Assembly (NCBI GenBank): GCA_016219445.1
Contig: JACRNA010000030.1
Location: forward strand, 1-36,933
DNA from: Candidatus Amesbacteria bacterium
GTDB lineage: Bacteria > Patescibacteriota > Microgenomatia > CAZETR01 > Amesbacteraceae
Direction of reading: 5' to 3'
Length of the DNA stretch: 36,933 bases
Position 1 is the first letter of the stretch. The number at the start of each line of letters is the position of its first letter. The notes below the pieces were generated by a model. That model ran no database searches and was not told where the DNA came from. It saw nothing but the letters and a program-made list of their open reading frames with translations. Positions 1 to 36,933 of the stretch are shown here, piece after piece. A program made the translations under genes and the position numbers.

Positions 1-1040
1 AAACTCCCAAAAATATTGGAAAGTGAATAGGCTAGCATTACAAGTCCAAATAGTGGTAGATATATCGCTGCATCACCAAATTTGTTACTAAATATAGTAG
101 TAACAATCAATTTTGGAAATAAAAAGAAAGCTGCTGATCCAGAAATTCCAATAAGCATTATTATTGGAGTCAAAAGTAATAAATCTTTTCTGGTGGTACT
201 CGGTTTATTTGCTTTTTTTGACACTATTGGAAGTACCAATGCAGCTACGGGTGAGATAGCAAAAAATATTATTTTACCGGCGGTAGAAAGAGACGCATAT
301 ATTCCAGACTGATAACTATCGAGATAATGCCGTACAAAAATCATATCCAACGAATACATTGCAGTAAACGCGCCTGAAATTAAAATCGCATATAATCCCA
401 ATCGCTTCAATCCTAAATCTTTTATACTTGGTAGATCGCCTTCAAATCTCCACACTTGCCGTAATTGAAATATATAGAGAATAACTCCAAATAATATGGA
501 CAGAATAATTCCAATCATCCCACCAAGGTGGGAACGAAAAAATGAATATGTAATTATTATTGAAAAAATAATTCGAACTATCATTGATAAAACTAAATTA
601 ACTGATACGGGGGTAAAACTTAATAATCCTTTCAAGGAAGATGATAATATAGTACTCAGTATAGATAAATAAACAATTAACCACAAAATTAATAAACTCG
701 TCGTGCTCTCTAAATGGAGGTAATTTCTAAGAGGAAGTGTGAAAACCAATAAAATGACTAAAAATAAAATAAAAATCGGAAGCGTCTTTTTAAATAAATA
801 TTTGAGAAAATGTTTTGTTTTACCAAAAACATGTTCGTCTTCAAATGAAGAAACCGATTTTGTAATCAATAAATCTAATGCACCCACAGGAATAATCATA
901 AAGTACATTAAACCCATTAGTGTTCCAAATATTCCGTATTCATATGGACCCATAAGTCTCGCCATAACAATTGTCAGTAGTAATCCACCAAATGCGGTCA
1001 ACATATTTCCCATAATAAAAACTACCGAGCTTTTCAACAT
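1..1040 (-). CDS. MOP-superfamily polysaccharide flippase (Wzx-like), C-terminus cut by window edge
   Basis: Reading leftwards from ATG at 1040 gives about 346 residues with no stop before the window edge, so the C-terminus is missing. The N-terminus reads MLKSSVVFIMGNML, then a hydrophobic segment and ARLMGPYEYGIFGTLMG. The LGP-x-EYG-x-F pattern after the first helix is typical of lipid-linked oligosaccharide flippases (polysaccharide biosynthesis / MOP family). Many further hydrophobic segments follow. Such proteins move undecaprenyl-linked glycans across the cytoplasmic membrane. The start lies 4 bases after the TAA of the PIG-V-like gene, so the two are probably co-transcribed. A GAGAGG purine run lies about 17 bases upstream, too far for a normal ribosome binding site. 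A 16-base perfect palindrome lies at 518-533. Family call is secure; substrate unknown. Confidence 0.85.
   Translation of the reverse strand, partial: MLKSSVVFIMGNMLTAFGGLLLTIVMARLMGPYEYGIFGTLMGLMYFMIIPVGALDLLITKSVSSFEDEHVFGKTKHFLKYLFKKTLPIFILFLVILLVFTLPLRNYLHLESTTSLLILWLIVYLSILSTILSSSLKGLLSFTPVSVNLVLSMIVRIIFSIIITYSFFRSHLGGMIGIILSILFGVILYIFQLRQVWRFEGDLPSIKDLGLKRLGLYAILISGAFTAMYSLDMIFVRHYLDSYQSGIYASLSTAGKIIFFAISPVAALVLPIVSKKANKPSTTRKDLLLLTPIIMLIGISGSAAFFLFPKLIVTTIFSNKFGDAAIYLPLFGLVMLAYSLSNIFGS
518..533. repeat. Perfect palindrome in flippase CDS
   Basis: Arms TCCCACC and GGTGGGA with a 2-base centre. It is G+C-rich inside an A+T-rich coding sequence and encodes part of SHLGGM. A similar CCACCT-type palindrome lies at 3611-3625 in another gene. 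Confidence 0.6.
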
Positions 1041-1044
1041 ATCT

Positions 1045-2148
1045 TTAGCTAACCCAATATCCTCTCACAAACATTGATAAATAAATGACGAGGAGTATAC
1101 AGCTGACTGTCAATAATAGTTGACGACGGTATTTGTTTTGAGAAAGAAACCGTCCGTAGCCAATATAAAAGGGAAAGGCTGTCAGAATATAGCGAGGCAG
1201 AGACACTAGATTGCCTGTGAGTGTGGGCACAAGGTACGACATGACGGCAAAGACAGCATAGGATCGTCGTTGCCTGATAGCTACAGTTATCGATGCCCAC
1301 AGGAAGGCAAGACCTGTGACAAACTCCAAAACAAGGGTTGGATAAATTGGATTTTTGAGATCCACTGTAAAGATCATCTTGATATAGCGCCAGAAAACCT
1401 GATAAAGCAAAATTAATTTTTCGCTTCGTCCTTGGCCGAATAATTTCTGGACATGAACAAAAGCCAACGGATCACCCGTGGTTTTTCCTAAAAAATTCAT
1501 ATATGTCAATAGTCCAACTGGAATCAAGAGTATTGGGATTAAATCTTTTTTGTTTTTAGAAGTTTCATACCATTCAAAAATTAATGCCGGTAATAAGAAG
1601 ATGCCCACAAAACGGGTATAACTGGCCAGAGCCCCAAAGATACCGGCCGGCCACCAATATCTGGTACGGGCACAATAAAAACTCAGGATCACCAGCATCA
1701 AAAACAAGCTTTCGGTATAGACACTGCCAAAGAAAAAGCTGGTGGGAAAAACCAACAAGCTGACAATTGTCCATTTGGCAACAACGTTATTGGGGTCATC
1801 CAATCTGACCAATTTGACCAAATATATCAGGGTCACCGAAAAACAAATGATACTGATTGTGACACTGGCGGTAATTGGTGGAATATATTTGGAAAAATAT
1901 CGAATTAAATTTGGATAGAGAGGAAAAAAGGCTTGCTGGGCATAGCCATAACCTCGCCTGGCAATAGTCAAATAATGGTTACCGTCAAAGTTTGCCCGGG
2001 AATAAAGCAGAGGATTTTCCACATAGGCCTGGGTGGCGCCACCCAAATATGTCTCACGCAGTGGCAAAAAATAACCGGCCAAGCCGGATATTATTATTAT
2101 GGCCATTTGCCAAGTGAGTATATATTTGAAAATTGTTTTTATGGACAT
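1045..2148 (-). CDS. PIG-V-like GT-C mannosyltransferase-family membrane protein
   Basis: A 367-residue polytopic membrane protein. After the first helix, NFDGNHYL (residues 53-60, Asp55) and FFPLYPN (74-80) lie in the first extracytoplasmic loop. These match the (F/W)D(G/S)-x-(W/Y)Y...FPL(Y/F)P signature of the PIG-V/GT76 group, in which the loop aspartate is thought to be catalytic. Later SVYTESLFL, ARTRYWWPAGIFGALASYTR and LPRYILTAFP fit the same family. It probably transfers a sugar from a polyprenyl-phosphate donor on the outer face of the membrane. Its first 10 bases overlap the end of the GT4 gene upstream, and the flippase follows after 4 bases. A second member of this family is at 33920-34981. 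Sugar and acceptor cannot be told from sequence. Confidence 0.75.
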   Translation of the reverse strand: MSIKTIFKYILTWQMAIIIISGLAGYFLPLRETYLGGATQAYVENPLLYSRANFDGNHYLTIARRGYGYAQQAFFPLYPNLIRYFSKYIPPITASVTISIICFSVTLIYLVKLVRLDDPNNVVAKWTIVSLLVFPTSFFFGSVYTESLFLMLVILSFYCARTRYWWPAGIFGALASYTRFVGIFLLPALIFEWYETSKNKKDLIPILLIPVGLLTYMNFLGKTTGDPLAFVHVQKLFGQGRSEKLILLYQVFWRYIKMIFTVDLKNPIYPTLVLEFVTGLAFLWASITVAIRQRRSYAVFAVMSYLVPTLTGNLVSLPRYILTAFPFYIGYGRFLSQNKYRRQLLLTVSCILLVIYLSMFVRGYWVS

Positions 2149-3134
2149 AGTGATTTGTAGACCGTTAAAGTTTCTTTGGCTGTTTTATCCCATGTAAAAT
2201 TATTCATAGTGGGTGATTTGTGTTTCATAGAAGTAATTATAGCTTGTGACATAGCTTTTACATCGTATGGATCAAAATAGACCGCGCTATCCCCCAGTAT
2301 TTCAGGAAGTGATCCATGATTGCTGGAAGCAACTGGCGTCCCACAAGCCAGAGCTTCTAGAGGATTTAAGCCAAAGCCTTCGGAAAACGATGCTTGGCAA
2401 TATACTGATGCCAAATTATATATATCTACCAGATCTTCATCGGACACGAAACCCAGTCTAAGAGGATAGACTAAGTCTAAGGATTTTAAATGACAAAGCT
2501 CGGGATGATCCAAATCCATCGTTTCGATTTCCTTGGCTTGGCGGCCAACCATTACTAGTGAAAGTTTGGCAAGTTTGCAGGCTTCAATTAGACCTGGAAT
2601 ATTTTTGTTGTAATTGACATCACCTACATATAAAACGAACTCTTTGGGAAGATTGTATTTTTTGGTAACTTTCTTGGGCTTGAATATTTCGTCAGCAGCT
2701 AAATAAACGAGCTTTAATTTTTCGTGGGGAATGTTTAAATACTTTCGGATATTTTTGAGTGAATAAAACGAATCCGTAATTACAGCGTCTACAGTTTGCA
2801 AGGCCAGGCCTTGCAAGAATAAATTCAGTTTGGCCTTCAGGCCTTGTTTGTAAACTTCCTGAAATTCCAGAGGAATGACGTCGTGGAGGGTCACGACAGT
2901 TTTAGATTTTCTAAACAACGGAAGCGTATGATAAAACAAATCAAAATATGGGTAGTGGACAATTTCCAATTTACAATTTTCAATTTCCAATGAATTTTCA
3001 ATTTCACAAATTTCAATACCATATTCATGTGAATATTCTTTGAGCTTTGGCAGGAGGCGCTTGGCATAGAAACCTACTCCCCTCTGGGCATTGCCGTCCG
3101 TAAGTGATTTGGTAACAAAGCCGACTTTAATCAT
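2139..3134 (-). CDS. GT4-family glycosyltransferase (GT-B fold)
   Basis: The frame is open up to 3227, but ATG at 3134 was chosen because MIKVGFVTKSL is a normal GT-B N-terminus and overlaps the preceding stop by only a few bases. That gives 331 residues. The N-terminal acceptor domain holds RGVGFYAKRLL and HYPYFD. The C-terminal donor domain holds YVGDVNYNKN, then SEGFGLNPLEALACGTPV, the E-x7-E motif (Glu252/Glu260) that binds the nucleotide-sugar in GT4 enzymes. It probably adds a sugar from a nucleotide donor to a lipid-linked glycan in the cytoplasm. It overlaps the upstream GT2 by 8 bases and the downstream PIG-V-like gene by 10. The loop near residues 43-58 is encoded by a heptamer array (2960-2994), and LQGLALQ by a 21-base palindrome (2796-2816). 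Confidence 0.88.
   Translation of the reverse strand: MIKVGFVTKSLTDGNAQRGVGFYAKRLLPKLKEYSHEYGIEICEIENSLEIENCKLEIVHYPYFDLFYHTLPLFRKSKTVVTLHDVIPLEFQEVYKQGLKAKLNLFLQGLALQTVDAVITDSFYSLKNIRKYLNIPHEKLKLVYLAADEIFKPKKVTKKYNLPKEFVLYVGDVNYNKNIPGLIEACKLAKLSLVMVGRQAKEIETMDLDHPELCHLKSLDLVYPLRLGFVSDEDLVDIYNLASVYCQASFSEGFGLNPLEALACGTPVASSNHGSLPEILGDSAVYFDPYDVKAMSQAIITSMKHKSPTMNNFTWDKTAKETLTVYKSLCP
2796..2816. repeat. Perfect 21-base palindrome in GT4 CDS
   Basis: Arms TTGCAAGGCC and GGCCTTGCAA flank a single A. Two more GGCCTT copies follow just to the right, near 2832-2846. It encodes LQGLALQ. Confidence 0.65.
2960..2994. repeat. Degenerate heptamer array, unit CAATTTN (5 copies)
   Basis: Five consecutive 7-base units: CAATTTC, CAATTTA, CAATTTT, CAATTTC, CAATGAA. 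Less regular copies continue to about 3018. On the coding strand it produces the repetitive peptide EIENSLEIENCKLEI in a loop of the GT4 acceptor domain. Confidence 0.75.
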
Positions 3135-3924
3135 GAGCTGGATACTTGGTAACTTGCCAATATTTGATGTAAGCAATAGCAAAGCGAAGACCTGAAAAGA
3201 GAGCAAAAACAAAACCCGGAAAGCCATCTACATAGCCACGGTGGCGAAAATATATCATCAAAAATGTTGATAAAGGCTTGAGAAAGAGATAGTGAAGAGC
3301 TGGTATTAGACCTAATTTTTCTTTTTGTTCCTGCATTTGCTCGGCCATCAAACTGGTATACTTATTATTGCGGACGAGATAATTTTCAAAGTCCGGTGTG
3401 CCGTAATGCAACATGGGATTTTTCAGATACCTTACTTCTCCCTCGATAATTGCTTGCTCGTGCACGTCACGTGCTTCCAAATTACCTTTGCCATTTCTAT
3501 ATAAACGCATGGTGTAATCAGGATATTGCCCGCCTTTTTCCAAAAATCTTCCCAAAAAATAGTTTTTGCGCGGAATCCAATATCCATTCACCTTCGCGGA
3601 GTCCAATCGGCCACCTCGGAGGTGGTCTTTAATTTCATTGACCAACTCAGGGGTTAAGCATTCGTCGGCATCCAGTTGGAGAATCCACTCGCCACGGGCA
3701 GAATCTATGGCTAACTTTTTCTGAGCATGAAAGTGAGTGGGATTATTGTCGACCAATATAATCTTGGCTTTATATTTTTTGGCGATTTTGACAGTATCGT
3801 CTGTGGACTTGCCATCCACAATTATTATTTCATCTGCAAAATCTTTAACTGCATCCAAACATCTGGCGATATTTCTCTCTTCATTGTAGGTAGCAAGGAC
3901 TACAGACAGTTTAATTTTAATCAT
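3127..3924 (-). CDS. GT2 glycosyltransferase, WaaE/KdtX-like
   Basis: A 265-residue GT-A enzyme: LSVVLATYNEERNI at the N-terminus, IVDGKSTDDT (residues 35-44), LQLDADE (82-88, the metal-binding DxD) and a C-terminal LPRKN-type acceptor region (IPRKNYFLGRFLEKG, then RLYR and VHEQ). This order matches the group containing the LPS-core beta-glucosyltransferase WaaE and similar bacterial GT2s. The C-terminus (RHRGYVDGFPGFVFAL) has membrane-associated helices. It probably makes a lipid-linked glycan on the cytoplasmic face. It is the first gene after the intergenic stretch carrying the first DUF3800-associated RNA, and overlaps the next gene by 8 bases. Compared with the paralogue at 20403 it has a short extra segment around DHLRGGR, encoded by the palindrome at 3611-3625. 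Confidence 0.88.
   Translation of the reverse strand: MIKIKLSVVLATYNEERNIARCLDAVKDFADEIIIVDGKSTDDTVKIAKKYKAKIILVDNNPTHFHAQKKLAIDSARGEWILQLDADECLTPELVNEIKDHLRGGRLDSAKVNGYWIPRKNYFLGRFLEKGGQYPDYTMRLYRNGKGNLEARDVHEQAIIEGEVRYLKNPMLHYGTPDFENYLVRNNKYTSLMAEQMQEQKEKLGLIPALHYLFLKPLSTFLMIYFRHRGYVDGFPGFVFALFSGLRFAIAYIKYWQVTKYPAHD
3611..3625. repeat. Perfect palindrome in GT2 CDS
   Basis: Arms CCACCT and AGGTGG with a CGG centre. It encodes the LRGGR stretch, which looks inserted relative to the paralogous GT2 at 20403-21155. Confidence 0.6.
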
Positions 3925-4046
3925 GATTTATCTATTTTACTATTTATATTCAAGTAAATGACGATATTAGTATCTAATTTGGTAGTGAATATTTTTTGAA
4001 TTTCATTGATTTTTCTGCCAGTAGTGTCTATTGATATCTTTATACT
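3925..4046. other. A+T-rich intergenic stretch with no recognised gene
   Basis: This 122-base stretch lies between the GT2 start and the small-RNA promoter. No convincing ORF, hairpin or repeat was seen. It may hold the leftward promoter for the GT2 gene, for example TAAAAT-like boxes near 3930-3940, but no paired -35 is convincing. Confidence 0.5.
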
Positions 4047-4075
4047 TTGCATAATTTCTTATTTACTGATATACT
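4047..4075 (+). promoter_or_regulatory. Sigma70-type promoter of DUF3800-associated RNA 1
   Basis: TTGCAT (4047-4052), a 17-base spacer and TATACT (4070-4075) on the + strand. Only one or two bases of each box differ from consensus. The predicted start is about 4082. It faces away from the surrounding leftward operon. Confidence 0.7.
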
Positions 4076-4081
4076 TATATC

Positions 4082-4166
4082 AAATCCAACCGAAAAGCTA
4101 ATCGTACAGGTGAGTTTTTTCGACTTGTCGAGAATAGGTTGTCCCCCCTCGAAAGAGGGGGTTTTT
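4082..4166 (+). ncRNA. DUF3800-associated small structured RNA, copy 1
   Basis: An RNA of about 85 nt is predicted between the promoter at 4047-4075 and the terminator at 4144-4166. Visible pairings: closing stem CAACC (4087-4091) with GGTTG (4137-4141); inner hairpin 4117-4134 with a CUUG-type tetraloop at 4124-4127; then the terminator hairpin with a GAAA loop. No ORF of useful length is present. The 3' end touches the stop codon of the convergent DUF3800 gene. Copy 2 at 7831-7925 has the same order of elements and shares the blocks ACC, AAA-(G)-GCT, CAGGT and GAG in the same order. Candidate structured RNAs called DUF3800 motifs are known near genes of this family from comparative genomics. 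Whether this RNA belongs to one of those classes is not tested here. Confidence 0.65.
4144..4166 (+). terminator. Intrinsic terminator of RNA 1
   Basis: A 7-bp stem CCCCCTC / GAGGGGG with a GAAA tetraloop is followed by five T. It is oriented on the + strand only; leftwards the hairpin is not followed by a T run. The T run overlaps two bases of the DUF3800 TAA codon (4165-4167). Confidence 0.88.
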
Positions 4167-4740
4167 ATACCTCATAAAGAACCCCCTTCTTGATAGCACG
4201 ATTAAAGATAGTCTTATATTCGATGCTCTCATTTTCTAAAACATCTCTAATAAACCCACATGAACTATCGGCAAACCTAATCATCGGATTATTTTCATCT
4301 TTTTTTACACCCTTAACCTTTTTTGTATGTATTCCAAGATGTCGTATCTGAGTACCGTAATATTTTTCATCTTTTTTACTTAATCCGTCTATATAAATAC
4401 TAAATACTTTTTTAGTATAATCAGGTAAAGTATTTATTGATTTAGCAATCGTAAGAATAGTTGAACTCTTATAATCTCTCGTATCAGTATAATGGGAATA
4501 ACAAATGCGCAAGCTCACATTTTTCTGATTAAATATCTCACCAATAAATGCTAATTTTTGTTTTATTCCTGATCTACCCCATTTTAACTTTCCCTTACCA
4601 CTGGAAATCTCAACCCTAGTCAACGCCTCAGATAATTTATCTTGCAATTCGGCAGTAATTATTACTGAAACAACAAATATTTTACCACTTGTATCTTGTC
4701 CTGTTTCGTCGACATAACAATATATTTTTTTAGATAGCAT
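4165..4740 (-). CDS. DUF3800 protein (predicted RNase H-like fold), copy A
   Basis: 191 residues. The N-terminus KIYCYVDETGQDTSG carries the family hallmark DE (Asp11, Glu12). IYIDG follows at 115-119 (Asp118), and PMIRFADSSCG near 152-162 (Asp158). These acidic residues, spread over beta strands, fit the RNase H-like fold assigned to DUF3800 (Pfam PF12686); function is unproven, but a metal-dependent nuclease is a reasonable inference. The start lies 7 bases after the stop of the upstream GT-C gene with no clear ribosome binding site, so it is probably translated from the operon mRNA. Its 3' end is tail-to-tail with small RNA 1. Copy B (7927-8475) is clearly related but strongly diverged. 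It is out of place in a glycan locus and may be a mobile or selfish unit. Confidence 0.88.
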   Translation of the reverse strand: MLSKKIYCYVDETGQDTSGKIFVVSVIITAELQDKLSEALTRVEISSGKGKLKWGRSGIKQKLAFIGEIFNQKNVSLRICYSHYTDTRDYKSSTILTIAKSINTLPDYTKKVFSIYIDGLSKKDEKYYGTQIRHLGIHTKKVKGVKKDENNPMIRFADSSCGFIRDVLENESIEYKTIFNRAIKKGVLYEV

Positions 4741-4747
4741 AATAAAT

Positions 4748-6349
4748 TTAATTTGATACTATTTTAAACGCAGGCAGGCCGTTTGGGAAATTAATGGTTT
4801 TGATGACATCTACCCCCAATTCTGGAATATCCTCAGGAGCCGCAACTATTAGTGCTGAATGCTGGTTGCGGACTTTGTCCCAGGGGGCAGATTCAAAATG
4901 ATATTTGTCATAATCGCGGACGGTGGAAAAATTGAATTTGTCTCGAAATGAGAGGGTGTGATTGCCTTGAAATTTACGTGGATCGTATTTGGAATAAAAC
5001 AAAAATAAAATATAGGGTTGGTCATATTTGTCGGTCACCCAAATCTTCGGATATTTATCCTTTACACTTTCTGTGTAGGCCACCAATTCTTTAAAACCAT
5101 ATTCCCAGGCAGCTGGATATTCTTTGGGATATCGGACATGATACTTGTATAAATAGTCTGAAATTTGAAATGCATATATGGCAACAATTAAAACTACAAA
5201 TAATTTCTTATATTTTATAACTTGATACATCCCTAGAGAGATAATAATAATCATTGGAATAACCATATTGAAGGCACGTAAGGCGTGGGGGGTCTGAAAG
5301 GTCATGGCGGAGGCAACTGGCGCAACCAAAAGCCATAACCAGATTATTCGATTTATGAATGATGAATTACGAATTAAGTACATTGCTCCAATAATAATAA
5401 ATATAAAATCGGTCAGATAAAAGAGGCCCATTTCGGGAACTTTACTGCGCTCGATGACATCACCGTTTACAAATAAGAAATTTCCATCAAAATGGTCCAA
5501 ATAATTTTGGATAAATCGTAGGCCATATTGGACAGGACGGTTGTGCAAGAGCTTGGAAGGAATTGATTTGAGATCTCCATGCTGAATACGCAATTCCTTG
5601 GCTCGCTCGGTCGGTCCAGAGTCAGCCAGTAATCCTACCCCGGACAGACGAGATTTGGCGTCGGTAGTGATAAGTGATAGTGATAGTGGAAGTAGTAATA
5701 ATACTAATAATAGCGCAGATAATAGAGATTGTTTGTAATTAACTCTGAAGTTTTTGAAAAACAAGATAAAAATTCCCAGTCCCAATAATGGGACAATGAC
5801 TCGGGAGGACTGATATGTGTAGATAGAGATTAGAAAATAGAGATTAGAGATTAGGAGATAATGTAGTTTTGGATCTTTTAACCATTTGATCAATAACCAC
5901 ATGCCAAGAACTATTAAAGTCGTTGAAACATTGACTTCCCAAGCACCACGGGAGAAATGAAGATGCCAGGGCGATACTGCGAGCAGTAGCGCCGCCAGTT
6001 GACCAGTTTGCCAGTTGATCAGTTCTTTAGTCAATAAATAAATTCCTAATACCCCCAATACCCCAAAGATTACAGAGGGCAGGCGGACGGCAAATTCAGT
6101 AAAACCGAAGACTTTTATAAAGGGAATCAGGATATAGGCATAACCTGCTGGTTTGAAATCGCCAAAAGATTCGAGATTCACTGGCCATGGGTGTCCATGT
6201 TCATCACGACCCGTCAACATTAGAGAATAGGCATTGTAGCCAAGTGCCGCCTCGTCAGCATTGAGTCCCGAAGGACTACTGGTGATATTCCAGATCCTCA
6301 GGACAGTCGCAAGACATAGGATTAATAATATAGGTATATATTTTTTCAT
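4748..6349 (-). CDS. GT-C membrane glycosyltransferase (GT39/ArnT/RgtA-like), paralogue 1
   Basis: 533 residues with an N-terminal helix, then NADEAALGYNAYSLMLTG with the Asp32-Glu33 pair in the first extracytoplasmic loop. This is the conserved acidic pair of PMT_2/ArnT-type GT-C enzymes. It continues with ESFGDFKPAGYAY and SPWHLHFSRGAWE, then about ten hydrophobic segments and a C-terminal soluble tail. It likely transfers a sugar from polyprenyl-phosphate to a surface glycan or protein. The same motifs recur in four neighbours (6346, 8472, 11497, 14284), so this is a tandem family. Its start overlaps the previous stop as ATGA. The DUF3800-A gene follows after 7 bases. It contains three degenerate tandem arrays (5353-5380, 5819-5860, 5991-6030). 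Confidence 0.85.
   Translation of the reverse strand: MKKYIPILLILCLATVLRIWNITSSPSGLNADEAALGYNAYSLMLTGRDEHGHPWPVNLESFGDFKPAGYAYILIPFIKVFGFTEFAVRLPSVIFGVLGVLGIYLLTKELINWQTGQLAALLLAVSPWHLHFSRGAWEVNVSTTLIVLGMWLLIKWLKDPKLHYLLISNLYFLISIYTYQSSRVIVPLLGLGIFILFFKNFRVNYKQSLLSALLLVLLLLPLSLSLITTDAKSRLSGVGLLADSGPTERAKELRIQHGDLKSIPSKLLHNRPVQYGLRFIQNYLDHFDGNFLFVNGDVIERSKVPEMGLFYLTDFIFIIIGAMYLIRNSSFINRIIWLWLLVAPVASAMTFQTPHALRAFNMVIPMIIIISLGMYQVIKYKKLFVVLIVAIYAFQISDYLYKYHVRYPKEYPAAWEYGFKELVAYTESVKDKYPKIWVTDKYDQPYILFLFYSKYDPRKFQGNHTLSFRDKFNFSTVRDYDKYHFESAPWDKVRNQHSALIVAAPEDIPELGVDVIKTINFPNGLPAFKIVSN
5353..5380. repeat. Degenerate heptamer array (4 copies)
   Basis: Units TTATGAA, TGATGAA, TTACGAA, TTAAGTA inside a GT-C gene. 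It encodes part of YLIRNSSFINRI. Confidence 0.6.
5819..5860. repeat. Degenerate heptamer array, unit GAGATTA (6 copies)
   Basis: Six consecutive 7-base units: three exact GAGATTA copies plus GTAGATA, GAAAATA and GGAGATA. It encodes a membrane segment with LLISNLYFLISIY. Confidence 0.8.
5991..6030. repeat. Degenerate octamer array, unit TTGACCAG (5 copies)
   Basis: Eight-base units GCCGCCAG, TTGACCAG, TTTGCCAG, TTGATCAG, TTCTTTAG. The unit resembles that of the array at 14012-14051 in a different gene. Confidence 0.7.
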
Positions 6350-7809
6350 TTTAGAGCCACGATGCGCAGAGCGTGCAAACCACTCGGATAATAAACCTCC
6401 CCAAGTCTAACTAAATTAACTGGATTCATATCTTGCTCGGGCAGCTCAAAGCTGTCTCCGACAAAAATTGTCAAGCTGTCTCCCCGTTGTGTCCGCCAAT
6501 CTACTTTCTGAAAAACAAATTTTTCAAAAGAAGGAACATATCCCACATCGCCATTTGCATTATCCACAAATTTGTTTTGAGATTGATATAGAATAGGATC
6601 AATCTTGTAATAAAATAGGGTATAAATATAAGGTTGACCAAGCTTGTCGGTAAATATTACACGATTGTAGTCTTTTAAATACGGTTCAATTATTTGAAGT
6701 GCTTCTTTGTATGGATAGAGCATGTCCTTTGCCGTAAAAAAGGGAGAGTGAATGAAATAAAGATCGACAAATAATATTAACGAGAGTAGAAGAGCTGGAG
6801 AGTAGAAGAATTTAAGTTTCGATAATCCGATCCCACTCATTATTACCAAAGGAATTAACATGGGCAGTGAGCGGACACCGGAGACGATGTCACGTGATAA
6901 CGCTGAAGGCAAGATTGCGAGCAGTAACCAGCCAATCAGCAGCTTAGCAGCTTGGTTATTGGCTCTAAGAAGAATTATCATTCCCATCAATATGGTGATT
7001 ATCTCCGGTAGATGAAAATATCCATAATAGGGAATACTGTGGCGGATATTGGACCAATCCCCGCTCATAAATAAATATTTGGGAGACAAGTGGTTTAGAT
7101 AACGCTGGGTAATTCCCCTGACAAGATCTCCAGAATAGCTAAAAACACTAAATACTTTGAGTCTTCCTGATTGTGAGCCAAAATTTAATATTAAGGGTAT
7201 TAACATTGCTAATCCTAATAGAACTGGCAAGATTAGTTTTTTGATATTTGGTCTATAAATTATGAGTAGGGTTAGTATTAAAAGCGGTGTAAACATCTTG
7301 GCTCCCTGATAGGTCCAGAAGGTCAGACCAAAAAACAGACTTGAATATAAATAGCGCCTTTTTATAAATAACAAAACTGCTAATGTAGTTAAAAATAAAG
7401 CAATGTTTGCCTCCCAAGCGCCACGGGAGAAGTGAATTGCCCAAGGGTTAATGGCAAGTAAGAGTGGTGCATATAAATTCTTAGTTAAAAGATACACTAC
7501 TAAAATCAAAAGTGTCCCAAGGATGGCCGACGGCAAGCGCGTGGCGAATTCATTTAAACCAAAAAACTTAACCGTTGGCACGGTAAAGTAGATATATAAT
7601 CCGGGTTTGTAATCACCAAACGATTTGAAGACAACCGGAAGTACTTTTCCATATTCATCTTTGCCGGTTTTCAAAAGTGAATAGGCGTTGTACCCCAGAG
7701 CCGCTTCATCCCAGGTAAATCCCACGGGGCGAGAGTCTAAGTAAAACAGTCTAAGGATAAGACCAAGTATCGTAATAAAAACAAGAATTATCAATCTTGA
7801 CATTTTCAT
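6346..7809 (-). CDS. GT-C membrane glycosyltransferase (GT39/ArnT/RgtA-like), paralogue 2
   Basis: The frame is open to 7836, but ATG at 7809 gives MKMSRLIILVF, which aligns with the starts of the paralogues; ATG at 7803 is also possible. With 7809 it has 487 residues. FTWDEAALGYNAYSLLKTG holds Asp34-Glu35, followed by KSFGDYKPG and INPWAIHFSRGAWE. Polytopic, with a C-terminal extracytoplasmic tail ending YYPSGLHALRIVALK. The role is inferred to be polyprenyl-phosphate-dependent sugar transfer outside the membrane. Its stop overlaps the next start as ATGA. The start region is overlapped by the -35 box of the opposing small-RNA promoter (7797-7824), so initiation of the two transcripts could interfere. 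Confidence 0.84.
   Translation of the reverse strand: MKMSRLIILVFITILGLILRLFYLDSRPVGFTWDEAALGYNAYSLLKTGKDEYGKVLPVVFKSFGDYKPGLYIYFTVPTVKFFGLNEFATRLPSAILGTLLILVVYLLTKNLYAPLLLAINPWAIHFSRGAWEANIALFLTTLAVLLFIKRRYLYSSLFFGLTFWTYQGAKMFTPLLILTLLIIYRPNIKKLILPVLLGLAMLIPLILNFGSQSGRLKVFSVFSYSGDLVRGITQRYLNHLSPKYLFMSGDWSNIRHSIPYYGYFHLPEIITILMGMIILLRANNQAAKLLIGWLLLAILPSALSRDIVSGVRSLPMLIPLVIMSGIGLSKLKFFYSPALLLSLILFVDLYFIHSPFFTAKDMLYPYKEALQIIEPYLKDYNRVIFTDKLGQPYIYTLFYYKIDPILYQSQNKFVDNANGDVGYVPSFEKFVFQKVDWRTQRGDSLTIFVGDSFELPEQDMNPVNLVRLGEVYYPSGLHALRIVALK
6782..6813. repeat. Two near-copies of a 16-base (2 x 8) unit
   Basis: GAGAGTAG AAGAGCTG is followed by GAGAGTAG AAGAATTT. It lies in the GT-C gene 6346-7809 and encodes a leucine/serine-rich membrane segment. 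Confidence 0.6.
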
Positions 7810-7824
7810 AAAAGCATATATAAT
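7797..7824 (+). promoter_or_regulatory. Perfect-consensus sigma70-type promoter of DUF3800-associated RNA 2
   Basis: TTGACA (7797-7802), a 16-base spacer and TATAAT (7819-7824), both exact consensus, on the + strand. Predicted start is about 7831. The -35 box lies over the first codons of the leftward GT-C gene. Confidence 0.85.
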
Positions 7825-7830
7825 AAAGAG

Positions 7831-7925
7831 TAACAAGTTACCAGGGACAAAGGCTCAGGTCGGCCGAGATCACAAATGAGTGATCTACTTGGATGACTGA
7901 CCCCGGTCGCAAGCCGGGGTTTTTT
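7831..7925 (+). ncRNA. DUF3800-associated small structured RNA, copy 2
   Basis: An RNA of about 95 nt is predicted between a consensus promoter and an intrinsic terminator. Visible structure: a possible small 5' hairpin GTAA/TTAC (7830-7841); closing stem CCAGG (7841-7845) with CTTGG (7888-7892, one G-U); an inner 7-bp hairpin AGATCAC / GTGATCT (7867-7886) with a 6-base loop; then the terminator. The element order matches copy 1, and ACC, AAAGGCT, CAGGT and GAG blocks recur in order. The sequence between the stems otherwise differs. It occupies essentially the whole gap between the DUF3800-B stop and the next gene, is antisense to the operon mRNA, and has no ORF. Function is unknown; partnership with the adjacent protein is inferred from repeated co-occurrence. 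Confidence 0.7.
7900..7925 (+). terminator. Intrinsic terminator of RNA 2
   Basis: Stem ACCCCGG / CCGGGGT with a 7-base loop, followed by a run of T that includes the last stem base (7920-7925). It ends one base before the DUF3800-B stop codon (7927-7929 on the - strand). There is no T run in the leftward direction. Confidence 0.88.
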
Positions 7926-7926
7926 A

Positions 7927-8475
7927 TTATATTGATGACTCATATATCAACTTTTCATTCAAAATCTTTTTAACTAAGATTGAAGTCTCTTCCATAGACG
8001 GGTTATCATAATAATACCTCATTAATCCCGCTAATCCATCGGCTACTCTTAATCCCGGAAAAGACCTATCGTTCCCCGTTCTGAGTTTTTTTACTGATAC
8101 TCCTCTTTTTCTAAGATTAACCTTTATTCTGGATGAATACCATTTAGGTTTTTTCCCATCAATGATGATGTGATTTATGTGCTTTTCTATTACAAAAGAT
8201 TGAATTATTGTCTCAAATTTTTGGGAAATATTTGAAGGATTAATTAATTTACATGATTTAAATTCGAATTCTAATTTAGATATTTTGTTAAGGAACTTTT
8301 TTCTATTCACCCATCTCTCGTCTGCCCAATGAAAATAATTAATCCCCATTTTCTTTTCAATTTCCAACACTTGGCTATTAAATCTTTCCGCATTCCTTAT
8401 TTGCAGATACACAAAAACCACACTTGTATGTCCTGATGTTTTGTCTATTCCAGATTCATCAATAAAAACAATCAT
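7927..8475 (-). CDS. DUF3800 protein (predicted RNase H-like fold), copy B
   Basis: 182 residues beginning MIVFIDESGIDKTSG, with the DUF3800 DE pair at Asp6-Glu7. HIIIDGKKP follows around 102-110 (Asp106), then RTGNDRSFPGLRVADGLAGL (Asp146). Spacing of the acidic residues parallels copy A (11/12, 118, 158 there). Basic stretches such as SRIKVNLRKRG could bind nucleic acid. The ATG overlaps the stop of the upstream GT-C gene as ATGA, so translation is probably coupled to it. Downstream is the convergent small RNA 2. Known family members are uncharacterised; the nuclease activity is inference. Overall similarity to copy A is low outside the motifs, so this is not a recent local duplication. Confidence 0.88.
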   Translation of the reverse strand: MIVFIDESGIDKTSGHTSVVFVYLQIRNAERFNSQVLEIEKKMGINYFHWADERWVNRKKFLNKISKLEFEFKSCKLINPSNISQKFETIIQSFVIEKHINHIIIDGKKPKWYSSRIKVNLRKRGVSVKKLRTGNDRSFPGLRVADGLAGLMRYYYDNPSMEETSILVKKILNEKLIYESSI

Positions 8476-9968
8476 GATTCTTTAATTATAAAGGCGGGTT
8501 TGCCGTCGAGGAAATTAATTCTTTTGATTTCGGTTCCGGTAGGTTCGTTTTCCGGACTGGCGATAATTAGAGTCTTGGGTTTGTAGACATAGGACTTCAT
8601 CTCCCAATCATTTATAAATTTAATTTTTCCAAGTGCATTTACCCAATACCAGCCGTCATGATAATCCCATGACTTACTTTTAGTAAAATCTGCCGGATCC
8701 CACGGCCAATAAAAAGCTACAAATTCATGGGGTTCACCATATTTCTTTGTAAATACGACCTTGTCATATCTAGAATAGCTCTCTTTAATTATTTGAACTA
8801 TTTCTTTATAGCCATATTGCCAGGACCAGGAATAGCTTAGGAGATAGGAGTTAGAAGCTCGTTGATAATTTATTGAAAATAATATAAATATCGGCAATAT
8901 TACTAAATAATATTTTTTTAATATAGATACAATTCCCAATGCTGTGAGTATCATAGGTAATGGAAGCATTACGACCGCACGAAGCGTATGGGGACTATCA
9001 CGCGTGACGCTACCAGCAATTGGTGCAAGTAATAACCATATTAACAATAAATTTTTAATTTTTAATTTATGATTTTTAATCAAATTCAAAATTCCAATAT
9101 AAAAAAATGGGGCACAAACCAAATACAGTAAACCGTAATTTTGGACGCTGAATTGATAGTGATCGCCACCTTTAAAAAACAGAAAGTTTGGTAATAAATA
9201 AGAAATATAATTTTTGGCAAAGGTGGCAACAAAATAAGTAGCTTTGTTGTAAACCAAGCGACCACCCCATTGTGAAGTCTGTAGTTCATTAATCTTAGCT
9301 ATTGCACCATCATCTATAAGTGATAATTTTTGATATCGTGCCTGACCAATAGTACTCAGTAGTTGAATCAACATAGGTAAAAATAACAAACCAACAAGAA
9401 CTAAAGTCTTTTTGTCTAATTTAAATCGGTAAACCAACCAATTGCCAACTAAAAACAATGGTACGAATATACGAGCACTATTGTAAGTCCAGACCGAGAT
9501 TCCAAAAAACAAGATTGACCAAAGATATTTCCTGGAAACCAGACAGAGCATTCCCAGGGATATAAACAAAATGGCTAGATTGGCCTCGAGTGCTAATCTG
9601 GAAAGCATGACTGTCCAAGGGGACAAAGCTACAAGTGACAAAGTAACAAGACCAGCTTGTTTTCCAAATAATTTTCTTGCCAATAAATATGAAATAAGCA
9701 TTGTCAGCGATCCAGCAATAATTGATGTAACACGAGGGTTAAGTGGCCAGAGTGTGGTCATATAAACATAAACAGGAAGCTTGTAATCTCCGAATCCTCG
9801 AAATATGGTAGGAAGCTTTGTCCCCCATTCATCGGCACCTGTTCTGGATATCGAATAAGCATTGTATCCGAGGGAAACTTCATCCCAATTTAAGCTTGTT
9901 GGTGCAAAATAAGGCAGTCGCCAAATAATGCCGATGAATAAAATTAATATAACTAGGATTTTTTCCAT
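8472..9968 (-). CDS. GT-C membrane glycosyltransferase (GT39/ArnT/RgtA-like), paralogue 3
   Basis: ATG at 9968 (MEKILVILIL) was chosen over an in-frame TTG at 9974; this gives 498 residues. LNWDEVSLGYNAYSISRTG contains Asp29-Glu30, followed by FRGFGDYKLPVYVY and SPWTVMLSRLALEAN. It has multiple hydrophobic segments and a soluble tail ending FLDGKPAFIIKES. It belongs to the same tandem family as 4748, 6346, 11497 and 14284. The predicted role is transfer of a lipid-phosphate-activated sugar outside the membrane. It overlaps the upstream PTPS-related gene by 16 bases and the DUF3800-B gene by 4. Three degenerate tandem arrays lie inside (8834-8861, 9050-9091, 9623-9654), which is more than in most neighbours. 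Confidence 0.84.
   Translation of the reverse strand: MEKILVILILFIGIIWRLPYFAPTSLNWDEVSLGYNAYSISRTGADEWGTKLPTIFRGFGDYKLPVYVYMTTLWPLNPRVTSIIAGSLTMLISYLLARKLFGKQAGLVTLSLVALSPWTVMLSRLALEANLAILFISLGMLCLVSRKYLWSILFFGISVWTYNSARIFVPLFLVGNWLVYRFKLDKKTLVLVGLLFLPMLIQLLSTIGQARYQKLSLIDDGAIAKINELQTSQWGGRLVYNKATYFVATFAKNYISYLLPNFLFFKGGDHYQFSVQNYGLLYLVCAPFFYIGILNLIKNHKLKIKNLLLIWLLLAPIAGSVTRDSPHTLRAVVMLPLPMILTALGIVSILKKYYLVILPIFILFSINYQRASNSYLLSYSWSWQYGYKEIVQIIKESYSRYDKVVFTKKYGEPHEFVAFYWPWDPADFTKSKSWDYHDGWYWVNALGKIKFINDWEMKSYVYKPKTLIIASPENEPTGTEIKRINFLDGKPAFIIKES
8834..8861. repeat. Degenerate heptamer array (4 copies)
   Basis: Units AGCTTAG, GAGATAG, GAGTTAG, AAGCTCG in a GT-C gene. It encodes part of RASNSYLLSYS. 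Confidence 0.6.
9050..9091. repeat. Degenerate heptamer array, unit AATTTTT (about 6 copies)
   Basis: Units AATTTTT (twice), AATTTAT, GATTTTT, then decaying copies. It encodes the lysine/asparagine-rich loop NLIKNHKLKIKN between membrane helices. Confidence 0.65.
9623..9654. repeat. Degenerate octamer array (4 copies)
   Basis: Units ACAAAGCT, ACAAGTGA, CAAAGTAA, CAAGACCA. Sequence flavour resembles the heptamer array at 14747-14781. It encodes GLVTLSLVAL. Confidence 0.5.
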
Positions 9969-11500
9969 ATCCAAATTATTAAACTCAATAACGTAATAAG
10001 ACTGACAATGTTACCAATCTTTCTGACTGGAGTATCTTCAAAAGATAATTTTATATTTGATTTTAATGGTGCACGGACGGTCACCAATCCCAAATCTCCA
10101 CTCGAAAATACCGGAAGTAATTGATTGTTTGAGCGGGCTATCCACCCCGGAAAATAGACTGTCGGATAGCGGATTTTTTGGTAACTATCGGTTTCCAATA
10201 TTACTTCTGGCGAGTTTGGCGCAAATGAATTTGGAAGCTTGGCCGACTTTGGCCAAAAGTCGGACAAAGCAGAGCTCCTCTGCTCGTCCCACAATCTTCC
10301 GCCAAATTGTTCTGTGTCTGTAATATTTCTCCAAATATCCGGACGAAAGTTTCCACTATAAAATAGTAGTCCCGCTACCAGCAATATTGTCCAAACCCAT
10401 TTTGGAATTAATTTTGTTATTGCTCCCGTTGCAAGCGACAAAAATAACGTAGACATGGTCAGAAAACGCCAGGGAAATTGGATATAAGCCATAGGCTTGA
10501 CAATATTCCAAATTAGATCAGATTTTCCGTGTGTTAAAAAAATAGCCAGAAAACCAAGAAACACAAAAAATAAAACTTCTTTATTTCTCTTTTTTATCAA
10601 TACATATATGACTAATACAACTGCCAATATCCAGTGCATTTGACCCACAGCAAAGCTCATGGTGTCGTTTGGTCCCCAAGTGGATCCTCCAAATCCCCAA
10701 AAGGTGGACAAAAATAATTGCTTGAGTGTCGCATAATGGATATGAAAATCATAATAACCGGAAGTTGTCTGATTTAGTGTTACTAGACTGCTTTCAAATA
10801 ATACCGGTAATAAATAAAATGCAGAAAGCAAAATACTGGCCAAACCAGCGCTAATCAAGTCGTAAATAATATGAATAGATTTAGTCGATCGAAGCCACCA
10901 ATACACCCCCCAAATTATTCCAAACGGAATAAAAATAAAAAGTGATAAATTGTGTGTCAGTGTCAGACTAGCTAGTGATAATATTAGCCAAAATAAATAT
11001 TTATTCTTATTTGTAATTATAAATTCTTTGATAAATAAAAGTATCAGAGGGAAAAAGACAAAAGCCAGTGATTCAGGTAAAGCCCCACGCACCCAGACGT
11101 CGACTGCACGGTATGGTGCATAGGCATAGAATAGAGCCGAGACAAGAGATCCGGTATTTGACCAGAATTTTCGTGCCAGAAAATACATCGCTATCGATGA
11201 AGCAAGAATTGTCAAAATAAAATTGGCTTTAACTGAATCTAAAACCGACAACTTCATAATTCTAAATATCCCCCCTATCCAATAAGGAAATTGACCATAA
11301 AAATTAAAGACCGGCTCTCCATATCCGAGACCAGCGTCAGGGAACCAACGGCAAGGAAAGCTCTGGGTCTGTATTAGACATTTTTCAAATTGTTGCTGAC
11401 GAAAGACATGAAAATCATGCATTGTATAGATGCCAGAGCGAAGCATCAATCCAAATGTCGGGATCAAGAGCAAAGTAAAGATTAAGATATATTTCTTCAT
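9953..11500 (-). CDS. PTPS-related (PF10131-type) polytopic membrane protein, copy 1
   Basis: 515 residues. The first loop reads MHDFHVFR (27-34), PCRWFPD (49-55) and GEPVFNFYG (61-69). The second copy in this window (25895-27526) has matching motifs at identical positions. This is the pattern of the '6-pyruvoyl-tetrahydropterin synthase related, membrane' family, whose name is historical and does not imply pterin chemistry. The architecture is GT-C-like: many helices, then a C-terminal beta-rich extracytoplasmic domain with VYFPGW. It is probably a membrane GT or carrier-linked sugar-modifying protein; true activity unknown. ATGA overlap with the upstream GT-C. A double hairpin at 10243-10284 falls in the sequence encoding the C-terminal domain. 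Confidence 0.75.
   Translation of the reverse strand: MKKYILIFTLLLIPTFGLMLRSGIYTMHDFHVFRQQQFEKCLIQTQSFPCRWFPDAGLGYGEPVFNFYGQFPYWIGGIFRIMKLSVLDSVKANFILTILASSIAMYFLARKFWSNTGSLVSALFYAYAPYRAVDVWVRGALPESLAFVFFPLILLFIKEFIITNKNKYLFWLILSLASLTLTHNLSLFIFIPFGIIWGVYWWLRSTKSIHIIYDLISAGLASILLSAFYLLPVLFESSLVTLNQTTSGYYDFHIHYATLKQLFLSTFWGFGGSTWGPNDTMSFAVGQMHWILAVVLVIYVLIKKRNKEVLFFVFLGFLAIFLTHGKSDLIWNIVKPMAYIQFPWRFLTMSTLFLSLATGAITKLIPKWVWTILLVAGLLFYSGNFRPDIWRNITDTEQFGGRLWDEQRSSALSDFWPKSAKLPNSFAPNSPEVILETDSYQKIRYPTVYFPGWIARSNNQLLPVFSSGDLGLVTVRAPLKSNIKLSFEDTPVRKIGNIVSLITLLSLIIWIWKKS
10243..10263. repeat. Inverted repeat inside CDS, hairpin 1 of a pair
   Basis: Perfect 8-base arms CCGACTTT / AAAGTCGG with a 5-base centre. 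A second hairpin follows after 4 bases (10268-10284). Confidence 0.6.
10268..10284. repeat. Inverted repeat inside CDS, hairpin 2 of a pair
   Basis: Perfect 7-base arms AGCAGAG / CTCTGCT with a 3-base centre. Together with 10243-10263 it encodes QRSSALSDFWPKSA. Confidence 0.6.
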
Positions 11501-13080
11501 GGCTGTTTTTCCGCGACCATCATGTCAGGTGTCCCATCCGGATAAAATACCTTGATATAGTGACTAGTGTCATCTGGAAATTCGTTTGGACGTCCAATAT
11601 ACAATGTTGGCTCATTTACTTTCTCTGAGTACTTCAAATCACCAAAGCGGTATTTGTCCAAATAATAGCCGTCATATTGATCCAGAAATTTCAAGCCTTT
11701 CTCTTCAAATTCCAACCAGGATTGGGATTCTTTTTGATAAATAACCGGATCTATCTTGTTGTAAAAGGCTACAAATATATGAGGCTCAGAAAGAGACCTG
11801 CTAAAACGGACATTGGGAAATCTGTCGGCAATAGGCATAAGTCTTGGCATCAGATCGATCCATCCATAGTTCATGGATCTGGCACTATTTTTGGGGGCGT
11901 GATAGAGATAATCCTCTATGAAAAATAGAGTGGATAGAAAATAGATAATGGAAAGTAGGATAATGATTGACTTCTTTTTTAGAATAAATTCTGCGCCAAA
12001 TGACAACATGACAACGAGAAACGGTAGAGCTATAACGGCTCGGTTGGTTGCATATCCTGGTCCCTTTGACAAGGCTGCAGGCACAAAACCAAGAGCAGCT
12101 AAGAGTAAAATAAATAAATATTCTTTCTTGGGTTTATGGATTAGCAAGATTACAAATCCTATTAGAAAAATAATTTCGATGTAATAGAAAGTCCCACGTC
12201 CTGTGATCATGCCATAGGTCGCTTCCCCCGCCCCATTGGTAAACCAAAATTGCGGGGACCAATATGACAAATAGTTTTTGACAAAAGCCGAGACCACATA
12301 TATTGGCTTGTTGGAAAAAAATCTACTAACTGCATCTGGTAACCCCACCACAATGGCTTCAAAACGTCTGTCAGCTACAGCTCCCCAGCCTCCTGTGGGA
12401 CTAATAATGCTGACATCGGCTGTCCTGGCACTTCCTCTTGATACCATTGACATTAATCCCGGTATCAGTAAAATGCCCAATAATATACCTGGAAACAACA
12501 TTCCTTTGTTTACTTTTTTATATATTATTAAAGATATTATTACCAATGGTGTCACCAATCTGGCTGAATGATAGGAATAAAAGCCTAAAGCAAAAACAAG
12601 AACCGAGAGCCAATATTTGTTTTTCAAAAACAAATAGATGCCAAGGGGTAAAAACAAAGTAGCCAGATTGGCTTCAAAAGCACCTCTTGACATACTAATG
12701 GCCCAAGGGGACAGTGTTAGAATAACAGCCGCGGATAACCGCTTCGTTAATAGATAAATTGCTCCAATAGCCAAGGTACCAATAATGGCATTTGGCAGGC
12801 GGGTGGAAAATTCATTTAAACCAAATATTTTGATACCGGGAATAGTCAAAAATGTATAAAGAGGAAGCTTATAGTCTCCGAAAGACCGCATATTGGTAAA
12901 AAACAATTGCCACCATGAAGTACCCCACTCATCTTTACCTGTCTGTAGAATTGAGTAGGCATTGTAACCAAAAGCTGCTTCGTCTGGTGTAAATCCAGCC
13001 GGATATTTGGCAAGCCACGTCACCCGAAGCACCAAACCTAAAACCATAAATCCCAAAACAAGGAACTTAGTCTTTGACAT
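11497..13080 (-). CDS. GT-C membrane glycosyltransferase (GT39/ArnT/RgtA-like), paralogue 4
   Basis: 527 residues. FTPDEAAFGYNAYSILQTGKDEWG carries Asp33-Glu34, then MRSFGDYKLPLYTF and SPWAISMSRGAFEANL, the shared signature of the tandem family. It has about ten hydrophobic segments and an extracytoplasmic C-terminal region ending PDGTPDMMVAEKQP. The role is inferred to be transfer from a polyprenyl-phosphate sugar to a surface glycan. The TF-x7-WWQLFF stretch before MRSFGD is slightly longer than in the paralogues. ATGA overlap with the downstream PTPS-related gene and a 14-base overlap with the upstream GT87-like gene. A six-copy heptamer array lies at 11924-11965 within a membrane segment. 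Confidence 0.85.
   Translation of the reverse strand: MSKTKFLVLGFMVLGLVLRVTWLAKYPAGFTPDEAAFGYNAYSILQTGKDEWGTSWWQLFFTNMRSFGDYKLPLYTFLTIPGIKIFGLNEFSTRLPNAIIGTLAIGAIYLLTKRLSAAVILTLSPWAISMSRGAFEANLATLFLPLGIYLFLKNKYWLSVLVFALGFYSYHSARLVTPLVIISLIIYKKVNKGMLFPGILLGILLIPGLMSMVSRGSARTADVSIISPTGGWGAVADRRFEAIVVGLPDAVSRFFSNKPIYVVSAFVKNYLSYWSPQFWFTNGAGEATYGMITGRGTFYYIEIIFLIGFVILLIHKPKKEYLFILLLAALGFVPAALSKGPGYATNRAVIALPFLVVMLSFGAEFILKKKSIIILLSIIYFLSTLFFIEDYLYHAPKNSARSMNYGWIDLMPRLMPIADRFPNVRFSRSLSEPHIFVAFYNKIDPVIYQKESQSWLEFEEKGLKFLDQYDGYYLDKYRFGDLKYSEKVNEPTLYIGRPNEFPDDTSHYIKVFYPDGTPDMMVAEKQP
11924..11965. repeat. Degenerate heptamer array, unit NNNNTAG (6 copies)
   Basis: Units AATAGAG, TGGATAG, AAAATAG, ATAATGG, AAAGTAG, GATAATG. 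It encodes SIIILLSIIYFLSTLFF, a membrane helix. Confidence 0.65.
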
Positions 13081-14287
13081 AGCTTGATTTTAGCCTAAAA
13101 AAGACTAGAAACAAAATAATATTGACCAAACTTACAAAGCTTAGGACACCTGGGGTATATAGGCCAATCAACCAAGGAATAGTGGGAGCATACCACATGT
13201 AATACATGTTGAACAAAAACACCAAAAAAATCAAAGCATATATTATCAATAACTTTATTGTTGGCTTAAATACTAATAAAAACGAGAGGAGTGGAATGAC
13301 AGGATAGAGATAGCGCTCATGCATCTTGGTGTTAAACAAAAAGAATGCCCAAAATAAAACGGCCGACCAATAAACAAAATTTATTGGGTTAGATTTACGA
13401 ACCAAATTAAATGCCATATACAAAATTAACGGAACCAAGATTAGGATAGCTAGAACAGCTGAAAACCAATGGTTGACCATCTGACCCCAGATTAGATGAT
13501 GCAGATTAAGGGCCCCAACTGTAGCCAGTGCAGTTTCACCAGGTAAGATTCTGGTCACAAACAAATCATATAGCCAATAAATTATATCTATTTGAGGATG
13601 AAACGGCCAAGCAATTAAAATAGCTGTTAACGGAATCAAAACTAAATATAAAATCTTTGTTGAATAATTTTTTACAAAATAAATAATATAAAATAGCAAT
13701 AAAGGCGCCCAAGAGGCCTTGGTAATTAGGCTCAGCCCCAACAAAACCACCGATCTGGCCAACTTGCCGTTAATTAATAAATAGAGCGACCAAAGTGATA
13801 ATGCCGCCACAACCGGATCAGTTTGACCCCAATAGCTGGAGTTGTACCACATCGGTGGACTGACCAAGTAAATCAATGCCATCCCTTTTCCGCCAGCTTT
13901 AAACAATAGAAATGCAATAGCAAAATCAGCCAGTATTGAAAATATTTTTATCGAAAGCAGTTCTCCGTTTAATTCCCACCACCAAACCAATCTTGAGGGA
14001 AAGATGCTATATTGATCATTTGACCAATTGATCAATTGATTAATTGAGTTAAATATATTTTCTGATGCTAAGTGAAGCAAAATACTCCCCGGGGGCTGGT
14101 TGGGACGGCTGTGGGACCAAACTTCTTTGGGCAATTCGTAGTATCCCGCCAAACTCTCGAGCTTGTAAGCCATCCTACCCCAACTAATATTGTTGTACAT
14201 GTCACCGTGCTTGGCATTGACCGATAGATACAACCTCCATACGAACATTATCACCGCTACCAAAATTGTAATTATTTTTCGAGTCAT
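13067..14287 (-). CDS. GT-C membrane glycosyltransferase, GT87/ALG-like
   Basis: 406 residues. An early acidic loop (KHGDMYNN), SSYWGQTDPVVAALSLWSL (WGQxD at 153-157) and late FNTKMHERYLYPVIPL mark it as a GT-C enzyme of the GT87/DUF2029 and ALG6/PIG-M-like group. The W-G-Q-x-D and H-E-R-Y-x-Y-P motifs are recurrent in that group. It probably uses a polyprenyl-phosphate hexose donor on the external face. It is distinct from the five GT39-like neighbours. It has an ATGA overlap with the GT-C gene upstream and overlaps the next gene by 14 bases. The octamer array at 14012-14051 encodes an Asn/Ser-rich loop near residues 79-92. The gene at 18290 is a distant relative. Confidence 0.8.
   Translation of the reverse strand: MTRKIITILVAVIMFVWRLYLSVNAKHGDMYNNISWGRMAYKLESLAGYYELPKEVWSHSRPNQPPGSILLHLASENIFNSINQLINWSNDQYSIFPSRLVWWWELNGELLSIKIFSILADFAIAFLLFKAGGKGMALIYLVSPPMWYNSSYWGQTDPVVAALSLWSLYLLINGKLARSVVLLGLSLITKASWAPLLLFYIIYFVKNYSTKILYLVLIPLTAILIAWPFHPQIDIIYWLYDLFVTRILPGETALATVGALNLHHLIWGQMVNHWFSAVLAILILVPLILYMAFNLVRKSNPINFVYWSAVLFWAFFLFNTKMHERYLYPVIPLLSFLLVFKPTIKLLIIYALIFLVFLFNMYYMWYAPTIPWLIGLYTPGVLSFVSLVNIILFLVFFRLKSSYVKD
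14012..14051. repeat. Degenerate octamer array, unit TTGATCAA (5 copies)
   Basis: Units TTGATCAT, TTGACCAA, TTGATCAA, TTGATTAA, TTGAGTTA, every one beginning TTGA. Close to the unit at 5991-6030. It encodes FNSINQLINWSND. Confidence 0.8.
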
Positions 14288-15837
14288 TTTTTAGTCACCA
14301 GATAAAAAATTGCTTGGCCATAGGGATTACTGCTTGAACCCAGAAGTTCAATATTATCTGGTGGAGACTCGCGCCAATCCCAGTCTCCGGCTACATCTTC
14401 TCTTTGAGAAATCAAATAGAGTGAATTTGGCAAAAAAAGCTTTTCTTTGCCATTAAACGAGCCAAATATATATTTTCCGTCTAAACTAAAACCGTCATAA
14501 CCAGGAACGATATTCTCCTGTGGCTTATCGGTCATAAAGTTTTTGTGGAATTTAGCCGGATCATATCTGGTCCAAAATAGAAATCGCATCAGGGCTGGCT
14601 CATATGAATTGTTTATAAATACCCGTGAATAATTGTCTGAAATAGCCGTAATCTGAGTCATAATATTTTTGTAACCCACATGCCACCAGCGCCAGGATTG
14701 CTTGGAGTAATGGTTAAGATAATAGTAACCAACCCATATTAGTTGAGTGACAAGTAACAAGTAGCAAGTGACAAGTAGATACTTATTTTTGATTTGAGAT
14801 AAACCGGTGCCGATGGCGACGGCAAGTGGCGGAACCATCAGAAATAGGCGGGTGGCATGATAACCACCATCTGAAGTCAGTGATGCCGGAATGGGAGCCA
14901 AAACCAACCAGACAAGCCACAACCATTGTCTTTTTTTGGCTAAGATATATAAGCCCAGTAACAAAAATGGTGCAGTCAATGGTAATAATTGACCGATTAC
15001 CTGAATATTGTGTCTCATTACAGGATCCCCTCGGACAAACAAAAATTCGGATGAAAAGGGACGCAAATAATTCATAAACCATTCTCCGCTCGTCATAAAT
15101 GGTTTGTTTACAAAGAATTTTACAATTGTGGATGTCGATTCCTTTCTGAGAGTATATACTTTGTCAATGATTTCGCGGTTGTTTGTAAGACTCAAGATTC
15201 CAAAACGGTCTCGGGCAGGTCCTAAAAATATAAAATATAAAAGTGGAGCTATTAATAAACCAAAAAATAGCCCCTGCAATACCGGAAATACTTTTTCTTT
15301 GATAAGTAAGTAACCAATCCACAAAGGGACAAATAAGAGTGTAGTGCTGTATGTATACATCGAAAGTGCAAACATCAAAAAACCAAGTGCAAAACGTCGC
15401 TTTAAAAATAGAAGTGTGCCAAGCATTATCAGATCAAGCATCAGGACAACCTCAAAAGCGGCACGTGAATAGTGGATATGCCAAGGAAGTATGGCCAATG
15501 CAAAAGCAATCGAATATTTCTTGGTCAATAAAAACAAAATTGCTATCCCCAATACTCCAAAAATTACTTCTGGTAGGCGGACGCCATATTCGTTGAGTCC
15601 TGCAATCGCGATAGTCGGGACTGTGGCGTACATGAGAAGTGGCGCACGCCACTCGGCCAGAGAATGAATATAAAATGGCAAGAATTGCCTATATATATCT
15701 TGTCCTGTTTTTAACAAAGAATATGCTTGGTAACCAACATCTATCTCATCACCAAAGAGTTCTGGAGGACTAATGGTTAAAAATCCAATTCTTAATACCA
15801 GTCCAAGTGCTAAAATAAGACTAAGTTTCTTAGGCAT
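14284..15837 (-). CDS. GT-C membrane glycosyltransferase (GT39/ArnT/RgtA-like), paralogue 5
   Basis: 517 residues, the first gene of the leftward chain. LFGDEIDVGYQAYSLLKTGQD holds Asp30-Glu31; EWRAPLLMY and LPWHIHYSRAAFE replace the SFGDYKP and SPW..SRGA motifs, so this is the most diverged of the five paralogues. It is polytopic, with an extracytoplasmic C-terminus ending AIFYLVTKK. The ATG at 15837 immediately abuts the ATG of the divergent + strand GT2 (15838) with no base between them. A TATAAT sits at 15858-15853, inside the neighbour's coding sequence, and would give a leader of only about 9 bases. The heptamer array at 14747-14781 is in a membrane helix. Confidence 0.84.
   Translation of the reverse strand: MPKKLSLILALGLVLRIGFLTISPPELFGDEIDVGYQAYSLLKTGQDIYRQFLPFYIHSLAEWRAPLLMYATVPTIAIAGLNEYGVRLPEVIFGVLGIAILFLLTKKYSIAFALAILPWHIHYSRAAFEVVLMLDLIMLGTLLFLKRRFALGFLMFALSMYTYSTTLLFVPLWIGYLLIKEKVFPVLQGLFFGLLIAPLLYFIFLGPARDRFGILSLTNNREIIDKVYTLRKESTSTIVKFFVNKPFMTSGEWFMNYLRPFSSEFLFVRGDPVMRHNIQVIGQLLPLTAPFLLLGLYILAKKRQWLWLVWLVLAPIPASLTSDGGYHATRLFLMVPPLAVAIGTGLSQIKNKYLLVTCYLLLVTQLIWVGYYYLNHYSKQSWRWWHVGYKNIMTQITAISDNYSRVFINNSYEPALMRFLFWTRYDPAKFHKNFMTDKPQENIVPGYDGFSLDGKYIFGSFNGKEKLFLPNSLYLISQREDVAGDWDWRESPPDNIELLGSSSNPYGQAIFYLVTKK
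14747..14781. repeat. Degenerate heptamer array, unit GTRACAA (5 copies)
   Basis: Units GTGACAA, GTAACAA, GTAGCAA, GTGACAA, GTAGATA. It encodes YLLVTCYLLLVTQ. The clearest heptamer array in the window. Confidence 0.85.
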
Positions 15838-16698
15838 ATGCTATCTGTAATCATTATAAACCACAATACACCTGAAATTACCAAGAAATGTGTAGAATGT
15901 GTATTGACATCCCAAAATATTAAATTGGAAATAATTTTGGTAAATAACACACCATCAGACAAATTTAGTTTTCCGGGCGTAACAATCATCAACAATAAGA
16001 CTCCTCATGGATTTGGTACAAATAATAATATCGGCATGAAAGTGGCCAAAGGTGACAAGATTTTGTTACTCAATAGTGATGCTTATGTCTATCCTGATAC
16101 CTTGGCCAAGTGTTACGCCCAAAATTATGAAGTCTTGGGGTGTCAACTTCTAAACGAAGATTTATCGATCCAACCATCTTGGGGTTATTTCCCGACGCTG
16201 CGACGGATATTTCAGTTTCAAGTTTTTATAGATAATTTTCCAATAATCCGTAAATTCATTGATTCCGTCCATGTCCGTAATTTGTCCAGATTTACCAAAA
16301 CCCAAAAAGCCGACTGGGTGATGGGAGCATTTGTGATGCTTAAGCGTGACGTATATGAAAAAACTAGTGGATTTGATGAGAATTTCTTTATGTATGGTGA
16401 GGAAGTCGAACTTCAATTTAGATCTTCAAAACTTGGATTCAAAACCTGGTATTACCCGGAGGCCAAAAGTGTACACTTAGCAAGGCAAAGCAATACATTA
16501 TCCACGTCTTTCTTAGGCGAAATGAAAGGTTATTTATATTGGTTTAAAAAATATAACTCCCCCCTTGAACAGTTTTTGCTAAAGCTTGTTTTACTCTTTG
16601 GTTGTGCCATCCGCATCCCCGCCTGGGCTGTCTGGGGAAAATGGAACCTTGTCAACTCTTATATCCAAGTCTTGCCACTTTTACTTAAGGAGTTTTAG
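15838..16698 (+). CDS. GT2 glycosyltransferase (WbbL/rhamnosyltransferase-like)
   Basis: 286 residues on the + strand. MLSVIIINHNTPE is a standard GT2 N-terminus, which confirms the ATG at 15838. Then VNNTPSD (35-41), GFGTNNNIG (58-66) and LLNSDA (77-82, replacing DxD). MGAFVMLKRDVYEKTSGFDENFFMYGEEVEL is the typical acceptor/catalytic region of rhamnosyltransferase-type GT2s. A hydrophobic C-terminal segment suggests membrane attachment. It is the only + strand gene between two long leftward chains. Its start abuts the divergent GT-C start (CATATG junction) and its last 18 bases overlap the convergent GT2. TAAAAT at 15811-15816 is the only promoter-like box seen upstream, without a good -35. 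Confidence 0.88.
   Translation: MLSVIIINHNTPEITKKCVECVLTSQNIKLEIILVNNTPSDKFSFPGVTIINNKTPHGFGTNNNIGMKVAKGDKILLLNSDAYVYPDTLAKCYAQNYEVLGCQLLNEDLSIQPSWGYFPTLRRIFQFQVFIDNFPIIRKFIDSVHVRNLSRFTKTQKADWVMGAFVMLKRDVYEKTSGFDENFFMYGEEVELQFRSSKLGFKTWYYPEAKSVHLARQSNTLSTSFLGEMKGYLYWFKKYNSPLEQFLLKLVLLFGCAIRIPAWAVWGKWNLVNSYIQVLPLLLKEF
15853..15858 (-). promoter_or_regulatory. Possible -10 box for the leftward chain starting at 15837
   Basis: TATAAT on the - strand, 15 bases from the ATG. No good -35 hexamer is seen at 16-18 bases. It lies within the opposing GT2 coding sequence, as it must because the two starts abut. Confidence 0.35.
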
Positions 16699-17517
16699 CT
16701 TCTCGGAAGTCCAAAGGATTAAAGCGATTATCAGTTGTTTGAGCCAGCCGTTGTACCAAATACCAGCTTCCGTGCGGTATCTCTGGGCTGAAGGCAAGGT
16801 GTTTGGTTTATTTAATAATTTTCGGATTGGATAAATAATTATTTCCCAAAGATTTCTATATTTATCAGGCGAAGTCTGTTTTGTACTTTGACCATGACCA
16901 TGAATAATGGCAACTCTCGGATCAAAAATATTTTTTAATCCCACCAGTCTCAATCTTCTGCAAAAATCCATGTCTTCAAAAAACATAAATACTTCCTCGG
17001 TAAACGGACCGATAACATCCAATGTTTTCCTAGAAAAAAACAAGCACGCTCCCGAAACAGAATTTACTTCCACAGGAATTTTTGAGTCGGGTGTGTATTT
17101 ATTTTTATGAAGAAGTGTATTTAGAATGCTCGGCTCTGGAAATACCGAGCCCTGAAGAGTTCCGTCTGTATCAACAAATTTTGGACCCACGACACCAATT
17201 TTTGGATCACTTTTCAAGAGAGCCAGCTCCACTTCGAAAAAATCTTTTGGCAATCTGGTGTCGGGATTTAAGACTAGTAAATATTCTCCTGTAGCTTTTT
17301 TTAGTCCTTGGTTCCAGGCTCTCGGCAAACCAATATTAGAGCTATTTTGAATATAAGTTACTTTGGGATCTTGGGGTATTTTGGGAGGCTTGTGAGAATT
17401 ATTATCAATCAAAATTAATTCTAGATTTGGATATTTAGTGTCCAAAACAGACTTGATACAACGGGTAAAAGACTCCCCCACATTCCAATTGACACAAATT
17501 ACGCTAATCTTTTCCAT
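16681..17517 (-). CDS. GT2 glycosyltransferase (rhamnosyltransferase-like)
   Basis: 278 residues. MEKISVICVNWNVGE, IDNNS (37-41), NIGLPRAWNQG (61-71), LNPDTRL (83-89) and VSGACLFFSRKTLDVIGPFTEEVFMFFEDMDFCRRL follow the standard order of GT2 enzymes related to rhamnosyltransferases. The NPD triplet replaces DxD, as is usual in this group. It probably adds a sugar to a lipid-linked oligosaccharide in the cytoplasm. Last gene of the second leftward chain. It overlaps the upstream GT2 by 19 bases and the convergent + strand GT2 by 18, so the two 3' ends share coding DNA. No terminator hairpin was seen at this convergent junction. Confidence 0.88.
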   Translation of the reverse strand: MEKISVICVNWNVGESFTRCIKSVLDTKYPNLELILIDNNSHKPPKIPQDPKVTYIQNSSNIGLPRAWNQGLKKATGEYLLVLNPDTRLPKDFFEVELALLKSDPKIGVVGPKFVDTDGTLQGSVFPEPSILNTLLHKNKYTPDSKIPVEVNSVSGACLFFSRKTLDVIGPFTEEVFMFFEDMDFCRRLRLVGLKNIFDPRVAIIHGHGQSTKQTSPDKYRNLWEIIIYPIRKLLNKPNTLPSAQRYRTEAGIWYNGWLKQLIIALILWTSEKLKLLK

Positions 17518-18293
17518 AAAGCCCAGAGTATCGGTACCAAGTAACCTGGATGTCTAAAACTTCTTTTTATCAAACTAACGATGTGTGCTGGCCATAATTT
17601 GGCGTCGATGTTTTTCCATACAGCAAGTAAATAATTACGCTCTTTAATATATTGAAGTTTCTTAGCTGGAAACGATTTTGGGAAGGTCCCTTCAGTCAAA
17701 TGATCTACCTTACACTTGGGATCCCAAATTATTTTGTATCCGGCTTTGTGAGCTCGTAGTCCCAAATCCAGATCTTCAAAATATCCGGGTGTAAATATGG
17801 GATCAAATCCTCCCAGTTTGTTCCAGAGATCGCGTCTGATAGCACTACTCCCTCCAGATGGCCAGAGTGAATCATGAAGTTTGTCATCCAGCCTACCATT
17901 GGCAAACTCCAACATGCCATTGATCCACCTGCCATCGGCCCACGATCTACCATCTTCATTAAAAGTCACTGCAAAAACATTTTTATCTTTAAAATGTTTT
18001 AGGGTGTTTTTTACTAAATCTTTCTGGGGTTTTAAGTCCTGGTTTAACAAAAATACAATGTCACCTGTAGCTTTTTTGAATCCGTCGTTGACCGAAATGG
18101 GAAAACGCAAATTGGCGGCGTGTTTAATAAGTTTTGCCTGAGGATAATTCTTGGTTATAAATTCTGCCGAACCGTCAATCGACGTATCATCAACAAGTAT
18201 TATCTCATCCACATCAAGTTTATTTACAAATAGCAAATTGTCTTCTAGATATTTTTTGCCGTTGTAAACCGGGATGACAACAGAGGTCGTCAT
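17499..18293 (-). CDS. GT2 glycosyltransferase
   Basis: The frame is open to 18350, but MTTSVVIPVYNGKKYL at 18293 is the natural GT2 start and makes an ATGA overlap with the upstream stop; this gives 264 residues. VDDTSIDGS (34-42) and LLNQDLKP (82-89) correspond to the nucleotide-binding and DxD positions. GGFDPIFTPGYFEDLDLGLRAHKAGYK is the acceptor-side motif with the ED pair. A family of short cytoplasmic GTs that extend lipid-linked glycans; exact sugar unknown. The C-terminus (RSFRHPGYLVPILWALWK) looks amphipathic and membrane-associated. It overlaps the downstream GT2 by 19 bases. Confidence 0.86.
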   Translation of the reverse strand: MTTSVVIPVYNGKKYLEDNLLFVNKLDVDEIILVDDTSIDGSAEFITKNYPQAKLIKHAANLRFPISVNDGFKKATGDIVFLLNQDLKPQKDLVKNTLKHFKDKNVFAVTFNEDGRSWADGRWINGMLEFANGRLDDKLHDSLWPSGGSSAIRRDLWNKLGGFDPIFTPGYFEDLDLGLRAHKAGYKIIWDPKCKVDHLTEGTFPKSFPAKKLQYIKERNYLLAVWKNIDAKLWPAHIVSLIKRSFRHPGYLVPILWALWKRLA

Positions 18294-19402
18294 GATACTC
18301 TCATTTTTAACACTGTAACAACACTCGTTGCTGCAAATATTGCCCTGCATATCGAGATTATATTATCAGGTATAAAAGTGTAAAAGGATAAAAGTATAAC
18401 AGTGGATACACAAAATAAAACTAATATTGGAAATTTCGTTTTTATTTTTTGAGCTATAAATATGATTAAAAGAATGCTCACCCAAGTAAACCATTGGGGA
18501 TGCCAATTGGTAACTGAATAAAATAGTAATAAAATAGCTGTAAACCAGCCCCATGTTAGCAATTGTTGTGGCTTGTACCAATTCCACCAATAAAGCAAAA
18601 GAATACCTAGCCAAAATAGTGATATGTATTGTGAACCGGAAACCAATATTTTGGCATAGTCCAATTTATCAGTCTGACTGGCAAGAAGTGCATAGTGCTT
18701 GAAAGCGATAGATCTTAAATAGGGGCTAATAATTAGTCCATAAGTAGCAAGACCTGCCAATATTGAAATTATTTTTTCTTTTAAATTTTTCCCCAGTATT
18801 GGTAACAAAAATAAAGGGAACGGTTTAAACCCAGAGGCTACTCCCAGTAGGACGGCCGAAAAATATGACGACCTCTGGGCAACTAATGCAGCAATGGCCA
18901 CTAAATAGCCTATCAAAATATCAAATTGTCCCATGGCATACGCGGAGTATAGAATTACAGGATTCAGGGCACAGAAAATCAAGATTGATTTTTTATATTT
19001 TGAATCCGACAGTTTGTATATTGCAAATACCAAGACTGCCTCAAGAATCAAATAGGGAGCTTTCAACATAAATAATAGGTAGTTCCATGATGGCATTTGT
19101 TTGGCAATTTCTGCTTCATTTAATAAGGCTACTAGTGTGGTAAATGGATAAACTGGTGAAGTTAGACTCATAAATAGACCGTGAACCCAATAAGCTAGTG
19201 GTGGATATATAAACAAGCCATCGGTAAATATCTCGACCCACCTATCATCACGTGGTTGTCTACTCAGGTAATCATAAAACTGGGTTACCTGATTTTTTTG
19301 AGAAATTAGATAGCCCCCCATTCCCATGGCCCGAACATCAGGATGATAGGCGATAGGCATAAGTACAAAACGCAAGATAATTCCCAATATTATAAATATC
19401 AT
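18290..19402 (-). CDS. GT-C membrane protein, GT87/DUF2029-like
   Basis: 370 residues. The first loop has AYHPDVRAMGMG (Asp22), then IYPPLAYWVHG and YAMGQFDILIGYLVAI (MGQFD at 157-161), corresponding to the WGQxD motif of GT87-like enzymes. A late NWHPQWFTW replaces the HERY motif. About nine hydrophobic segments. It probably transfers a sugar from polyprenyl-phosphate on the outer face; it may equally be an uncharacterised GT-C relative. ATGA overlaps both up- and downstream show tight coupling. It contains an octamer array at 18371-18402 near the C-terminus, encoding LSFYTFI. Confidence 0.72.
   Translation of the reverse strand: MIFIILGIILRFVLMPIAYHPDVRAMGMGGYLISQKNQVTQFYDYLSRQPRDDRWVEIFTDGLFIYPPLAYWVHGLFMSLTSPVYPFTTLVALLNEAEIAKQMPSWNYLLFMLKAPYLILEAVLVFAIYKLSDSKYKKSILIFCALNPVILYSAYAMGQFDILIGYLVAIAALVAQRSSYFSAVLLGVASGFKPFPLFLLPILGKNLKEKIISILAGLATYGLIISPYLRSIAFKHYALLASQTDKLDYAKILVSGSQYISLFWLGILLLYWWNWYKPQQLLTWGWFTAILLLFYSVTNWHPQWFTWVSILLIIFIAQKIKTKFPILVLFCVSTVILLSFYTFIPDNIISICRAIFAATSVVTVLKMRVS
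18371..18402. repeat. Degenerate octamer array, unit TATAAAAG (4 copies)
   Basis: Units TATAAAAG, TGTAAAAG, GATAAAAG, TATAACAG. Near the 3' end of the GT87-like gene. Confidence 0.75.
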
Positions 19403-20430
19403 ATTAGTTCCAATAATTTTACCTTAAATTTATCTTCATCAAACACGGAGGCTTTATTTTGGGCAAGCTTAGACAAATATGACATTTTTTGGGTATCAAA
19501 TATTAATTCTAGAGTTTGCTTTTCAAGAACACTTGGTTCATCCCACAAAAATCCATCTTCACCATGGGTGACTATTTCGGGGTGCCCACCCAATTTGACA
19601 ATCATAGGGACACATCCTGCTGACATGGCTTCGACCACCGTCATACCAAAATGTTCTACTTTCTCTGGGTGAAGTCTTTGATCTATCCCGTAACCGCTCG
19701 CTGACCAAAAAATACTAGCCCGCGAATAAAGCTTCTTTAGATCGGCAAGATCCGGATTTATCACAAATTCCACAGGCAGATCGGCAGCTAAGCTTTTCAA
19801 TTTTGCAAAACTCCCATCTGTAGTTCCAATATTGGTATTCCCAGCTAATATCAGCTTCCATTCCGGGATCTGCTTGTAAATATTTTTAAAAGATTGAATT
19901 AATATCTCATGACCTTTAATCTGAGCGAGATTAGAAAACCTACCTACGTAAATAATTTGCTTAAACTTGGGTCCTATTTTAAAGTCATTGGTTCTGATAG
20001 GTGGATATAACACCCTACTTTCGACCCAATATTCTAGGTCAATAACCGATTTTGTAAATTTTGAATTGGCGAGAAAAGTATAAAATTTTGATTTGATTAT
20101 ATTTTTGAGATTGTGACCCGAAACTCCATGGTGTGGATATTGCAAATTAATAAATGTTTTTTTAGCGAGTGAAATTGGTAAACTGCCATCGGAATTCCAA
20201 AACACTAAGTCATATTCGTGTGTGGAATATTTGGATACAAAGTGACAACTGGTTAGATCTATACCGAAACGGTCTATTATACTCTGTGAGATATTGGTAG
20301 GCCAATATATGTCTACAGCAAAATTACTATCAGCCAAGACCTTGGCAATAGTTGCCATATATTTTTCCCCACCGCCCAGAGAATCCCAATAGGGATCATA
20401 AATTAACGCTTTGCGATTTGTGCTTCCCAT
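19399..20430 (-). CDS. GT4-family glycosyltransferase, ALG11-like
   Basis: 343 residues. DPYWDSLGGGEKYMATIA (about 12-29) is the N-terminal glycine-rich acceptor motif seen in ALG11-like GT4s. The C-terminal half has YVGRFSNLAQIKGHE, LAGN, then EHFGMTVVEAMSAGCVPMI with the E-x7-E pair Glu259/Glu267. Predicted cytoplasmic addition of hexose to a lipid-linked glycan from a nucleotide sugar. The start overlaps the upstream GT2 by 28 bases, the longest same-strand overlap here; because MGSTNRKALIYDPYWD gives a complete beta strand 1, the start seems right. ATGA overlap with the downstream GT87-like gene. Confidence 0.86.
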   Translation of the reverse strand: MGSTNRKALIYDPYWDSLGGGEKYMATIAKVLADSNFAVDIYWPTNISQSIIDRFGIDLTSCHFVSKYSTHEYDLVFWNSDGSLPISLAKKTFINLQYPHHGVSGHNLKNIIKSKFYTFLANSKFTKSVIDLEYWVESRVLYPPIRTNDFKIGPKFKQIIYVGRFSNLAQIKGHEILIQSFKNIYKQIPEWKLILAGNTNIGTTDGSFAKLKSLAADLPVEFVINPDLADLKKLYSRASIFWSASGYGIDQRLHPEKVEHFGMTVVEAMSAGCVPMIVKLGGHPEIVTHGEDGFLWDEPSVLEKQTLELIFDTQKMSYLSKLAQNKASVFDEDKFKVKLLELI

Positions 20431-21155
20431 AATCTGGCATAAATAACAAACATATTAAATACCTGAAATATTCCGTCAATTATGCCCTCTACCCCATCTC
20501 TCCAAGCTTGGAGTTTTATAAATCTGTGCCAAAATTCTGTCAACATTACTCTACATAATCTCCAAGATACGACAGCTGGATGATTTGACTTTAGCCTAAG
20601 ATCTGATTCGTAACCAGTAAATAATAAAGTTTTCTCCAACATGGATTCCAAATCGCGGTGAGAGAAGTGCACCAATGAATTTTCCAAATCTCCAATTTCA
20701 CCTTCTACCATAGGTTGTTCGTGTAAAGCATGTTCATACCCCCGTAATTTTTCCTTTTTGTAAAGTCGTACAACTTTGTCGTTTCCCCAACCACCAAATT
20801 TCATTTCTTTTCCCAAATAAAAATTTCGACGGGGAAGTCTATATGCCGAAAATAAACTATCTGTACAAATTATCTGCTCAATTTCCTGTGCGAGTAATGG
20901 AGTTACTCGTTCGTCAGCGTCAACATACAATATCCAGTCCCCCTTAGCAGACTTTAAGCCATCGTTTCTAAAGTTGTTGTAACCAGAACCAGGCTGAGAC
21001 TTAACTATTTTTGCTTTGAAACCCTTGGATATAATATTGGTCTTATCAGTATTGCCGGTATCAACAACAATTATTTCATCTGCAAATTTAAGTGAGATTA
21101 GGCAATCCTCTATCATTGTTTCTTCATTCAAAGTGATGACAATTGCGCTAAGCAT
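20403..21155 (-). CDS. GT2 glycosyltransferase, WaaE/KdtX-like
   Basis: ATG at 21155 (MLSAIVITLNEE) was chosen over an in-frame TTG at 21170; an AAAGGAT sequence a few bases upstream is one of the few good Shine-Dalgarno sites here. 250 residues. VDTGNTDKT (31-39) and YVDADER (77-83, DxD), then LPRRNFYLGKEMKFGGWG and ALHEQ. This is the same layout as the GT2s at 3127 and 22053. Likely role: sugar addition to a lipid-linked core on the cytoplasmic face. The C-terminus has the RDGVEGIIDGIFQVF membrane-associated helix typical of the group. The upstream gene ends 4 bases before the start. Confidence 0.88.
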   Translation of the reverse strand: MLSAIVITLNEETMIEDCLISLKFADEIIVVDTGNTDKTNIISKGFKAKIVKSQPGSGYNNFRNDGLKSAKGDWILYVDADERVTPLLAQEIEQIICTDSLFSAYRLPRRNFYLGKEMKFGGWGNDKVVRLYKKEKLRGYEHALHEQPMVEGEIGDLENSLVHFSHRDLESMLEKTLLFTGYESDLRLKSNHPAVVSWRLCRVMLTEFWHRFIKLQAWRDGVEGIIDGIFQVFNMFVIYARLWEAQIAKR

Positions 21156-22056
21156 ATGATCCTTTCCCAAATTTTCCCAAATAAAAATCTCTTATTCCAA
21201 TTTTTTGCCAAGTCCGGCCGAATAATAATAATTTCAGAGATTCTTTGACTAATGAAAGCTTAGTTTTGAAAGGTGCCCATCTCATACCAAAATACATCCG
21301 ATTACGAGCGATATAATAATCCGCCAACGGTGATCCGATTCCTGCTGCCTGACCGACTTTGTGCCAGACTACACTTTTTGGTGCATACATTAGTTTAAAA
21401 TGAGCTTTTCTAATGCACTGACACAAATCGTTTTCCTCATAGTACAAAAAATATTTCTCATCTATAACTCCAACCGTTTTTAGTGTCTCACATCTAATCA
21501 GCATTGAAGAACCGGTTGCATGACCAACTTCCCGCTCCTTGTCAAACTGACCTTTATCTACCTCGTTCATACCTGTATGCACAGCAAAGACATTGTTCCA
21601 GTCATTATCACCTCCGGCATACCAAATCACTTTACCTATTTCTTTTTTGGTATAACGGTTTTTGTGAAATTCAAATCCTGGGGCGAAATAGACTTTTGAT
21701 GCCACGACAGCAGTCAACTTGTCTTTTGTCATTACTTTAAGTGCTTCGTCCAATGCCCGCGGATCGACTACGATATCCGGATTTACTATCCAGACAAAAT
21801 CATAATTATGTTCTAATGCATAATTTAGACCCACATTATTTCCGCCAGCGTAACCCATATTTTTATTCGTCTCAATTAAACTCAAAAGGGATCCCCCTTC
21901 AAGCGTGAAGGGGAACCCCTTTATATAATCCTGAGACCCATCCGTTGATCCCCCGTCAATAACCAAAATATCTGTATTTATTTTTTGCAAGCTCACAAGA
22001 CATTCGCCAATATATTTCTTACTGTTGTAAGATAGCACCACTGTAAGTACTTTCAT
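21148..22056 (-). CDS. GT2 glycosyltransferase, rhamnosyltransferase-like
   Basis: ATG at 22056 (MKVLTVVLSYNSKKY) creates an ATGA overlap with the previous stop and fits the family; 302 residues. IDGGSTDGS (33-41), NMGYAGGNNVGL (66-77), VNPDI (91-95), ATGSSMLIRCETLKTVGVIDEKYFLYYEENDLC and a C-terminal YYIARNRMYF, characteristic of this GT2 group. Between IDGGSTDGS and the NMGYAGGNN motif it has a few more residues than usual (FPFTLEGGSLLSL). That segment is encoded by the 38-base inverted repeat at 21885-21922, which suggests an in-frame insertion. Confidence 0.87.
   Translation of the reverse strand: MKVLTVVLSYNSKKYIGECLVSLQKINTDILVIDGGSTDGSQDYIKGFPFTLEGGSLLSLIETNKNMGYAGGNNVGLNYALEHNYDFVWIVNPDIVVDPRALDEALKVMTKDKLTAVVASKVYFAPGFEFHKNRYTKKEIGKVIWYAGGDNDWNNVFAVHTGMNEVDKGQFDKEREVGHATGSSMLIRCETLKTVGVIDEKYFLYYEENDLCQCIRKAHFKLMYAPKSVVWHKVGQAAGIGSPLADYYIARNRMYFGMRWAPFKTKLSLVKESLKLLLFGRTWQKIGIRDFYLGKFGKGSYA
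21885..21922. repeat. 38-base imperfect inverted repeat in GT2 CDS
   Basis: Two 17-base arms (21885-21901 and 21906-21922) match at 15 of 17 positions around an AGCG centre. It is G+C-rich against an A+T-rich background. It encodes the PFTLEGGSLLS insert. It looks like a small palindromic (REP/MITE-like) insertion that kept the frame. Confidence 0.7.
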
Positions 22057-22952
22057 ACGCCTAATTTTCTGGCTAATTTGAACCATAGTTTTCCAAATAT
22101 GTTTGACTCATCTATTTTTGCTTGATATGCCCACCACTTATATTCAATCATTTTGTCATTTATCATTTTATCAATTGATTCTGGTTCTAAATTCTCCGGT
22201 AAAAACCCACCATCTTGCCAGAGCTTGAGATACAAAACTAATTCTGAAAATGCCTGTAATAGGCTCAAAGCGAGTCCATGAATACCGTCTCTATATCCGT
22301 GTCTGACAAAATATTGTCTGATAAATTCTTCTATAGGTTTTGAAATTAAATCCACTTTCGTGAATCTATAGCCTTTTTCCAAGACAATACTTTTTTGATG
22401 ATCGGTATATCTATTTATCTTATCTACATACTCGAATATCGAATTGTAGTGATGGTGAATAATAGAAAATTGCTCTTTTGCCTCCAAATCCAAGCCTTTT
22501 CCGCGGGTAAAAGGAACACTATGAATTGCATTGTCCCAGGTCAAGGCGTCTTTTTTGAAAAGCCGGTAGACATAATCAGGCCACCAATGATCGCTTTTAA
22601 TCCATTTGCCAAAAATCAAATTTTTACGGGGGATTCTAACAAAGTCTACACCCCCTACGATCGTCTCCTTTATTTTTTCTGCTAAATCTTGCAATACCTC
22701 CTCATCTGCATCCAGAAGCAAAATCCACTCACCCTTAGCTTTGGCAATTGCAAACGCACGGATTGGCTCGACAATTCCTGTGTGTTCATGATAATAAACC
22801 TTACATTCGAGTTTCTTGGCGATTTGAGCAGTCTTATCTGTACTTGCCTTGTCTACCACTACCACTATTTCATCTGCAAAATCCTTGACAGATGCCACTA
22901 CTCTAGGTAGATTTTTCTCCTCATTCCAGGCTACAATTACAACAGATAGCAT
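22053..22952 (-). CDS. GT2 glycosyltransferase, WaaE/KdtX-like with extended C-terminus
   Basis: 299 residues. MLSVVIVAWNEEKNL, VDKASTDKT (33-41), LLDADEE (79-85, DxD), IPRKNLIFGKWIKSDHWWPDYVYRLF. Same group as 3127 and 20403. RHGYRDGIHGLALSLLQAF is the membrane-associated helix. The C-terminus is about 40 residues longer than in its relatives; part of it, SIDKMINDKMIEYKW, is encoded by an octamer array (22148-22179). Start preceded by GAAGGAAGT, a good Shine-Dalgarno. An 18-base gap separates it from the upstream gene, the only sizeable gap in this chain, so an internal promoter here is possible (TATAAAA lies in the gap). Confidence 0.87.
   Translation of the reverse strand: MLSVVIVAWNEEKNLPRVVASVKDFADEIVVVVDKASTDKTAQIAKKLECKVYYHEHTGIVEPIRAFAIAKAKGEWILLLDADEEVLQDLAEKIKETIVGGVDFVRIPRKNLIFGKWIKSDHWWPDYVYRLFKKDALTWDNAIHSVPFTRGKGLDLEAKEQFSIIHHHYNSIFEYVDKINRYTDHQKSIVLEKGYRFTKVDLISKPIEEFIRQYFVRHGYRDGIHGLALSLLQAFSELVLYLKLWQDGGFLPENLEPESIDKMINDKMIEYKWWAYQAKIDESNIFGKLWFKLARKLGV
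22148..22179. repeat. Degenerate octamer array (4 copies)
   Basis: Units TCATTTTG, TCATTTAT, CATTTTAT, CAATTGAT. It encodes the IDKMINDKMIE repeat in the C-terminal extension of the GT2. Confidence 0.65.
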
Positions 22953-22970
22953 ACTTCCTTCTATTTTATA

Positions 22971-24491
22971 CTATTTGACTCTATAAATCGCGATCTCGGA
23001 GTTTTCAAAAATATTTGACATATCAATTGAAATCGTTCCTATTTTTTTGATTAAATACACATACGTTATGTTCTTGTCTATCAAGAAATTGACATTGGGT
23101 TGTTTCCAAAATCCGTCTATCGTTTTACGACGCGCTTGCCAATCATAACCCATGATATTTAGATTGACTTCATCTTCCAAGAATCCTGGATGACCTGAAA
23201 AGGCTGAGACATAGGCCGTGGATTCATATTCATAGAGTGGTCTTGGAGCCTCTGTGTCTTTGACAATAGCTGGATAAGACAATACTACTCCTGCAGGCTG
23301 GGTAGACAAAAACTTCAAAGCATCTAGTTCCTCAATTGAGATTTTTGCCGGAGGGCGGGAGGGTAAATAATGTGGCAAAGTCTGAATAGCTGTGGGAATA
23401 GTCAAAATGACTATAAGTATCTTAAGTAACTTAGGAAATCCTTGGATGCTTATACCTGCTAAAATCCCCATAAAAAATAAAGAATAATAGAAAAACTGAA
23501 TAGTATTCCAGGCAGTTCCCGATTGGACAAAGAACATAGGTAATATCAATCCCGCGCCAATGACGCTGGTATAAAACCAACTCTTTGTATGAAATAATCC
23601 AATTATTCTTGTGCCCATGTTACCAATGACAAATATAGCCAATGCCACACAATAGGCCAGAATTGCTTTTGGATAATTACCTGCTGCCCGGTAATTGATC
23701 ATGGCTTCATAAAACTTTGGCCAATTAAAGCGGTCGGAAAGAGCCATCATGGTTTCGAGAAACCAACCTGGTCGCCAGACCACCAGAGAGGAGCTAGTCG
23801 TCAGGAGCTGGTAATTAGTCACAAGATAAATTATTAAACTCAAAATTAAAGTCTTATATAAATTTCGGTCTTTAAGACCAACAACCAATAAACCCCCGAA
23901 GGCTAATAAACCTGCATAAATTTTGATATGAGGAAGAACGGCAAATACAAGTCCTGCCCACCAATATTTTTTGTTTTTGATTAATAACAGACCTGTAAGA
24001 AGCAATATTAATGATAGGGCAAATGGGGGATTAATGAGGGTAGACATTGATTGCTGTGCCCAAAACATAGATTCGCCTCCACCAAATACCCATCCAAGAC
24101 TTCCACCAAAATAGGTGAAAAATACACTCCAGAGATTATTTGTCAGCTTATAAACAAGCCAGCCAATGGCAATTGCAAAAAGTGGGGGTAAAATTTGAAA
24201 GTATAAATTTACTATGGGAATTCTGGTGAGAGTATGTATTCCAGCCAATGTCAAATCAAATCCCAAATGATAATTTGTAATTTGCTCCCCTGCCATAATC
24301 GGCAATTCCAGGCTGCCCCTTGCTAAACTGCTGGCCAAAGCCACATGCCATACTCCGTCATGACCATTTGATCCCCAGAACCCCATACCATAGTCATAAA
24401 CTAAGCCACTTTTAACCATAGTCAGAGACCAAAATATTGTTCCAATTACAATCAGGATCCAATGTCTATAATTTTTTGCGAAAGTGATCAT
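22971..24491 (-). CDS. Polytopic membrane protein, GT-C-like, family not recognised
   Basis: 506 residues with about ten hydrophobic segments and an extracytoplasmic C-terminal domain. The first loop contains WGSNGHDGVWHVALASSLARGSLELPIMAGEQITNYHLGFDL; the HDG and following acidic or polar residues could play the GT-C catalytic role. The overall shape (N-terminal acidic loop, helices, C-terminal soluble domain ending FENSEIAIYRVK) resembles the GT-C proteins around it. I do not recognise a named family. It overlaps the upstream flippase by 26 bases, and its product may act on the same exported glycan. A heptamer array lies at 23791-23825. Confidence 0.6.
   Translation of the reverse strand: MITFAKNYRHWILIVIGTIFWSLTMVKSGLVYDYGMGFWGSNGHDGVWHVALASSLARGSLELPIMAGEQITNYHLGFDLTLAGIHTLTRIPIVNLYFQILPPLFAIAIGWLVYKLTNNLWSVFFTYFGGSLGWVFGGGESMFWAQQSMSTLINPPFALSLILLLTGLLLIKNKKYWWAGLVFAVLPHIKIYAGLLAFGGLLVVGLKDRNLYKTLILSLIIYLVTNYQLLTTSSSLVVWRPGWFLETMMALSDRFNWPKFYEAMINYRAAGNYPKAILAYCVALAIFVIGNMGTRIIGLFHTKSWFYTSVIGAGLILPMFFVQSGTAWNTIQFFYYSLFFMGILAGISIQGFPKLLKILIVILTIPTAIQTLPHYLPSRPPAKISIEELDALKFLSTQPAGVVLSYPAIVKDTEAPRPLYEYESTAYVSAFSGHPGFLEDEVNLNIMGYDWQARRKTIDGFWKQPNVNFLIDKNITYVYLIKKIGTISIDMSNIFENSEIAIYRVK
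23791..23825. repeat. Degenerate heptamer array (5 copies)
   Basis: Units GAGCTAG, TCGTCAG, GAGCTGG, TAATTAG, TCACAAG. It encodes VTNYQLLTTSSSLV in an extracytoplasmic loop. Confidence 0.65.
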
Positions 24492-25902
24492 AAAAGGGCT
24501 TGACGTCTAATAACAATTCTTTACCACCAAATGCCATTACTCCTATGATATATCCCATTGACGACATGACAAGGGTCACCACTATGCCAAAACTATGTAC
24601 CAACAAACCCACTACCAACATTAAGCCTGCAGAAGCGCTAGCCGTCAACAAACTCCGAACCAAGCTAAATCCAATTATTTTTTTGGCAACCAAAAGTGGA
24701 ACAATTGAGAAGATAGATATAATTCCCACTGCGTAAGCCACACCCATAAATCCAAATTTAACGGCCAAGACAGGCTTTAATAACCATTCAAGTACCAGCC
24801 ACATTATCATAAGTCCGGTATTTATTTTTGCTTTTCCTAAGGCATAAAGAATACCCATGACTGGAGTAGAAACACATGACATAATCGCACCAAAACAGGC
24901 AATATATAGAGGAACCAGGGCTGGTTGCCACTTAAACCATTTTGGAACTAAATATGCCAGATGCGACCAGGCCAGTCCGATGCCGATAACCATGGGAAAG
25001 ATGACCAAGCAGACAAACATCAAAAGCCTCTCGGTAGATCTGGCAAACTCCTGAAGATGATCTTGCATACGGGATAATGCAGGGAAGGCTACCCGAGACG
25101 CGTTGTCCATTATCAGTCTCTGTGGTTGCTGGCTATAATAAATTCCCCAGCTAAGATATCCCATTCCGGAGGCTCCAATAATTTTCCACAAAAACAAATT
25201 CATAAACTGGTCTTTGACCACAGCTAATAATGAATTTGTCTGATATGGAACACCAAACTTGAGCAATTTTTTTAGACTTTCTTTGGAAAAAGCCAGCCCA
25301 ATTGACCAGGGTTTGAAAATATATAACAATATTAAACCTATTATTCCTTGACCTAAGACTGCGGGAATGTATGACGCCACACCAAAGCCGGAAATGGCCA
25401 TCCCTACCGCCGTGATATTAAATATCAGGGTCTCAACAATCCGCACCAACATAATTTTGTCAAAACGCAATTCGCGCTCGAGCATGACAGAAGGGATTGA
25501 TTTTAATGATGATAATATAAAACTGATCAGTAAAGCTATTAACAACCAAAATTCCGAATCCCCCAAGTTATAATAATTTTTTATCAATGGAGATAATAAA
25601 GCTGTGATAGACACTAAAGATAGAACTAAGCCTTGCTGAATAGTAAAAGTAGTACGAAGATCAGAGGTCGTGGGGGCTTCTTTCTTTTGAATAAGAGATG
25701 CTGCCAGCCCAATATCAGAAAAATATCCAAGAATTACAATAATACTCATTACCAATCCATATAATCCAAATTCTTTGGGACCGAGGTATGTCGTCAGCAA
25801 AAGTACTCCAATTCCCGAAATCAGAGTCAAAATTACTCCCCCTCCGGTCAACGTCACCATTCCCCTCACCGCTCTTGATTTAACCGTTGCTAGATCATTC
25901 AT
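24466..25902 (-). CDS. MOP-superfamily polysaccharide flippase (Wzx/TuaB-like)
   Basis: 478 residues, complete. About 12-14 hydrophobic segments starting after a short cytoplasmic N-terminus (MNDLATVKSRAVRG). TTYLGPKEFGLYGLVMSII is the LGP-x-E(F/Y)G signature after helix 1; KFGVPYQTNSLLAVVKDQ and RVAFPALSRMQ match polysaccharide biosynthesis flippases of the TuaB/WzxC type. Predicted to translocate lipid-linked glycans so that the GT-C enzymes can act outside. It overlaps the upstream PTPS-related gene by 8 bases and the next gene by 26. The second flippase of the window (the other is at 1-1040), so more than one glycan may be exported. Confidence 0.88.
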   Translation of the reverse strand: MNDLATVKSRAVRGMVTLTGGGVILTLISGIGVLLLTTYLGPKEFGLYGLVMSIIVILGYFSDIGLAASLIQKKEAPTTSDLRTTFTIQQGLVLSLVSITALLSPLIKNYYNLGDSEFWLLIALLISFILSSLKSIPSVMLERELRFDKIMLVRIVETLIFNITAVGMAISGFGVASYIPAVLGQGIIGLILLYIFKPWSIGLAFSKESLKKLLKFGVPYQTNSLLAVVKDQFMNLFLWKIIGASGMGYLSWGIYYSQQPQRLIMDNASRVAFPALSRMQDHLQEFARSTERLLMFVCLVIFPMVIGIGLAWSHLAYLVPKWFKWQPALVPLYIACFGAIMSCVSTPVMGILYALGKAKINTGLMIMWLVLEWLLKPVLAVKFGFMGVAYAVGIISIFSIVPLLVAKKIIGFSLVRSLLTASASAGLMLVVGLLVHSFGIVVTLVMSSMGYIIGVMAFGGKELLLDVKPFYDHFRKKL

Positions 25903-27526
25903 GCTTTATTCTAACAAAATAAAAACCAATACCTAGCCAAGATAACAAAGACAATATGTTTCCGATTGTTCTAATTGGGGTATCGGTAAATTTTACTAAT
26001 ATCTGATGTTGACCAGAAGAAACATCAAAAATAATGCGGCCGAGGCGGAGAGGATCAGAGAGGGGTTTTGTTTCGGCCAATTTGCCATCTACCCAGACTT
26101 TCCAACCCGGAAAATAATAAGTTTGAATGATTAAAGAACCGGGTTTTGTTATCTCTACTTCATATTTTTGTCTATTAGACTTTTTTTCTAAAGTGGTAAA
26201 ACTTCCCTGTGCAGACAAAAACTCCAAATTGTCTGTAGGACCATTAGCCGGCGGACGATACGCCCAAACGGGAAGATAATCAAAAATAGCCGATGTCAAC
26301 ATGAGCTGCCAGTTTTTACCCGTAAAGCGGTCGTAATCGGTATAATTTGGCCACCATTCGCGTGGGCGAAAATAGTTGGCATTTAGTAAGAGTATAAGAG
26401 CAAGAGAGCAGGAGAGTAGAAGTGGTTTTGGTTTTAAGACACCAGAGATAAATGATGCGAAAAAGATAACCAAAGTAAGAAAGCGCCAGGGAAATTGCAA
26501 AATTTCCAATGGCTTTATAAATTGCCAGAGAGGTGTGGACTTCGAATGAGTCAGGAATAAAGATATTAGAAAATAAAAAATAGAAAATAGAATCAAAGCC
26601 CAATATTTCTTTAATTTTTTTGAAAAAGGCAAGGCGACTAAGATAATTGCCGGGATAATCCATTGCATGTAGCCAATAGCAAAGCTCATGGAATCGACGG
26701 GTCCTAGCTCCGACGAACCATAGCCCCAATTGATATTTAGAAACATTTGCTTTACATCCAAAAAATGAGCCAAATAGTTGAAATAACCCGAGGTCAGAGT
26801 CCAAATGGATACATATTGCTGTTCAAAAACAACCGGTAGTGTGAAGAAAGCAGCCAAGCCAAATGCCCATACCGCAGCCAAAGATAAATTCTTAAATGAT
26901 TGAAGCGACTTAAATTTCCACCACCAAAATACTATCCAGGACAGATATGTAGGAACAAAAATCATTAACATTGGATTATGTGATAGCATAAGCGCTGCCA
27001 CAGACAATGACACCAATGGAACCCATTTGAATCTTGAAGATTCTATCAACTTGTATGTAGTCCAATAAATTAGAGGAAACCAGACTAGAGCCCAAGATTC
27101 ATTGACTGCAGCTCTGACATAAAAATCTACCGAATGATACGGTGCATAAAGATAAAGCATTGAGGATAAAGCTCCACCCAGAGAACCAAAAAATTCAGAA
27201 GCCAATAGATATATAGTAACGACAGATGCCAAAAGTACAATTACGCCCAAAATCTTGACAATATCAATATATGAAAATCCCATGGTATGAAATATCTGGC
27301 CGAGGTAATACGGTAGCGGTGGATAGAAATTAAATAGAGGATAACCATAAGAGTAACCCATGTCCGGCACCCAACGGCAGGGAATTTGTCCATCTTCAAA
27401 ACATTTGGTCATCTGAAGCTGGCGCATGGCCTGCAAATCATCATGCATCGGAAAATATCCAGGCTGCATTAGCCAAGCCACAGCGGGTATTGCCAGTATT
27501 ATTAATATTATAAATATCTTTTTCAT
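25895..27526 (-). CDS. PTPS-related (PF10131-type) polytopic membrane protein, copy 2
   Basis: 543 residues. MHDDLQAMR (27-35), PCRWVPD (49-55) and GYPLFNFYPPLPYYLG (61-76) mirror copy 1 at 9953-11500. Mid-protein GYGSSELGPVDSMSFAIGYMQW and the C-terminal YYFPGWKVWVDGK are also shared. Multi-helix membrane protein with an extracytoplasmic beta-rich C-terminus. Activity unknown; a GT-C-like role in surface glycosylation is inferred from architecture and neighbours. ATGA overlap with the ArnT-like gene upstream. Two heptamer arrays occur (26384-26425, 26566-26593), both in membrane-spanning regions. Confidence 0.78.
   Translation of the reverse strand: MKKIFIILIILAIPAVAWLMQPGYFPMHDDLQAMRQLQMTKCFEDGQIPCRWVPDMGYSYGYPLFNFYPPLPYYLGQIFHTMGFSYIDIVKILGVIVLLASVVTIYLLASEFFGSLGGALSSMLYLYAPYHSVDFYVRAAVNESWALVWFPLIYWTTYKLIESSRFKWVPLVSLSVAALMLSHNPMLMIFVPTYLSWIVFWWWKFKSLQSFKNLSLAAVWAFGLAAFFTLPVVFEQQYVSIWTLTSGYFNYLAHFLDVKQMFLNINWGYGSSELGPVDSMSFAIGYMQWIIPAIILVALPFSKKLKKYWALILFSIFYFLISLFLTHSKSTPLWQFIKPLEILQFPWRFLTLVIFFASFISGVLKPKPLLLSCSLALILLLNANYFRPREWWPNYTDYDRFTGKNWQLMLTSAIFDYLPVWAYRPPANGPTDNLEFLSAQGSFTTLEKKSNRQKYEVEITKPGSLIIQTYYFPGWKVWVDGKLAETKPLSDPLRLGRIIFDVSSGQHQILVKFTDTPIRTIGNILSLLSWLGIGFYFVRIKHE
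26384..26425. repeat. Degenerate heptamer array (6 copies)
   Basis: Units TAGTAAG, AGTATAA, GAGCAAG, AGAGCAG, GAGAGTA, GAAGTGG. It encodes PLLLSCSLALILLLN, a membrane helix. Confidence 0.65.
26566..26593. repeat. Degenerate heptamer array, unit ATAGAAA (4 copies)
   Basis: Units TTAGAAA, ATAAAAA, ATAGAAA, ATAGAAT, about 140 bases from another array in the same gene. It encodes LFSIFYFLIS. Confidence 0.65.
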
Positions 27527-28938
27527 TTGGCATTGACTTTAAAAAACAACAATCTATTTTGTATTCCATTTGGCTTTATCGCCTTTGGATAACTGGCCAG
27601 AAGTGTCAGATTGTGCTTACCATAATCGTCTATGTGCAGACGGTCTGAATTGACAACCAAAACTACTTGGTTGTCCACCAAAGAATTTGTCAACTTATCC
27701 GACACCGAATCTATCCAAACTCCTACTCCAATTACTCTGACATTGGGAACTTTGTTAAGATACATTTCCAGGGCACTAAACGGAGTTCCAAAAAATCCTT
27801 CGCTTCCTACCAACACAGATCCTTCCTTACTCATTTGAATTATTTGTTTTGAAACCTCTTTGATTCCCTGACCAGCAGTCCATTCCTCTAGATATCCTGC
27901 CCGTTCATTGCGTGGCAACGGCACCGATTCCGGTTGGAATATAATCAATCCATCAATAATTAGTGCCGGAACAATAATAAGAGTCAGCAAAATTTTATTA
28001 TATTTATTTATCAATATAACTGCGAAAGGTAAAGTAAACAATAAGTATCGTGCAGTAAAGCCCTTTGCAATCAACGCCTGAATAAATATTGGTACTAGCC
28101 ACCAGAGTGCTATGATCTTATTTTTCTTGATACCGACTAACGACAAAACCATACCCACCGGAGTCATCAAATACCAAAAGAAATTCCAAGCATCTATCAT
28201 ATGAGGCTTAAGCGGATCGAGTGGATGCTTGATAATTTCAGTCAGCGGCCAGACATAATCAAGATTGCGCAAAGCGATCATATGAAATTCCGGTCCTAGT
28301 CGCAAAATATTGTACATTCCAAAAGCAATTGCCCAAACAGTCGCTAAATACCCCAAATTTTTCCACTGCCATTTATACAAAAAGAAAATGCTGGGTAACA
28401 GGATAAGAGAAAATATGGCAGGCGACTTTGTCAGCCAGGCAAATCCAAAGGCAAAGCCTGTTAGCATTGAAAAATCCCATCTCTTGTATTCAATACCTAT
28501 TATAAATAACGCCAGTCCCCAGATAATAAACATAACCAGCATTGAATCAACCAATGCCATTCTAGAAAATAAAACACTAAATGGGATTACTGCATAAATT
28601 CCAGATGCAACTAATGCTTGATTTATATTTTTACTTAATAAATATGCAAGTAAACCTACCCCCACTACTCCCAACACACCACTTAATCCTGATAGTACTC
28701 GTCCTGCTATCAAAGGATCGGGAAATACTTTGAGAAATGGAATCATGACCCACATGTAGAGTGGCTGCTTGCCATCGGATAATGGCAAAAAGCGCAAGGT
28801 AGATTCGGCTTTCATAACTTGAGCCCAGCGGACATAGATGGCTTCGTCTGCAAATATTGGCCATGCGTTTAGATTGAGAAAACGCAATAAAGCAGAAATT
28901 ATTAAAATAATTCCTCCTATTAATATTTGTTTTTTCAT
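27523..28938 (-). CDS. GT39/ArnT-like GT-C glycosyltransferase
   Basis: The frame is open to 28995, but MKKQILIGGIIL at 28938 is the natural start and gives an ATGA overlap with the upstream stop; 471 residues. WPIFADEAIYVRWAQVM carries Asp31-Glu32, then DGKQPLYMWVMIP, an excellent match to the ArnT/PMT_2 loop, and VLFSRMALVDSMLVMF with the second conserved aspartate. WLTKSPAIF is also typical. It probably transfers a polyprenyl-phosphate-linked sugar outside the membrane. It directly follows two ALG5-like polyprenyl-phosphate sugar synthase genes, which could supply its donor. It is closer to classical ArnT than the five tandem paralogues are. Confidence 0.86.
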   Translation of the reverse strand: MKKQILIGGIILIISALLRFLNLNAWPIFADEAIYVRWAQVMKAESTLRFLPLSDGKQPLYMWVMIPFLKVFPDPLIAGRVLSGLSGVLGVVGVGLLAYLLSKNINQALVASGIYAVIPFSVLFSRMALVDSMLVMFIIWGLALFIIGIEYKRWDFSMLTGFAFGFAWLTKSPAIFSLILLPSIFFLYKWQWKNLGYLATVWAIAFGMYNILRLGPEFHMIALRNLDYVWPLTEIIKHPLDPLKPHMIDAWNFFWYLMTPVGMVLSLVGIKKNKIIALWWLVPIFIQALIAKGFTARYLLFTLPFAVILINKYNKILLTLIIVPALIIDGLIIFQPESVPLPRNERAGYLEEWTAGQGIKEVSKQIIQMSKEGSVLVGSEGFFGTPFSALEMYLNKVPNVRVIGVGVWIDSVSDKLTNSLVDNQVVLVVNSDRLHIDDYGKHNLTLLASYPKAIKPNGIQNRLLFFKVNAK

Positions 28939-29624
28939 TTGTGCAGTTGGCGAATGCGCCAGAGATCGCGAAACATATTGATAACACCTTCCCAAAAACG
29001 CACTCTGCTATCAGGGACATCTGACCAGTCAACATGTAATTCTATAATCTTGAATTTTAATTTTTCTGCCAGATATAGAATTTCGACATCAAACATAAAA
29101 CGATCAACCTGACTTTTAACAAAGAGTTTTCTGGCAATCTCACCTCGAAACGCTTTGAATCCACACTGTGTATCGCGGAACCGTCTCAGTCCTACCATCG
29201 TGTATTTAATCTGATCAAAAATAAAGGAGGCGACTTGCCTTCCAAATGGTGCATCCGACTTTCCCCTCGAACCAATTACAATATCCGCTCCTTCCAGCTT
29301 TTTTAATATTTTTGGTATTTCTACAAGTGGTGTCGATAAATCAGCATCCATAAACAAGACCTTGTCTCCAGAAGACGCCAAAACACCAGTCCGGACGGCA
29401 TACCCCTTACCACGATTTGGGACATATGTAATTAACTTTGCTCTAGGTTCTTTGATAAGTGCTTTTCTTACCACATCGGCCATATTGTCAGTACTTCCAT
29501 CGTCTACAATAATCAACTCGAAGTTAGGATAGTTTTTGTGTAAATAAACTACCACTGATTTCAGTTTTGTGCCCAGTCTAATTTCTTCGTTGTAGGCTGG
29601 AATTATAACTGACAATTTAAACAT
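28935..29624 (-). CDS. Polyprenyl-phosphate hexose synthase-like GT2 (ALG5/DPM1-like)
   Basis: 229 residues. LSVIIPAYNEEIRL, VDDGSTDN (40-47), NRGKGYAVRTG, FMDADLSTP (91-99, DxD) and RDTQCGFKAFR are the exact block order of dolichyl-phosphate beta-glucosyltransferase (ALG5) and related enzymes. These make polyprenyl-phosphate-sugar from a nucleotide sugar on the cytoplasmic face. No transmembrane helix or GtrA domain is attached. Its stop overlaps the ArnT-like start as ATGA, and its start overlaps the second ALG5-like gene by 8 bases, suggesting donor synthesis coupled to use. Confidence 0.88.
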   Translation of the reverse strand: MFKLSVIIPAYNEEIRLGTKLKSVVVYLHKNYPNFELIIVDDGSTDNMADVVRKALIKEPRAKLITYVPNRGKGYAVRTGVLASSGDKVLFMDADLSTPLVEIPKILKKLEGADIVIGSRGKSDAPFGRQVASFIFDQIKYTMVGLRRFRDTQCGFKAFRGEIARKLFVKSQVDRFMFDVEILYLAEKLKFKIIELHVDWSDVPDSRVRFWEGVINMFRDLWRIRQLHK

Positions 29625-30360
29625 ATTTATTTGTGATTGACCTCCATCTGACCAATAACAATTCTTTCACTCCTGCAATGGCATCCTTTATAAACCTGAC
29701 TCTTTTGCTGTTTTCGTATTGCCATGCGACCGAGACTTCGGAAATTTTGTACTTAAGTTTTCTGGCAATATACAATATCTCAATATCAAATCCCGGATTT
29801 ACCACTCCTCCCACCACGACCTTTTGGGGATGAATTTTTTGTAATGTAGAAAATATTTTTTTTGCTACTTCTCTCTTATAGGCTTTAAATCCACACTGAG
29901 TATCTCTATATGGCAATCTCAATACTAAAAATCTCAATACCACCATTCCATAGGCTAAGATTTGTCTATATAACGGAGCTCCTTTTCTATTTTGACGTGA
30001 ACCAAAAACTACATCTGATCCTTGTTTGAAATATTGTACGAAATTGTCAAATTCAGAAATCGGAGTAGATTGATCCATATCAATAGTCAAAACTATCTCT
30101 CCTTTTGCAGCTGCCACACCAGTCATTATTCCCTGGGCTTTTCCCATATGGGGACTTGAAATTACTTTCACCCGGTTTTCTGTTTCAGAATATTTATTTA
30201 AAGAGGCTAGGGTGTTATCATCAGATCCATCATCAACTATGATGAGTTCCCATTCATAGGTTTTCGATGTCAAAAACTTAAGGATTTTTTCCATTGCCCC
30301 CTTGGACAAGTTTTCATCCTCGTTCCATGCAGAAATAATAATAGATAAATATGGTTTCAT
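29617..30360 (-). CDS. Polyprenyl-phosphate hexose synthase-like GT2 (ALG5-like), second copy
   Basis: ATG at 30360 (MKPYLSIIISAWNEDEN) was preferred to the upstream alternative at 30378, because it begins the first beta strand and lies 1 base after the preceding stop; 247 residues. VDDGSDDNT (42-50), IDMDQSTP (93-100, DxD) and RDTQCGFKAYK match ALG5-like enzymes. Compared with its neighbour it has an insertion LQKIHPQKVVVGGVVNPGFDIEIL before the last domain motif. Likely makes a different polyprenyl-phosphate sugar. Adjacent GT-C genes on both sides (27523, 30362) are plausible users. Confidence 0.87.
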   Translation of the reverse strand: MKPYLSIIISAWNEDENLSKGAMEKILKFLTSKTYEWELIIVDDGSDDNTLASLNKYSETENRVKVISSPHMGKAQGIMTGVAAAKGEIVLTIDMDQSTPISEFDNFVQYFKQGSDVVFGSRQNRKGAPLYRQILAYGMVVLRFLVLRLPYRDTQCGFKAYKREVAKKIFSTLQKIHPQKVVVGGVVNPGFDIEILYIARKLKYKISEVSVAWQYENSKRVRFIKDAIAGVKELLLVRWRSITNKYV

Positions 30361-30361
30361 G

Positions 30362-31768
30362 TTATTTGGTAAATCCAAACATGGATTCAGTTAAATTTTG
30401 ATCCGGGATTGAACAGCTTTTGGTAATCCCCTCCTTAGTATACCTTGAATAATCTGGAAATATGAGCCCCAAAGAGCCAAATGTCTTGTCCATTCTATCT
30501 ACATAGCCATGTGGAAATACGATTGAGTAGACTGGAGCCAACGAATCCGGGCGCATTGTTTTTAACTTGAAATACCAAAACCAGTACCGATAACCAAAAT
30601 TGTTTCCTGGACTTGTAATATATGAGACCGAAACACAAGGATAATTGTTCTTATCTGCATCTTCTTTTATAAAACTGACTATAGCCTTCCTCTCTATGTA
30701 TCCAGCATGATTTGTCTGATAGGAAAATAATCTATCCAGATTATGATATAAAAACAAAGTTAATATTATTGCCACAATTGGTTTTGGTAATTTTTTCAGA
30801 AGCAAGCCCGCACCCAATATCCAGACAATGGTCATTCCATTTAAATAATATTCCGACAATGGCAACGGGTGGAGCGAAAAGAAAGCGATATACATAGCCA
30901 TCCAGCCAACCATTAACCAACGCCAAGTCGAAAATAATAATATACCGCCTAAAATAATTGACGGAATAATCCATTGATTGAGTTTTATAGAATCATCGAT
31001 AAAAATTCTATTGGCATTACGCAATGTGTATCTAATTGTTTGAGTAAGTTTTCCTAATCTATCTGTATAGACGCTTTTTCCGCCAACTGTGGTCAAGGTT
31101 CCAAATAGGGCTCTTGTTTGTGTGAACCCATGTCGAACTTCAAATATCAATAGTGGCAGATTTAAAACAAAACACAACAGAATCGGTAAAAGTATTTCCT
31201 TTGGCGAATATGTTTTGATATGTTTAAGAAAGGCAAGTAATAACAAAGGAACGCCCAAAATGAGCGCCAAATTAAAATGCCAAATAAGGGAAACTAATAT
31301 TGCAACTACATATAGCCATTTTTTGTTGCCTTTCCAGAGCTGGACAAAAGTATGGAAAAACCAGATAGACCACAAAAAGACCGGGGTCGTTGGCACCACC
31401 TCGCGCTCAGTATTGGAAATTAAAAAAGATAAGGCATAAATAAGAGAAGGCGTGAACCCCGCGACATACCACATGCTGGCAACGCCTAATAGTCCGATTG
31501 TAATTGATAGCCACACCCCACCAATGGGATCCATGTTTGCAAGCCAATAAAATGGAATCTGAAGATAATAAAATAGTCCTCCGATATAAATTCCAGGCGA
31601 TGATGTCAGTTGGCCTATCAGACGAACGTGCTTGTCTACCAGAATATCCTTTATTACCCAGCCAGCCAGGTCGTTGTCATGAGTATACGAAGCTCTATCT
31701 CGGTACTGATAACTTCTAGTTAAAAGTCCCAATCCTAATACCAAAATTAAAATTATTTTATTTCTCAT
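30362..31768 (-). CDS. GT-C membrane glycosyltransferase (GT39/PMT_2-like)
   Basis: 468 residues. ASYTHDNDLAGWVIKDIL (Asp31, Asp33) provides the acidic loop residues, followed by SSPGIYIGGLFYYLQIPFYWLA, the second loop motif seen in this group and also in the C-terminal half of the neighbouring fusion protein (SVGNMYLGPLYYYLLLIP). Polytopic, with a soluble C-terminus (SIPDQNLTESMFGFTK). Likely transfers a polyprenyl-phosphate sugar on the outer face. It overlaps the fusion gene upstream by 11 bases and is followed 1 base later by an ALG5-like GT2. Confidence 0.82.
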   Translation of the reverse strand: MRNKIILILVLGLGLLTRSYQYRDRASYTHDNDLAGWVIKDILVDKHVRLIGQLTSSPGIYIGGLFYYLQIPFYWLANMDPIGGVWLSITIGLLGVASMWYVAGFTPSLIYALSFLISNTEREVVPTTPVFLWSIWFFHTFVQLWKGNKKWLYVVAILVSLIWHFNLALILGVPLLLLAFLKHIKTYSPKEILLPILLCFVLNLPLLIFEVRHGFTQTRALFGTLTTVGGKSVYTDRLGKLTQTIRYTLRNANRIFIDDSIKLNQWIIPSIILGGILLFSTWRWLMVGWMAMYIAFFSLHPLPLSEYYLNGMTIVWILGAGLLLKKLPKPIVAIILTLFLYHNLDRLFSYQTNHAGYIERKAIVSFIKEDADKNNYPCVSVSYITSPGNNFGYRYWFWYFKLKTMRPDSLAPVYSIVFPHGYVDRMDKTFGSLGLIFPDYSRYTKEGITKSCSIPDQNLTESMFGFTK

Positions 31769-33905
31769 AATGTCCGAGCTTGTAAATCTTTACTCCCCAA
31801 GGCATGGTCCAGAGGTCATCTATTTTTACCCAACCAAATCCCGCTATCTCCCACAGGGGATTGCCAACTGGCTTGCAATCGGGATCTTCACAAATGACAA
31901 ATAGTTGATCGGTATTTTGCTCACGCAAGGTTTTATATTGCGAATTTTTAATATCTAGGGCATATCGATAACTCTGGTCATAATTACCTTTGGATAAAAG
32001 GGCCAAATTAAAGGGCTTAGAATTTGATTTGTTTATAATAAAATCAGCAACTTCTTGGGTCCGTGACCACTGGTTGTTGGGTGTAAAGCGAAACGGGTTA
32101 TTTAAGATATTTATTATTAATAATATTGAAGTTAATAAAAATGCCAAATATTTATTTATCTTTGACAAGATGTATCCCAAAAGTAAAAATATAGCAGGAT
32201 AGAGAAAACCAAAATAATGATCATATATATGCTGTTTGTATAAGCCTAATCCCACTAATCCAAAAAGCAACCATAATGCGACTAACCAGAAATCTTTTGA
32301 TACTTTGGACTTTAGTACCCAACCAAGTCCTATAATCATCATAACCGAGGTTGTCAATGTATATAGATTATTTTTGGCAACCAACATGCTTGAAATTATC
32401 ATTTCCCAAATAGTCCAGAGATTGGGAATAGCTTTGTAGACTTTGAGATTGACTGTTGTCTGGCGGTCGGTAAAGAATAATTTGATACTTTTGAAATTCA
32501 TGAAATCATGACGAAGATCAAAAAACAATAATGGTGACATTAAAATTAGAAATGAGATCATGGGAATAAGTAAATTGCGTCTAGCGTCTAGGGGTCTTGG
32601 AGCCAATATTACAAACAAAGTCATTACCGGTATTAACAACAATCCAAGATAATGTGAATTTAGGACGAAAGCTAGGGAGATGGCAGAAATAACCAACCAA
32701 CGCCAGTAACCAAATTTCCAGATCTTCCAAGTTCCATACATGGCAAGAAGGGCAAAAAATGGCATGATATTGGGATTCCAAGATGAACGAGAATATATAA
32801 TTATAGTGGGGGATAGAGAATAGATAATAGAAATTAGAAGTGCGGAAGTCCTACCAAATAATTGTCTCCCCCACCACCACAATAAACCAACTGTTGCAAT
32901 ACCAACTATCCCGACAAAAACTGCTGGGCCAACTGGGCTGAGACGTGATAGTGATAGTGGAATAAGAAGTAAATAATAATATAGTGGGCCTAGATACATG
33001 TTTCCTACTGATGTTCCCGGACCCAAAAGAGTAAATTTCTTGCCTATTACCATGTCACGCACTACCATTGCATCCCGTCCCTCATCGCCCAAAAATGTCA
33101 TATATTGATCGATTTTGTACATACGCGTAAATCCCGCGACCAAGAGTATCAGTGTCATAAGTATGGCTTCCCAACGGAAAACCGCCAGTCCTCTCTCGAC
33201 CATTAATTCATTTTTTAGCTGCCACCAAAAAACTGCCAGTTCTTTCCATGCCTTGATCCACACCCTTAGATTTCCCCCAGTTGCTTCACCTGCCATTCTT
33301 GGTAAATGAGTAGTTGGTATTTCGACAATTTTCATTCCTCTGGCTCGCATACCAGCCAATAACTGAGTATCAATCATCGCACCGTCGGACGGAATATTAA
33401 CTTTTTTTAATACATCGCGCTTAAATATTTTAAATCCGCAATCAATATCTGATCCCAAATATCCAAACATGGCCCTAATTCCAGTGTTCCACAGCCAACG
33501 GACAAATTTTCTATGCATAGGATCATTGTCATTTACTCTGATGCCAGAAATAAGATCTGCTTGTTCGTTAATCATAACTTCTAACATTTTTGGTAATTCA
33601 AAAATATCAAATTGGTTGTCACCAGGAATAAAGCAAATAAATTCATTTTTTGCTTTGGCAAAACCAGCCTTGAGTGACCCACCATATCCCCTATTTGGCC
33701 TGTTGTGAACAACTACCAATTTCTTGTATTTTTTTGCCAGTTGATGAGCCAGCTCTCCAGTTTTATCTTTGGATCCATCATCCACTACTATAATTTCATA
33801 GTCGTAGCTTGATTTCTGAAAGAAATTATTCAGAGTGGTAATACACTTGACTATGTTTCCTTCCTCGTTATACGCAGGTACGACAACCGAAAGACTCTGT
33901 TTCAT
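31758..33905 (-). CDS. Fusion: polyprenyl-phosphate sugar synthase (GT2) + GT-C glycosyltransferase
   Basis: 715 residues in one uninterrupted frame. Residues 1 to about 235 are a DPM1/ALG5-type GT2: VVVPAYNEEGNI, VDDGSKDKT (41-49), NRGYGGSLKAG, IPGDNQFD (93-100) and DIDCGFKIFKRDV. After a short linker (QLKNELMVERG) residues about 243-715 are a GT-C enzyme with FLGDEGRDAM (Asp274-Glu275), GPGTSVGNMYLGPLYYYLLL and IYSRSSWNPNIMPFF, plus a C-terminal soluble region. One polypeptide could thus make the lipid-phosphate sugar inside and spend it outside. First gene of the second leftward chain; it diverges from the PIG-V-like gene with a 14-base gap. A heptamer array is at 32812-32839. Confidence 0.87.
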   Translation of the reverse strand: MKQSLSVVVPAYNEEGNIVKCITTLNNFFQKSSYDYEIIVVDDGSKDKTGELAHQLAKKYKKLVVVHNRPNRGYGGSLKAGFAKAKNEFICFIPGDNQFDIFELPKMLEVMINEQADLISGIRVNDNDPMHRKFVRWLWNTGIRAMFGYLGSDIDCGFKIFKRDVLKKVNIPSDGAMIDTQLLAGMRARGMKIVEIPTTHLPRMAGEATGGNLRVWIKAWKELAVFWWQLKNELMVERGLAVFRWEAILMTLILLVAGFTRMYKIDQYMTFLGDEGRDAMVVRDMVIGKKFTLLGPGTSVGNMYLGPLYYYLLLIPLSLSRLSPVGPAVFVGIVGIATVGLLWWWGRQLFGRTSALLISIIYSLSPTIIIYSRSSWNPNIMPFFALLAMYGTWKIWKFGYWRWLVISAISLAFVLNSHYLGLLLIPVMTLFVILAPRPLDARRNLLIPMISFLILMSPLLFFDLRHDFMNFKSIKLFFTDRQTTVNLKVYKAIPNLWTIWEMIISSMLVAKNNLYTLTTSVMMIIGLGWVLKSKVSKDFWLVALWLLFGLVGLGLYKQHIYDHYFGFLYPAIFLLLGYILSKINKYLAFLLTSILLIINILNNPFRFTPNNQWSRTQEVADFIINKSNSKPFNLALLSKGNYDQSYRYALDIKNSQYKTLREQNTDQLFVICEDPDCKPVGNPLWEIAGFGWVKIDDLWTMPWGVKIYKLGHYEK
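32812..32839. repeat. Degenerate heptamer array, unit AATAGAN (4 copies)
   Basis: Units GATAGAG, AATAGAT, AATAGAA, ATTAGAA. It encodes LLISIIYSLSP in the GT-C half of the fusion gene. Confidence 0.65.
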
Positions 33906-33907
33906 GG

Positions 33908-33913
33908 TATGAT
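33908..33913 (+). promoter_or_regulatory. Extended -10 box for the PIG-V-like gene at 33920
   Basis: TGGTATGAT: TATGAT preceded by TG-x, an extended -10. The last base of the box is 7 bases before the ATG at 33920, so transcription would start at or next to the start codon (leaderless). No -35 was recognised. Confidence 0.4.
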
Positions 33914-33919
33914 TTTATC

Positions 33920-34981
33920 ATGAAGATTGATAAGAATTGGCTCATTATCATTCTGGTTACATTAATCTCAACCATAGTGGTCTGGTGGGTTGTAGGGTTA
34001 AAAACAATTTACCAAAACTTTGATGGTCCATATTACCTAGTAGTAGCCAAAAGCTGGTACGATAAAGCAACTATTGGAAAATATTTCTCGTTTAATCTCC
34101 CTCTTGAATATTATCCTGCCCACTTTCCGCTGTATCCCATTGCCACCAAGCTAATTTCCTGGTTGCCTCTTTTGAATCCCCTTAAATCAATGCTTTTGAT
34201 AAACTTAGGTGCTACTGCCGCCTCTGCGATTGTCTTTTTTGAAATACTAAAAAACAAGAAGGTTCCGCACGCCTTATTTATGGCTCTAGTATTTTTATTT
34301 ATTTGGCCCAGAATGTGGGCTGTCCGCAGTATTGGTAGCCCGGAAACTTTATTTATCCTCTGGATTCTCTTATCACTCAAATATTTTGAATTAAAGCGTT
34401 TTTGGATGGCTGGACTTTTTGGAGCGCTGGCAATTCTTACCAAAAGCCCTGGAATATTGCTGTTTCCAGTATATTTTCTTGCTTCAAAGTTTGACAAAAA
34501 AATCTGGCCAACACTCCTTATTCCCCTGGCTTTACTTTTACTATTTACATTCTTTAGGATTCAAACTGGGGACTTTTTGGCATATTTTAATTCTGGAGAT
34601 AATATACACCTTCAAGCATTGCCCTTTAAAATATTTGATAGTTCACAGCCTTGGGTTGGCTCTTTTTGGCTGGAGGACATTATTTGGATATATCTGATCG
34701 GTGGCTTGGGTGTCTATTACGCATTCCAAAAAGACCGGCTCTGGGGAATATTTGGCATGGTATTTTATAGTGTAATTTTGTTTGTCTCTCACCGCGATAT
34801 CGCCAGATACAGTCTACCGTTAATTCCTATTGTATTGTATGGGTTTTCCGATTTATTCAAGCGAAAAGAAGTCAGAATAGCCTTAATTTTATTAATAATC
34901 CCCCTGTACTTTTATACCCTAAACTTTTTAACCCACAATATTGTGGCTATTTCTGATTGGGCGCCTTTTCTTTCCAAATAA
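33920..34981 (+). CDS. PIG-V-like GT-C mannosyltransferase-family membrane protein
   Basis: 353 residues on the + strand. FDGPYYL (34-40, Asp35) and HFPLYP (68-73) form the PIG-V/GT76-type first loop, followed by SIGSPETLFILWILLSLKYFELKRFWMAGLFGALAILTKSPG and HRDIARYSLPLIP. The motif order matches the gene at 1045-2148. It probably uses a polyprenyl-phosphate sugar donor on the outer face; the neighbouring synthase at 34947 could supply it. Divergent from the fusion gene (14-base gap) and convergent with the synthase, with which its last 35 bases overlap. No terminator was seen at that junction. Confidence 0.78.
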   Translation: MKIDKNWLIIILVTLISTIVVWWVVGLKTIYQNFDGPYYLVVAKSWYDKATIGKYFSFNLPLEYYPAHFPLYPIATKLISWLPLLNPLKSMLLINLGATAASAIVFFEILKNKKVPHALFMALVFLFIWPRMWAVRSIGSPETLFILWILLSLKYFELKRFWMAGLFGALAILTKSPGILLFPVYFLASKFDKKIWPTLLIPLALLLLFTFFRIQTGDFLAYFNSGDNIHLQALPFKIFDSSQPWVGSFWLEDIIWIYLIGGLGVYYAFQKDRLWGIFGMVFYSVILFVSHRDIARYSLPLIPIVLYGFSDLFKRKEVRIALILLIIPLYFYTLNFLTHNIVAISDWAPFLSK

Positions 34982-36053
34982 CTTTGGTGTACATAAAATA
35001 ATTATAAGGCAGAACGATAAAGCCAATAATTATAGGCAAGGCTAGTTGGCGTGGAACATTTAGGTAGGTTACAACCACAAATCCTAGAACACTTTGAATG
35101 ATCAAACCGCCAGATGAAGTCAAATTAAACTGGAGAAATTTGAATAATAATTTACCTACGCCACTAATCTTCTCAGACCTAAAAGTCCATAGATTATTTA
35201 TAGTAAAATTGCTAATAATTGCCAGTTCCGTAGACACTAACCAAGCGAGCAATTCACCGCTTGATGAAAGTAGTTGCAAAAATATTGCATTTACCAAGTA
35301 ACCGATAAATCCAGTCACGCCAAACTTAACAATTCTCTGTTGCAACAGAAATATAACCCTTAATGTTTCAAACAATTCATTTTTGATAATTTTGGATTCA
35401 CCTGAAGTGCGGTTACCAAAAATAAATGGTATTTCTATAACTCGAGCCCCTTTCTGAACCATGTAATACAATAGATGTATTTTGTATGCGAAGCTTTTTG
35501 AGAGTAGTTTATCAAAATCAAACTGATCCATAAAACCCTTAACTCGAGACAATTTAAAACCTCCCGTTACATCATGTATATTTGGTAATATTAATAATAC
35601 TCGGGCAACCAGATTTCCAAGTACACTTAGAAGTTTGCGCTCCAGGCTCCATTCTTTGGGTATTGACCCTCCTTTAATATACCGGGATCCAAGAATGTAA
35701 TCATAACTTGTAGTATATTTAACAAGCTCTGATATGCTTTCGGGGGGATGTTGAAAATCTCCATCAAATTCCAGAAGCCAATCGGCACGCAATTCTTGCA
35801 TTGCGTAGGCCATACCCTTGGCATAGGCCTTGCCAAGACCTTCCTTCTTAGTTTCGACTATGACGTGTAACCAATCGTACTTTTTTTGATATTTTCGAAT
35901 TACATCTGCAGTTCCATCTGGACTATTTCCGTCTATATACAACAAATGCATTTTGTGTGGCTTTATATCCGAAAAAACCCTAGCCAAAGCCTCTATCATC
36001 CTGGGGGTATTGTCTTTTTCGTTGTAGGTGGGAATAATTACGACTATTTTCAT
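34947..36053 (-). CDS. Polyprenyl-phosphate mannose synthase-like GT2 with GtrA membrane domain
   Basis: 368 residues. The N-terminal GT2 domain (1 to about 235): VVIIPTYNEKDN, YIDGNSPDGT (39-48), EGLGKAYAKGM, EFDGDFQHPP (95-104, Asp97/Asp99), LGSRYIKGGSIP and DVTGGFKLSR. This is the signature set of dolichol-phosphate mannose synthase. The C-terminal GtrA domain (about 242-363) has four hydrophobic segments, starting FGVTGFIGYLVNAIFL and including SNFTINNLWTFR. GtrA domains anchor such synthases and may help flip the product. Predicted reaction: transfer of hexose from a GDP- or UDP-sugar to polyprenyl-phosphate. Starts 17 bases from the divergent trmD. Confidence 0.9.
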   Translation of the reverse strand: MKIVVIIPTYNEKDNTPRMIEALARVFSDIKPHKMHLLYIDGNSPDGTADVIRKYQKKYDWLHVIVETKKEGLGKAYAKGMAYAMQELRADWLLEFDGDFQHPPESISELVKYTTSYDYILGSRYIKGGSIPKEWSLERKLLSVLGNLVARVLLILPNIHDVTGGFKLSRVKGFMDQFDFDKLLSKSFAYKIHLLYYMVQKGARVIEIPFIFGNRTSGESKIIKNELFETLRVIFLLQQRIVKFGVTGFIGYLVNAIFLQLLSSSGELLAWLVSTELAIISNFTINNLWTFRSEKISGVGKLLFKFLQFNLTSSGGLIIQSVLGFVVVTYLNVPRQLALPIIIGFIVLPYNYFMYTKVIWKEKAPNQK

Positions 36054-36054
36054 A

Positions 36055-36060
36055 TATAAT
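36055..36060 (+). promoter_or_regulatory. Possible -10 box for trmD
   Basis: TATAAT on the + strand ends 10 bases before the trmD ATG at 36071, giving a leader of only a few bases. No convincing -35 was seen; it lies across the start of the divergent synthase gene. Confidence 0.4.
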
Positions 36061-36070
36061 TCATTTTATC

Positions 36071-36700
36071 ATGCAAATAGATATCCTCACTCTCTTTCCT
36101 CCAATGTTTACTGGGCCATTTGATTATTCTATTGTCCGGCGGGCAATTGATAAGAAGATATTAGATATTAGCTTAATAGATATTAGAGATTTCGCTACAG
36201 ATAAGTATAAGTCTGTAGACGATAAACCATATGGAGGTGGAGCCGGAATGATTATGAGAGTTGATATTATCGAAAGAGCATTGGCAGGAAGAACAGGTAA
36301 AATAATTTTGCTTGACGCTGGAGGAGAAAAGTTTACTCAAAAAAAGGCTGTCCAATTGTCAAAGGAGCAAAATTTAATAATTATTTGTGGCCACTATGAA
36401 GGAGTGGACCACCGGGTTCACGAACATCTGGCTGATGAAATAATTTCGGTCGGTGATTATGTTCTCTCTGGCGGTGAAATTCCAGCTATGATCCTAGTTG
36501 ATTCCATCACCCGTCTACTTCCTGGTGTTTTGGGAAATGAAGAATCGCTATCTGAAGAATCGCACAACGACGATTCTGTCGAATACCCTCAATACACTCG
36601 TCCCGAAGAATATAATGGCTGGAAAGTTCCTGAGGTTTTGTTGTCAGGTAATCATGCCAAGATCAAGAAGTGGCGAGAAGATCTTTCCAAGAATCGTTAA
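36071..36700 (+). CDS. trmD: tRNA (guanine-37-N1)-methyltransferase TrmD
   Basis: 209 residues, SPOUT-class methyltransferase that methylates N1 of G37 next to the anticodon with S-adenosylmethionine, preventing +1 frameshifts. MQIDILTLFPPMF, DDKPYGGGAGM (50-60), LLDAGGEKFTQ, ICGHYEGVDHRV (105-116), ISVGDYVLSGGEIPAM (125-140) and PGVLGNEESLSEES...EYPQYTRPEEYNGWKVPEVLLSGNHAKIKKWR are unmistakable TrmD blocks, including the trefoil-knot cofactor site. It is shorter than the usual 240-255 residues because the C-terminal extension is absent, as in other reduced genomes. The usual neighbours rpsP, rimM and rplS are not visible here. The last 38 bases are overlapped by a small antisense ORF. Confidence 0.97.
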   Translation: MQIDILTLFPPMFTGPFDYSIVRRAIDKKILDISLIDIRDFATDKYKSVDDKPYGGGAGMIMRVDIIERALAGRTGKIILLDAGGEKFTQKKAVQLSKEQNLIIICGHYEGVDHRVHEHLADEIISVGDYVLSGGEIPAMILVDSITRLLPGVLGNEESLSEESHNDDSVEYPQYTRPEEYNGWKVPEVLLSGNHAKIKKWREDLSKNR

Positions 36701-36821
36701 CCACAGTTCTGGTTTTTGAAGATGCTACCGTCTTCTCCATCTGATCCTTAATATAATCCTTATCACCTATTTTGAAATTTTCAGCTAATTTTATTAGGTA
36801 ATTAGTTAGATTCGTAACCAT
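36663..36821 (-). CDS. Candidate small protein (52 aa) antisense to the trmD 3' end
   Basis: An ATG-to-TGA ORF of 52 residues: MVTNLTNYLIKLAENFK, then IGDKDYIKDQMEKTV and ASSKTRTVVNDSWKDLLATS. The composition (many Lys, Asp, Asn and Leu; no Cys; amphipathic spacing) looks like a real soluble small protein and not a random antisense frame, and most of it lies outside trmD (36701-36821). It overlaps the last 38 bases of trmD tail-to-tail, in keeping with other convergent overlaps in this window (35 and 18 bases). No ribosome binding site was seen, and its start is 19 bases from the divergent gene at 36841. Family not recognised. Confidence 0.4.
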   Translation of the reverse strand: MVTNLTNYLIKLAENFKIGDKDYIKDQMEKTVASSKTRTVVNDSWKDLLATS

Positions 36822-36834
36822 CAGAGGGTATAAT
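36806..36834 (+). promoter_or_regulatory. Possible promoter for the gene starting at 36841
   Basis: A weak TTAGAT (36806-36811), a 17-base spacer and an exact TATAAT (36829-36834). The start point would fall on or just at the ATG at 36841, suggesting a leaderless mRNA. Confidence 0.45.
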
Positions 36835-36840
36835 TAGCCC

Positions 36841-36933
36841 ATGGTTATGATCAAAACATCGTCTCAAAAACGTCTGACATCTTTTTACCTCGGTAGAAAG
36901 TGTATTTTTTGTGGAAAAAGAAAGGTCTGTTTA
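36841..36933 (+). CDS. Unidentified gene, 5' end only (CxxC protein)
   Basis: An open frame from ATG 36841 (or ATG 36847) to the window edge, 31 residues: MVMIKTSSQKRLTSFYLGRK, then CIFCGKRKVCL. The C-x2-C followed by another cysteine suggests a zinc-binding ribbon, but too little is visible to name a family. A TATAAT box 6 bases upstream of the ATG supports it as a real gene start. Confidence 0.45.
   Translation, partial: MVMIKTSSQKRLTSFYLGRKCIFCGKRKVCL

Follow-up and report, generated by a model that had tools for sequence, protein, structure and literature searches.

The window, that is the whole stretch of DNA that was analysed, comprises 36,933 nt and is one whole contig of a draft genome (810 kb, 47 contigs) of Candidatus Amesbacteria. 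It contains two units, A and B, each made up of a gene for a DUF3800 protein and a gene for a small structured RNA:

3925 to 4747, no strand assigned: insertion of unit A, bounded by a GT stop (4748) and the start of the next gene (3924)
4046 to 4075, plus strand: sigma70-like promoter of RNA1, TTTGCA-18-TATACT, 9/12, weak
about 4080 to 4162, plus strand: RNA1, structured RNA, core 4083-4146, helices P1-P2-P3 and then the terminator
4144 to 4161, plus strand: intrinsic terminator stem of RNA1, with a T run that extends into the DUF3800 A stop codon
4165 to 4740, minus strand: DUF3800 protein A, 191 aa, PF12686 with 25.5 bits, modelled with AlphaFold2 and compared with Foldseek
7804 to 8475, no strand assigned: insertion of unit B, bounded by the stop of the 8472-9974 gene and the next start (~7803)
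7797 to 7824, plus strand: promoter of RNA2, TTGACA-16-TATAAT, 12/12
7830 to 7902, plus strand: RNA2, matched as a DUF3800-II RNA (Rfam RF02961), cmscan 61.5 bits
7899 to 7921, plus strand: intrinsic terminator of RNA2
7927 to 8475, minus strand: DUF3800 protein B, 182 aa, PF12686 with 33.4 bits

An earlier note on this DNA had proposed two DUF3800 genes, and we found open reading frames at both places with scores above the Pfam gathering cut-off for DUF3800 (21 bits). The two proteins are 26% identical to each other, and the start codon of protein B overlaps the stop codon of the gene upstream (ATGA). The note had further described each RNA as lying tail-to-tail with its DUF3800 gene, with a promoter of its own and a terminator whose T run reaches the DUF3800 stop codon. 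Both RNAs are indeed on the plus strand and both protein genes on the minus strand, and the T run reaches the stop codon at both units. The promoter was confirmed in full for RNA2, while the one assigned to RNA1 is recognisable but weak. Folded together with their terminators both RNAs were more stable than dinucleotide shuffles (z of −3.3 to −4.1); for RNA2 without the terminator z was only −2.0. The −35 box of the RNA2 promoter (7797-7803) falls inside the opening codons of the adjacent gene (start ATG at ~7803), and through these shared bases the promoter and the N-terminus of that gene constrain each other.

The two units were also said to sit between glycosyltransferase (GT) genes to which they have no obvious functional link. 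The lack of a link stands. The naming of the neighbours was borne out for 4748-6349 and 3127-3924, which have a glycosyltransferase match in Pfam, but not for 6346-7836 and 8472-9974, which have no such match at E 1e-5 and are GT-like solely through their similarity to other members of the cluster. The 3' ends of the genes preceding the units (window 4748 and 8472) encode similar INF..G.PAF tails, and this tail differs in the gene between the two units; a site preference is possible, or chance.

The earlier note had suggested a scan of both RNAs against Rfam, and the outcome was split. RNA2 passed the gathering score of RF02961 (43.2 bits), the consensus of which reads P1, GGACAAA, P2, AAG, P3, CUA, P1'. 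Judged by this match, unit B is a direct member of DUF3800-II and hence of an already known kind. RNA1 matched none of the families in Rfam 15, including RF02961, at E values up to 10 on the short stretch. The DUF3800 RNA motifs were reportedly first described in a 2017 NAR paper. The known kind is a DUF3800 gene with a structured RNA, catalogued in Rfam with no function assigned, and unit A adds an RNA family that is widespread and uncatalogued.

We gathered relatives of protein A from 287 genomes of the phylum, 14 of which were positive, and from the GTDB contig collection, which gave 97 loci of which 80 were kept; several loci sit in both collections, so the two sets of counts are not fully independent. 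Scans of the RNA1 relatives against Rfam (gathering scores and E up to 1) returned only tRNAs, one separate DUF3800-II match in locus L025 and sub-threshold unrelated families. We rejected the idea that RNA1 is a diverged DUF3800-II RNA or a member of another Rfam family, as the Rfam scans gave no match at any useful score.

RNA1 belongs to a real and widespread RNA family outside the Rfam catalogue. The models R1 and R2 describe an RNA with covarying helices P1-P2-P3, and R2, which was built without RNA1, recovered RNA1 out of sample with 33.4 bits (E 3.8e-7). Model R1 does not match RNA2. In the consensus, P1 (~5 pairs, covarying) is followed by the joining segment GAAuAC. Next come the P2 hairpin, which has a GUAU-type loop and is interrupted by an internal loop, P3, the strand (A/C)UAG leading into P1', and the terminator. 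The variable part of the RNA is the P3 hairpin, which differs in length between copies. Across 81 aligned copies 87% of the paired cells were standard compared to 73% in shuffles, 167 cells had both sides changed compared to 52, and the covariation score was 0.48 compared to 0.22 (slid controls ≤0.17), in an alignment that was fitted to the structure and therefore favours it. A plain MAFFT alignment of the relatives showed covariation in four of the five pairs of P1. A second subtype, with the joining segment GAAGGCC, is built of the same three helices, in which nine pairs covary. The earlier note had offered to give up its proposal if RNA conservation and covariation were missing beside homologous DUF3800 genes; the search found the RNA conserved and the covariation strong. 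The layout P1-P2-P3-UA-P1' is common to both subtypes and to DUF3800-II. RNA1 and DUF3800-II also share the partner family, the convergent position and the presence of an own terminator, and differ in the joining segment (GAA(u)AC in RNA1, GGACAAA in DUF3800-II) and in the internal loop that breaks P2 of RNA1.

Several loci carry more than one copy of the new RNA. In Poribacteria we encountered tandem arrays of four copies (L070:3590-4208) and two copies (L057:3590-3762), each 3' of one DUF3800 gene; every copy stands between CAGAAGTAAA and TTTTCTG, and these two might form an outer stem. In Candidatus Andersenbacteria (L005:1437-2665) four RNAs of two subtypes surround one DUF3800 gene in a span of 1.3 kb, and part of this array is a segmental duplication. 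In a genome of the same class as the window (G327, L140) the RNA has the same sequence as in L042 from Candidatus Roizmanbacteria, which makes the Microgenomates the probable class of the window.

The pairing of RNA and protein is very regular. A convergent RNA was present opposite the DUF3800 stop codon in about 78 of the 80 GTDB loci: in 71 it was recognised by model or pattern, and in a further seven by eye; in the other two (L075 and L087) it is unclear or shortened. These loci come from Patescibacteria, Chloroflexota, Planctomycetota, Acidobacteriota, Poribacteria and others. A promoter of at least 9/12 preceded 63 of the 71 RNAs (9.6% of shuffles) and a terminator followed 57 of them (14% in shuffles). 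The distance from RNA core to DUF3800 stop had a median of 25 nt, and in almost every locus the 3' end of the RNA coincided with this stop. When we scanned the 287 genomes with a model built without RNA1, 11 were positive, and ten of these also belong to the 14 that have the protein (Fisher 1e-14, or 2e-9 after removal of the genomes that fed the model). The similarities of RNA and protein were correlated as well (Mantel rho 0.32, p 2e-4). Protein without RNA occurred in at most two of the 80 loci. In the phylum scan 7 of the 17 RNA matches had no adjacent DUF3800 partner of their own, though several of them lay beside a complete unit. Two solo copies have no DUF3800 gene within ~1.5 kb (G153:C10:33610-33686, L169; G291:C212:7043-7098, L127). 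Three of the four DUF3800-II genomes in the sample also hold a relative of protein A (Fisher 4e-4), and in G248:C36 (L014, L025) a DUF3800-II unit and a unit with the new RNA lie ~2 kb apart, like in the window.

It is extremely improbable that chance alone placed some ordinary small RNA next to a gene unrelated to it, as the presence of the two coincides across the genome scans and their orientation and spacing are constant across phyla; we regard this explanation as refuted by the scans. The convergent layout and the almost constant position of the RNA 3' end at the stop codon would also fit an RNA that regulates the DUF3800 gene through the 3' overlap, by antisense pairing or transcription collision and without forming an RNP. 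We consider this very unlikely. Complementarity between RNA and mRNA is limited to runs of 7-10 nt, which is chance level and led us to reject an antisense role. The folded core covaries and its sequence is conserved, neither of which antisense control needs, and the RNA is also found away from DUF3800 genes.

We then compared the two places in the window with related genomes. A genome of the same genus (G298) has a syntenic cluster with DNA that is about 75-81% identical and lacks both units: at the place of unit B the GT stop codon overlaps the next start, and at the place of unit A the two adjacent genes are one base apart. A genome from another genus (G305) is also empty at both places. 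Because both relatives lack the units at precisely these places, we read the units as clean two-gene insertions, and by parsimony both would have been gained in the lineage of the window. The inserted DNA consists of the DUF3800 gene and the RNA gene only, about 670 bp for B and about 820 bp for A, the latter with some 120 further bases following the RNA promoter. The earlier suggestion that protein and RNA are kept or moved together holds, and their joint movement in particular has direct support from the two empty sites.

The exact insertions at two places in a single lineage, the patchy distribution (14 of 287 genomes) and the tandem and dispersed RNA copies (L005, L006, L011, L057, L058 and L070) could indicate a selfish mobile element in which the nuclease mobilises itself and its RNA, like the RNPs of TnpB and IscB, with the solo RNAs as non-autonomous copies. 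We judge this to be distinctly unlikely. Compared by eye with the two empty sites, neither junction showed terminal repeats or target duplications, and membership of a transposable element was rejected on these grounds. The distance to the upstream gene ranged from −10 to 398 nt in the relatives, so there is no fixed end, and the copy numbers per genome are low. The upstream gene was co-directional with the DUF3800 gene in 56 of 70 relatives (binomial 4e-7), as it is in both units of the window. No family of neighbours recurred in more than two of the 90 genes around the relatives. A conserved third partner or a defence island was rejected as well, the only matches being single ones to Cas6, type I specificity and mads. 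The searches of phages, viral contigs and plasmids gave no match.

We modelled protein A with AlphaFold2 (mean pLDDT 94.8). The nearest solved fold in Foldseek was RNase HII (E 1e-6, TM-score about 0.5-0.6), and protein A is predicted with high confidence to have an RNase H fold closest to RNase HII. A search for solved structures by protein sequence found none. In an alignment of 63 sequences D11, E12, G14, Q15, D16, E44, K53, W54, D118 and R155 were invariant and D158 was near-invariant, so that the predicted fold is accompanied by the putative acidic active-site set of an RNase H-fold nuclease. The likeness to RNase HII (PF01351) extends to the acidic set DE..D..D. It lies in the fold alone: hhalign detected no sequence relation between the DUF3800 and RNase HII profiles (probability 0.5%) and homology at the sequence level was rejected, and RNase HII is a housekeeping repair enzyme without an RNA partner. 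For another DUF3800 protein, a published model likewise shows the RNase H fold, with its catalytic residues rearranged (PMC10910872). Given the conserved acidic residues, the RNase HII-like fold and this published model, DUF3800 is likely to be an active nuclease. RNase HII was not found in three genomes with DUF3800 units (G000, G050 and G183); other genomes hold both, so replacement is not implied.

The reading we prefer is that each unit would be a self-contained, horizontally acquired cassette of an RNase HII-like DUF3800 nuclease and a dedicated small structured RNA. The RNA would have its own promoter, on the opposite strand, end by the terminator at the stop codon of the nuclease gene, bind the DUF3800 protein as a ribonucleoprotein and keep the nuclease inactive. 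Loss of the RNA, e.g. through phage takeover or transcription arrest, would free the nuclease, which could then cut RNA or RNA/DNA hybrids. We give about an even chance to such an RNA-nuclease RNP cassette, acquired horizontally and following type III toxin-antitoxin-like or abortive-infection logic with the RNA as the presumed restraint. The RNA most likely inhibits the nuclease, given that the protein hardly ever occurs without the RNA whereas the RNA does occur alone. What counts against this argument is that solo RNAs and a similar picture would also be expected if the protein gene had simply decayed. The weak promoter of RNA1, the lack of enrichment of defence neighbours and the lack of carriage by the phages and plasmids searched also speak against a type III-like reading.

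Pairing, covariation and co-inheritance apply equally if the RNA were an activating cofactor or scaffold in a stable RNA-nuclease complex that, like an RNA-dependent enzyme, recognises a structural target, e.g. phage RNA or a hybrid, and cuts it. The conserved unpaired GAA-AC and UA segments resemble protein-contact sites, and DUF3800 proteins accompany a Cas12a2 branch and some type VI-F loci (PMC10910872, PMC12669027). We nevertheless think it unlikely. The solo RNAs would be purposeless, and it is this asymmetry between protein and RNA that led us to rank inhibition above activation. There is also no variable single-stranded stretch that could act as a guide, the variability being in the P3 hairpin, and the complementarity of the window RNAs to the flanks and empty sites did not exceed that of shuffles; an RNA-guided function was rejected for these two reasons. 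The OMEGA systems (IscB or TnpB with omega RNA) are similar to the DUF3800 units in that a nuclease of RNase H-type fold lies beside a structured RNA in a compact arrangement, whereas the DUF3800 units lack the guide segment and transposon ends and encode a far smaller protein.

For restraint by the RNA, the closest tested precedent for an RNA-controlled DUF3800 nuclease would, by analogy, be AbiF (Abi_2). The abiF RNA motif (RF03085) binds and neutralises its RNase in type III fashion (PMC12373285). In both cases an effector of RNase type has a structured RNA dedicated to it and catalogued in Rfam; both occur several times per genome and sometimes have repeated motifs. AbiF is a HEPN protein with the RNA upstream of its gene, in contrast to the RNase H fold of DUF3800, and we do not claim homology. 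In classical type III toxin-antitoxin systems the RNA is upstream of the toxin, co-transcribed with it and usually made of tandem repeats. The proposed logic, in which an RNA restrains an enzyme within an RNP, may be the same as in ToxIN and AvcID. The gene order is not: the DUF3800 RNA is convergent with its own promoter, there is no shared transcript and no tandem-repeat pseudoknot RNA upstream, and tandem copies occur in a few loci only.

A new RNA family is linked here, in a nearly one-to-one relation, to a clade of small DUF3800 proteins for which the model is confidently RNase HII-like, and the two exact empty sites show that protein and RNA together are the complete moving unit. We put forward tentatively, and if pressed would lean slightly against, the broader proposal that DUF3800-RNA cassettes are a new class of nuclease systems under RNA control, either type III TA-like or of the abortive-infection kind. 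These systems would have an RNase HII-like fold and two or more RNA families that share a single three-helix layout, would occur across Patescibacteria and Chloroflexota, and would spread between operon genes as insertions of just the two genes. With AbiF as precedent, about 700 bp of DNA suffice for a direct test of the function: if the preferred reading is true, the DUF3800 protein alone would be toxic and the RNA supplied in trans would relieve the toxicity. In that case an RNase H-fold effector would join the short list of proteins held by a dedicated RNA, and such an RNA-checked effector would occur in the reduced genomes of Patescibacteria.

Follow-up and report, generated by a model that had tools for sequence, protein, structure and literature searches.

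A convergent RNA and DUF3800 gene

On the forward strand of the 36,933-nt stretch of Candidatus Amesbacteria DNA that we analysed (the window), a small RNA is predicted to run from a start at 4082 to the end of its terminator T-run at 4166, and it scores 56.3 bits against R2, a refined covariance model of its type. The predicted promoter occupies 4047-4075, with a -35 element TTGCAT (4047-4052), a 17-nt spacer and a -10 element TATACT (4070-4075), and most homologues have a similarly spaced promoter. A palindrome, GATATACTTATATC, lies at the -10 and could support transcription in both directions. Facing this RNA, a gene on the reverse strand (4165-4740) encodes P0001, a 191-aa DUF3800 protein with a predicted RNase HII-like fold, and its stop codon overlaps the T-run of the RNA.

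The first-pass annotation had described a domain closed by CAACC/GGTTG, holding an internal CUUG hairpin and followed at once by a C5/G5 terminator, and a check of the letters found every one of these elements in place. The closing stem, P1, pairs CAACC (4087-4091) with GGTTG (4137-4141), just before which lies a conserved UA (4135-4136). The CUUG hairpin, P3 (4117-4134), contains seven pairs, including one G-U, between 4117-4123 and 4128-4134. In the intrinsic terminator (4144-4166), a seven-pair stem (C5UC/GAG5, 4144-4150 with 4155-4161) carries a GAAA loop and leads into five T at 4162-4166. As a picture of the closed domain the description was incomplete: it had overlooked a second arm, P2 (4096-4116), in which AGCU/AGUU and AUC/GGU pair around an A-G mismatch beneath a GUACA loop, and which is also absent from the minimum free energy (MFE) fold. 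The distance of about five bases that had been claimed between the RNA start and the first closing-stem pair agrees with the five-base leader that follows from a start at about 4082, and 5-6 nt is the commonest leader length in a set of 27 RNAs (26 of this type plus the DUF3800-II RNA of the window). The homologues also support the claim that there is no free guide-like extension at either end, with a short leader, a P1 kept by compensatory changes, and a terminator that follows directly or, in some relatives, a P1 that runs into the T-run.

Folding of both strands and comparison with homologues had been proposed as checks. The forward strand gave a fold z score of -3.31, with none of 200 shuffles equally stable, and the reverse strand gave -1.47 in the same shuffle test. 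The terminator is well above chance (one found, 0.1 expected), and the promoter of this RNA taken alone is not (one found, 1.9 expected); over the set of 27 RNAs the promoter score averages 9.3, as compared to 6.2 for shuffles. The MFE fold lacks the CUUG hairpin, which is present in the homologue-supported fold. At -27.5 versus -29.6 kcal/mol, the latter is costlier by 2.1 kcal/mol, so the case for a three-way junction rests on homologues and not on energy.

Relatives of P0001 in other genomes have a recognisably similar RNA at the matching place, the exception being a degenerate gene (L018) that has none. In an alignment of 12 homologues, CCGAAAAC precedes the closing strand and UAGG stands at it. 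P1 is paired in all 12 sequences, with three of its five pairs changed on both sides, and it was paired in 18 of 18 after six sequences had been added. P3 varies freely in length and sequence among homologues yet stays paired (71% of cells), and all six counted pairs are changed on both sides; P2 shows weaker covariation than P1 and P3, its support coming mainly from kept C-G, U-A and C-G pairs together with some changes. Both arms were proposed by hand and then tested for covariation. Across the whole structure 44 cells were changed on both sides, as compared to 17.6 in shuffles, with none of 500 shuffles as high, and slid structures fell far below the true one. Compensatory stem changes, which the annotation had made the test of its structure, are present. 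From this covariation over the whole structure, we conclude that the RNA is a three-way junction, in the order P1, GAAA linker, P2, P3, UA, P1'.

RNAalifold recovered P1 only when run on alignment A4, which was not fitted to the covariance model; alignment A6 was so fitted and leans towards it. In both, the P2 of L003 is shifted out of register, and the final alignment excludes a 13.5-bit chance match at position 19031 of the window. A hand-made three-way-junction descriptor matched 25 of 50 loci and 279 of 3000 random stretches in its first version, and 28 of 50 and 112 of 3000 in its second, which also matched five of 50 on the opposite strand; it is a weak test. It misses the RNA of the window, which is found by the covariance models, and 14 of the 50 loci had originally been found through their RNA.

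P0001 matches DUF3800 (PF12686) at 25.5 bits, above the gathering threshold of 21. The AlphaFold2 model of P0001 (pLDDT 90.9, pTM 0.88) has RNase HII (1eke_B) as its top structural neighbour, with Z 12.7 and an rmsd of 2.9 Å over 154 aligned residues, and lower-Z matches include RNase HI (9.8), Argonaute (9.7) and integrase folds. Six acidic residues (D11, E12, E44, D118, D148 and D158) are invariant among 14 P0001 homologues. In the structural alignment, residue 1 of archaeal RNase HII lies opposite residue 5 of the model, so D11-E12 would fall on D7-E8, which are catalytic in the archaeal enzyme. P0001 shares with RNase HII a DExG at the first strand but has GQD in place of the GRG motif. 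A profile comparison (hhalign) of the P0001 family with RNase HII found no link (probability 0.1%), and Pfam RNase_HII (PF01351) did not match P0001 at E<=0.001. On its model, then, P0001 would be RNase HII-like by fold and not by sequence profile. Otherwise, the one PADLOC match, to DUF3800_VII, is weak (17.6 bits), NCBIfam and PHROGs returned nothing convincing, and searching by sequence found no solved structure for this protein.

These observations can be set beside published ones. One study, which analysed a TPR-DUF3800 protein with AlphaFold2, likewise reports an RNase H fold, one that shows a catalytic rearrangement, and for the link between DUF3800 and putative noncoding RNAs it refers to earlier work (PMC10910872). 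A CRISPR review counts DUF3800 among the RNase H-fold accessories (PMC12669027).

No RNase HII was found in the genome of the window or in a genome of the same genus (G001), and a third DUF3800-bearing member of the family has only part of it, which suggested that the DUF3800 protein might replace RNase HII. We rejected this idea: about half of the class sample also lacks RNase HII, and the enzyme is present in 19 of 35 RNA- or DUF3800-bearing genomes and in 80 of 157 class-sample genomes (Fisher P 0.85, for overlapping sets).

RNA types and their partner proteins

Rfam 15 (4227 models) gave only chance matches to 4082-4166 (E 3.2 and 9.8). The DUF3800-II model, RF02961, did not match it at the gathering cut-off (43.2 bits) or at E<=10, and Rfam did not match the RNAs of the same type at homologous loci. 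The first-pass annotation had labelled this RNA copy 1, which is only loosely right: in the genome no second copy of the 4082-4166 type scored above chance, and the other RNA of the window (7830-7902, forward strand) belongs to a distinct type that is already known, DUF3800-II (RF02961, 61.5 bits). The second RNA is convergent with a second DUF3800 gene (7927-8475, reverse strand), which encodes the 182-aa P0002 (33.4 bits against PF12686). Like the DUF3800-II RNA, the RNA at 4082-4166 is convergent with a DUF3800 gene, folds as a three-way junction with an adjoining terminator, and has a purine-rich linker before P2 and a UA before the closing strand; it differs in its shorter closing stem, in its conserved strings and in having partner proteins of a separate clade. 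Judged from sequence, it is a new family, unmatched in Rfam, within the known DUF3800-associated RNAs, of which Weinberg et al. (2017) are said to be the source.

We surveyed for this type from the RNA side with two covariance models. With R1, built from the RNA domain without its terminator, we searched 373 class genomes and found 17 RNAs, spread over 14 of them. All 17 are next to DUF3800 coding sequence (intact at 12, decayed at five), the six that were absent from model building included. R2, run over 379 genomes of the phylum, found 10 RNAs in nine genomes; nine of these RNAs, in eight genomes, were new to the survey. Four of the new RNAs adjoin an intact DUF3800 gene (L112, L113, L114 and L118) and two a broken one (L111 and L115), and no DUF3800 gene of their own was detected for L116, L117 and L119; at L117 the nearest DUF3800 gene lies 530 nt off and is accompanied by an RNA of its own. 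The L114 RNA is identical to that of L003, one of the sequences behind the model, and so does not count as independent. When both surveys are combined (373 and 379 genomes), 23 of 26 RNAs adjoin DUF3800 sequence, intact or decayed. From the protein side, a DUF3800 profile search had matches in 27 of the 379 phylum genomes. All 22 protein-found loci that were read downstream of the stop codon have, by eye, a convergent promoter and a small RNA (L132 among them repeats L003). Altogether the protein-first tally stands at 35 of 35 loci by eye, of which programs also detected 28, and covers the 22 phylum loci (with L132, repeating L003, not counted twice), 13 intact protein-found loci and L003. The RNA at 4082-4166 is thus of the DUF3800-associated kind, a noncoding RNA adjoining a DUF3800 gene in many genomes.

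Several further RNA types appeared at the surveyed loci. For example, in one type the T-run begins directly after the closing stem (L136, L139, L140, L147 and L159, assigned by eye), and another has an extra hairpin (L013-L016, L133, L134 and L137); L148-L150 are of the DUF3800-II type, and none of the types other than DUF3800-II matched Rfam. On a quick tree of 48 DUF3800 proteins, with RNA types taken from models and in part by eye, seven changes of type are required, where the minimum is six and the shuffled mean 27.3; scored by itself, the type of the 4082-4166 RNA requires five. The DUF3800-II partner proteins form one fully supported clade that includes P0002, and P0001 groups with proteins whose RNAs share the type of its own. 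On this sequence comparison, the type of an RNA goes with the clade of its protein. The DUF3800 tree does not track bacterial families: its clades mix families and, for some RNA types, classes, as expected from horizontal transfer.

Two loci of the DUF3800-II type depart from the usual layout. On contig 3 of G016, two tandem RNAs (L097/L110) lie by one DUF3800 gene, the second scoring 37.9 bits, below the cut-off. On contig 40 of G203, an RNA over the cut-off (L105) has no DUF3800 gene detected nearby.

Cassettes and empty sites

The two RNA-gene pairs of the window lie in two insertions 3.7 kb apart. The insertions measure about 820 and 650 bp, and neither contains more than one RNA and one clear gene. 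Cassette 1 extends over 3925-4747 (823 bases, with limits set by comparison with relatives whose site is unoccupied) between a PMT-family gene and a family-2 glycosyltransferase gene. In G001 the PMT gene ends at 20525 and the next gene starts at 20530, the cassette being absent from an otherwise intact junction, and the flanking genes are also adjacent in G005, G010 and G011. As several relatives are empty here, gain in the lineage of the window is the simpler reading. G002 and G009 carry other sequence at this junction, so inserts may simply be tolerated there. Cassette 2 spans approximately 7810-8474, with its right end uncertain by about 20 nt, and is likewise missing at an intact junction in G001.

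At junction 1 of G008 (L090), a short self-complementary insert lies where the glycosyltransferase gene begins. A 43-aa open frame (3921-4052, reverse strand) occupies the far end of cassette 1; it has no match in Pfam, and its stop codon overlaps the start of the next gene. At L117, two RNA types and a partial copy of one RNA surround one DUF3800 gene (positions 1-2000 of that locus), and on either side stand the copies of a direct repeat, 165 nt of a host gene (92% identical, 1557 apart); this is a cassette caught in a duplication. One scan of viral contigs with A1 gave seven pattern matches and no relative.

Two insertions, both at junctions that relatives have intact but unoccupied, along with a patchy spread in which DUF3800-II RNAs occur in six of the 14 genomes carrying the 4082-4166 type in the class survey (0.56 expected, P 3.5e-6), might come from a minimal mobile element whose RNase H-fold protein and RNA carry out their own insertion, with the RNA helping to recognise DNA. 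We consider such an element unlikely. No terminal inverted repeats or target duplication were found at either insertion (though some element types lack both, and the ends are known only to within some bases), the adjacent D-E of the putative active site is RNase HII-like and not like that of known transposases, and the loops of the RNA measure only 4-5 nt. The longest exact matches between RNA and insertion sites are no longer than chance for shuffled RNAs, and on these grounds the guide hypothesis was rejected. A self-moving ribonucleoprotein, in which an RNase HII-like enzyme and a guide-free structural RNA would insert their own 0.6-0.8-kb cassette at gene junctions, is in our view quite unlikely. 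TnpB/omega-RNA and IS110 bridge RNA elements similarly join an RNase H-superfamily protein and a nearby noncoding RNA in one compact unit. The omega-RNA of TnpB carries a variable 3' guide, whereas at 4082-4166 the terminator directly follows the closed domain, there are no guide-sized loops and no complementarity to the site, and the protein is a DUF3800 protein.

Proposed role of the RNA

We consider it probable instead that the RNA at 4082-4166 is one half of a compact mobile two-gene ribonucleoprotein cassette, made up of an RNase HII-like DUF3800 protein and a convergent RNA with its own promoter. The pairing of RNA and DUF3800 gene, the RNA structure, the convergent layout, the presence or absence of cassettes at intact junctions and the co-inheritance, which is to be expected of neighbours anyway, are all established by comparing genomes. 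Within such a cassette, a three-way-junction RNA of 60-85 nt would be transcribed towards the DUF3800 gene, and RNA and protein would form a ribonucleoprotein. The RNA would be its structural partner and not a guide, because it has neither a variable unpaired tail nor a guide-sized loop.

Within this ribonucleoprotein the RNA might, we suggest tentatively, bind and restrain the nuclease in the manner of an RNA antitoxin, as part of a toxin-antitoxin or defence module. For function we infer this kind of restraint in preference to guiding, with the remaining probability left to other roles, such as activation of the enzyme by the RNA. The DUF3800 gene is broken or undetected at 10 of 26 RNAs, and no examined intact DUF3800 gene lacks its RNA, which fits, weakly, an antitoxin-like RNA that must not be lost first; the gene is about seven times longer than the RNA and is hit more often, so that the survival of the RNA may reflect length only. 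Type III toxin-antitoxin systems such as ToxIN resemble the cassettes in combining a small endonuclease-like protein with a small structured RNA and in their patchy, mobile distribution. Their RNA antitoxin is a set of tandem repeats that precedes the toxin on a shared transcript, whereas the RNA at 4082-4166 is single, has no repeat array, and is transcribed convergently from its own promoter on the opposite strand. The partner protein differs as well, having an RNase H fold, which to our knowledge ToxN does not.

That the RNA acts mainly in cis on the convergent gene, through transcription interference or antisense pairing with a read-through DUF3800 mRNA, is very unlikely: it would account for the strict tail-to-tail layout, in which the T-run overlaps the stop codon and any transcript of the gene that continued past its end would be complementary to the whole RNA, but antisense pairing needs no conserved three-way junction, no CGAAAAC and UAG strings and no compensatory changes, and the RNAs persist where the DUF3800 gene has decayed. 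That 4082-4166 is only a transcription terminator with chance pairing upstream can hardly be right, for although the terminator is its strongest single element, promoter scores exceed those of shuffles across the family, structure is conserved upstream of the terminator, and in the class survey the model without a terminator finds nothing but DUF3800 neighbourhoods.

Passages of four publications that mention DUF3800 (PMC10910872, PMC11701678, PMC7657543 and PMC12669027) contain no functional test of a DUF3800 RNA. DUF3800 RNAs are already catalogued, and to these the locus adds empty sites, several further RNA types and an RNase HII-like partner. It also offers a clean system, in which a very small RNA of an Rfam-unmatched family accompanies a nuclease modelled with high confidence, with two insertions and their empty-site controls in one operon. 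With a protein of 191 aa and an RNA of 85 nt, the effect of the RNA on the enzyme is directly testable. As DUF3800 proteins accompany some CRISPR systems, according to PMC10910872 and PMC12669027, an answer would reach further than this family.
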